Of a DNA stretch of 44,166 nucleotides, positions 1 to 44,166 are shown piece after piece (position 1 is the first letter of the stretch; every line of letters starts with the position of its first letter). Origin of the DNA: Candidatus Poribacteria bacterium (lineage in GTDB: Bacteria; Poribacteria; WGA-4E; UBA9662); NCBI GenBank assembly GCA_002709695.1, contig PAQF01000062.1:1-44166 (forward strand). The letters run 5' to 3'. The translations under genes were made by a program, and so were the position numbers. The notes beneath the pieces were generated by a model. The model saw nothing but the letters and a program-made list of their open reading frames with translations. It made no database searches and was not told the DNA's origin.

Positions 1-62
1 ATCGGTTGGATCAACTTATCCTAAGTGTCGTTGAAAGACAGATCTCAGCTTTTACCACGTGG

Positions 63-281
63 TCAGCCATAAGTTTCATAAATAATCAAGGAACCAAGAT
101 TCATCCAGTTCTTATAACGGTATTGAAAATCGTATTCGGAGAGTTTCTCTATTACCAATTGTCTCATCTTGCTACTGTTTCCTGTGATAATTTCTAAGGG
201 AGGATCATGACAAAGAATAAAGTCTTCAACTGTGTCATGTATTTTGTCGTGTGTGATACCGTGCAAATCCAATTTTACCAT
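63..281 (-). CDS. small stand-alone Smr-domain protein
   Basis: A 72-residue protein that is little more than a truncated Smr fold. It opens with the Smr signature LDLHG (residues 4-8), then an amphipathic helix, then IITGNSSKMRQLVIEKL, which resembles the 'hGkGsgxLr' strand-helix of the family. Smr domains in MutS2 and in stand-alone proteins bind or nick nucleic acid. Here the usual HGxG is replaced by TGNSS, so nuclease activity is doubtful. The ATG lies 2 bases after the stop of the DNA glycosylase gene, so the two are probably co-translated, which fits a nucleic-acid role. The family is clear from the pattern; the function is inference. Confidence 0.6.
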   Translation of the reverse strand: MVKLDLHGITHDKIHDTVEDFILCHDPPLEIITGNSSKMRQLVIEKLSEYDFQYRYKNWMNLGSLIIYETYG

Positions 282-283
282 TC

Positions 284-1129
284 TTAATTTGTTCCTGTTT
301 CTTGAGTTGGGTCTCCAAGAATTAAGGTCTCATTCAGAAAATTTCTCCATTTGCTATTGAACCAGAATCTCCTGCCGGTTTTGTCAACTATACTTTCGCC
401 TTTTCCATAGAATTCAAGCCAATCTTGTAGCGATTGAGTTTCCTTCAAATGTTTCCCGCTTTTTTCTGTGTTAGAAAAAGGGTTTTGCCACTGATGGAGT
501 GATCCACCCGAACACAAATAAGATTGGTGCATTATTTTAGGAATATGGGATAGAAACTCATCATTGATAATTTCACGTGCAGATGAGAATGGGTTACAAT
601 CAAACTTCCCACAAATTTCAGCTCTTAAATAATTTCCAACTCCGTTAAAATAGTTTTGGTTCATCAATATTTCTGAGATAGGCTTTGATAAAATCTTTTT
701 TTGCATGTTGGTGTAGATATTGTTTTTGAAAACTTCAAATTCATCGTATGGATCAGGACCTCGGTGAGGTGCCCAATCTCGACAATCACCTTTGCCAAAC
801 CGACGAACATCTACAAAAACCAGTTCGGTTTGGTCTGAAAGTATAAATCGAGCATGACTATGTTTTGGTAGATCATCTTCATCACATACTAGTATGAATT
901 TTCCACTCATACCTAGGGTTACAGTATATCGACACTTCCAATTTCCGGACTGGAAAACTAGCCCTAATTCCTTGCCTCGTGACTTAGCAGAGATTGAAAA
1001 CGGAAACACTTGTTGTGCTAAATTCTTTAATTTGACGTATGGGGAAAGCTTGATTTTTGTGACAAGTTTTCCTGTAGTAACCATATTGATAAAATCAGCG
1101 GTTATTCGAACTTCGGCCCATTCTGGCAT
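284..1129 (-). CDS. Fpg/Nei-family DNA glycosylase with zincless finger
   Basis: A base-excision repair glycosylase/AP lyase of the Fpg/Nei superfamily, 281 residues (usual 260-290). The N-terminus is MPEWAEV, keeping Pro2 and Glu3, the catalytic pair of the family. RGKELGLVF (residues 51-59) supplies the conserved Lys53. LGMSG and DVRRFG motifs follow, then the helix-two-turn-helix NGVGNYLRAEI near residue 165. The C-terminal finger has no zinc cysteines: where bacterial Fpg/Nei carry C-x2-C...C-x2-C, this protein reads YGKGESIVDKTGRRFWFN, keeping the arginine of the finger tip, like NEIL1-type zincless fingers. The gene sits 34 bases after the SAM-hydroxide adenosyltransferase and 2 bases before the Smr gene. 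The fold is secure; whether it prefers oxidised purines or pyrimidines cannot be read from sequence. Confidence 0.88.
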   Translation of the reverse strand: MPEWAEVRITADFINMVTTGKLVTKIKLSPYVKLKNLAQQVFPFSISAKSRGKELGLVFQSGNWKCRYTVTLGMSGKFILVCDEDDLPKHSHARFILSDQTELVFVDVRRFGKGDCRDWAPHRGPDPYDEFEVFKNNIYTNMQKKILSKPISEILMNQNYFNGVGNYLRAEICGKFDCNPFSSAREIINDEFLSHIPKIMHQSYLCSGGSLHQWQNPFSNTEKSGKHLKETQSLQDWLEFYGKGESIVDKTGRRFWFNSKWRNFLNETLILGDPTQETGTN

Positions 1130-1163
1130 CTTGGATTCAGATTCCTTTCTGAGATCGCATTAT

Positions 1164-1973
1164 TTAAGAAGGTAGGGCTTTCAGAAAAAGGATTTTCTCT
1201 CCTACTTTGATGTTCAGGGTTGATGACGCAGAGCCTTGGTTGACAGCAATTTCAATATTACCGGAACTGTTAGCTAATGCTAAAGTTGAACCGATGTCAG
1301 ACTCATCATAGAAGTTGCTAAGATGATCTATTTTTATTCCAGCTATCTGAATAGTATACTTAGTGTTGAAAGATGTAGATTTTAATATCTCCATTGAAAC
1401 ATTAGTTATTGCATTTCCAAAGTTATCAATCCAGATAATTTCACCAATTATTTCGTTTTCGGTAATTTTCGGTTGTGGTACGGAAAGCATAGTAATATCT
1501 GAGATTTCTGGCCCAAGATCCGTTAGTGAGACACCACAGGAGATGTAGGCCGCCACCGGGGCAAAAACATCTCGACCGTGAAATGTCTGGCTTATCTGAC
1601 GCAGACAAAAATTGGGATTAGTAATTTCGATGGTTCTGATCAATTTTTCCTGTTCAAAGATTTTGGTGCAAATTCCATTATCTGGACAAACAAATATTGC
1701 TTTTTCTGTCTGACACACTATTGATCTACGTTGGCTTCCAACGCCAGGGTCAATGACAATAATATGAATGGATCCTTCTGGGAAATATTGATATGCATTG
1801 TTAATTTGAAAAGCTGCTGAAGAGAGATCTTGGGGGGGAATGCTGTGTGTAATATCTATAATCTGGATTTGAGGGTTAATCTGAAAAATCACACCTTTCA
1901 TCTCACCGACATACGTATCAGTAAGACCAAAGTCGGTTGTGAGTGTGATAATAGATGGATGGTCCTTTTTCAA
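1164..1973 (-). CDS. SAM hydroxide adenosyltransferase (DUF62, chlorinase/fluorinase family)
   Basis: Hydrolyses S-adenosylmethionine to adenosine and methionine, by analogy with characterised DUF62 enzymes. The 269-residue length fits. Conserved blocks visible are TTDFG (12-16), YVGEMKG (21-27), IIDITH (38-43) and VIDPGVGSQRR (73-83). Asp75, Arg82 and His132 (in FHGRDVFAP) correspond to the Asp-Arg-His triad that activates water in these hydrolases; nothing suggests a halogenase. The start is a TTG preceded by GAGGG about 8 bases upstream; the next in-frame Met would cut the first beta strand. It is the first gene of a three-gene minus-strand unit with the glycosylase and Smr genes, driven by a good sigma70-like promoter at 2032-2060. 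Confidence 0.88.
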   Translation of the reverse strand: MKKDHPSIITLTTDFGLTDTYVGEMKGVIFQINPQIQIIDITHSIPPQDLSSAAFQINNAYQYFPEGSIHIIVIDPGVGSQRRSIVCQTEKAIFVCPDNGICTKIFEQEKLIRTIEITNPNFCLRQISQTFHGRDVFAPVAAYISCGVSLTDLGPEISDITMLSVPQPKITENEIIGEIIWIDNFGNAITNVSMEILKSTSFNTKYTIQIAGIKIDHLSNFYDESDIGSTLALANSSGNIEIAVNQGSASSTLNIKVGEKILFLKALPS

Positions 1974-2031
1974 TCTTAGCCCTCGAATACTTCTCAGATT
2001 GATGTATAAATTGGTTCAGAATTACTTAGAG

Positions 2032-2060
2032 TTTATAATGATTATCAATTTTGGTGGCAA
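2032..2060 (-). promoter_or_regulatory. sigma70-like promoter for the 1973-63 unit
   Basis: On the minus strand TTGCCA (2060-2055) and TATAAA (2037-2032) are separated by 17 bases; each matches consensus at five of six positions. Transcription would begin near 2025, leaving a leader of about 50 bases before the TTG start at 1973. Confidence 0.5.
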
Positions 2061-2285
2061 TCGAGAATAAACCGGTAGATCATCTCAATGAAAATCATGT
2101 GTACTAAGTGGAGAGATAGTGTCGCTAAGGATAGTAATTGTATTGGGGAAATCATAGCATGTAGAAAGATTACGTGTCAAAGTTCAATAAAATCTAACCT
2201 CCTGATGATAGATCGAAATTATTTTTAGTACCTTTCAGATCGTTCGAAGAAGCACAGGTTAACGTGAGTAGAAAATTTTGCGTTT

Positions 2286-2329
2286 GCATTTGCTCAAATG
2301 CTTGTATAAAATATGATTGGTTGTATAAC
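2286..2329 (+). promoter_or_regulatory. palindrome abutting putative phoH promoter
   Basis: A perfect 7-bp inverted repeat, GCATTTG-CT-CAAATGC, spans 2286-2301. It directly abuts TTGTAT (2302-2307), which lies 16 bases from TATAAC (2324-2329). That reads as a -35/-10 pair for the phoH operon with an operator-like palindrome just upstream. Both elements are seen in sequence; their use is inference. Confidence 0.4.
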
Positions 2330-2381
2330 CGTATGTTTGGATAGGGAAGTTTAGCTAGGGTAAGAGTAGGATAGCATTGTA

Positions 2382-3347
2382 TTGTCAAATCAAGAAATTT
2401 TGAGAGTACCAATTCAAAGTAACATTGAAGCACAATTGTTGTTTGGAAACGCAGATGGCTTTCTAAAAATCATTGAACATAAACTCTCAGTTGAAGTTCT
2501 ACTAAAAAGCGAAGGCCTGGAAATTAAAGGGAAAAGTTTCGATGAAATCCATCAGGCCGGCCGAACGTTTGAGTCCCTGCTACATTTAATTCGAGGAGGT
2601 CAGAGACTAGAAGAGAACGATATAAGATCAGCTATTCGTAATTCTCAAAACAAATTGGACGCGGTTTCCTCAAAAGTTATAGGTGAATCAATTCCTGTAT
2701 TTTCCAAACGTGGGGCCATTCGTCCTCGGACGCCTGGGCAATACAAATATACGGAAGCGATTAAAAGTCACGATTTAGTTTTTGGGATTGGGCCTGCTGG
2801 GACTGGGAAAACCTACTTAGCTATGGCAATGGCAGTATCAGCCTTCAAAAGTGGGAAAGTTAGCCGTATTATCCTGACTCGCCCAGCAGTGGAGGCTGGT
2901 GAGAAATTAGGGTTCCTGCCCGGAGACATTGCCGACAAAATAGATCCGTATCTACGTCCAATATTTGATGCTTTATACGATATGGTGCCGAGTGAAACAC
3001 TTGATCGGTATATTGAACGGAATGTTATCGAAGTTGCTCCAATAGCTTTTATGCGAGGACGGACACTTAATGACTCATTCATTGTCTTTGATGAAGCGCA
3101 AAATTCCACAATTGAACAAATGAAAATGTTTCTTACGCGACTTGGATTCAGTTCAAAGGCCGTTGTAACAGGTGATATTACGCAAACTGACTTGCCGTCT
3201 AGCCGTGTTTCAGGGCTTGTCGATGCTCAAAATGTGCTTAAAGGTGTTGAAGGCGTTGAATTTATTCACTTTTCTAACGAAGATGTTGTTCGTCACGAAC
3301 TGGTGCAGCGAATTGTAGAAGCTTATGATTCACATGAAATAGCATGA
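2382..3347 (+). CDS. phoH: PhoH-like P-loop ATPase
   Basis: PhoH/YbeZ-family ATPase, 321 residues, thought to act with YbeY in rRNA maturation and RNA metabolism. Walker A GPAGTGKT is at 137-144, Walker B IVFDEAQN at about 234-241, and the TRPAVEAGEKLGFLPG block typical of PhoH is at 166-181. The N-terminal 100 residues carry the usual KH-like portion. The start is TTG with a weak purine tract (AAGAGTAGGA) about 10 bases upstream; no ATG gives a full-length N-terminus. The stop overlaps the ybeY start (ATGA), so the pair is translationally coupled. Confidence 0.92.
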   Translation: MSNQEILRVPIQSNIEAQLLFGNADGFLKIIEHKLSVEVLLKSEGLEIKGKSFDEIHQAGRTFESLLHLIRGGQRLEENDIRSAIRNSQNKLDAVSSKVIGESIPVFSKRGAIRPRTPGQYKYTEAIKSHDLVFGIGPAGTGKTYLAMAMAVSAFKSGKVSRIILTRPAVEAGEKLGFLPGDIADKIDPYLRPIFDALYDMVPSETLDRYIERNVIEVAPIAFMRGRTLNDSFIVFDEAQNSTIEQMKMFLTRLGFSSKAVVTGDITQTDLPSSRVSGLVDAQNVLKGVEGVEFIHFSNEDVVRHELVQRIVEAYDSHEIA

Positions 3348-3775
3348 TCCATATTAGAAATGAATCGCTAGAACATCTGGTAGATGAATCTTCTGTACGA
3401 TTTGCTGCCGAAGCCACTTTGGTCGACCAAAACGCTCGGGAGTGTGAAGTTAGCATAATGCTGACAGACGACTCACAGATTCAAAAGCTCAATTTTAACT
3501 ATCGCCAAACTGATGAACCAACTGACGTCTTGGCTTTTGCTATGCGCGAAGGTCTTGATGGAGATCTTCATTCAGATTTGCTTGGTGATGTGGTTATCTC
3601 CTTAGCTTCAGCTAAACGCCAATCGGATGAAAATGGTTGCTCATTTGATGTAGAATTAGCTCGTTTGACGGTTCATGGTGTACTCCACCTCCTAGGTTAT
3701 AATCACCAAACTCAGGACGAAGAAGACACTATGTTTGAGATACAAGAAAGAGTTTTATGCACGGTGCGAACCTAA
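3344..3775 (+). CDS. ybeY: endoribonuclease YbeY
   Basis: Single-strand-specific metallo-endoribonuclease for 16S rRNA 3'-end maturation and ribosome quality control. The zinc motif H-x3-H-x5-H is present as HGVLHLLGYNH (His111, His115, His121), and the family block PTDVLAFAM is at 59-67. The length (143 residues) is normal. It overlaps phoH by four bases and is followed after 61 bases by the CorC-type gene, the order found across many bacteria (ybeZ-ybeY-ybeX). Confidence 0.93.
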   Translation: MIHIRNESLEHLVDESSVRFAAEATLVDQNARECEVSIMLTDDSQIQKLNFNYRQTDEPTDVLAFAMREGLDGDLHSDLLGDVVISLASAKRQSDENGCSFDVELARLTVHGVLHLLGYNHQTQDEEDTMFEIQERVLCTVRT

Positions 3776-3836
3776 TCATGTCGCTATAAATGACATATAG
3801 CTTTAGAAAAAATTCTCTAACCTAGTATGAAGGAGT

Positions 3837-5138
3837 GTGACTCCCAACTTGGACGATCCAAGTAGTATCCTGAAAATCTATCAGCTTGTATCATTAGTTC
3901 TTTTATCAGTTGCTGCTTTTTTTTCCTCTATAGTTGATATTACGCTGAATCGCTTGACGAAAAACGAGATATTAGAGGTTGCTGAGGGGGGAGGAAGAGC
4001 ATACCATTCTCTTCGTTCTCTCCTGCAAAAACCGAGGCAGTATATTGCAACAATAGCCATTTTGAAATGTGTGTCTGTTCTGGGTATTGTTTCTGTCTTC
4101 ATGTTGTTGATTGGTTTTGATTCTTGGAAAGCTTTTAGCCTCAGTTTGATAGCAAGTGGTTTGGTTATCATTCTATTTACGGAGTTGATTCCAAGGAACT
4201 ATGCCCGTGGCAGTGTAAATAGATCAACTACCCAAATTCTCCTGATTCTCCGTGTTATTTATATCATTTTCTTTCCTCTTACCGTTATTTTGTCATTCCT
4301 CGGATATTTTGGAACGCGTGCTATTGGTGGTATTGTTGATGATGACAATCAGTTTGTGTCATCAGAGGCCTTGCAGGCCATTGAAAATGTAGGAGAAAGT
4401 AGTGAACTCCTTGAACCAGATGAACGAGAGATGATCTCTCGTATTCTTGACCTTCCTGACAAAGTAACTCGAGAAATTATGATTGCACGGACTGATATGG
4501 TATGTGTGGAAGTGTCTTCAGAACAGGAAGAAATTCTAAAGATAGCAATTGAGTCACGACATTCAAGGATACCTGTTTATGAAGAACGTATTGATCATAT
4601 CATAGGTATTCTCCCTGTAAAGGGAATCTTGGATTATCTAGCTGAGGATCAGTCTGTTGATATTCAATCGCTTATTGCTAACCATCCACCGTTCTTTGCT
4701 CCGGAGACTAAAAAGATTTGGGATCTGTTTCAGGACTTACAAGCTAATAAACAACATATTGCAATTGTGGTCGATGAATATGGCGGAACAGCTGGAATGG
4801 TTACTCTAGAAGACATTATCGAAGAGGTCGTTGGGGAAATCCAAGATGAGTACGATTTAGACGAACAACTGGAATGCACGCAGGTTGGCAACCATCTTTT
4901 TTCTGTCGATGCACGTATGGGGATTGATGACTTTAATGCTCAATTTGACATTGTGCTTGAGGTTGGAAATGTAGATACAGTTGGAGGATTCGTTGTAAAT
5001 CACTTAGGTGAGGTGCCTGCAATCGGAACAAATTTTTCCTCGCATAATTTAACATTTACAGTCCTAGAAGCGGATGATCGAAGGGTTCATCGGATCCAAG
5101 TTGAATCTAGCCATTTGATAAATTCAGAATCCACTTAA
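3837..5138 (+). CDS. CNNM/HlyC-CorC family membrane protein with CBS pair
   Basis: A 433-residue CorC/TlyC-type protein: an N-terminal CNNM (DUF21) domain with about four membrane segments (roughly residues 15-36, 70-92, 95-115, 130-155, ending near the ELIPRNYA motif), a CBS pair (about 205-330, with SRIPVYEERIDHIIGIL and VDEYGGTAGMVTLEDI), then the acidic-patch transporter-associated domain (about 345-425). Such proteins are implicated in Mg2+/Co2+ export and membrane stress resistance. The GTG at 3837 is only one base beyond the AGGAG at 3831-3835, which is too close; the in-frame TTG at 3849 is better spaced (about 13 bases) and may be the true start. It is the third gene of the phoH operon. 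Confidence 0.88.
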   Translation: MTPNLDDPSSILKIYQLVSLVLLSVAAFFSSIVDITLNRLTKNEILEVAEGGGRAYHSLRSLLQKPRQYIATIAILKCVSVLGIVSVFMLLIGFDSWKAFSLSLIASGLVIILFTELIPRNYARGSVNRSTTQILLILRVIYIIFFPLTVILSFLGYFGTRAIGGIVDDDNQFVSSEALQAIENVGESSELLEPDEREMISRILDLPDKVTREIMIARTDMVCVEVSSEQEEILKIAIESRHSRIPVYEERIDHIIGILPVKGILDYLAEDQSVDIQSLIANHPPFFAPETKKIWDLFQDLQANKQHIAIVVDEYGGTAGMVTLEDIIEEVVGEIQDEYDLDEQLECTQVGNHLFSVDARMGIDDFNAQFDIVLEVGNVDTVGGFVVNHLGEVPAIGTNFSSHNLTFTVLEADDRRVHRIQVESSHLINSEST

Positions 5139-5148
5139 TTCTAGCCTT

Positions 5149-5178
5149 AAAGTTGATCTCATTCTATTGAGATCCTTT
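5149..5178. terminator. hairpin between convergent genes
   Basis: GATCTCA (5155-5161) and TGAGATC (5168-5174) form a perfect 7-bp stem with a 6-base loop, extended by AAAG (5149-5152) pairing with CTTT (5175-5178) across a small bulge. It lies between the convergent corC and addB stop codons and could terminate in both directions, though no long U tract follows. Confidence 0.45.
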
Positions 5179-8116
5179 ACACTTCAATTGCACCGATCCT
5201 ACAAACCCGTTTGAAGGAGCAGTGCTGACAGAAATCTTTTTTCTCATGGTGTGTTGTTGGGAACTCTCCGTTCGTGATTTTCTGTGCGTAAGAAGTTACA
5301 TAGTTGGTTGATATGCCTATAAGGTCATCCAAATTATGGATGTCTTTGTATTGGCGGTTAGGAATGAGTTGATCTGTTACCCGAGGTAAATCGAAGGCAA
5401 TATCCCGAAATTCCTGATTCCCACATCCAAGTTGTGTTTTCCCCTCTTCGTCTAAAATGTAGTAGATTCCTGCTACACCTTTGTAATTTCCGAATCCTTT
5501 TTTTTCTAGCAACACTTTTGTAACAGCTAGATAGATGGGAAGTTGCAGACTTCGCCCCTCAACAATATCTAAAATTCGGGGGATTTGCTTGCCTGTTTTA
5601 TAATCGCCAATAACAAAGATATCTTCTCCTAGTTCAATACGGTCTATTTTTCCAAATATATTGACATCACCAATTTGAATAGATTCTTGACTCTCCAGTT
5701 CACGGTCCACAAAATCTCGGCCTCTTCCAATCTGCCCGAAGGCAACTTCAAAAAACTTTGGTTTGACATCTAAATGTCGATTCCGTTCTTGTGTTAAGAA
5801 TCTGGGCAAAATCCCTTCTCGAGTTTCGTTTCCCAGGATTCTTTCTTTTTCGATTTCCCAGAACAAACCAGAATACGGTAATCTATTTAAATGAGTTTTT
5901 GCAATGGTTCGTAAATCTTCTAATTCTGTGACAAATTCCTGATCGTCACAATTTGAAATTGGATGTCGACCTCGACGTTGGTCAAAGTACTCGTAGAGAA
6001 TATGGTGAAGCAGATTTCCTTTTTCTAAGCTGGGGAACTGTTCGGCCTCACCTTCTGGTTGATGCAGTCTCAGTACATTGGTAACAAAATACTGGAATGG
6101 ACATTTGCCATACATTTCCAATTGTGTAATTGAATATAATTTGTTTCTGCTTTGTGCTAATTCTGATTGGCTTTCAGGTGCCAATAAGTCAGGAGTAATT
6201 GAACCTTCGTACTCCAAATTTGCATGAGAGAAACTGCGACTTACTTCAACGTTGACATGATGTATTATCTGTTTGGCTTCATCAGAAGAGATTGGGAAGG
6301 AATCTATAGAAATTTCGTGCCCGTTATAGATTCTTTGACCTATATATTTAACCAGTTGCTCTTTGCTATAAATGGTATTGCTTTCAAGATCTTTTGGAAT
6401 ATTAATCTCTGCTATATGTTGCAATTCATCGATAAAGGAGGATTGGATATGTTCTAATTGGCCATCGTATTGCGGAGATGTCAAGTACAGGTGATGACGA
6501 AACGTCTTTAGTATTTGATAAAATAGAAGCCGAGTTTCTCGTAGATGTTTATCTTCAGTATCAGCATATTGCGGTGGTAAAAATGGATTTGGACGAAAGG
6601 TTGCAGGGAATTCTCCATCGACTAGGCCTCCTAAAAAAACGACTTCGAAATCAAGCATTTTGGTTCGAGAAATTGGGAGGATTTGTACGCCTCCTTTGCC
6701 AGTTTTCTTCAGTGTATACAAAGATTTCGAGATCATTAGTCGGAGTGAGCTAATATAGTAGCTGAAAGGGCGCCAACGGTCTGAACTTTCAGCATCGAGA
6801 GAAAATTCAGTTAGTTCATTTACAAGGCGAAGTAAATGTTGGTAAGCTACTGTTTCCTGTTTAAGGCTTACGTTCTGATTTTGCTCTAAGGTCTGCCGGA
6901 TTAAATTTTGATCGATATTATTTTCTTGTATGAGAGTGCTAAAAAACGCTCGAAATCCTTCCGGTGTAAGAGACTCGACTTTCTGATTTTCAAGTAAATT
7001 GATGATTTTGACAACAATAGGTGAACTTGCGAGTTCCAAAGCAAACTCAAGAACGAAAGGAATCCCATAAATCGGAAATATTTCGCGGATCAGAGGAGCA
7101 TAAATCGGCAGTTGATAGAATGTAATACATATTTGATCAAGTTGCAATCTTGGCTGGGCAAACTTCAGACGTTTTATCTCTTTTGCTATAAGTTCTATTT
7201 CGTTAATTCGATTCTTAGCTGAGGTGAATGTAATTTGATGAGTTAAATTACGTTTGGCTATTCTACGGTTGCTAAACAGATGAAGTGCAAATCCAGCCTT
7301 ATTATCTAGGATCGGATGTGTTTTTTGATCGAATCCCGCCGAGAGAAGTTGCTTATAGCTTTTTTTTACATGTCCAAAGAGGCTTTCATTTTCAGGAAAA
7401 ACGTCCAACAAAATCGCCACTGATATTCTTGGTAGATTACTCAGACTGATTAATGCCTCAAGATGAACAGGCAGAAATGTTTCGAAGCCTATTATTACAA
7501 CCAAGTCTATATCCTGAAAACATGGTTTCAATTGTTTAGACACAGACTCAGTGTTCATTTGGGAGAAAGCATCTGAAACAACGCCATATATGCTTTGTTG
7601 ATCTATGTATGTTTCTCCTAACTGATTTTGGTAAGCTTCGTAGATTGCGATGATGTTCTTTAAGTTGCTTCCTGCTTTCTCCTCGGCTTTCAGTGTTTCC
7701 AATGAAACCGCGTTTCCTTTGAGCTTTGCAATTGCTTTAGATAAATGTGAGATGGTACCGATAGGTGGCATTATGCCGAGTCTATTCCATGTTGATTGCG
7801 AAGGGGGCATCGTTTTTTTTTGGAGAATTTGGGAGAAGAAAAGATTTTGCAACTCGGGTGAAATCAACTTTCGTTTGTCGTTTATCGATTGGTGGACATA
7901 CCGAACGAAGTTCTCAAATGTACTAATACGGTAACTTGCTGTTGTGCGGTTTGGGGCGCGGTTCAGGAGATATTGATGCAACTTTTGTTCGGCTTCTTGT
8001 GTAGGGACAATTAGCTGGCATATATTTACATTTCTTTGTCTAATTCGTTGCAGTATTTCATCCTCAATTGGTATTGGCACCTCACCTTTAACTAGAATAG
8101 TATTAGCGTTAATCAT
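5177..8116 (-). CDS. addB: AddB-like PD-(D/E)XK nuclease with Fe-S cluster motif
   Basis: A large protein (979 residues from the ATG at 8116; a TTG sits one codon earlier) resembling the AddB subunit of AddAB double-strand-break resection nucleases. The C-terminal RecB-type nuclease shows GKIDRIE...VIGDYKTGK, the catalytic Asp and Asp-x-Lys of motif II/III. A 4Fe-4S staple is suggested by one Cys near residue 672 (YGKCPFQYF) and a C-terminal cluster CQHCSFKRVC (Cys964, 967, 973 counted from the TTG). The N-terminal half has the degenerate helicase-like fold with no Walker A, as in AddB. No AddA helicase lies in the window; the gene follows the MBL gene by 4 bases and ends its unit. A lone nuclease relative is the alternative. 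Confidence 0.75.
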   Translation of the reverse strand: MINANTILVKGEVPIPIEDEILQRIRQRNVNICQLIVPTQEAEQKLHQYLLNRAPNRTTASYRISTFENFVRYVHQSINDKRKLISPELQNLFFSQILQKKTMPPSQSTWNRLGIMPPIGTISHLSKAIAKLKGNAVSLETLKAEEKAGSNLKNIIAIYEAYQNQLGETYIDQQSIYGVVSDAFSQMNTESVSKQLKPCFQDIDLVVIIGFETFLPVHLEALISLSNLPRISVAILLDVFPENESLFGHVKKSYKQLLSAGFDQKTHPILDNKAGFALHLFSNRRIAKRNLTHQITFTSAKNRINEIELIAKEIKRLKFAQPRLQLDQICITFYQLPIYAPLIREIFPIYGIPFVLEFALELASSPIVVKIINLLENQKVESLTPEGFRAFFSTLIQENNIDQNLIRQTLEQNQNVSLKQETVAYQHLLRLVNELTEFSLDAESSDRWRPFSYYISSLRLMISKSLYTLKKTGKGGVQILPISRTKMLDFEVVFLGGLVDGEFPATFRPNPFLPPQYADTEDKHLRETRLLFYQILKTFRHHLYLTSPQYDGQLEHIQSSFIDELQHIAEINIPKDLESNTIYSKEQLVKYIGQRIYNGHEISIDSFPISSDEAKQIIHHVNVEVSRSFSHANLEYEGSITPDLLAPESQSELAQSRNKLYSITQLEMYGKCPFQYFVTNVLRLHQPEGEAEQFPSLEKGNLLHHILYEYFDQRRGRHPISNCDDQEFVTELEDLRTIAKTHLNRLPYSGLFWEIEKERILGNETREGILPRFLTQERNRHLDVKPKFFEVAFGQIGRGRDFVDRELESQESIQIGDVNIFGKIDRIELGEDIFVIGDYKTGKQIPRILDIVEGRSLQLPIYLAVTKVLLEKKGFGNYKGVAGIYYILDEEGKTQLGCGNQEFRDIAFDLPRVTDQLIPNRQYKDIHNLDDLIGISTNYVTSYAQKITNGEFPTTHHEKKDFCQHCSFKRVCRIGAIEV

Positions 8117-8120
8117 CAAT

Positions 8121-9947
8121 TTAAGTCACAAATATTGCTTCGCGAAATTGCCCAAGTGGTCTGCCATTGTAGGACATGTCAACCGGAATAACAATTCGTT
8201 TGTTCTTTTGGGCATTTTTCGGAATGTCTATGAAAAAGCCTATTCCACTGGTCGTCTTGGGTGGGATTTCTGCCGATTGACTATCAATGCTCATGTGCCA
8301 AGACTTGGGCAAATAGGGTTGACAGGTCGCTGTTCGAGGTTCATGTGAGTGGTTAGTGAATTTCACCTCGAGCTTTACTCTCTCCCCGGATGAAACTTTT
8401 TGTTCGTAAGGGTAACAGGATACCCAGTGTTCATCCATGCCATAGTTGGGATGGTCCCAAGGGAATAATTTTTTGTATAGTAGTTCTCTTTCAGAAAGGT
8501 TAGTCAACATCATTTCTATCTGCTGGTCGGTAAAATCAAAAGCACAATCGACATGACAGTTGAAAATATGTGATGGTTTCAATTCGCCTATAAGACGAAG
8601 ACACCGACTAAAGCCAGTGTTATTTCCGAGCCAATTTCGATTACCAGAACAATAGTCATCAATTCCAGCCATCGTAAACGAATCACCAGAAAAAAATAAT
8701 TTGAGATTTTGGCCTTCTACAAGCAAACCACCGTGGTAATAGGTTTGCCCGGGAAAATGGAATGCTGTCATTTTAAATTCATTCCACTCCCACGATTCTC
8801 CCTCTTCAGTTTGGTAATCAACTTTAATCACCGCTGGTGAGATGCAAGGAATCCGGTAAGCTTCTGGGTTTTCAATAACCTGTGCGACTCTTGAATCTGC
8901 TCTAGTGTTACACGGAAACTTATTCAGAAAAACTGGAATTGCATCGACATGGTCATCATGGTAATGTGTTACCCAAAGTTCGGTTATTTCCGAGATTTCG
9001 CCTAATCCTTGCAGCTTTTCGATTTCCTGAATTACTTGTACGCTACCACAATCCATTACAAACGCTTGACGATTCTCTGAAATAATGATCCACGTGGTAC
9101 CAAAGTGCCTCAGAAAAGAAGGGGGATTCTTGCCTGAACGGATTGGCATGTGACCGTTTTTGTTTTTGTAATATGGGAAGAAGTCTGGTGCATAGTGACG
9201 TAGTGCGGAAATACCAAGGTACCGATCGTAACACAAATCAATGTGTCCTATTAAAGTATCAATTGCCGATGCTGGTTCTGAAATGATATTTCCATGTGTG
9301 GGTACCAGAAAGCTCGAGTTTTCGTCCTTAAGTAGTCTCAAACTATTGGCAAGGCGTTTTCTGTCACCCAAGAAACCGTGGTAATCAGTTCCCCAGTCTC
9401 CTTTTTGTAGAGAATATAAATCCCATATCTGTCCTTCATCGTAAATTAGATCTCCCGAGAAAATAACATGAACGTTATTACTTTCAACCAGGTAAGAGAC
9501 ACTTGCATCCGTATGTCCTGGAGTGTCTTTCACTGTAATTTTTGCGTCACCGAAAAGTATGTGATCTCCGTCTTTATAAGTTTTGGTTACTTTAACTGAT
9601 TTAGCTAGCATTAGATTATGTGGGTGATAGTTGTAAAGGTGCCAACGATGCGTGGGGTCTGACCAAAAATCTTCAACATTCTCAAAGTATTTGCGCTCCG
9701 ATTCGGGTACGCAAATTTCGGTTCCTACATCAGCAACATCAGCAATGCCAGCCACGTTGTCACGATGATGATGTGTGAATAATACTGCCACAATCTTGGT
9801 TATTCCTAGTTTATTGAGTGTTGTTCGGACACTTTCGTCTCCACAGTCAATAAGCATAGCTAGGCTACCACTACGTATAATTCCAACGTTTACACAACTA
9901 TGATGAACAAACAAATGATCGCTAATTTGAGTGAAATGACCAAACAC
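8121..9947 (-). CDS. tandem metallo-beta-lactamase protein with C-terminal Ig-like domain
   Basis: A 608-residue cytosolic protein (no signal peptide) with two MBL folds in tandem. The first (about 1-230) has THHHRDN at 58-64, so the final His of HxHxDH is Asn, but keeps FSGDLIYDEG and PTHGN. The second (about 265-490) has the intact THYHDDH near 326-332, FFSGDSF and FNCHVD. Residues about 505-608 look like an Ig/NPCBM-associated beta-sandwich (alternating strands, NHSHEP turn). Substrate unknown; MBL hydrolases act on thioesters, phosphodiesters or lactones. GTG start with AAGG 6-7 bases upstream. It sits between the VWA gene (43-base gap) and addB (4 bases), so co-transcription is likely. 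Confidence 0.75.
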   Translation of the reverse strand: MFGHFTQISDHLFVHHSCVNVGIIRSGSLAMLIDCGDESVRTTLNKLGITKIVAVLFTHHHRDNVAGIADVADVGTEICVPESERKYFENVEDFWSDPTHRWHLYNYHPHNLMLAKSVKVTKTYKDGDHILFGDAKITVKDTPGHTDASVSYLVESNNVHVIFSGDLIYDEGQIWDLYSLQKGDWGTDYHGFLGDRKRLANSLRLLKDENSSFLVPTHGNIISEPASAIDTLIGHIDLCYDRYLGISALRHYAPDFFPYYKNKNGHMPIRSGKNPPSFLRHFGTTWIIISENRQAFVMDCGSVQVIQEIEKLQGLGEISEITELWVTHYHDDHVDAIPVFLNKFPCNTRADSRVAQVIENPEAYRIPCISPAVIKVDYQTEEGESWEWNEFKMTAFHFPGQTYYHGGLLVEGQNLKLFFSGDSFTMAGIDDYCSGNRNWLGNNTGFSRCLRLIGELKPSHIFNCHVDCAFDFTDQQIEMMLTNLSERELLYKKLFPWDHPNYGMDEHWVSCYPYEQKVSSGERVKLEVKFTNHSHEPRTATCQPYLPKSWHMSIDSQSAEIPPKTTSGIGFFIDIPKNAQKNKRIVIPVDMSYNGRPLGQFREAIFVT

Positions 9948-9990
9948 AATTTACCTTTCTCTAAATTTAACAAGTAGTCGAATGACCAAG

Positions 9991-12069
9991 TTAGATTCGA
10001 TTCGCCAAGAACATTTCACCAATTGTTAAAGCAAGAAGAGCGAGCATCGTATACCACCATAGACTTTGTTTTTTTTCGGTGTTTTCTTGATACGCAATGA
10101 TCATTTCTTTTGACATTTTTGTTGGTTGTTGATCTGGATTGGTGAGCATTGATGTTAATTCTTCGGTGTCCTTTGATGCTAGATCGGACTCTCGTGGATC
10201 AGGATTGACACAGAATTTACGATTTTCTGCACCTGAGGTGTATACTGAATAAATACCGGGCAATTCTGTATCGCTATATAGAGTGGAACCAAACTCACTA
10301 ATTTTTAGTCGGGTTTCATTCCCTTGTGGATTAAAAATGGCTGCTTCCGTTCCTGCCGGTAGATTGTAATTATTGAGTTCTATGACGTCACCAACCAGAT
10401 AGTTTATAGTTTGGGTTGATTTAGTGAGTGTTAGGTGTTTGATTGTTTCGTGTAGAAATGGGAGGTAAACAGCATGGATTGGCATATCAGTCCATTCGCG
10501 GTCAATCGATGATGTAAAATAGAGAACACGTCCTCGACCGTACTCCTTTTCAACAAGAGTTGGGTTTTGATCATCAAAACTTGCTAGAATTCTCGCTTCA
10601 TCGTTTGGAATAATTTGAATATAACGGTAAAATCGGCTACTGCTGAAATTGCCATGGTTTGGATTTTTAAAAGGTTTGAATATTGGATGGTTGTAATCAA
10701 GATTGGTAATAATTCGAGACTGACTACGGTCAACTGCGTCGCCTACAAAAGCGACCAAATGGCAAGGTAGAAGTGATTTGTTATCCGTTCCAAGCATCAG
10801 ATTGTAATTATCCAAGTCTAGTTGATTCCCACCTGTTATAAAAAGTGCCCCACCTGATTTGACAAAGGATGTCAAGCCCTTTGCCATGTTCTCTGTTAGG
10901 CTTCTGACGTTTGCGAGAATAATAAGATCAGCATCTGTAATCTTAGTAGAAGGTAAAAATTGATTTGTACTTTCGAAACTTATGGGGACTATCTTTTGAA
11001 GTGCCTGAATTGCCTTTTGTAAATAAAATATTTCATTCTTATACGGATCACGGCTGGGCTCACCATTTAGACAGTGAACATCAATTGTTTGCCGACCTTC
11101 GAATTGAAAATAGCGTCGATTATCAATTCGAACCGGATCTTCAGGTAGTTCAGCATAGCCATATTGTTTAGCTTGACTTGTGATGGGAATTTGGAACCAT
11201 ACATCTGCAATATCGCGACTTGGTACATCAATAAACTTCGTTTCTATTAGTTTGTGGTTGATAAAAAGGTTTAGTGGGATCTTGTCAAAATCATGATTAC
11301 TGAAGTTGGAAATACGAACAACAATTTCCATCCAACGGTGGTCCATCAACACAATTGGTGGAACCTTAATATCTGAAATTGCTAGATTGTGAGCATTTTC
11401 GGAATGTAAATCAACAAACTTAATAGTAACATTCGAACTTAATTTATCTGATTCAATAAAACGTTCCCACCCCAAGTTTTGGAGGTCGCTGATCAGCACA
11501 ATTTCTTTTTGCCCAATTTTTATTTCCTGAAGTAACTCATCAGCAGCTTGAATTGCATGTAGGAAATCTGTGGGATGATTGGTGAGACTGGTAGAATCAA
11601 TTGCCATTTTTAGTAAATTATGCTCTGTGTCTAGTGGTTTGACTATTTGGGTAATGTTGGATGCTCTGATTAGAGTTGCTTTGTCTCTCGGCTTAAGTTT
11701 ATCAACAATTGAAATCGCTGATTTTTTGCCGCGATCAAGTGCATTGTGATAGCCCATGCTGAATGAGTTATCCAAGATCAAAACAACGTGGCGGGACCCT
11801 CCTGTGTTTGCGGTTATAGCCAGCTGATTAACAAAAAATGGTCTTGCAAATGCTAACCCAAGTAAGCTTAGAATAAGCATTCGTATAGCTAAAAGGATCA
11901 ATTTCTTGAACTTGTGCCTTTGGGTCTTAATTTGACTCGACATTTTAATAAAGCGGATGGTGCTAAACACAAGTCGTTTTGCCCGTTCACGGTTAAGTAG
12001 GTGAAGAATGAGTGGCACTGCAGCACCCAATATACCGGCAAAGATAAAAAAGGGAGTGAGAAATTGCAT
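9991..12069 (-). CDS. BatA-type membrane protein with von Willebrand A domain
   Basis: A 692-residue membrane protein. Residues 1-80 form the BatA/aerotolerance N-terminal module: a hydrophobic helix (5-25), the typical HLLNRERAKRLVFSTIRFI stretch, then a second helix (58-78). A VWA domain follows with the MIDAS start DNSFS (Asp100, Ser102, Ser104). Residues about 355-560 resemble a class I glutamine amidotransferase-like fold common in this family, and the last 20 residues are a C-terminal membrane anchor. Start ATG overlaps the DUF58 stop by one base. DUF58 plus BatA-type pairs usually work with a MoxR AAA ATPase as a metal-dependent chaperone or envelope-stress system, but no MoxR gene is adjacent here. 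Confidence 0.82.
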   Translation of the reverse strand: MQFLTPFFIFAGILGAAVPLILHLLNRERAKRLVFSTIRFIKMSSQIKTQRHKFKKLILLAIRMLILSLLGLAFARPFFVNQLAITANTGGSRHVVLILDNSFSMGYHNALDRGKKSAISIVDKLKPRDKATLIRASNITQIVKPLDTEHNLLKMAIDSTSLTNHPTDFLHAIQAADELLQEIKIGQKEIVLISDLQNLGWERFIESDKLSSNVTIKFVDLHSENAHNLAISDIKVPPIVLMDHRWMEIVVRISNFSNHDFDKIPLNLFINHKLIETKFIDVPSRDIADVWFQIPITSQAKQYGYAELPEDPVRIDNRRYFQFEGRQTIDVHCLNGEPSRDPYKNEIFYLQKAIQALQKIVPISFESTNQFLPSTKITDADLIILANVRSLTENMAKGLTSFVKSGGALFITGGNQLDLDNYNLMLGTDNKSLLPCHLVAFVGDAVDRSQSRIITNLDYNHPIFKPFKNPNHGNFSSSRFYRYIQIIPNDEARILASFDDQNPTLVEKEYGRGRVLYFTSSIDREWTDMPIHAVYLPFLHETIKHLTLTKSTQTINYLVGDVIELNNYNLPAGTEAAIFNPQGNETRLKISEFGSTLYSDTELPGIYSVYTSGAENRKFCVNPDPRESDLASKDTEELTSMLTNPDQQPTKMSKEMIIAYQENTEKKQSLWWYTMLALLALTIGEMFLANRI

Positions 12070-12971
12070 TACATTAACCCTTCCCGTTTGGCTAGGTAGG
12101 ATACCAATGCGAAATCAAGTGGAGTTGAAGTATCGATCATGTTATAATCGATGTTGGATTTTCCTGTGGCTGATCTATAATGTTTGATAAAATCTTGGAG
12201 GGCTTCTTGGTAGTTGTTGCGAATAACAGGTGGTGTTGTTACTATTTCCTCACTGGTCTCTGAATCAACAAAACGAGAAACTTGATTAAAGTCAAATACT
12301 AATTCCTGATGATCTAAAATGTGAAATAGGATAACTTCATGTCCATCATAACGGAAGTGTTGCAGGGCTTTGAGAACCTGATCGGGGTTTTCGTCGTACA
12401 GATCCGAGATTAATATGACCAAGCCGCGCTTTGTCAGTCGCTCTGCGATACGGTGGAGTGGTTGTGACAACTGAGTCAACTTGTTTGTTTTAACTTTTTC
12501 AAGCATCAGCAGAATTGAGTGGAGATGTGTCGGTGTGCTGTGAGCAGGTAGATACCCTTGAATTGTTTCATCAAAATGAGAAAATCCAACAGCATCACGC
12601 TGTTTAATCATGAAGTATGATAATGATGCAATTAAGAAAGATGCATATTCTAACTTGGTCAGATCACCCGATCCGTATGTCATTGACTCACTGGTATCGA
12701 GCAAAATATGACAATTAAGATTTGTCTCTTCTTCAAACTGTTTTATGTAGTATCGGTCTGTGCGTCCGTAGATTTTCCAGTCGATGTATTTAGGGTCGTC
12801 GCCAGGTATATATTGCCGGTATTGAGAAAACTCGACACTAAATCCGTGATAAGGGCTTTTGTGAAGGCCTGAGACAAAGCCTTCAACCACAGCTTTTGCC
12901 ACTAATTCTAAGTTGCCAATATTTGCCAAAATCGATGGGTTTAAGAATCGTTGTACTCCTTGGTTGTTCAT
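12069..12971 (-). CDS. DUF58 protein
   Basis: A 300-residue DUF58 protein. The signature runs VVEGFVSGLHKSPYHG (28-43), SQYRQYIPGDDPKYIDWK (49-66), RTDRYYIKQFEEETN (70-84), then a VWA-like strand with LDTSES (Asp92, Ser94, Ser96). DUF58 proteins are partners of MoxR ATPases and BatA-type proteins. It is the first gene of the minus-strand unit DUF58, BatA, MBL, addB. Only 26 bases separate its ATG from the divergent lipoprotein ATG, so at least one promoter must lie inside a coding region. No clear Shine-Dalgarno precedes the ATG. Confidence 0.88.
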   Translation of the reverse strand: MNNQGVQRFLNPSILANIGNLELVAKAVVEGFVSGLHKSPYHGFSVEFSQYRQYIPGDDPKYIDWKIYGRTDRYYIKQFEEETNLNCHILLDTSESMTYGSGDLTKLEYASFLIASLSYFMIKQRDAVGFSHFDETIQGYLPAHSTPTHLHSILLMLEKVKTNKLTQLSQPLHRIAERLTKRGLVILISDLYDENPDQVLKALQHFRYDGHEVILFHILDHQELVFDFNQVSRFVDSETSEEIVTTPPVIRNNYQEALQDFIKHYRSATGKSNIDYNMIDTSTPLDFALVSYLAKREGLM

Positions 12972-12997
12972 AATTTTTTCGTCTACGGTTAAATGTA

Positions 12998-13627
12998 ATG
13001 AAGTTTTGGAATAATCAGAAAAATATAGTTTTGTTGTTTTGGGTGCTGATGGTGCTAGGTATCATCAGTTGTGGTAAGGCGATTCAGCCCAAAAAAGTAA
13101 ATGTTGGTCAGTCGAATCATTTTCAGCCTGAACTGATCCAAACTATCGCCATTATGCCACTTGTGTATGATGGCACCGATCAAAATATTGCCGATGCAAT
13201 GATGAATGAATTGACTGTTCAGATTCTGCAACTTGATCGCTTTTCAATAGTTGACTCCTACAAAGTTGCCATTTTAGTTGAAGCCGAAGGATTGGAAGGA
13301 TCTAGTCTTAGCGATTCTATTGTCAAAAGTATTGGGAGTAATTTAAAAGCTGATGCAATCTTGCTGGGAAAAATCACCCATTTTGTTAATGGAAGCAGGC
13401 GATATATTTTATTTAAACAAAAACCTAAAATTGGAATAAACCTACGGATGATTTCGATAGCAGAGGCTGTTCCAACCACCATCTGGACGCTTAATGATAT
13501 CTTTGATAGCAATGAGGAAGCAGTTCACAATCTGGTGGATGAATCAGACCGCCATAAAATCCAAAGCGATACAAATTTTCTTGTTAACATAGTTTGCAAC
13601 GAAATTGTGAAGACGCTAGATTTTTGA
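12998..13627 (+). CDS. secreted lipoprotein, possible TolB/LpoB-like or CsgG-like domain
   Basis: A 209-residue lipoprotein. The N-terminus MKFWNNQKN is followed by a hydrophobic core and a lipobox ending at Cys25 (GIISC). The mature part begins with a linker, then a strand-helix pattern (TIAIMPLVYDGTD, IADAMMNELTVQIL, FSIVDSYKVAILV, SNLKADAILLGKI) typical of the TolB-N/CsgG/LpoB group of periplasmic alpha-beta domains; the phrase 'GADAIIvGkI' is common in that group. Such proteins assemble at the outer membrane, but no partner gene is visible. The family assignment is moderate; function is unknown. Confidence 0.6.
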   Translation: MKFWNNQKNIVLLFWVLMVLGIISCGKAIQPKKVNVGQSNHFQPELIQTIAIMPLVYDGTDQNIADAMMNELTVQILQLDRFSIVDSYKVAILVEAEGLEGSSLSDSIVKSIGSNLKADAILLGKITHFVNGSRRYILFKQKPKIGINLRMISIAEAVPTTIWTLNDIFDSNEEAVHNLVDESDRHKIQSDTNFLVNIVCNEIVKTLDF

Positions 13628-13678
13628 TAACAACTCTATTTTTTAAGCTATAGTATACCAAATTTTGGACACAGGTTA

Positions 13679-15061
13679 ATGGAAATCAATAATACCTTAA
13701 CACTTGAGCAACTTAAACCGAAGTTGGATCTTCTGTTTAAACTTTCTGGGCAGAAGATCCTCGATATAGAAGAAACTTGGGACTCAAACCAAGGCACACC
13801 TGTCTTTACAGCTGAGGGCAAATATACAACACGTGGTTGGACTGAATGGACACAAGGTTTTCAGTTTGGGGCGGCACTTTTGCAATTTGATGCCACTGGT
13901 GATAGTCAATTCCTTGATATTGCTAGAAAGAACATTATCGAAAAAATGGCTACTCATGTTTCACATGTTGGTGTGCATGACCACGGTTTCAATAATATAT
14001 CAACTTACGGTAATCTGAGAAGATTAATTCTGGAACGGTTAATTGAACGTAATGATTGGGAAATACATTTTTGCGAAATGGCATTAAAAGCCTCCGCTGC
14101 TGTACAAGCAAGTCGCTGGACCAATACTAGCGATGGGAAAGGCTACATTTACTCTTTTAATGGACCTCATTCACTCTTTTCTGATACGATGCGGTCACTA
14201 CGTGTACTTGGTGTTGGTTATCAACTCGGTCATGTGCTTATGGGAGAAGGCGATTGTGAGATTTCCCTGTTAGAGCGACTTCTCCACCACTCCGAAACTA
14301 ATGCAAAGTACAACGTGTATTATGGCGAAGAACGTGATCGCTACGATGTCCGAGGTCGGGTTGTACACGAATCTATCTTCAATATCAACGATGGAAACTA
14401 TCGATGTCCTTCCACTCAACAAGGGTATTCGCCATTTACTACTTGGACACGAGGATTGGCGTGGGTAATTACTGGTTATGCAGAACAACTCGAATTTTTC
14501 GATACCTTAAGCGATAAGGATCTTCAGCCATTTGGTGGCAGATTGAAAGTTTCATCCCATATGGTTCGAGCGGCGAAAGCGACGGCAGATTTTTATATTA
14601 AAAATACTCCAATTGATGGTATACCGTATTGGGATACTGGAGCCCCTAGCTTGCCGAAACTAGGAGATTATCTACATCAATTTTCCAATCCGTTTAACAG
14701 CTATGAACCAATCGACAGTTCTGCGGCTGCCATCACTGGACAGGGGTTAATAAGACTGGGAAAATACTTGCAGGATCACAACGAAAGGGAGCTTGGTGTT
14801 GCATACTATCAAGCTGGACTTACGATTGCTGATACATTGCTTGGATCACCTTACCTTTCTGAATCTGAAAATCATCAAGGATTGTTGTTGCATTCGATTT
14901 ATCATCATCCTAATGGTTGGGATTATTGTCCTGAAGGTTACAAAATTCCATGCGGGGAATCTTCAATGTGGGGAGATTATCACCTGCGTGAGTTTGCTCT
15001 TCTATTGATAAGGTTATCAGAAAACCAATCTTATTTGACGTTTTTCTCGAATGGAGATTAG
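13679..15061 (+). CDS. GH88-like unsaturated glucuronyl hydrolase
   Basis: A 460-residue (alpha/alpha)6-barrel glycosidase of the GH88/GH105 type, which hydrolyses unsaturated uronic-acid residues left by polysaccharide lyases. Candidate catalytic aspartates are Asp101 (VGVHDHGF) and Asp169 (SLFSDTMRS), matching the two conserved GH88 aspartates. YSPFTTWTRGLAWVITGYAE near 259-278, DSSAAAITGQGL near 349-360 and a terminal SSMWGDYHLREF are all typical. There is no signal peptide, so it should act in the cytoplasm on imported oligosaccharides. ATG preceded by AGG 5 bases upstream. It is followed after 6 bases by the GlcF-like gene. No lyase, sulfatase or TonB transporter lies nearby. Confidence 0.8.
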   Translation: MEINNTLTLEQLKPKLDLLFKLSGQKILDIEETWDSNQGTPVFTAEGKYTTRGWTEWTQGFQFGAALLQFDATGDSQFLDIARKNIIEKMATHVSHVGVHDHGFNNISTYGNLRRLILERLIERNDWEIHFCEMALKASAAVQASRWTNTSDGKGYIYSFNGPHSLFSDTMRSLRVLGVGYQLGHVLMGEGDCEISLLERLLHHSETNAKYNVYYGEERDRYDVRGRVVHESIFNINDGNYRCPSTQQGYSPFTTWTRGLAWVITGYAEQLEFFDTLSDKDLQPFGGRLKVSSHMVRAAKATADFYIKNTPIDGIPYWDTGAPSLPKLGDYLHQFSNPFNSYEPIDSSAAAITGQGLIRLGKYLQDHNERELGVAYYQAGLTIADTLLGSPYLSESENHQGLLLHSIYHHPNGWDYCPEGYKIPCGESSMWGDYHLREFALLLIRLSENQSYLTFFSNGD

Positions 15062-15067
15062 TTAGGA

Positions 15068-16390
15068 ATGATAGAGCCGGTGATACCAATTTCTGGTATA
15101 GAGTTGCTAAGGCGTGAGAAACTTGATGCTTGTACCCATTGTGGGCTTTGTTTACCAACCTGTCCGACATACAGTGAACTCGGACTCGAAACGGATTCAC
15201 CTCGAGGAAGAATCTACCTAACCAATGGCATAATTGAAGAAGAAAACCCCGTTCCAATTGGCAAAGAATTCGCAAAATATATTTATCGTTGTTTAGATTG
15301 TCGAGCTTGTGAAACAGCTTGTCCTTCTGGTGTCCATTTTGGTGAGATTATTGAAGCCGCACGGGCTATATATGAGATGAATACGGATCGTCCTTGGTAC
15401 CAGAAAATTCTACGCGATCTAGTATTCAGAAAGCTTTTGCCCAATAAGGAGAATCTGAGCCTCTTATTTACCTTGATATGGTTATATCAGAAAACCGGCA
15501 TTAGAACGATCGTTCAAAAAACTGGGATTCTGAAATTGATGGGTAGATTAGGTGAAATGGAATCGATGCTTCCTAGTCTTCCTAACCCATTAATGAAGTC
15601 AGAAATTCGAGAATTTCTACCGGCAAAAGGGGAAACCAAGCATCGGGTTGGCTTCATTCCTGGTTGTGTTATGAATCAGATTTTTGTCGATACGAATTTG
15701 GCAACAGTTCGTGTACTAAATGAAAACGGTTGTGATGTTGTTATTCCATCTCAGCAAACGTGCTGTGGAGCACTCCACGTTCATAATGGTGATTACGAAA
15801 CCGCAGTCAAACTTGCAATGCAAAACATTCAAGCTTTTGATCTCGACGATCTGGATGCGATCGTAATTAATTCGGCTGGATGTGGGGCTACCCTAAAGGA
15901 ATATGATGTGTTGATGCATCATCAATCTTCCGATTACCTCAAAAAAGCAGCTCTATTTTGTGCAAAGATGGTAGATATCAGCGAGTTTCTCGGATCTATC
16001 GATTTTGTCCCTCCACAAGGTGATATAAATCGTCGTGTGACATATGATGAACCGTGTCATTTGGTGCATGGGCAACAAGTTAGAAACGAACCTAGGTTTT
16101 TGCTTCGGTCTATCCCGGGACTGGAGTTGGTTGAATTACAGGAATCGGAATGGTGTTGTGGTAGTGCAGGCATCTATAATATCACCCAACCGGAGATGTC
16201 AAAGCAGATTCTTGAACGGAAGATGGAGCATATTGCTGATACAGGTGCCGAAATTGTCGCTACTGGAAACCCCGGCTGTATTATGCAAATCCAAGTAGGA
16301 ATAAGAAGACATAAACTACCAATGTTTGTTATGCACCCAATAGATTTGTTAGATTGCTCTTACCGTAATATTGACCCACTTGTTAATTAG
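15068..16390 (+). CDS. GlcF-like Fe-S oxidoreductase subunit (CCG domains)
   Basis: A 440-residue protein in the family of glycolate oxidase iron-sulfur subunits. Two 4Fe-4S ferredoxin motifs are present: C-x2-C-x2-C-x3-C at Cys22/25/28/32 and at Cys75/78/81/85. Two CCG (heterodisulfide reductase B-type) repeats follow, seen as CCGALH with SAGCG, and CCGSAGI with NPGC. Such subunits normally pair with flavoprotein GlcD/GlcE to oxidise glycolate or D-lactate. No flavoprotein is in the window, so the partner must be encoded elsewhere. It lies in a tight plus-strand run with the GH88-like gene and the transporter. Confidence 0.85.
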   Translation: MIEPVIPISGIELLRREKLDACTHCGLCLPTCPTYSELGLETDSPRGRIYLTNGIIEEENPVPIGKEFAKYIYRCLDCRACETACPSGVHFGEIIEAARAIYEMNTDRPWYQKILRDLVFRKLLPNKENLSLLFTLIWLYQKTGIRTIVQKTGILKLMGRLGEMESMLPSLPNPLMKSEIREFLPAKGETKHRVGFIPGCVMNQIFVDTNLATVRVLNENGCDVVIPSQQTCCGALHVHNGDYETAVKLAMQNIQAFDLDDLDAIVINSAGCGATLKEYDVLMHHQSSDYLKKAALFCAKMVDISEFLGSIDFVPPQGDINRRVTYDEPCHLVHGQQVRNEPRFLLRSIPGLELVELQESEWCCGSAGIYNITQPEMSKQILERKMEHIADTGAEIVATGNPGCIMQIQVGIRRHKLPMFVMHPIDLLDCSYRNIDPLVN

Positions 16391-16398
16391 TGTTGATT

Positions 16399-18304
<1,906 letters not shown>

Positions 18305-18351
18305 TTTCTAATATAGATTTTCAGATAGTTTAAGGTTTGTGTTTTAAACAG

Positions 18352-20421
18352 TTAATTTTGTCCTTTCATGCTTTCGCATGTTTTTATGTTGAGTTTTAAT
18401 GACAAGCTGACTCTTTGAAAAACATCACGCCAATCATGCATCTGACTTTGCCGGAATAATTTCATATTTGGATACCAGGGTGTGTCTTCGCGTTTCAACA
18501 TCCACCGCCAATCAGGTACATAAGGCAATAGGGTCCATACTTTCTTGCCTAGTGCTCCAGACATATGTACTGTTGTGTTAGATATAGAGATTACCAGATC
18601 AAGTGCCGATATTTGTGCAGCAAAATTATCTAAATTTTTAAGCGGATTTATTTCTTGGTCGGTGTATATTAGAGTTCCCGTAGAAGAACAATATTTTCTG
18701 ATTTCCTGCTCTGTATTCCCATATTGTAGATTGATAAAAAAACAGTCTTTTTGAGAAAGAATTGGTGTCCAGTTTTCGAGAATAGTATTTTTTTCTTTTT
18801 CAATACTATGATTGATGCTTTTCCACGAAATACCGACCAGAAATCGACCATCTGTTAGGTTTTTGTACTTTTCTCGTAATTGAGAGGCTTTCTCTGATGA
18901 GGCTAATAAATATGATCCTTTGTTTGGAAATTGGCTTTCATTCTTCCTCAGCCACTGTGCCAAACTGCCTATCGGAACTTGGTAGTCGATTTGCCTATCC
19001 AGCAATATTGGGTTGGGCTTTTGTTCTCGAGAAACGAATTGCATTTTAGGAAAAGAACGTTGGAATAAAGGCACGAGTCGTTCTTCACACTCAACAGTGA
19101 TTTTGTCTGTCATCCAAGAAAGAGTTTCCAGCATGTTGGCAAACATGATTTCATCACCAATTCCTTGTTCGGTCCAGATAAGGATGGATTTGTTGCTAAG
19201 GTCTGTTCCATCCCAAGAAAGTTGGGGAAAGTTTCGGTTTTCAGAAGGAAAGTCGTGGCACTTCCACCTCCACTCATATTTTTTCCATCCGAGTTCAAAC
19301 TCTCCGTTCAAAAGCATTAGCATTCCAAGGTTCTTGTGTGCTTCAGAAAATTGTGAATTGATTCCTAAAGCTTTCTCGTACGCTACCTTAGCACCCTCGA
19401 AATCCCCTTGCAACTGGAGGACATTCCCCAAATTATTGTAGGCATCCGCATATCTAGGAAAAATCTTAAGTGCTTTACAATAGGCGTCAACAGCTTCTTT
19501 GAATTTTTTTTGTTTTTGATTTGCGACCCCAAGATTATTGTGTGTCCTAGCATCATTAGGATTAATTTCTAAAGCTTTCTTATAGACTATTTCAGCATCC
19601 TCAAAATTCCCTTGCAACTGGAAAACATTTCCCAAATTATTGTAGGTATCCGCATAGTTAGGAAAAATCTTAAGTGCTTTACAATAGGCATCAACAGCTT
19701 CTTTGAATTTACCTTGTTCTTTTAATAGAATACCAAGATTGTTGTAGGTTTTTGCGTCTGTTGAATCGATTTTCAGAACTTGGTAATAAGCGTTAATAGC
19801 TTCCTCTAATTTGCCTTGCTCTGTTAATAGAATGCCGAGATTACGGTGGATGCCCGCGTTTGTCGAATCGATTTCCAAAATTTTGTAATATGTGTCGATG
19901 GCTTCTGTCAACTTCCCTTGCTTCTGCAACGCCATACTCAGGTTATTGTAGGTTCTGATATCACTAGGGTTGATTTCTAAAGCCTGCTGGTATGCGCCAA
20001 CAGCTTGTTCTAATTTTCCCAATAAACCAAGTATGTTTCCAAGGTTATTATAAGCATTAGCATTTTTGGGTTCAATTTCTAGGACTTTGTAATAAGCATT
20101 AATAGCATCCTTTAATCTGCCCTGTTTTTTCAATGCAAGACCAAGGCTAAAAAAGCCTGACGGTTGATTTGGATCTATCTTTGTCGCTTGTTCGATTAAT
20201 CCAATGGCCATTGCGAGGTTATCTGATTGATAGGCAATGACACCTAATAAGTGTAGCGCGGTAGAATGCTGTGGATGGGTTTGCAGTATTTGCTGATATA
20301 TAAGTTCAGCTTGTTGTAGTTTTCCTGTTTGGTGTAAATCAATAGCTCTTTGTAAATCTTTTTCGATATTCGCTTGATTAAGGTCTTTCTCAAGTTGTTC
20401 CTCGTCCTGTTTACTGTTCAC
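18352..20421 (-). CDS. TPR-repeat protein with glycosyltransferase-like C-terminal domain
   Basis: A 689-residue protein. Residues about 20-360 are about ten tetratricopeptide repeats of 34 residues (pattern NLG..L..QGK...A...Y.KAL.I.P..A..YNN). The C-terminal part begins with FELGWKKYEWRWK, which marks the common TPR/glycosyltransferase fusion, and continues with SILIWTEQGIGDEIMF and a GT-B-like end (LDLVISISNTTVHMSGALGKKVW). This C-terminal type is related to GT9/GT41-like enzymes and may modify proteins or surface glycans. GTG start with AAGG about 12 bases upstream. Two TPR pairs are near-identical at the DNA level (204 bases apart). Confidence 0.78.
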   Translation of the reverse strand: MNSKQDEEQLEKDLNQANIEKDLQRAIDLHQTGKLQQAELIYQQILQTHPQHSTALHLLGVIAYQSDNLAMAIGLIEQATKIDPNQPSGFFSLGLALKKQGRLKDAINAYYKVLEIEPKNANAYNNLGNILGLLGKLEQAVGAYQQALEINPSDIRTYNNLSMALQKQGKLTEAIDTYYKILEIDSTNAGIHRNLGILLTEQGKLEEAINAYYQVLKIDSTDAKTYNNLGILLKEQGKFKEAVDAYCKALKIFPNYADTYNNLGNVFQLQGNFEDAEIVYKKALEINPNDARTHNNLGVANQKQKKFKEAVDAYCKALKIFPRYADAYNNLGNVLQLQGDFEGAKVAYEKALGINSQFSEAHKNLGMLMLLNGEFELGWKKYEWRWKCHDFPSENRNFPQLSWDGTDLSNKSILIWTEQGIGDEIMFANMLETLSWMTDKITVECEERLVPLFQRSFPKMQFVSREQKPNPILLDRQIDYQVPIGSLAQWLRKNESQFPNKGSYLLASSEKASQLREKYKNLTDGRFLVGISWKSINHSIEKEKNTILENWTPILSQKDCFFINLQYGNTEQEIRKYCSSTGTLIYTDQEINPLKNLDNFAAQISALDLVISISNTTVHMSGALGKKVWTLLPYVPDWRWMLKREDTPWYPNMKLFRQSQMHDWRDVFQRVSLSLKLNIKTCESMKGQN
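19395..19715 (-). repeat. intragenic near-identical TPR duplication
   Basis: About 117 bases near 19395-19511 recur with few differences near 19599-19715, offset by exactly 204 bases (two TPR units). The core from about 19457 to 19510 is almost identical in both copies, whereas the other TPR units in this gene are much more diverged. Confidence 0.75.
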
Positions 20422-20742
20422 GAAAAAATCTTACCTTTTACCTAAAAAACTTTGAATTGAAAACATATTTAGTAAAGCTTTACTTTCACATTAGCCCTCT
20501 ATGATTTTTCGACTATCAGTTGTACTACAAACTCTATTATATATGAACATCGGCCCAGTGTACTACTGAGAAAAACAAAATCTAACAAGGAATTATTTTT
20601 TGTAGTCAATTTTTTTTAATATGAGGCTAAGTTTTAGAAGAATAAACCGCGCTGGACGCTAAACGAAAGATAACCTTGAATTTAAGTTCTTAAACAAGTG
20701 ATAATCCTAACCTAAAAATAATTTTTCGGCATATAAATTATT
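20422..20742. other. divergent intergenic region
   Basis: 321 AT-rich bases between the TPR gene and the peroxidase/beta-helix gene. It holds a plausible plus-strand promoter at 20676-20705. A short imperfect palindrome (TTGTA-C-TACAA, about 20520-20530) lies near its middle. I see no RNA gene and no convincing minus-strand promoter. Confidence 0.4.
20676..20705 (+). promoter_or_regulatory. putative promoter of the peroxidase/beta-helix gene
   Basis: TTGAAT (20676-20681) and GATAAT (20700-20705) are separated by 18 bases, about 38 bases before the ATG at 20743. Confidence 0.4.
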
Positions 20743-23019
20743 ATGAAAATCAGTCTCGTTTTAAAATTAATCTTGATCTTCACTCTCTTAGTATTCGGTT
20801 TTGTTTATTTCCCGGTTTCTAGTTTAGAAATTGATAAATTAGAGCCTTTTGAGCTAACAGGATCCCACTTTAGCCTGATCGAGGCCAGCCATAATTTATA
20901 CCGGCCTTTCCCAAAGATGATCACAAGAAGTAGTAACCCCATGACCCCTGAAAAAACCGAATTGGGACGACTTCTTTATTTTGATCCGGTTTTATCTGGT
21001 GACAATGACATTTCCTGTGCTCACTGTCACCATCCGGATCTCGGATTTTCCGATAATCGAGATATATCTATGGGAAAAGGGGGAAAAGGACTTGGCAAAG
21101 CTCGAAGTGGTGGGACTATCATCCGGCGAGGTTCGCCTACTATTTGGAATGTAGCTTATAACCACCGACAATTCTGGGATGGGCGGGCTCTTGATTTGGA
21201 AGACCAAGCTCAGAGCCCAATTCAACACAAAGATGAAATGGCTCAAAATTCAGAAGAGTTGATAGAAGAACTTCGCGCTCTCCCAGAATATGTCCAAAGT
21301 TTCGATCAGAGTTTCGGAGGAGAAGGGGGATCTGGTCTTACTTTCCAAAACCTAACTTATGCCATTGCTGCTTTCGAACGGACTATTACTTCCCAAAATT
21401 CGAGATTTGACCAATATGCTCGTGGTAATCAAGCTGCTCTCAATTCATCGGAACAACGAGGGTTAAACGTTTTTCGGTCACTGAAAACGCGTTGTTTTGA
21501 ATGCCATAATTTCCCTACCTTTGCCAACCCTGACTTTAAAATCATTGGGGTGCCCGATATTTCTAACACAGATCCCGATTTGGGACGAGGAGAAATTGAT
21601 GGAAAAGCGTACAATCGCGCTTTTAAAGTGCCTACTTTAAGAAACATTGCTCTAACTGCACCATATATGCATAATGGTGTCTTCCAAACTTTAGAGGAGG
21701 TTATTGACTTTTATGCTCAAGGGGGAGGTCGAGGTCAAGGGCTTGATATACCAAACATAGACGACAAGATTCGTAAATTCAAGTTAAGTCCCAATGAAAG
21801 ATCTGATTTAGTTGCCTTTCTTCACTCGCTTACGGATGAGTCGGCAAAACCGAAGTTCCCTGATACTGTTCCATCTGGGTTGCCCGTTGTTCCTAGGTTG
21901 ACGAATCAATCGTCAGAGCTGGTCGCTTTCCACCAATATGCTAAACCGTATCCCAGATCAAGAGTAAAAAAAGTGGGACGAACCATTACTGTGTCTGATG
22001 GACAATCGATTCAAGATGGTATTAACCTTGCTGTTTCAGGCGACTTGGTGAAAGTCATGCCAGGTCGTTACCATGAAACACTTTCGGTCGATATCTCTGG
22101 GATCACTATTCAGGGTATAGAAATTGCAGGTAAAAAACCTGTTTTAGATGGCAAGAAGATTCTATCTGATGGATTAGTTGGGTCTGGTAGCAATTTGGAG
22201 ATTCGCAACTTTAATGTAGTTAACTATACTGCCAATGGTCTGATGATTAATGGTGCTTTAAACGTTAAGTTCATTGATATTTATTGTGAAAATACAGGCT
22301 TATATGGAGTTTATCCAGTGGAGTGTGTTGGTGTTACGGTGGAGAGGTGTACAGTAACAGGCGTCAGAGATGCGGGAATCTACGTTGGGCAATCAAAAGA
22401 TATTGTAGTGAGAGACTGCATTGTTTATGGCAATGTAACTGGTATCGAAATCGAAAATTCGGTAGGGGCAATTGTTGAAAACAATGATGCGTATAACAAT
22501 GCGGGAGGTATCTTGGTGTTTTTGCTACCCAATAATCCTTCCAAAATTTCTAGAGACTGTAAAGTTATTGGTAACCGAGTACACAATAATAATCATGAGA
22601 ATTTCGCTGATCCAAATTCAGCTGTTAGTGGAGTACCTTCAGGAACAGGTATTTTGATCATGGGTGCAGACGAAGTAGAAGTTGCACAAAATGAAATTCA
22701 AGGCAACAATTCTTATGGAATTGCAATTGTTAGCCTAGATGTTGACAATCAAGAACCAACTTCCTATGACGTTGATCCTGTTCCTCAAAGTTGTTGGGTG
22801 CATGAAAACACAATGAAAAATAACGGTTTGGATCCTGACCCGTCCGTTTTAAAACTGGGACTTCCAGGCGCAGATTTACTCTGGGATTTAAGTGGATACG
22901 ACAACAGTTGGGATCAGCCTAATGTTCGTTCTATGCCTCCTATCTTACCTAACAAATCATGGCCGGATATTTTACGCCGAGCGAATTGGCGGTTGTGGAA
23001 AGTCCTAAGTAGCGTTTAG
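20743..23019 (+). CDS. di-haem cytochrome c peroxidase/MauG-like domain fused to parallel beta-helix domain
   Basis: A 758-residue exported protein. Residues 1-27 form a signal peptide or anchor. The N-terminal half (about 55-365) is a di-haem peroxidase of the CcpA/MauG superfamily: haem motifs CAHCH (92-96) and CFECH (251-255), WDGRA at 145-149, and the TAPYMHNGVF block at 306-315. After a proline-rich linker, residues about 412-715 form a right-handed parallel beta-helix of the NosD/PbH1 kind (repeated strands such as GVTVERCTVTGVRDAGIYV and GIEIENSVGAIVENN). Peroxidases reduce H2O2, and MauG oxidises protein side chains; the beta-helix may bind a glycan or a partner. It has its own promoter and is monocistronic. 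The domains are clear; the joint role is unknown. Confidence 0.82.
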   Translation: MKISLVLKLILIFTLLVFGFVYFPVSSLEIDKLEPFELTGSHFSLIEASHNLYRPFPKMITRSSNPMTPEKTELGRLLYFDPVLSGDNDISCAHCHHPDLGFSDNRDISMGKGGKGLGKARSGGTIIRRGSPTIWNVAYNHRQFWDGRALDLEDQAQSPIQHKDEMAQNSEELIEELRALPEYVQSFDQSFGGEGGSGLTFQNLTYAIAAFERTITSQNSRFDQYARGNQAALNSSEQRGLNVFRSLKTRCFECHNFPTFANPDFKIIGVPDISNTDPDLGRGEIDGKAYNRAFKVPTLRNIALTAPYMHNGVFQTLEEVIDFYAQGGGRGQGLDIPNIDDKIRKFKLSPNERSDLVAFLHSLTDESAKPKFPDTVPSGLPVVPRLTNQSSELVAFHQYAKPYPRSRVKKVGRTITVSDGQSIQDGINLAVSGDLVKVMPGRYHETLSVDISGITIQGIEIAGKKPVLDGKKILSDGLVGSGSNLEIRNFNVVNYTANGLMINGALNVKFIDIYCENTGLYGVYPVECVGVTVERCTVTGVRDAGIYVGQSKDIVVRDCIVYGNVTGIEIENSVGAIVENNDAYNNAGGILVFLLPNNPSKISRDCKVIGNRVHNNNHENFADPNSAVSGVPSGTGILIMGADEVEVAQNEIQGNNSYGIAIVSLDVDNQEPTSYDVDPVPQSCWVHENTMKNNGLDPDPSVLKLGLPGADLLWDLSGYDNSWDQPNVRSMPPILPNKSWPDILRRANWRLWKVLSSV

Positions 23020-23059
23020 TTTGCTAAATTTTGGTTCGAACGCCGGAGGGAAATTTGGG

Positions 23060-24736
23060 TCAAATTGATTTTTGATCGTGCATATATAATATTATTTTTT
23101 TCATTTCTCTAATAATTTCATCTTCCCTTTTTGCAAGTATATTAAAAAGTAGAGAATTCACTTTGTTTTTTCTTTTTGCAAAAATATTAAAAAGTAGAGA
23201 CTTTACCTGATTTTTTCCTTTTGCTGTATCGACAGGAAGTTTTTCATACTTGCTAGGACTTATTCCCAAATATTTGACAGAAAGATAGTACTCTGGATCT
23301 CCAACCGTAATTTTCCCACCAAGAATGCTACCAACCGCTCTTTTTCCGTAACTAACGACATAACATCGGCTAGTTTTCTTGTCGATGATAGCGTATCCAC
23401 CTTCATCAATGGTTTCATTCCAACATTTCTCGAACCCGTTAGTGGGAATTAAAGAACGTAAATCACCTGCGGACCGCATTGTAGTTCGTTTCCCAGCTGG
23501 TTCTCTAATAATAGTTAGCCCATCTATATTAACTTTTTCGGGTGAAGTGGACTGGGTGAGATAGATATTATCTAGAGTATAAATCACACCCTTTTTCAAG
23601 CCTTTTGCTAAGTTCAGATATCTTTCTATAATGTTGTTATTAGAAGGATACAGTTGGTATTGATCTGCGACTTCAAACGTCTGTCTGAGTTTTTTTCTTT
23701 CCTCTATGTTGGAAAACCTGTTATTAGGTAATGTAATCTCTGTTTTTAGAACATAATCAACAAACAACTCATTAACTACATCTAGTTGTGATTCTTGTAC
23801 ATCTGCTAAGATACTCAATCCTGTTTTGCTTTTCGACAAAATTCGACCAATTAAGTACTGGTTGCGCAGAGATCGTATTTCTCGAGCAATTAGATCTAGA
23901 GTTGGACGATCCATTTGATCTATCATGATTTTGTGCTCCCATCTAGTACCTCTCTCGTGACGTAGGATTTGGAGCTGTTGCTCAGACTGATCTGTTTTTA
24001 TATGTCCTAATACAGTCCACGGGTCGAAGGTTGTTCGGTAACCTTCACTAACTTGGGCATCTGTGCTAGCAAACACACAATCTCGGCGTTCATACCTGGA
24101 ATATATCCCAAACTCGAATTCTAAATGGCTGAATGGCTCTAGTGTCTCTAGGAGATCCTTGGCAAACTCCTCTCCCTTCGGGAAAGGTTTGAAAATTCTT
24201 TCCGTTTGCTTAGAATGATTGAGTGCATCTAGGAATTTGCCGATTGGAATGCCTTGCATTTCAGGACCCATTCCAATGATCTTTGTTTTCGTTTTGAAGG
24301 GGGGTTGGCGTAGAAACAAGTCACGTTGAGAAACAAATTGTAGAGCCGGATGGTTGTCTAGATCATGCATTGTGGGTGCATCCCCGAAAAACTGCTCCAA
24401 TAACTCTAGGTCTACATCTTCACCTGTAATACTCTGCTTTAATTCGGCAAAATCGACAGTATCATCCAATCCAAATCGAAGTGGTGCACTAGAAGAAAAA
24501 TTATCGTAATTTGATCGCCGAAACCGTATTCTGGGCTTAATACGGATAACAGGAATCAAACCATAGTTTTTCAATAGAATGTATAGGGTAACCGTGTAGG
24601 ATTCAGCATGTGTCTTTCGTTTTAAAATCCCATTCTTTTCAGTAGCTGTTTCATCCCTGACCAAGTGTTCTTGAACCAAGTCACTGTCATTGCCGAAAAT
24701 CATCATTCGGTGTTCTTCTCTACTATGGTCGACCAT
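23060..24736 (-). CDS. unrecognised 558-residue protein, possible VTC/CYTH-like domain
   Basis: I do not recognise this protein with confidence. It has no signal peptide or membrane helix and is charged. Some spacing recalls VTC/CYTH triphosphate-tunnel proteins: a basic strand VIRIKPRIRFRR near 60-71, IYSRYERRDCVF followed by EGYRTTFDP near 220-243, then WEHKIMID and LSKSKTGLSIL near 270-310. That is only suggestive. The C-terminus carries a 15-residue tandem repeat (KSLLFNIFAKRKN / NSLLFNILAKRED). The ATG at 24736 overlaps the methyltransferase by 14 bases; an alternative ATG at 24706 has GAGAAG 8 bases upstream. The two genes likely form a pair. It converges with the peroxidase gene. Confidence 0.55.
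   Translation of the reverse strand: MVDHSREEHRMMIFGNDSDLVQEHLVRDETATEKNGILKRKTHAESYTVTLYILLKNYGLIPVIRIKPRIRFRRSNYDNFSSSAPLRFGLDDTVDFAELKQSITGEDVDLELLEQFFGDAPTMHDLDNHPALQFVSQRDLFLRQPPFKTKTKIIGMGPEMQGIPIGKFLDALNHSKQTERIFKPFPKGEEFAKDLLETLEPFSHLEFEFGIYSRYERRDCVFASTDAQVSEGYRTTFDPWTVLGHIKTDQSEQQLQILRHERGTRWEHKIMIDQMDRPTLDLIAREIRSLRNQYLIGRILSKSKTGLSILADVQESQLDVVNELFVDYVLKTEITLPNNRFSNIEERKKLRQTFEVADQYQLYPSNNNIIERYLNLAKGLKKGVIYTLDNIYLTQSTSPEKVNIDGLTIIREPAGKRTTMRSAGDLRSLIPTNGFEKCWNETIDEGGYAIIDKKTSRCYVVSYGKRAVGSILGGKITVGDPEYYLSVKYLGISPSKYEKLPVDTAKGKNQVKSLLFNIFAKRKNKVNSLLFNILAKREDEIIREMKKIILYMHDQKSI
23122..23225 (-). repeat. 45-bp tandem repeat inside the unrecognised gene
   Basis: Two close copies of a 45-base unit (TTGCAA...TATTAAAAAGTAGAGA, starting at 23131 and 23176) and a weak third start at 23221 encode the tandem 15-residue repeat near the C-terminus. 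Confidence 0.7.
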
Positions 24737-25379
24737 GTTTAGCTTGCCATTTTAATGCTAATTCAGTTTTTTTCATGTCGTTCTCGGTAAGACAATTTTG
24801 AGCAATTAACCGAACTATTGCTGCCGTACCTTGCCACCAAGCTTCATTTAATTCGACAATTGTATCTTCATAGTAAAGAATTTTCAACAATTTAAAGGTT
24901 TCCAAAAGCTCGTTTGGTCTAATAAGATAATCTGGGTTTCTAGGACCGTATGTGCTTTGTTTAGGGTTCTCAATTGAAAATTGCTCAAGGATGAACATCC
25001 CTTGTGGCTTCAACATACTAATTATTTTAGGTAGCAATGACCTATCAAAAAAATAAAAACAAGTAATAAGATCATACTTTCTTTTTCCCATCTCATCCTC
25101 ATCCAGATCTGTTATCATTCCATTTACGTAAACGTCTTTCTCCTTTGCGAGTTTAATGCATTTTCTGATTGCAAATTCTGAGATATCTATACCAGTTGTA
25201 GTATAGCCAAATTGGGCGAGATAAACTGCGTTACGTCCTTCACCCATAGCAAGAACGAGCGCATCTCCTTTGGCGAGGATATTGATTTTCTGTCTTAGAA
25301 AATCTGACGGTTCTTTTCCATAAACATACTCCTTACAATGGTATCTCCGATCCCATTTTTCTTTATCTTTGATTGACAT
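24723..25379 (-). CDS. class I SAM-dependent methyltransferase (TehB-like)
   Basis: A 218-residue Rossmann methyltransferase. WDRRYHCKEYVYGKEPSDFL at the N-terminus is typical of the TehB/thiopurine-type group. LVLAMGEGRNAVYLA is motif I, with Gly-Glu-Gly-Arg-Asn; GIDIS gives the acidic ribose ligand, and YDLITCFYFF is motif IV. I place the start at the ATG at 25379 because AGGA lies about 8 bases upstream; the frame is open 11 codons further to 25412 with no Shine-Dalgarno. TehB relatives detoxify tellurite or selenite or methylate small thiols, but the substrate here is not readable. It overlaps the following unknown gene by 14 bases. Confidence 0.82.
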   Translation of the reverse strand: MSIKDKEKWDRRYHCKEYVYGKEPSDFLRQKINILAKGDALVLAMGEGRNAVYLAQFGYTTTGIDISEFAIRKCIKLAKEKDVYVNGMITDLDEDEMGKRKYDLITCFYFFDRSLLPKIISMLKPQGMFILEQFSIENPKQSTYGPRNPDYLIRPNELLETFKLLKILYYEDTIVELNEAWWQGTAAIVRLIAQNCLTENDMKKTELALKWQAKHGRP

Positions 25380-25634
25380 AGTTTTTTCCTGCCAATCTAA
25401 GGAGTTGTACATAGCGAGGCATAATCAGTATCCATATTATGTATGATAATAGTGCTAAAATCTTTTTTGATCTTATAGGATGACCAACATCTTTTTTGTT
25501 TGAGTGCGAATTCTTGGTTTCAAGGTCCGACTTTAAAATGGTGTTCCTACCTACAGGGCTAATAAAAATAAGTGCCATATATGAGGTCTAATAAGTTCAC
25601 TGTGCAGAACTCATATATTATTTTGTTAGGTGAC

Positions 25635-25652
25635 GGAAGCAAAAAAGCTTCC
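25635..25652. other. GC-rich hairpin with A6 loop
   Basis: GGAAGC and GCTTCC form a perfect 6-bp stem around six A residues. Role unknown; no U tract follows on either strand. Confidence 0.45.
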
Positions 25653-25770
25653 TAAGACTATTGGCTAACGTTCTTGTTGTACAATCGAAGGATTCTACCG
25701 TTGTACTTAGCAAGGATTTTTAGAGCGTGCCTATAATACAAAAAAATCAGTAATGAAAAAAGGTTTCGAG

Positions 25771-25796
25771 TTTATTTATACAGATCGATAAATAAA
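25771..25796 (-). terminator. AT-only inverted repeat downstream of nrdJ
   Basis: A perfect 9-bp inverted repeat (TTTATTTAT, 8-base loop, ATAAATAAA). Read on the minus strand it is followed after nine bases by a T6 run, so it may end nrdJ transcription weakly; an operator is the alternative. Confidence 0.3.
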
Positions 25797-25873
25797 AGGT
25801 GAGAAAAGCAACTGTAAAGTCCTGCAAAAAACTGCTCAGGCTGTCATTTTACCCTAGTCGAATCTATTGAATT

Positions 25874-28800
25874 CTATGAGCAACCGCTTGTCGCACCACA
25901 ATTCAAGCATCGGTAGCAGGTTCCATTTCGCACCATAATTGAACCGCAAGCTTGGCAAGGAGGTGCATCAGATTGCATTGTGGCAACCTGTTTCTCACGC
26001 AATTCAAGTTGATTCTCCAATGGCATGATATGGGTGGCGTTTAAATCTCCTGAAAACTCTTCATCGGAGAAAAGTTGTGCAGATTCAACTTGTTTTCCGA
26101 ATGTTTCTTGAATTTCTGTATCAACCTGATTTTGCGAAAGAAATTTTTTCCCAAGCCAACGGAAAACGTAGTCAATAATCGACTTAGCGATTGGAATGTC
26201 CTGATTACTAGTGAATCCTGAAGGCTCGAACCGAACATGACTGAATTTGTCAACAAGTGACTCTAAAGGTACCCCGTATTGTAGTAAGATGGAAGTCATT
26301 GTTGCAATAGTATCTATTAAACCAGAAATAACTGAACCTTCTTTGGACATTTTAAGAAACACTTCACCAGGACTTCCATCATCGTAGAACCCGACTGTGA
26401 TATAACCATCATGACCCGCTACACTGAATTTATGTGTTACCGATTGACGCTCATCAGGAAGTCTTTTCCTAATAGGCTGAAGTGCATCAGGACGCTCCGA
26501 GTTTTCTTCGCCTGTATCTTCTTGGTTGCCAGATGATAAAGGTTGGCTACTTTTACTTCCGTCACGGTAGATAGACATACACTTAACACCTAGTTTCCAT
26601 GCTTCAACATACACATCTTTTATATCATCTGCGGTTGCTTCATTTGTTAAGTTAACTGTCTTTGAAATTGCACCTGAGATAAATGGTTGGACAGCAGCTA
26701 TCATTCGAACATGTCCCATTGGTTGAATTGAACGTGTTCCGATCTTGCCACACTTATTGGCGCAATCAAAGATAGAATAGTGTTTTTCTTTGAGATGTGG
26801 AGCTCCTTCAATCGTGCCGTTTCCGCAAATAGCTTCGTCTGCAGCATCAATCTCTTCCTGACGAAACCCAATAGACTTTAGCATGTTGAAGTTTGGGGCT
26901 TGTGCTTCTTCAGAATTGATTCCTAAGCGTTTTAAACACTCTTCATCAACAGTGCCTGGAACGAAAGCTAGGTTCAAGTCAAAAGCACTGGGCAATGTGG
27001 CTTCTATCTTGACCAAGTCTTCCTCCGTAAACCCTTTACTTTTCAGTGTCTCTTCATTAATGTGAGATGCTCCTTTAAGTGTTCCTGTACCAATAATGTA
27101 AGTAATTATTTCCTCAATTTGTTTGTTATCATATCCAAGATATTCTAGTGCTTGAGCGACACTTCGGTTAACGATTTTAAAGTAACCACCGCCAGCTAAT
27201 TTTTTGAATTTCACCAAGGCGAAGTCCGGTTCAATACCTGTTGTATCACAATCCATCAATAAAGCTATTGTGCCTGTTGGAGCAATAACAGAAATTTGCG
27301 AGTTACGATAACCAAATCGTTCCCCCATCTGCAAACAGACATCCCAGTCTTCACGGGCCGCATCGAGTATGTAATTTGGACAAGTTAAATCTGATTTTTC
27401 TCCAATGGAAGGCACCTTGTCAATTCTGTAAGCTGCGTCGCGATGCAATCTCATGACTTCCAGCATTGACTCTTGGTTTTCTTCAAAGCAATTAAATGTA
27501 CCCACATTACCAGCGATCTCCGCACTAGTTTGGTAACCATGACCTGATAGAATTGCTGAGAGTGCTCCAGCCCAAGCTCTACCTTCACTACTATCATAAG
27601 GGATTCCATTCAGCATCAAAAAAGTGCCGAGGTTAGCATAGCCTAATCCAAGTGGACGAAAATCATGCGACCTTTTAGCAATCCTTTCGGTTGGGTATGA
27701 AGAAAGATCGACAATGATTTCCATTGCTGTGATGAATACTCGAATGGCGTGTCTATAAGCCTCGACATCGAATTCACCATCCTCACTCATAAATTTTACG
27801 AGGTTCAAGCTTGCTAAATTGCATGCGGTATCATCTAAGAAAACGAACTCTGAACAAGGGTTTGTAGCGTTGATTCTGTCCGTGTTTTTGCAGGTATGCC
27901 AACGTTGAATAGCATCATCGAACTGTACTCCAGGGTCAGCGCAAGCCCAAGCCGCATAGGCAATTTTGTCCATTAACCATTTGGCATCATATTCGTCTGC
28001 CGTTTTCCCATCCATCCGGTAAGTTGTTTGCCATTTCCCATCTTCAAGATACAAATTCATAAATGAATCAGGTATACGAACAGAATTATTACTGTTTTGA
28101 CCACTAATTGTGTGATAGGCTTCCCCGTTGAAATCGGCGGAATAACCTGCGGCAATCAATATCTGTGCCTTTTTCTCTTCATTTAGTTTCCAATCAATAT
28201 AATCTACAATTTCCGGATGATCCATATCCAGAATAACCATCTTGGCAGCTCTGCGTGTTGTTCCTCCTGACTTAATACTACCTGCCCAACGATCAAAACC
28301 TTCTAGGAATGAGAGAACTCCCGAACTTGCCCCCCCACCTGAAAGGGATTCACCTTTAGCTCGCACTCTACTAAAGTTCGAACCAGTCCCACTGCCGTAT
28401 TTAAACAGCCGAACCTCAGATTTTTGTAGCTCAAGCATCGTATCAAGAGAATCATCCACTCCTTGGATAAAACAAGCTGAGTTTTGGGGGTGTTCGTAAG
28501 CATTTTTTGTCATCTGAACATCTTTTGTTTCCATGTCCCAGTAATAGTTTCCACCACCGCCTTCAATGCCATATTCGTGCCAAAGGCCACAGTTAAACCA
28601 GACTGGTGAGTTAAAAGCCCCATACTGATGAGTAAGCAAATAAATCAGTTCGTCTTCAAACGACTCAGCGTCTTTGGAACTAGCAAAGTATCCTCCGGAT
28701 GACTCACCCGCTTTGCGAATTGTACGAGCAACTCTCCGAGTTAGCTGACGCACGCTTGTTTCCTTTTCTACTTGAGGGACGCCAGCTTTGCGAAGGTATT

Positions 28801-29077
28801 TTGAGGCCACAATGTCGGTAGAGAGTTGAGACCAACTGGTTGGAACTTCCACACTCTTTTGTTCAAATATCACTGCTCCTTTTTCATCATATATTGCGGC
28901 ATCTCTTATGTCCCATGTAATTTCGTCAAACGGGTCTAACTCCTGTGTAGTGAAGTGTCGTTCAATTTTCAGTCCTTGTTGTATACTATCTCTATGAGCG
29001 GTTGATTTAGGGCTAGAAACTTCATCTGACGGTACTGCTATAACTTGGTCGCTTTGGGGCTTACTGGTTTTGGACAT
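25874..29077 (-). CDS. nrdJ: class II (adenosylcobalamin-dependent) ribonucleotide reductase
   Basis: A 1067-residue vitamin B12-dependent ribonucleoside-diphosphate reductase. Blocks seen in order: SPVWFNCG (substrate-site cysteine, about 159-166), NSACFIQGVDDSLDTM, GSGTGSNFSRVRAKGE, the radical core NPCSEFVFLDDTACNLASLNL (about 403-423, with Asn-Pro-Cys-Ser-Glu), APTGTIALLMDCDTTGIEPDF, and MSIYRDGSKSSQPL. The C-terminus ends in a zinc-ribbon CQACGSIMVRNGTCYRCLNCG that re-reduces the active site. An inserted region (about 655-760) with two 'IGTGTLKGASH'-like repeats matches the long bacterial NrdJ form. AAGGAAA lies 5 bases before the ATG. There is no NrdB or NrdR nearby, so this enzyme is oxygen-independent and self-sufficient. 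Confidence 0.95.
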   Translation of the reverse strand: MSKTSKPQSDQVIAVPSDEVSSPKSTAHRDSIQQGLKIERHFTTQELDPFDEITWDIRDAAIYDEKGAVIFEQKSVEVPTSWSQLSTDIVASKYLRKAGVPQVEKETSVRQLTRRVARTIRKAGESSGGYFASSKDAESFEDELIYLLTHQYGAFNSPVWFNCGLWHEYGIEGGGGNYYWDMETKDVQMTKNAYEHPQNSACFIQGVDDSLDTMLELQKSEVRLFKYGSGTGSNFSRVRAKGESLSGGGASSGVLSFLEGFDRWAGSIKSGGTTRRAAKMVILDMDHPEIVDYIDWKLNEEKKAQILIAAGYSADFNGEAYHTISGQNSNNSVRIPDSFMNLYLEDGKWQTTYRMDGKTADEYDAKWLMDKIAYAAWACADPGVQFDDAIQRWHTCKNTDRINATNPCSEFVFLDDTACNLASLNLVKFMSEDGEFDVEAYRHAIRVFITAMEIIVDLSSYPTERIAKRSHDFRPLGLGYANLGTFLMLNGIPYDSSEGRAWAGALSAILSGHGYQTSAEIAGNVGTFNCFEENQESMLEVMRLHRDAAYRIDKVPSIGEKSDLTCPNYILDAAREDWDVCLQMGERFGYRNSQISVIAPTGTIALLMDCDTTGIEPDFALVKFKKLAGGGYFKIVNRSVAQALEYLGYDNKQIEEIITYIIGTGTLKGASHINEETLKSKGFTEEDLVKIEATLPSAFDLNLAFVPGTVDEECLKRLGINSEEAQAPNFNMLKSIGFRQEEIDAADEAICGNGTIEGAPHLKEKHYSIFDCANKCGKIGTRSIQPMGHVRMIAAVQPFISGAISKTVNLTNEATADDIKDVYVEAWKLGVKCMSIYRDGSKSSQPLSSGNQEDTGEENSERPDALQPIRKRLPDERQSVTHKFSVAGHDGYITVGFYDDGSPGEVFLKMSKEGSVISGLIDTIATMTSILLQYGVPLESLVDKFSHVRFEPSGFTSNQDIPIAKSIIDYVFRWLGKKFLSQNQVDTEIQETFGKQVESAQLFSDEEFSGDLNATHIMPLENQLELREKQVATMQSDAPPCQACGSIMVRNGTCYRCLNCGATSGCS

Positions 29078-29464
29078 TTCGTTTCCTTATTGAAAGTACG
29101 GCAAAAGTGGCAGAAAAAAATATTCGGATTTACAATTTCACAGTGTCTTAAAAGAGTCTGGTACCTCTAGTTTTGAGTTCCAATTGTCGTCCGAAATCAA
29201 GCTTTAACGTCGGCAAACCCCGATGAAACCTGATTTCTTGATTCTAGTTACAAGCGTAGCAAATAACAAGTGTGAAACTTTCATGAAAAGTATGTAACAT
29301 TATTGGTGAAAAGTGTCAAGGATTATAAGCGGAAAATTTGCTGAATTTAGTAATGACAAAATAGTGAGAATAGATTTGAAAATTCAGTAGATAGATTTAA
29401 TAGAGGCCGACGAGTATTCTATGTTAATTGATGATCAGCATAGTAGATGTGGCTAAAACTAAAT
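29078..29464. other. intergenic region upstream of nrdJ
   Basis: 387 AT-rich bases between SCO1 and nrdJ. On the minus strand (the nrdJ leader) I looked for a cobalamin riboswitch, but the only B12-box-like string is GACACTG near 29143-29137 in place of GCCACTG, and the rest of the conserved core is not apparent. No NrdR box or convincing promoter was found. Confidence 0.4.
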
Positions 29465-30064
29465 TTATCTGAGCAGAAATGATAGGTCTTTTGATAGTTG
29501 ACTCATCTTTTCTTGTTCAATGCCATCATAATAACCGCGGATTTGTAGGTTCTCATCAACAAGAACAAAGTAGGTACTGTGGGTGATAGAATCCTCAACA
29601 GAACCTACTTTAAATCCTTTAAAGGCGAGTTTATGTATAGTTTCTGATGGACCGGTTAAGAAATGCCACGTGTTGGTATTAGCACCATAACGTGCGGCGT
29701 ATACATCCAGAACTTTTGGTGAATCCCGACTAGGGTCAACAGAAATCGAAATCATTCTTACCCTATCATCCGTTTGGAAGTTCTTGTGAAGTTCTGCCAT
29801 CTTTTGGCTCATGATCAAACATGGGCCAGCACATCTGGTAAATATAAAGTCAACGACCCAAATTTTTCCTTTCAGTTGATTAGAGGAGAACTCATTAGCA
29901 TTTGAATCAATCAGGGAAAAGTCGGGAACTGGGCCGTAAACAGCAAGTTCTGAAGATTCAGTGGGAGAATCTCGGAAAAGAACTAGGCTGGCTATGAACA
30001 ATCCAAATATTATAAGTAAAAAAACAGCAACTAGCGAGGATTTTGACATAGGTGTCAAGCACAC
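29465..30064 (-). CDS. SCO1/SenC copper chaperone for CuA assembly
   Basis: A thioredoxin-fold copper-delivery protein, 199 residues from a GTG (an ATG at 30049 is an equally good start). One N-terminal membrane anchor spans about 11-30. Copper ligands are the CAGPC motif (Cys78, Cys82) in FTRCAGPCL and His162 (ITHSTYFVLVD). ISISVDPSRDSP is the family's strand-loop. SCO proteins load or reduce the CuA centre of COX2, whose gene lies two positions upstream in the same unit. It is the last gene of the respiratory directon. Confidence 0.93.
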   Translation of the reverse strand: MCLTPMSKSSLVAVFLLIIFGLFIASLVLFRDSPTESSELAVYGPVPDFSLIDSNANEFSSNQLKGKIWVVDFIFTRCAGPCLIMSQKMAELHKNFQTDDRVRMISISVDPSRDSPKVLDVYAARYGANTNTWHFLTGPSETIHKLAFKGFKVGSVEDSITHSTYFVLVDENLQIRGYYDGIEQEKMSQLSKDLSFLLR

Positions 30065-30071
30065 TTTTGGA

Positions 30072-30497
30072 TCAAATACTTCTAAGCATCACACCAAGTA
30101 GAACAGCAATGGAAGTTAAAACTAGGGCCAAAAGCCACATCTTTTCTGCTGCAGGATAATTTTCTTCTCGAACCTTCTTTGCCCCGATTCCAGAAAATGC
30201 CCCAACAGCAATTAGAAGCGCCAGTTTGGTCAAAATAACATGAGTCACTCCATCTTTAAATATGTCTCCCAGCGAAATTTTTCCTTGAAGGGCAGTTTGT
30301 ATCTGAAAGTAAAATAAAGCGAAGCCACTAATTAAGATAAGACCAATAAAGTATTGGGTTTTTTTCAATAAAGCCTGAATGATCTCCTGGTAAGATTGAT
30401 CAGCCGAAACAAAAATCCGACCATAAAGGAACCCCCCGAATACACCCGCCATAGCCAATAAATGAACCCAAATCAGAAAATTTTTTAGTAATGACAT
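30072..30497 (-). CDS. CopD-like small four-helix membrane protein
   Basis: 141 residues with four predicted membrane helices (about 5-25, 46-66, 84-104, 120-139). The opening LIWVHLLAMAGVFGG with its helix-1 His is typical of CopD/DUF4149-type proteins, often next to SCO and COX genes. The function is unproven; copper or haem handling for oxidase assembly is a reasonable inference. It is separated from SCO1 by 7 bases. Confidence 0.6.
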   Translation of the reverse strand: MSLLKNFLIWVHLLAMAGVFGGFLYGRIFVSADQSYQEIIQALLKKTQYFIGLILISGFALFYFQIQTALQGKISLGDIFKDGVTHVILTKLALLIAVGAFSGIGAKKVREENYPAAEKMWLLALVLTSIAVLLGVMLRSI

Positions 30498-30579
30498 TTT
30501 TTATTTCAAGAAGCAGGAAAAAGTAACAATAACTAAAACTGGTTTATTCGCCAGACAAGGAAGGAACAGTATAAGTTGT

Positions 30580-31761
30580 TTACTCGTCTTCTATAGATTC
30601 AGCAACTTTCTTGGCCATCCATTTTCCAAATTCTTCCTTGGGGTGAACCACCATATCAGCACGCATACGATAATGACCGATACCACATAGTTGAGCACAG
30701 GCAACTTCCCATGGGCGAACGATTTTAACGATTTTTGATCCATTTAGATCTTTTGGAGAAGATACTTCAAATGTGCCATTCTCCAAATTAATATTTCTAA
30801 CAACTAATTCCTGTCCACGTGAACCGAGTTTACCACCAGTAAACAGTACTTTAGAAGCCCGTCCTAATATACCATAGAAGGATTGCTCTTCTCTACCATA
30901 GAAATCCTTAATATGTTCAGGTCCCACTGCAATCGTAAAATCCTGATTTCCATTAGAAGTGATTGTAAAGTTAGTTATGTCTACTAAATCGTAACTAGCT
31001 TTGCTTGGCTCGAAATACACGGGAACTTGTATGCCTGGGATTGTATCTTGTTTTACACGCATTACAGGCAAAGAAAACGCGTGAATAACATCTTTGCTCA
31101 TTAGTTGAGCAATTACGGGTTTGTTAACTGGTAAATGCAATTGATTAACAGTTGTAACGTCATCTTTCGCGTTTGGATCGCTTAGGTCTAAACCAACAGG
31201 ATTATCTCGATAGAAACTTTTGTTTTCTTTAACCATTTCAGGGTTAATTACACGACCGAATTTTCCGTCTGGTCCCGGATAGTGAAAATTCCAAGCAAAT
31301 TGTTCTGCCAGAACACGAACTACAATAGGAGATTTTCCAGACTTAACATTAGCATCTGCCAGTTGTTCTGACCAGAACGGCAATGAAATACCAATCAGTA
31401 AAATTCCCTCAATGACTGCGACTCCAATCTCCAAGTAGCTTGACAGGTGACTCTTTGCTCCGTCATAGCTTGCGGTTGGATTCTTAGATTGTCTAAAACG
31501 CAGTAGCGTATAGATCAAAAAAACGCCCCAACCAGTTCCGAGAACAAACATCAGGACGTGAATCAAATAAATTAGGTTATCAGTTTCGTGAATACCGCTT
31601 TGTAACACGCCATGGGCTGTTGCATTCATTGGCATCCCTGGCATTTTTTTGCCGAGGTCTAAAAGCTGTCTCATATCCAAAACAATACTGGCTATAACCA
31701 CGATGGCCGTGAGCCCAAAGATTACTAAAAGAAGCGATCGCTTTGAGGTGGATTTCCCCAT
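30580..31761 (-). CDS. ctaC: cytochrome c oxidase subunit II with enlarged CuA domain
   Basis: 393 residues: two or three hydrophobic segments (about 10-28, 62-86, 112-130) and a periplasmic CuA cupredoxin. FAWNFHYPGPDGKFG (155-169) is the conserved aromatic block. CuA ligands are His227 (DVIHAF), Cys355, Gln357 (backbone), Cys359, His363 and Met366 (CAQLCGIGHYRM). His227 and Cys355 are 128 residues apart; about 35 is usual, so the domain carries an insertion of roughly 90 residues (about 255-345). No C-terminal haem c domain. A strong GGAGG lies 9 bases before the ATG, which immediately follows the stop of the upstream small gene. Confidence 0.92.
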   Translation of the reverse strand: MGKSTSKRSLLLVIFGLTAIVVIASIVLDMRQLLDLGKKMPGMPMNATAHGVLQSGIHETDNLIYLIHVLMFVLGTGWGVFLIYTLLRFRQSKNPTASYDGAKSHLSSYLEIGVAVIEGILLIGISLPFWSEQLADANVKSGKSPIVVRVLAEQFAWNFHYPGPDGKFGRVINPEMVKENKSFYRDNPVGLDLSDPNAKDDVTTVNQLHLPVNKPVIAQLMSKDVIHAFSLPVMRVKQDTIPGIQVPVYFEPSKASYDLVDITNFTITSNGNQDFTIAVGPEHIKDFYGREEQSFYGILGRASKVLFTGGKLGSRGQELVVRNINLENGTFEVSSPKDLNGSKIVKIVRPWEVACAQLCGIGHYRMRADMVVHPKEEFGKWMAKKVAESIEDE

Positions 31762-32019
31762 CTATAATTTTCCTCCCTCTTTTCTGTTTAAGCTGTTCGC
31801 ATGAACTTTTGCTCTCTTCCGAAGGTTTAGAAAAAACATGGCAAAGCTAGCTAAGGTTCCTATTATAAAGATAAGCAACGTCAAGATACCCATGTTCATG
31901 CCGATTATCATTGGAGACTCTGAGTCTCCATAGCAGACAGAACAGGCAACGGATACTTGTTGAACAGATGGTATTAAAAGAAAACTACAGATAAAAGGAA
32001 AATAGTGTATGTATTTCAC
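31762..32019 (-). CDS. small membrane protein with CSVCYGD motif, oxidase cluster
   Basis: 85 residues. A signal peptide precedes VACSVCYGDSESPM (24-37), then one membrane helix (about 44-66) and a basic tail. From memory, similar tiny proteins with an ACSVCYGDP(D/E)SPM start occur in cytochrome-oxidase clusters of several non-proteobacterial phyla; the role is not established. The two cysteines, C-x2-C, could bind copper. GTG start overlaps the upstream stop by four bases (GTGA). Confidence 0.65.
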   Translation of the reverse strand: MKYIHYFPFICSFLLIPSVQQVSVACSVCYGDSESPMIIGMNMGILTLLIFIIGTLASFAMFFLNLRKRAKVHANSLNRKEGGKL

Positions 32020-32222
32020 GGAACCCTCAAGTCTTTAGTTTTTCGCAGAAACAAAAGAATATAGTAGATTAAACCTGCGCCTATGATAATAGAAAACAAA
32101 CTACCAATTAAATAAAGCAGCGAGGTGTTTATCCAATAGAACCTCAAACACCAAGCACCGAAGCCAAATGAGAAAATGGCAGAAATAAAAATTACAATAA
32201 CATGAAACGCTTTAAGTGACAT
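32016..32222 (-). CDS. small two-helix membrane protein, oxidase cluster
   Basis: 68 residues, two membrane helices (about 6-27 and 35-58) and a short basic tail. The MSLKAFHVI N-terminus and its overlap with the CSVCYGD gene recur in oxidase clusters. Function unknown; it may be an oxidase accessory subunit. It starts 24 bases after the COX4 fusion gene. Confidence 0.6.
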   Translation of the reverse strand: MSLKAFHVIVIFISAIFSFGFGAWCLRFYWINTSLLYLIGSLFSIIIGAGLIYYILLFLRKTKDLRVP

Positions 32223-32245
32223 GATTCGAGATCTTTATCGTCAAT

Positions 32246-33451
32246 TTAGAGTTTGGAGAAGGAGAAGTTAGATTCTGAAATTTCTCCCTCTCTTACCTCA
32301 ACCGTTGAGGTGAGAGAGCCCAACTTTTCGTGCCAAGCTTCCAATAGATAAGTACCCGCTGGTAGATTCTTAATTTCGAATTTTCCGTTCAGTGCAGTTA
32401 GGCTGAAGAAGGGATGGGGAAGAACACTAACGTATCCACCCATCCAAGGATGGACATCACATTTAATTGGAAAAGGATCCTGTTCTTCTTCTTGGAAAGT
32501 ATAATCGATTTTCTTGGTCATTTTCGGCATGGCTTTATTGAATTCTGAGTTGATAGTTGGTATGGCATGAACATTGTGCATTATACCATCAGAGTTTTTG
32601 ATGGTGATTTCTTGGCCAGCCATTACTGCTAGGATATGTGGTTTATACATACATCCATATTGATCTAAAATTGCAACTTGAATACGCCCTGCCGATATCT
32701 CATCAGTTGCTTTGTATGCCCGACCTATAGGTGGCCCCTCTGTAATACGAACTAACACATTTGCTAATGTATTGCTTGGCCCAACAACTACGGTATCGGA
32801 TATTGGGTCAGTTGTTGTGTATTTTCCGTAACAACCAATGTCAGCCGACATTTCTTCCATCAGCGATTTCATTCTGGGGATTTTTCCTTCAAAAGTGACC
32901 AAACCAGAGATGACAGAAGTTCCGTATATAGCATCACCAGATGAAGTATCTGACGTGCCATCGCCATCTTGCTGGGGATTAAACACTTTATTGCGCCAAT
33001 AGGCACCAATTGGACTACCTACTGGAGCTGTAAAATCACTACTATGCGCATTATCCTGCTCATGAACTTCTTCATGTTGTTCGTGTTCATGCAGGTGTGT
33101 TAGAGATTCATTATATTCTTTTTGGAACCGATGTTCGTCCTCGTTATCATGATAAGGATGTTTGTTGCTTGTTGCACCTAGCGCAATAAAAACTAGGATT
33201 AGAAAGCAGACAGCCGTTAGTCCTAGAAGCTGATAAATCGACTTTTTTTCATGGTTCAAGTGCATGAAATAAAATGCTACTAACGACCCCTTAACTGTAG
33301 CAACGATCAAAGCAACCACAATACTACCAGATAGACCGAAGTCGATATAGCTGATCCCAACGGTGACTACTGTCAGTACGGCTAAAGCCAAGAAAACATA
33401 TAAGTACTTCTTAACGTCTTGGCTGACATCATGTATATGACCTTCCGACAT
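32246..33451 (-). CDS. COX4-type oxidase subunit fused to a cupredoxin-like domain
   Basis: 401 residues. Residues 1-95 are a bacterial caa3-type subunit IV with three helices (about 16-36, 43-63, 73-92), including TVKGSLVAFYFMHLNHE. A His/Glu-rich linker (about 97-137) leads to a carboxypeptidase-regulatory/plastocyanin-like domain (about 175-401) with a type 1 copper-like ligand set: His292 or His295 (GIMHNVHA), Cys331, His334 and Met337 (KCDVHPWMGG). The domain is about 55% similar by eye to the lipoprotein at 36195-37007. GGAAGG lies 9 bases before the ATG. The membrane portion places the copper domain next to the oxidase. Confidence 0.87.
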   Translation of the reverse strand: MSEGHIHDVSQDVKKYLYVFLALAVLTVVTVGISYIDFGLSGSIVVALIVATVKGSLVAFYFMHLNHEKKSIYQLLGLTAVCFLILVFIALGATSNKHPYHDNEDEHRFQKEYNESLTHLHEHEQHEEVHEQDNAHSSDFTAPVGSPIGAYWRNKVFNPQQDGDGTSDTSSGDAIYGTSVISGLVTFEGKIPRMKSLMEEMSADIGCYGKYTTTDPISDTVVVGPSNTLANVLVRITEGPPIGRAYKATDEISAGRIQVAILDQYGCMYKPHILAVMAGQEITIKNSDGIMHNVHAIPTINSEFNKAMPKMTKKIDYTFQEEEQDPFPIKCDVHPWMGGYVSVLPHPFFSLTALNGKFEIKNLPAGTYLLEAWHEKLGSLTSTVEVREGEISESNFSFSKL

Positions 33452-33465
33452 TATTCAATCCCTTC

Positions 33466-34377
33466 CTAACTTCCAGGTAACAAATAGAGAACAGGAAACA
33501 AAAAAATCCAGACGAGATCGACAAAGTGCCAGTATAATCCGGCACACTCAATTCGATTTATGAATCTGTCCGGCTCAGTTTCCCACATTTGACAACCTGG
33601 GATTGCCGACACAAATGTTTTTACCAATCCAGATACCAAAAGAAAAATGTACAAAATAATGGGGCTAATAGCAAAGATGACCCCAGATCCGCTATATATT
33701 AAGAAAGCACATAATGCTATTAATACAACAGGTATGATTAAATAATATATGATTACCCAAAAACGTGTTAACAAGGTTTTCCAAGGTAACAGAAAGTATC
33801 CATTGACTAAGACACCACCGATAATATGTAGTCCATGTAATCCTGTCAGGGTGAAATATATAGCATAGAAATTATGAGTTTTGGGATATATGCCATGGGA
33901 AAATTTGTAGTTATATTCGTAAGCTTTTGCGACTAAAAAAAGCAGCGAAAATAAAATAGTGAGACCCATATAAAATTGGAACTTTTTCAAGCTTTCAGCT
34001 CGGATCTTTTGAGGGTTAGATAGAGCTGATACCGTGATCCTTTCCTGGATGTCCTTCGGTTCCAATTCCAAATGGGCTATTTCTTTTTCCCTAGCCCGAC
34101 CAATGGCCAAAGATGCCCAAGCCATAACAATAGTAACACTAGAGGCAATTAAAATGAAAGTGTTGAAGGTCGCTAGCGGAACATTAAGCCCCGCCCCACC
34201 TTGTTCAACAGGTACGCTGCCTTCAAGCCAACTAACTGCTCCTGTACGTAGCAGAATATAAGTAGAGAAAAGGCCTCCAAACAGCATCACTTCAGATGCT
34301 AAGAAAAGCCATATCCCCATTTTGCCATTGTAGACGCCCGTATCTGGCCGACTTTCTACTGTATAAGGAATTTGCAA
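33466..34377 (-). CDS. ctaE: cytochrome c oxidase subunit III
   Basis: 303 residues with seven membrane helices. [22 protein letters not shown] (24-45 region), [12 protein letters not shown] and [17 protein letters not shown] are the family blocks, and the glutamate in ASEV is conserved. A hydrophilic loop (about 90-125) is longer than in most COX3. It starts 2 bases after the COX1 stop. Confidence 0.93.
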
Positions 34378-34379
34378 AG

Positions 34380-36146
34380 TTAAGCCTCCAATTCCAATGC
34401 CTGATTTTGTGGTGTGAAATCTTCGTCCATACCCGGTAGGCTATACTCATATGGTCCGCGAAAGACTTCAGGAATTTCTGCGAAATTCATATGAGGTAAC
34501 GGAGGAGAAGGAGCCGCTGTCCATTCTAGTGTCGTGGCCTGCCATACATTGTCCTTGGCTTCCTCACCCCACCAGATGCTACTGAAAAAATTAAAAATAA
34601 ACGGAAGTTGGAAAATTGCTAGTCCCCAAGCTCCAAATGACGTCACTTGATTCCAAACTAGGACGTCTTGAGCATGTGCATATGTTAGACCTCCATCAGC
34701 CAATCGTCTGGAGACACCTGCTAATCCCTGAATAAACATTGGCATAAAAACCACATTCATGGCAACAAAAGATCCAAAAAAGTGAATTTTACCTAGCCCT
34801 TCATCCATACGACGACCTGTAATTTTAGGAAACCAGTAATAGATTCCAGCAAACAGAGCAAAGATAGTACCTGGAGCAACAACATAGTGAAAATGACCAA
34901 TAACATAATAAGTATCGTGAAGGGGGATGTCACTGGTGTTCAATCCGAGTGGTAAACCTGTCAATCCGCCGATACCGAACATTGGTAGAAACGCTAGGGC
35001 GAAAAGCATTGGGGTATTGAAACGAATTGAACCACCCCAAAGTGAAATCATAAATGCTGTTAAAATAACAACAGATGGTATGGAGATAATCATAGTTGTG
35101 GTTTGGAAGAAGGCACTAATTGCTGTTCCCATACCAGTTAGGTACATATGATGAGCCCAAACGATAAAAGACATAAACCCAAGAAAAATTGCAGCGTAAA
35201 CTAGAGAGTTATAGCCCCAAAGAGGCTTTCGTGTGTTATTAGCGATAATCTCGCCAACAATCCCCATAGCTGGTAATATCAAAACATAAACTTCTGGGTG
35301 GGCCAAAAACCAGAATAGATGTTGCCAGAGTATTGGACTTCCACCACCAGCCACATCAACTGGTTGACCACTAACCACTAAACCTGTTGGCATGAAGAAA
35401 CTAGTGCCAGCAAGGCGGTCCATCAGTTGGAGAATTCCTGCTGCTTCCAACGGAGGGAACGCTAGTAAAAGCAGAAAAGATGTAACTAATTGTGCCCAGA
35501 CAAAAAACGGTAGACGCATAAAGCTCAGTCCTGGTGCACGAAGTTGGATAATGGTAACGATAATATTGGCAGAGCCTAGCAAAGACGATGTAATAAGAAA
35601 AACCATGCCAATGAGCCAAAAGTCTTGTCCATGTCCTGCTGCAATATTAGACAAAGGTGGGTAAGATGTCCAGCCAGATTGAGCTGGGCCAAGAGGAATA
35701 AAAAAGCTAATTAGCATAATGAGACCGCCAACAAAATAGACCCAGTAACTAGCCATATTCAGTCGAGGAAAAGCCATATCTGGTGCTCCTACTTGAATCG
35801 GAACAATATAATTACCGAACGCTCCAACACCAAGTGGAACAACTCCTAGGAAAATCATGATGGTGCCGTGCATAGCCCCGAACTGATTGTAAACTTCGGA
35901 TGACATCGCAGCACCAATTATAGGAATAGGGTTATCGGGGAACGCCAATTGCCAACGCATTAACATCATCAGGACAAAACCCAGAAACAGAAAGAGCAGG
36001 CTTGTAATACCGTACTGAATGCCAATGGTCTTGTGATCTACTGAGAAAAAGTATTTTCTCCAAAAGCCTTCATCGTGATGGTGATCCTCATGATGATCGT
36101 CTTTCTCATGGCTTTGGTGAAGGTTTGAATCATTTTGATGTTCCAT
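34380..36146 (-). CDS. ctaD: cytochrome c oxidase subunit I (A-type)
   Basis: 588 residues, 12 membrane helices, catalytic subunit of a haem-copper oxidase. Ligands: His93 (haem a), His283 with Tyr287 in AHPEVY (CuB and crosslinked Tyr), His332 and His333 (CuB), His418 (haem a3) and His420 (haem a) in GHFHYV. Glu285 of HPEVY is the D-channel glutamate, so it belongs with A1-type enzymes. The N-terminus is an unusual His/Asp-rich tail (residues 3-25). Preceded by the cupredoxin lipoprotein, 48 bases away. Confidence 0.95.
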
Positions 36147-36194
36147 GTTCTTATCCTGTGTAACACTTTGATTCTAGGAGACCAACTTTAATAG

Positions 36195-37007
36195 TTAAGA
36201 TCTACTCAAGGTAAAGTTTAATGTATGGGGTTTACCATCCACAACAGTAACAGTTTGCTTCTGTGTTCCCAGTTTTTCGTGCCAAGCTTCAACATCGTAA
36301 GTACCAGCTGGTAAATCCCTGATTTCAAATTTTCCATCTATGTCAGTTACATTAAAAAATGGGTGATTTAAAATTCCAATGTAACCTCCCATCCAAGGGT
36401 GTACATCGCACTTAATAGGAAAAATTGGTTCGGCTTCTTCGAATATGTGTGAAAATGTTTTCTTAGTTTTTGGCATAGCTTTATTAAACTCAGCATTTTT
36501 TGATGGTAACGCGTGAACATTGTGCATAATTCCATCTGAGTTTAAAATTTTGATTTCTTGTCCTGCCATAGCTCCTACCACATGAGGTCTATACATACAA
36601 CCCTTTTGGTCTATTACTACGGGGGCAGATGGGATAGCGTACTTGGCATTATTTGGGATACCTTTTGTAATATGAACAAATACATTCGCTAATTGTTTGT
36701 CGTTACCTAAAACGATTGAATCTGATACCGGATCATCGGAGTGCCCAGCAATACAAGCTGACTCTACAGCCATCTCTTCAGCCAAAGACTTTGTCCATTT
36801 TTTTGGGGCTTTGCCTTCAAAGGTAATTTTTCCAATGATGGATGCGGTTCCTGTTGAAGCGGTAGCGGTTCTTATGGTACTAGCAGAGGTAGATGGCCGT
36901 TTAGGAATAGGCTTTCGTCTTTCTGTTGGTTTATCACTTCCTCCACAACCAATTAAAATTGAAATTGCTGTAACCACAAATACAATAGCGACAAAACGTG
37001 TTTTCAT
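36195..37007 (-). CDS. cupredoxin-like lipoprotein
   Basis: 270 residues. Signal peptide with lipobox LIGC (Cys21), a Thr/Ser/Pro-rich linker, then the same carboxypeptidase-regulatory/plastocyanin-like domain as the COX4 fusion. Putative type 1 copper ligands are His162 (GIMHNVH), Cys200, His203 and Met206 (KCDVHPWMGG). Shared ligand spacing and near-identical motifs with the COX4 domain (292/331/334/337) imply duplication. Probably a membrane-tethered electron carrier or oxidase subunit; annotated relatives are sometimes called methylamine utilisation-like. It lies between the zinc-ribbon gene and COX1. Confidence 0.8.
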   Translation of the reverse strand: MKTRFVAIVFVVTAISILIGCGGSDKPTERRKPIPKRPSTSASTIRTATASTGTASIIGKITFEGKAPKKWTKSLAEEMAVESACIAGHSDDPVSDSIVLGNDKQLANVFVHITKGIPNNAKYAIPSAPVVIDQKGCMYRPHVVGAMAGQEIKILNSDGIMHNVHALPSKNAEFNKAMPKTKKTFSHIFEEAEPIFPIKCDVHPWMGGYIGILNHPFFNVTDIDGKFEIRDLPAGTYDVEAWHEKLGTQKQTVTVVDGKPHTLNFTLSRS

Positions 37008-37013
37008 TATTAT

Positions 37014-37427
37014 TTATTTGTTTTCCTTCTCAAATTTTTCAGCCAGAAAATGTTTAAACCCTTCCATGTCTGCTGGCACATCAAAGCCACGGAACTCACT
37101 ACGGCAATCATAGCAAACAACCATATTTGGCACACGCTGATATAATAGCCAATCAAAAAACGACAAAACTGGCAAGCTAAGACAATAGGTGAAGGGGGCC
37201 AAGCAGATACCAATGAGCATGATGGCTAGCCCTAAGACCTTATTGAAATCCTTTTGGCCATAAAAATATGGACAACCACATATAGGACATTTCTTAAAGA
37301 TCCTATCTCGATTAATCTGCCATGTTGCCTTGCAACTAGAACACTGAATACTTTTAATTTCTTTGTCAACTTCAAGTTGAGATTCATGAGAACAATGTTG
37401 GCATTCAACACCGATCGACGGCTTCAT
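37014..37427 (-). CDS. zinc-ribbon membrane protein
   Basis: 137 residues. Two zinc-ribbon-like pairs (CQHCSH 9-14 with CSSCKA 29-34, and CPICGCP 47-53), two membrane helices (about 64-85 and 88-100), then CYDC near the C-terminus. Function unknown; it may assist assembly of the complex, since it overlaps the upstream membrane gene by four bases and sits mid-operon. Confidence 0.65.
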   Translation of the reverse strand: MKPSIGVECQHCSHESQLEVDKEIKSIQCSSCKATWQINRDRIFKKCPICGCPYFYGQKDFNKVLGLAIMLIGICLAPFTYCLSLPVLSFFDWLLYQRVPNMVVCYDCRSEFRGFDVPADMEGFKHFLAEKFEKENK

Positions 37428-38200
37428 AAGGCAAGGCCATATTGAATCGAGTAATACCTATATGCGAAATCCCCCATCAGGACTGAAATAGAGACTACAT
37501 ACAAAATCCCTGTTGCAGATTGAGTTGATTTTAACTTCACCGTTTCATGCACAAAATACAGGAGGATGAATGGAAAAATTGTTCCAAAAAACAACCCTAC
37601 CGATAGAAGAAGGCCATCGATCATACTAATGAAGCGAAACAGCGATATTTCAACGTCCAAATACGTCACCGTCCCAATCATAATCGATGAAAGATTCCAA
37701 GCTAATCGAAGAGTTACTAACCCCCAAAAGATCCTCGTAGTTTTTATTAACAAATTTATCGGCAAATTTTCGACATTCAAGTACCAATGACCAAGTACAC
37801 CCGAAAATATTGAAGCGCATAATACCAAGCCACTAAGAATACTGATAATCTGCAACATCCAGTTATACGAAGTCAACTGGTTTTGTACTTTTAAAAGAGC
37901 GATTATTCCTATAATTGATGTCAAAGCTACTGAGACCCATTTTATCCGGTCTCGATTCCAAAAGTAAGCTGAAACGGCAAGCAATGCTATAAACCAGACA
38001 GTTACTAGCCCTTTTGTCGCAAATGTGACAACATCTATACGCCAAAGACTAACCACTCCAAGCCCACCAATTACACCACAAAAGCCCAGATTGAAACGAT
38101 AGAATCCGGTTTTCACAACCTCTTTATTATTGACCCAAAAAAAAAGGGGATATAAACAGCCAAAACCCAGTGAGGTTGTCACAAGCGTGTTAGTTAGCAT
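37424..38200 (-). CDS. polytopic membrane protein of the bc-oxidase cluster
   Basis: 258 residues and about seven or eight membrane helices. No family is recognised. SGVLGHWYLN near 133-142 has a membrane His that could bind haem or a quinone, but no second ligand is obvious. It starts 2 bases after the octahaem cytochrome stop and overlaps the zinc-ribbon gene. A dedicated subunit or assembly factor of the bc complex is inferred from position only. Confidence 0.6.
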   Translation of the reverse strand: MLTNTLVTTSLGFGCLYPLFFWVNNKEVVKTGFYRFNLGFCGVIGGLGVVSLWRIDVVTFATKGLVTVWFIALLAVSAYFWNRDRIKWVSVALTSIIGIIALLKVQNQLTSYNWMLQIISILSGLVLCASIFSGVLGHWYLNVENLPINLLIKTTRIFWGLVTLRLAWNLSSIMIGTVTYLDVEISLFRFISMIDGLLLSVGLFFGTIFPFILLYFVHETVKLKSTQSATGILYVVSISVLMGDFAYRYYSIQYGLAL

Positions 38201-38202
38201 TG

Positions 38203-41200
38203 CTATTCTATAGCGAGAATATAATCTCGCAAAGCATGAATCTGGTCTTGTTCTTCTGTTGTTAGATTTTCCGGATCAAAGTAGGATGGCATCTTAGTTC
38301 CCGGAAGCAACTTTTGCGGATCGAGTAACCACTGGACAATCCATTCTGGTTTTAACCGTTCTTTCGCCATAGCTAAGTTAGGAGCCCAATTAGCGGGAGA
38401 GCCTCCGGGCATCTGGTTCCCTTTGATGTGACACTTAAGGCATTGAAACTCTTGTTCTAGTAGGTTTTTGGCGTTGGTATATTCTTCTTTAGTGAATGTT
38501 GGTTTTACGTCATCAACAAATGGAAAGTCCTGTTGGTCAAGATAACTAAAATATCTAACTAAGGCATTAACTTGCTCTTCGGTAAAATTGAAGGTCGGCA
38601 TTCGGATCTCAAGCCATGGGCGGATGGGCATAGGTTCACGGAAGAAACTATATAACCAATCCGTCTGTACTTTTTGGCCTTCGCCTATCAGGTTTGGCGG
38701 ACTATAACTGTTAGTGACAGCTTGTGCTTCATTCTGATCTCTTCCTTCAAAGTGTACAAGCCAGTTTGTTATGCTGGGTTTAATTGATCCTCCTTTATCT
38801 TCAAGAAGATGACAACCAGTGCAGTTGTATTCACGGGCTAAACTCTGTCCTCGTTCAACATAAACATTCTCTGGCGTCCGAGGTATAACCTTGGATGATA
38901 GAGCTTCTTCGTTGACAAAACCTAACAAGGCAGTAACAATCGCTTCAGTTTCTAAATCACTGAAACCGAAGTTAGGCATTCGGGTCTTTTCAGTAAATTT
39001 CTTGAGTTTAACTACCTTCGCATCATCTAGATTGGCAATCCTCTCTGTATTACTATCAACAATCGCGTTCGTATCCCAAATTCGTGGATTTAATAGCTTT
39101 TGGCGAAACCAACTGTAATTCGTATGATTCAGGTGTTTCAAGCTTTTAGGTTTGATGTGTCCATTTTGGTCATATACGGCTTCTTGAACTGAACCAAAGT
39201 CGAGTTTCTTAGTCATTTTACTGCCGTGATATGTTAAATCAACCCCAACAGGTTTCTGGCTTTCAAATCCAGGAATATTATGACAACCATAACAACCATA
39301 ATGGGAAATGAGTTTCTGACCAGTAAATGCCAGCATCTGATCCGAACTCATTTCTTTAATTTCTGATTTTACTGCAGCTTCAGATTTGGAACCTTCCAAA
39401 AACTCCTCTGTAATAGTAGACAGTATTTCTTTATTAAGTGATTTGACATTCGTTTTCTTGAAAGTTTGACGTAGTGTAACGAGATAGGCTGTGAGATCGG
39501 CTGCTTCCTTGTCTGTCAGTCGCAAATCCGGCATTCGTGTATCTGGATTGTATTGGGTGGGATCTTTTAACCAGTTGTATACCCACCTTGGAGAAGTCTT
39601 GACTCCTGTGCCGATTAAGTTTGGTCCTTGTTCAATGCGCATCGTATTCCGATGAGCTTCGATTTTAGCTCTTTTCTGTGCATCTGTATCGTTCGATGTA
39701 AAATCGGTTGATTCAATTGATGACTCGGGTGAAATTTGGTGGCATCCCATACAACCAAGCGCATTGAAAAGTGTTTCCCCCGTTTCAGCATCACCTTTAA
39801 TTGGAATCTCGGCCATCTCGAATTCTGAACTGTTTTGGTAGAGATAGTGGGTAATGGCATGGACTTCTTGGTCGTTCCGCTCATCGGTATTTCTATTGTT
39901 AAGAAGGTCATAAAATTTTGGCATCCAAGTATTATGGCGAAAATCTGCTGGATTTTTAATCCAGTTACGAGTCCAATTTTCATCTTTAATCTTTGAAGCC
40001 ACTTTGGTTAAACTCGGCCCAACGGGTTTTCTTTCCTCATATTTCTTTATATTATGACAGCCGTAGCAACCAGATCTTTCGATCAATGCAAGGCCAAGAG
40101 TGAGCTTCTCCCCACCGTCGATCTCTGATTCGCCAGAATGACATTTGAAACAACCTGCTTCCGCATACTTGGTTGGAAACATTGGTCTCTGCCAATGGTG
40201 GAGAGTAAACCAATCTGGATGGGTGTTTTTTGTTGGATAGTTATGATTTTCTCCCCATTCTTGCTTTTGTTGGTGAGATGAAGGTTTATGCACAACCGAC
40301 GAGAAACTTGTTCCTCGACCTCGGCCTGCATGACAGCTAGAACAACCAAACTGATCGATTGGATGTGGTGAATCACTGCTGAGGAATAGATCCAGTCTTG
40401 GGTGTGCTCTAAATGGTTTTTTCATTGTTTGTAGCAGATCATCTTGGTTACGGTCTTCCTCGGGGTCAAGCAAACCATTTCCGTTATCATCCTCATGTAT
40501 ATAATCTTTACGTTGGATCCCTAGATGGCAGGTAGTGCATCTGTCAACTTTTGGAACTCTAGAAAAATTTAAGTCTTCGATCACATCAGGAACAACAATT
40601 TGGTCAATTTTATAGTAGGGGCTAGAAAGATCAAGAACAGGGAGATCTCGAATCTGATTACCCACAGTATTTATTGCTCGGGCTATAGTTGCCCCAAACT
40701 CTCCTCGTTTATCAACTTCGTATATATCGTTTTGGAGATCAGCATTATCTCCTATACTAGTAAGTTGGGGATCCACTTTTCTCAATTTACTTTTTAGGAC
40801 ATTTACATCTGACATCAGAGCCCTAGCTTCTTTTTCCAAACGCTTCTTCTCTGCTTCGTATGGCTTTAACTCGTCACGAAGATCCTTAAGATTTTGGTTG
40901 GTACTTTGCATCTTTGGTACCAGCTCATTCATCTTTTTCTCTTTATCCTGCATTTCAGCCTTTAGTTGTTTGGTATTGTGATGTTCTCCATGGTGAGCAA
41001 TGGCCTCTTCATAAAGGTATTTAATCTCGTCATACAGAGATTTCCTTCGTTGGTATTCACTAGTATATCTAAAATTATCTGCTTCTTTTTCAGCAATCTG
41101 TGCTTTAAGTTCTTCCACCTTTTTGTATTTATCATCTAGGGTATGCTCAGCTTCATCAAGTGCATACATTGTTTCTGCATATTCTGCTTGGCTTAGCAGT

Positions 41201-41397
41201 TTTGCCTCCGCATCCAAGTATGCATCCTTAGTTTTGTCAACTTCCAACTGGCGAAATTCCCGTTGGTATTCCTTCCATTTTCGAGCATAATCATCTTGAA
41301 ACATCCAAAGAAGGGTTAAAACAAATATGATGCTGGAAATAGCAAACCATTTGTTGAGAAGAGAAATTTTGTAGTATCGTTCTTCTTGTTCTGCCAT
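38203..41397 (-). CDS. octahaem c-type cytochrome with membrane anchor and coiled coil
   Basis: 1064 residues. One N-terminal membrane helix (about 17-33), a long charged coiled coil (about 36-205), then eight CXXCH motifs at Cys287, 352, 416, 444, 549, 702, 859 and 986. Candidate distal Met ligands occur in WMP, RMP and KMP blocks (Met492, 622, 807, 933, 1036), so several haems are cytochrome c class I modules in tandem. An EF-hand-like loop (residues 303-314, DDNGNGLLDPEE) lies between haems 1 and 2. It replaces cytochrome c1 in a bc-type operon and should carry electrons from the Rieske protein to the oxidase. Confidence 0.92.
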   Translation of the reverse strand: MAEQEERYYKISLLNKWFAISSIIFVLTLLWMFQDDYARKWKEYQREFRQLEVDKTKDAYLDAEAKLLSQAEYAETMYALDEAEHTLDDKYKKVEELKAQIAEKEADNFRYTSEYQRRKSLYDEIKYLYEEAIAHHGEHHNTKQLKAEMQDKEKKMNELVPKMQSTNQNLKDLRDELKPYEAEKKRLEKEARALMSDVNVLKSKLRKVDPQLTSIGDNADLQNDIYEVDKRGEFGATIARAINTVGNQIRDLPVLDLSSPYYKIDQIVVPDVIEDLNFSRVPKVDRCTTCHLGIQRKDYIHEDDNGNGLLDPEEDRNQDDLLQTMKKPFRAHPRLDLFLSSDSPHPIDQFGCSSCHAGRGRGTSFSSVVHKPSSHQQKQEWGENHNYPTKNTHPDWFTLHHWQRPMFPTKYAEAGCFKCHSGESEIDGGEKLTLGLALIERSGCYGCHNIKKYEERKPVGPSLTKVASKIKDENWTRNWIKNPADFRHNTWMPKFYDLLNNRNTDERNDQEVHAITHYLYQNSSEFEMAEIPIKGDAETGETLFNALGCMGCHQISPESSIESTDFTSNDTDAQKRAKIEAHRNTMRIEQGPNLIGTGVKTSPRWVYNWLKDPTQYNPDTRMPDLRLTDKEAADLTAYLVTLRQTFKKTNVKSLNKEILSTITEEFLEGSKSEAAVKSEIKEMSSDQMLAFTGQKLISHYGCYGCHNIPGFESQKPVGVDLTYHGSKMTKKLDFGSVQEAVYDQNGHIKPKSLKHLNHTNYSWFRQKLLNPRIWDTNAIVDSNTERIANLDDAKVVKLKKFTEKTRMPNFGFSDLETEAIVTALLGFVNEEALSSKVIPRTPENVYVERGQSLAREYNCTGCHLLEDKGGSIKPSITNWLVHFEGRDQNEAQAVTNSYSPPNLIGEGQKVQTDWLYSFFREPMPIRPWLEIRMPTFNFTEEQVNALVRYFSYLDQQDFPFVDDVKPTFTKEEYTNAKNLLEQEFQCLKCHIKGNQMPGGSPANWAPNLAMAKERLKPEWIVQWLLDPQKLLPGTKMPSYFDPENLTTEEQDQIHALRDYILAIE

Positions 41398-41473
41398 TAT
41401 TGATGGTAACCTTCGACAATCATGAATAAAAAAAGCTTCTACATCTCTATTTGTAAGACATTAGAAGAATGAA

Positions 41474-42592
41474 TTAAATGTTAAAGAAATATTCTGGTAT
41501 AGCAACTAAGTATTTTAGGTTAAACAACCACCTCAAATACATTTTTGCTGGAAGGGCAGCGAGCGAAAGCACTAAAACGAGGAAAACACTATATCGTGCA
41601 GTTCCAAGCTTTTCAAAATATTTTTTAAAAATGGTCAGTGTTAGAATCGGTGGCAAGAAAGCAAAATATCCCCCAATTAGTAGGAACCCAAAAATTTCCC
41701 GTTTGATAATGTTTTTAGGCAATCCTTGTTCCAGCCATTTTACCCAGACATATTCCGACAAATTAACATTAGTCAAAGCTGGTAATAAGTGCGAATCCCA
41801 GTATTGGAAGGGGCCAAAGAAATTCCAATTAGGACCACGTAAAAAGGTACCGATGATTATTAATATCACCCACATTCCTAACCAGCCGAACATAAAGATA
41901 GAGATCTCGGCCTTACGCTCAGCATAACTGTAATATCCCGATCCTTTTGGGTTCAAATCAATATAAGGTATCGCCATCAAGCCAACAATTATTAGCGTCG
42001 GAAACACCACACCTGCTAACCATGGGTCATAATAAACTAACATTTCCTGCAAGCCTAAAAAGTACCATGGAGCCTTTGATGGATTAGGAGAATCGGCTAA
42101 ATTCGCAGGCTCTTCAAGTGGGGCTTTCAAAACAATTCCCCAAATAGTTAGGAAAACAGAGCAGAGGATGAGTGCAATAAACTCAACATAAATAAGATCC
42201 GGCCAAACAAGTACTTTGTCTTCGGGATCATAATACTCATCTACGGGTTCATTATTGGCTATCCGCTCGTCATTCTCTAATGCTTGCTTCATACCTAACC
42301 ATAAGAAGAAGGTAACTCCGAAAATCAAGCCTATGATCGGTACGTTGTCTGGTTTGAAAATGATCAATTGGAAATTATGATCGGTTAACCCTCCAAAGAG
42401 AAAGAAAGCCAGCAAAACTGAAAAAATGACAATCCCTCCCTTATTGCTCCAAATTTTGTAGATCCTCAACTTTCGATTAACTTTCATAAACCAATTGTTG
42501 GGTGGAAAAACAAAGAAAAATGTAGCAAGGACAACAGTAAATAGAACTGTTGGTCGAGAGATATAATTAATAAAGCTTTTTATTATTTCCAT
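41474..42592 (-). CDS. cytochrome b C-terminal (subunit IV-like) with extra helices
   Basis: 372 residues; the C-terminal half of a split cytochrome b. The Qo-site motif is KAPWY (Pro175-Trp-Tyr) where PEWY is usual, within SKAPWYFLGLQEM (172-184). N-terminal to it are about four helices (15-31, 53-70, 86-101, 132-155), more than the three of plant subunit IV, and the C-terminus adds further helices (to 372). Quinol oxidation at Qo and contact with the octahaem subunit are inferred. It follows the N-terminal half by 32 bases. Confidence 0.88.
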   Translation of the reverse strand: MEIIKSFINYISRPTVLFTVVLATFFFVFPPNNWFMKVNRKLRIYKIWSNKGGIVIFSVLLAFFLFGGLTDHNFQLIIFKPDNVPIIGLIFGVTFFLWLGMKQALENDERIANNEPVDEYYDPEDKVLVWPDLIYVEFIALILCSVFLTIWGIVLKAPLEEPANLADSPNPSKAPWYFLGLQEMLVYYDPWLAGVVFPTLIIVGLMAIPYIDLNPKGSGYYSYAERKAEISIFMFGWLGMWVILIIIGTFLRGPNWNFFGPFQYWDSHLLPALTNVNLSEYVWVKWLEQGLPKNIIKREIFGFLLIGGYFAFLPPILTLTIFKKYFEKLGTARYSVFLVLVLSLAALPAKMYLRWLFNLKYLVAIPEYFFNI

Positions 42593-42624
42593 AACGAACT
42601 TAGGTTTTCTTCCTTACCCTATCC

Positions 42625-43425
42625 TTAAGTTGGGCCAGAAATGCCTCCATCTTTTCGAACTCGCCAAAAATGGACAGCCATAAAAATCATGATGATAAAG
42701 GGTAAACCTATGCAATGCAGAACATAGAACCTGAGGAGAGTTGCTTCCCCAACAAAGCGTCCAGCTTTTAGAATAAAACTTGCATCAGCTCCTGGGTGCA
42801 CCAATTTAACATCACCAATCTGCATTAAAGCTGCACCTGGGCCTTCATAACCGAGGAAAGGTGAAGCTCGTCCCATGTTTGCTCCGACTGTAATAGCCCA
42901 TATGGCCAACTGATCCCAAGGTAGGAGATAACCAGTGAAGCTCAACAACAAAGTCAAAGTCAGAAGTATGACACCCACAGCCCAATTAAATTCGCGGGGT
43001 GGTTTATATGACCCAGTTAGAAAAACTCGAAACATATGTAACCATACGGTAATAACCATCAGGTGAGCACCCCAACGGTGGATCTCACGCATAATTCCCA
43101 ACGGTACTTGTTCACCGAGATCAATCATATCCATATATGCATGCTCGACAGTCGGTCGATAATAAAACATCAGTAGAATTCCAGTAATAGTTAGGATAAG
43201 AAATACAAAAAAGGAAAGCCCTCCCATGCACCATGTGTATTTAACTTTGACAGCATGCTTGGGTAATCGCACAGGATGTAGGTGTAGAAAAACATTATTC
43301 AACACACCCATCATCCTCTGTCTTCGGGTTGTTGGTATTCCACCAGTCCGGAAAATCGATCTCCAAATTTGTGTGCTACTTACTTTTTGAAAGAGGCTTT
43401 CTTTACCTTCTTTTGAATCCTTCAT
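42625..43425 (-). CDS. cytochrome b6-like N-terminal subunit
   Basis: 266 residues; four-helix haem-binding half of a split cytochrome b. Numbering from the ATG at 43425, chosen because AGAGGAAG lies 7-8 bases upstream (the frame is open to 43455, which would overlap the Rieske gene). Haem ligands are His116 and His130, and His237 and His252 (14 residues between, as in b6). Cys66 in KYTWCMGGLSF aligns with the b6 cysteine (Cys35) that binds haem ci, followed by the shared FYYRPTVEHA. GYLLPWDQLAIWA is the usual Q-site block. Confidence 0.92.
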   Translation of the reverse strand: MKDSKEGKESLFQKVSSTQIWRSIFRTGGIPTTRRQRMMGVLNNVFLHLHPVRLPKHAVKVKYTWCMGGLSFFVFLILTITGILLMFYYRPTVEHAYMDMIDLGEQVPLGIMREIHRWGAHLMVITVWLHMFRVFLTGSYKPPREFNWAVGVILLTLTLLLSFTGYLLPWDQLAIWAITVGANMGRASPFLGYEGPGAALMQIGDVKLVHPGADASFILKAGRFVGEATLLRFYVLHCIGLPFIIMIFMAVHFWRVRKDGGISGPT

Positions 43426-43447
43426 TAAATAACTTCCTCTCGATACA

Positions 43448-44161
43448 CTATACAACTAGATAAGATTCAGGTTTTTCCCATTCACCTTTTTCTTGTTGAA
43501 ATTTTTGCTCTTTGTCAATCAGAATTTGACCATCGTCAGCCCAAACAATACGGTACCTTTCTAGTGGTCTTGGTGCAGGGCCTTCAAAATTAATTCCTGT
43601 TTTTCGAAACCCACTGCCATGGCATGGACACTTGAATTTGCTTTCACTTCCTAGCCAATTGGGAGTACAACCTAAGTGTGTGCACACAGTTGACAGCGCA
43701 TAGATGTATTCATCTGTTCGGCCAATCCAAACTCCATACTTTTCTTTCCACCGTTCATCAATTGCATTAATTGCATAATCACTTGGAAGACCAGCCTTAA
43801 AGGATTGTGGAGGTTCAAATAATACATTCGGAAATAAAAAGCGTCCTAACATGGTTAAAAAAGCACCGGTTGCCGTAGCGAAAGCAGTCCAACCAATTCC
43901 CAACCAAGGTATAAAGGATCGTCTGTCAATTGGGTCAACCGTAATTGTGCCTCTTGTTGTGTCAAAGACTTCAGGAACTGCCGCCCCTGAGACAAACGGA
44001 TGAGTGTCTTTCTCCTTAGTTGTTGTTCGTGCTGCTTTAGCCGCTGGTTTCTGGGGAGCGGCTTTAGGTGCAACAGCTTTTTGAGGTGCAGCGGTTGTTC
44101 CACCCTGTTTAGCTCTTTTCCGAAGAATCATCTTGCGTCGAGATGGTGATAATCCTTCCAA
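43448..44161 (-). CDS. Rieske iron-sulfur protein (may extend past the window)
   Basis: 237 residues visible. The 2Fe-2S motifs are CTHLGC (Cys160, His162, Cys165) and CPCHGSG (Cys178, Cys180, His181). A Tat-type anchor starts at DRRSFIPWLGIG (79-90), and the membrane helix is about 85-108. The first 50 residues form an Ala/Pro/Lys-rich cytoplasmic extension, unusual in length. The TTG at 44161 has no clear upstream site in view, and the frame remains open to the window end, so the true start may lie outside. First visible gene of the respiratory directon. Confidence 0.92.
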   Translation of the reverse strand: MEGLSPSRRKMILRKRAKQGGTTAAPQKAVAPKAAPQKPAAKAARTTTKEKDTHPFVSGAAVPEVFDTTRGTITVDPIDRRSFIPWLGIGWTAFATATGAFLTMLGRFLFPNVLFEPPQSFKAGLPSDYAINAIDERWKEKYGVWIGRTDEYIYALSTVCTHLGCTPNWLGSESKFKCPCHGSGFRKTGINFEGPAPRPLERYRIVWADDGQILIDKEQKFQQEKGEWEKPESYLVV

Positions 44162-44166
44162 TTCGG

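Follow-up and report, generated by a model that had tools for sequence, protein, structure and literature searches.

An octahaem cytochrome c that probably takes the place of cytochrome c1 or f in a b6f-like complex of Candidatus Poribacteria and other phyla

The window analysed here, a whole contig of 44,166 nucleotides from a Candidatus Poribacteria bacterium (PAQF01000062.1), encodes an octahaem cytochrome c subunit in an operon with Rieske and cytochrome b genes. Judging from the encoded proteins and their order, this subunit is probably the equivalent of cytochrome c1 or f in a b6f-like, menaquinol-oxidizing complex, and would pass electrons through tethered cupredoxins to the CuA site of an oxidase and on to O2. 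Of its family, one complex has been described so far, Kustd1480-1485 of Kuenenia stuttgartiensis; the breadth of the family, the invariance of its proposed haem ligands and its coupling to an oxidase are what we add.

The octahaem gene (38203..41397, minus strand) was read as an open reading frame running from an ATG start at 41397 to 38203 and encoding 1064 amino acids. The protein has exactly eight CXXCH motifs (C287, C352, C416, C444, C549, C702, C859 and C986), and all 16 of its cysteines lie inside these motifs. In 20,000 residue shuffles of the same protein, the mean number of CXXCH motifs was 0.006 and the maximum was one, and the open reading frame is kept, at 85% identity, in another genome of the same genus. 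The nearest named relative is a Candidatus Poribacteria MAG (L046, 85% identity). Chance motifs were rejected on the shuffles, and an assembly artefact is ruled out because the frame is kept in the second genome. One transmembrane helix was predicted. From the N-terminus, the protein consists of the membrane anchor (about residues 15-36), a stalk (42-134 and 142-208), a tri-haem module and five class-I cytochrome domains. The first-pass annotation had described eight CXXCH motifs, a membrane anchor and a coiled-coil stretch of about 170 residues, and these features are real, with the stalk helices spanning about 167 residues.

Searches of Pfam and NCBIfam gave no match to the cytochrome c1 family, and the eight-haem protein is the only c-type cytochrome of the operon. 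In textbook Rieske/b complexes, cytochrome c1 carries one haem. The annotation had placed the octahaem protein "in place of cytochrome c1", and this placement is supported by its being the sole c-type gene of the operon, by its position after the Rieske, cytochrome b and subunit IV genes in most relatives, by its co-inheritance with cytochrome b, and by a homologue that has been modelled as an f/c1-equivalent (PMC12954380). Membership in the octahaem reductase/HAO family was rejected, as such a match was absent from the Pfam and NCBIfam results. A score against TIGR04485 was taken as similarity to class-I domains, and identity as SoxX was rejected.

Directly upstream of the octahaem gene, on the same strand, are genes for a Rieske iron-sulfur protein (PF00355; 43448..44161, minus strand, its 5' end reaching the contig edge), a b6-like N-terminal half of cytochrome b (PF00033; 42625..43455, minus strand), and a C-terminal half similar to subunit IV (PF00032; 41474..42592, minus strand; 372 aa, about 8 predicted transmembrane helices). 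By sequence, these proteins have the features of a b6f-like complex: four histidine ligands for haems b (H126, H140, H247 and H262), the Qo motif KAPWY, the Rieske cluster motifs CTHLGC and CPCHGSGF, and a cysteine for haem ci. This cysteine, present in 84 of 85 sequences, is C76 of cytochrome b and falls in the alignment at Cys35 of b6, the ligand of haem ci/cN. The KAPWY motif was found in 82 of 85 sequences, and the subunit IV-like protein has an invariant E137 near the position of Phe40 in b6f subunit IV. In the cluster motif of the window Rieske protein the Ser is kept and the Tyr is replaced by Phe. CPCHGSGF, with the Ser and without the Tyr as in Kustd1480, was present in 68 of 76 Rieske sequences; despite such a motif, the isolated Kustd1480 protein has a potential of +335 mV (PMC12954380). 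The substrate of the complex would be menaquinol. The window genome, which is 96% complete, has one match to PF00033 and one to PF00115, the latter being the COX1 of the octahaem operon, so the locus apparently encodes the only Rieske/b complex and the only haem-copper oxidase of the genome. In many phyla a HEAT-repeat protein with one transmembrane helix is encoded directly before the Rieske protein (e.g. L053:1504-2346 and L108:4344-5252; HEAT match in 10 of 10 tested); its expected place in the window lies beyond the contig end.

We assigned haem ligands by column invariance in an alignment of 38 octahaem sequences. The Cys and His residues of all eight CXXCH motifs were invariant. Beside the haem sites there were exactly three further invariant histidines (H332, H345 and H370), located among haems 1-3, and five invariant methionines (M492, M622, M807, M933 and M1036), located C-terminal of haems 4-8 and each followed by an invariant Pro. 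A Met-Pro pair after the haem site is arranged comparably in class-I cytochromes c. As the candidate distal ligands equal the haems in number, at eight, we infer three bis-His haems and five His/Met domains. Haems C287, C352 and C416 would form a bis-His tri-haem module close to the stalk, with H332, H345 and H370 as distal ligands, and haems C444, C549, C702, C859 and C986 would form five His/Met class-I domains with the five methionines; the pairing of each ligand with a particular haem is likewise proposed. Pfam scores point independently to class-I domains here, and residues 346-449 scored as cytochrome c7-like. In the AlphaFold2 model the tri-haem module has low confidence, with a pLDDT below 50 at residues 254-332, and the H370 column was not aligned to a His in the sequence checked from the divergent lineage of the window's order.

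The same model (38-sequence alignment; pLDDT 78, pTM 0.74) shows a transmembrane helix and then the stalk as two helices, 42-134 and 142-208, interrupted by short breaks, joined by a short turn and with pLDDT of about 65-91. A second model, of an acidobacterial relative, was made from a 29-row alignment from which the window row was left out, and it has helices at 66-158 and 164-230, mostly with pLDDT 80-95. The stalk is predicted to be a conserved antiparallel helical hairpin inside one chain. The first-pass annotation had suggested that the coiled coil might serve to dimerize the protein; the models give no support to this idea, and a parallel dimeric coiled coil was rejected, as both fold the hairpin within a single chain. 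A Foldseek search against the PDB gave no match at E <= 0.001; weak matches included SMC arms, SH3BP5 and HP0958-type helical hairpins. Calculated from helix rise, the hairpin would run out roughly 140 Å and back about 100 Å, so the haems need not sit far from the membrane.

The octahaem protein has a counterpart in the anammox bacterium Kuenenia. The best PDB match of the window Rieske protein is 9rk3 (158 bits), followed by 9rk4 (73 bits). With the 9rk3 fragment as a probe, a scan of the phylum Planctomycetota found one genome with a 100% identical Rieske protein (locus L153), and we took this locus to be Kustd1480-1485 of K. stuttgartiensis on that identity and the published description. 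Its genes encode a Rieske protein, cytochrome b, a protein of 566 aa where the NAD(P)-oxidoreductase would lie, subunit IV and an octahaem protein of 948 aa. Residues 18-1063 of the window protein align by blastp with residues 24-946 of the latter (26% identity, E 6e-115), and the two proteins agree at the eight haems and at each of the eight proposed distal ligands. As judged from full-length homology, the shared CXXCH motifs and ligands and the Rieske/b/IV context, the window protein is an orthologue of Kustd1485, an octahaem protein that was modelled in 2025 as a cytochrome f/c1-equivalent and was not characterized (PMC12954380).

The two systems have in common a single N-terminal transmembrane helix, long stalk helices, a b6-like split cytochrome b and the Rieske Ser/Phe. 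They differ in three respects: the Kuenenia operon has an NAD(P)-oxidoreductase gene inside it whereas the window operon has none; subunit IV has 277 aa in Kuenenia and 372 aa in the window; and no oxidase adjoins the Kuenenia locus in the stretch read, whereas a cupredoxin and an aa3 oxidase follow in the window. A counterpart of the 566-569-aa protein, which is present in L153-L156, was absent from the window operon and from the inspected non-anammox operons. Without the NAD(P)-oxidoreductase, the window subunit is a member of the family and the complex a variant. A novel haem b has been predicted at the dimer interface of Kuenenia cytochrome b, with His62 as ligand and Arg266 and Lys267 nearby, and has been proposed as the entry to the NAD(P) module (PMC12954380). 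These residues of Kustd1481 correspond to H58, R267 and K268 of the window cytochrome b. The His and the Arg were present in 95 of 95 sequences and the Lys in 92 (Arg in the other three), and nearly all of these operons are without the NAD(P) module. The predicted site may therefore be general, or its conservation may serve another purpose.

Relatives of the octahaem protein are widespread. Within the window's order, 58 of 59 genomes gave a match, and all 21 octahaem proteins first inspected, including that of the window, had exactly eight motifs. A scan of the collection gave at least 547 relatives. The best 80 of these, which were taken for origin, came from Poribacteria, Neomarinimicrobiota, Omnitrophota, Planctomycetota, Hydrogenedentota, Spirochaetia, Kiritimatiellia, Lentisphaerae, Desulfobacterales, Acidobacteria and Lindowbacteria (names as submitted with the records; some bins may be mis-assigned). 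With relatives in at least nine phyla, restriction to one phylum was rejected. The first-pass annotation had called a bc-type complex with an octahaem subunit unusual, which holds against textbook complexes and fails for a family of this spread. Many other Planctomycetota have octahaem versions of 1194-1561 aa adjoining Rieske/b genes.

The gene order is also conserved. Among the matches listed, exactly eight motifs were present at 73 of 76 loci with a readable octahaem gene, cytochrome b was immediately upstream at 61 of 66 loci with enough flank, and a Rieske gene was upstream at 54 of 64 such loci. Downstream of the octahaem gene, again among the matches listed, there was a cupredoxin at 32 and a COX1 at 28 of 42 loci. 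Trees of the octahaem protein and of cytochrome b (N- plus C-terminal halves) agree, with a matrix correlation of r 0.96 (0.84 and 0.81 with outlying groups removed) and no agreement as high in 1000 permutations; the two are co-inherited. In both trees the family of the window groups with other phyla. Members of the same order outside that family have a divergent octahaem relative, about 30-34% identical to the window protein and in a different operon, and the notion that the protein is conserved only in its own order was rejected on these grounds. In the divergent operons (L028-L045), the genes of the octahaem complex are followed by those for a monohaem cytochrome, a cupredoxin, a CydA-like protein (PF01654), multihaem cytochromes and an EB_dh-like protein, and no COX1 was found within the stretches read. 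The oxidase partner is therefore not fixed. Horizontal replacement in the window's family is plausible from these relationships but unproven.

Downstream of the octahaem gene, the window has genes for a conserved integral membrane protein (37424..38200, minus strand; 258 aa, about 5 transmembrane helices), whose gene comes after the octahaem gene in L047, L049, L050, L061 and L066 as well, and, paired with it, a small Cys-rich, zinc-ribbon-like protein (37014..37427, minus strand; 137 aa, one transmembrane helix). This pair (37014-38200) lies 3' of the octahaem gene in several Omnitrophota and at one Planctomycetota locus. The next gene (36195..37007, minus strand) encodes a cupredoxin-like protein with a CarboxypepD_reg-like domain, a lipobox-like N-terminus and the type-1 copper ligands H165, C200, H203 and M206. 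Three of these ligands (C200, H203 and M206) were kept in 71 of 71 sequences and H165 in 68 of 71, and the protein is a candidate electron acceptor of the octahaem subunit. C85, C137 and H142/H162 of the same protein are also kept in 68-71 of 71 sequences, which suggests a disulfide or a second metal site.

An aa3-type oxidase is encoded beyond the cupredoxin, with subunit I (COX1, PF00115; 34380..36146, minus strand), subunit III (COX3; 33466..34377, minus strand), subunit IV with a fused second cupredoxin (CDVHPWM) and a CarboxypepD_reg-like domain (32246..33451, minus strand), and subunit II (COX2; 30580..31761, minus strand). COX2 has the intact CuA motif CAQLCGIGHYRM of aa3-type cytochrome c oxidases and is without a fused cytochrome c domain. 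Compared with the Rhodobacter protein, it has about 100 extra residues between the halves of the CuA domain. Most relatives encode an unfused COX4 of about 100 aa, as against the cupredoxin fusion in the window. A SCO1/SenC-like CuA assembly protein is encoded nearby (29465..30064, minus strand). Elsewhere in the window genome there were few matches to two cytochrome c models; other c-type cytochromes are a two-CXXCH protein at C86 and a match in a 557-aa frame at C53, so CuA may receive its electrons from another carrier. At 20743-23019 the window also encodes a fusion of two domains, one of the di-haem cytochrome c peroxidase/MauG type and one that is right-handed beta-helix/NosD-like.

In the mechanism that we propose, the N-terminal helix would anchor the octahaem subunit and the antiparallel hairpin would run beside the complex, with the bis-His tri-haem module at its base and, after this, a tandem array of five high-potential His/Met class-I domains. 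Menaquinol would be bifurcated at Qo, one electron going to haems b and ci and the other through the Rieske cluster into the octahaem chain. From there the electron would pass, most likely by way of the tethered cupredoxins of the operon, to the CuA of the co-encoded aa3 oxidase and to O2. The order of the haems, the haem that meets the Rieske protein, the cupredoxin step, the type of quinone and the redox potentials are all inferred. The relay from octahaem subunit to cupredoxin to CuA is favoured because the cupredoxin ligands are kept, a second cupredoxin is carried on COX4, and CuA is intact in a COX2 that has no haem c. The main rival to the relay is an obligate III-IV supercomplex in which octahaem subunit and aa3 oxidase dock directly to each other, with the hairpin as a structural clamp and the cupredoxins in another role such as copper delivery. 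An oxidase with CuA and without its own cytochrome c domain, few other c-type cytochromes in the genome, and the SCO-like assembly gene nearby are all consistent with docking, and by analogy with the dihaem QcrC of Actinobacteria, which docks in this way, it is possible, though we lean against it. The cupredoxins retain their type-1 copper ligands and accompany the octahaem gene at more loci than COX1 does (32 against 28 of 42), among them loci without COX1, and therefore look functionally tied to the octahaem side.

We considered two further explanations. By analogy with what has been suggested for Geobacter Cbc-type clusters, the octahaem protein could be a wire to the cell surface for extracellular electron transfer, with Rieske/b as its quinol dehydrogenase. 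A multihaem chain with a long reach and a weak match to cytochromes of the Geobacter Ext operon would fit, but extracellular wires are usually chains of bis-His haems, whereas five domains here are His/Met class I, with high potential expected; moreover, no porin or outer-membrane cytochrome genes were recognized in the operon, and terminal oxidase genes follow. We regard such a wire as very improbable. Slightly less probable still is that the complex works as proposed for Kuenenia, where one bifurcated electron reduces NAD(P) and the downhill reaction lies on the octahaem side. The four orthologous core subunits and the conservation of the predicted interface-haem site speak for this explanation, but a counterpart to the gene for the 566-aa oxidoreductase is missing from the window operon and from the non-anammox operons inspected, and the window operon leads to an O2-reducing oxidase instead.

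Several other known systems resemble the proposed complex in part. The Kuste4569-4574 complex of Kuenenia is likewise a b6f-like Rieske/b complex in which a multihaem c subunit replaces cytochrome f. Its Rieske protein is more distant from that of the window (9rk4, 73 against 158 bits), and unlike the window it has a much smaller, hexahaem c subunit and an extra HAO-like octahaem protein. In actinobacterial QcrABC, c1 also gives way to a protein with more than one class-I haem domain, and the complex is coupled to an aa3 oxidase; QcrC is a dihaem cytochrome cc found in III-IV supercomplexes. Unlike the window protein, it has two haems, no stalk and no tri-haem module, and there was only a weak local match (NF050122). 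Alternative complex III also oxidizes quinol with a multihaem c subunit and often adjoins an oxidase, but it has a pentahaem ActA and a monohaem ActE and no Rieske or cytochrome b, and ActA matches one class-I stretch only of the octahaem protein (6btm_A). The Geobacter Cbc-type clusters (GSU2930-2937) combine a Rieske/b core with several multihaem cytochromes; these are separate proteins with 2, 5, 10 and 12 haems, and no oxidase is described in the cluster (PMC2825233), whereas the window has one octahaem protein.

In the published discussion that we found, octahaem Rieske/b complexes are a peculiarity of anammox bacteria tied to NAD(P)H formation, and a description of the octahaem family at the present breadth was not found in the open-access literature (subscription papers were outside the search). 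Here, Poribacteria, Marinimicrobia, Omnitrophota, Acidobacteriota, Planctomycetota and others are found to encode this subunit with all of its proposed haem ligands, in most cases with a cupredoxin and an aa3 oxidase as neighbours and the NAD(P) module missing. This distribution suggests that complexes of this type generally carry the octahaem arm. Relatives are now at hand for asking why there are so many haems, a question left open in PMC12954380, and the predicted interface haem b is suggested not to be specific to NAD(P). A broader reading, which we consider tentative and rather unlikely in full, is that these genes encode a widespread and largely unrecognized chain: a complex III with a built-in eight-haem arm that would pass electrons to tethered copper proteins and an aa3 oxidase with no diffusible cytochrome c, and that would carry an interface haem b in its cytochrome b dimer, at the site corresponding to His62 of Kustd1481. 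If this is true, electrons could be shared between the two halves of the dimer through the interface haem b, which would then not be a feature tied to NAD(P)H formation in anammox.
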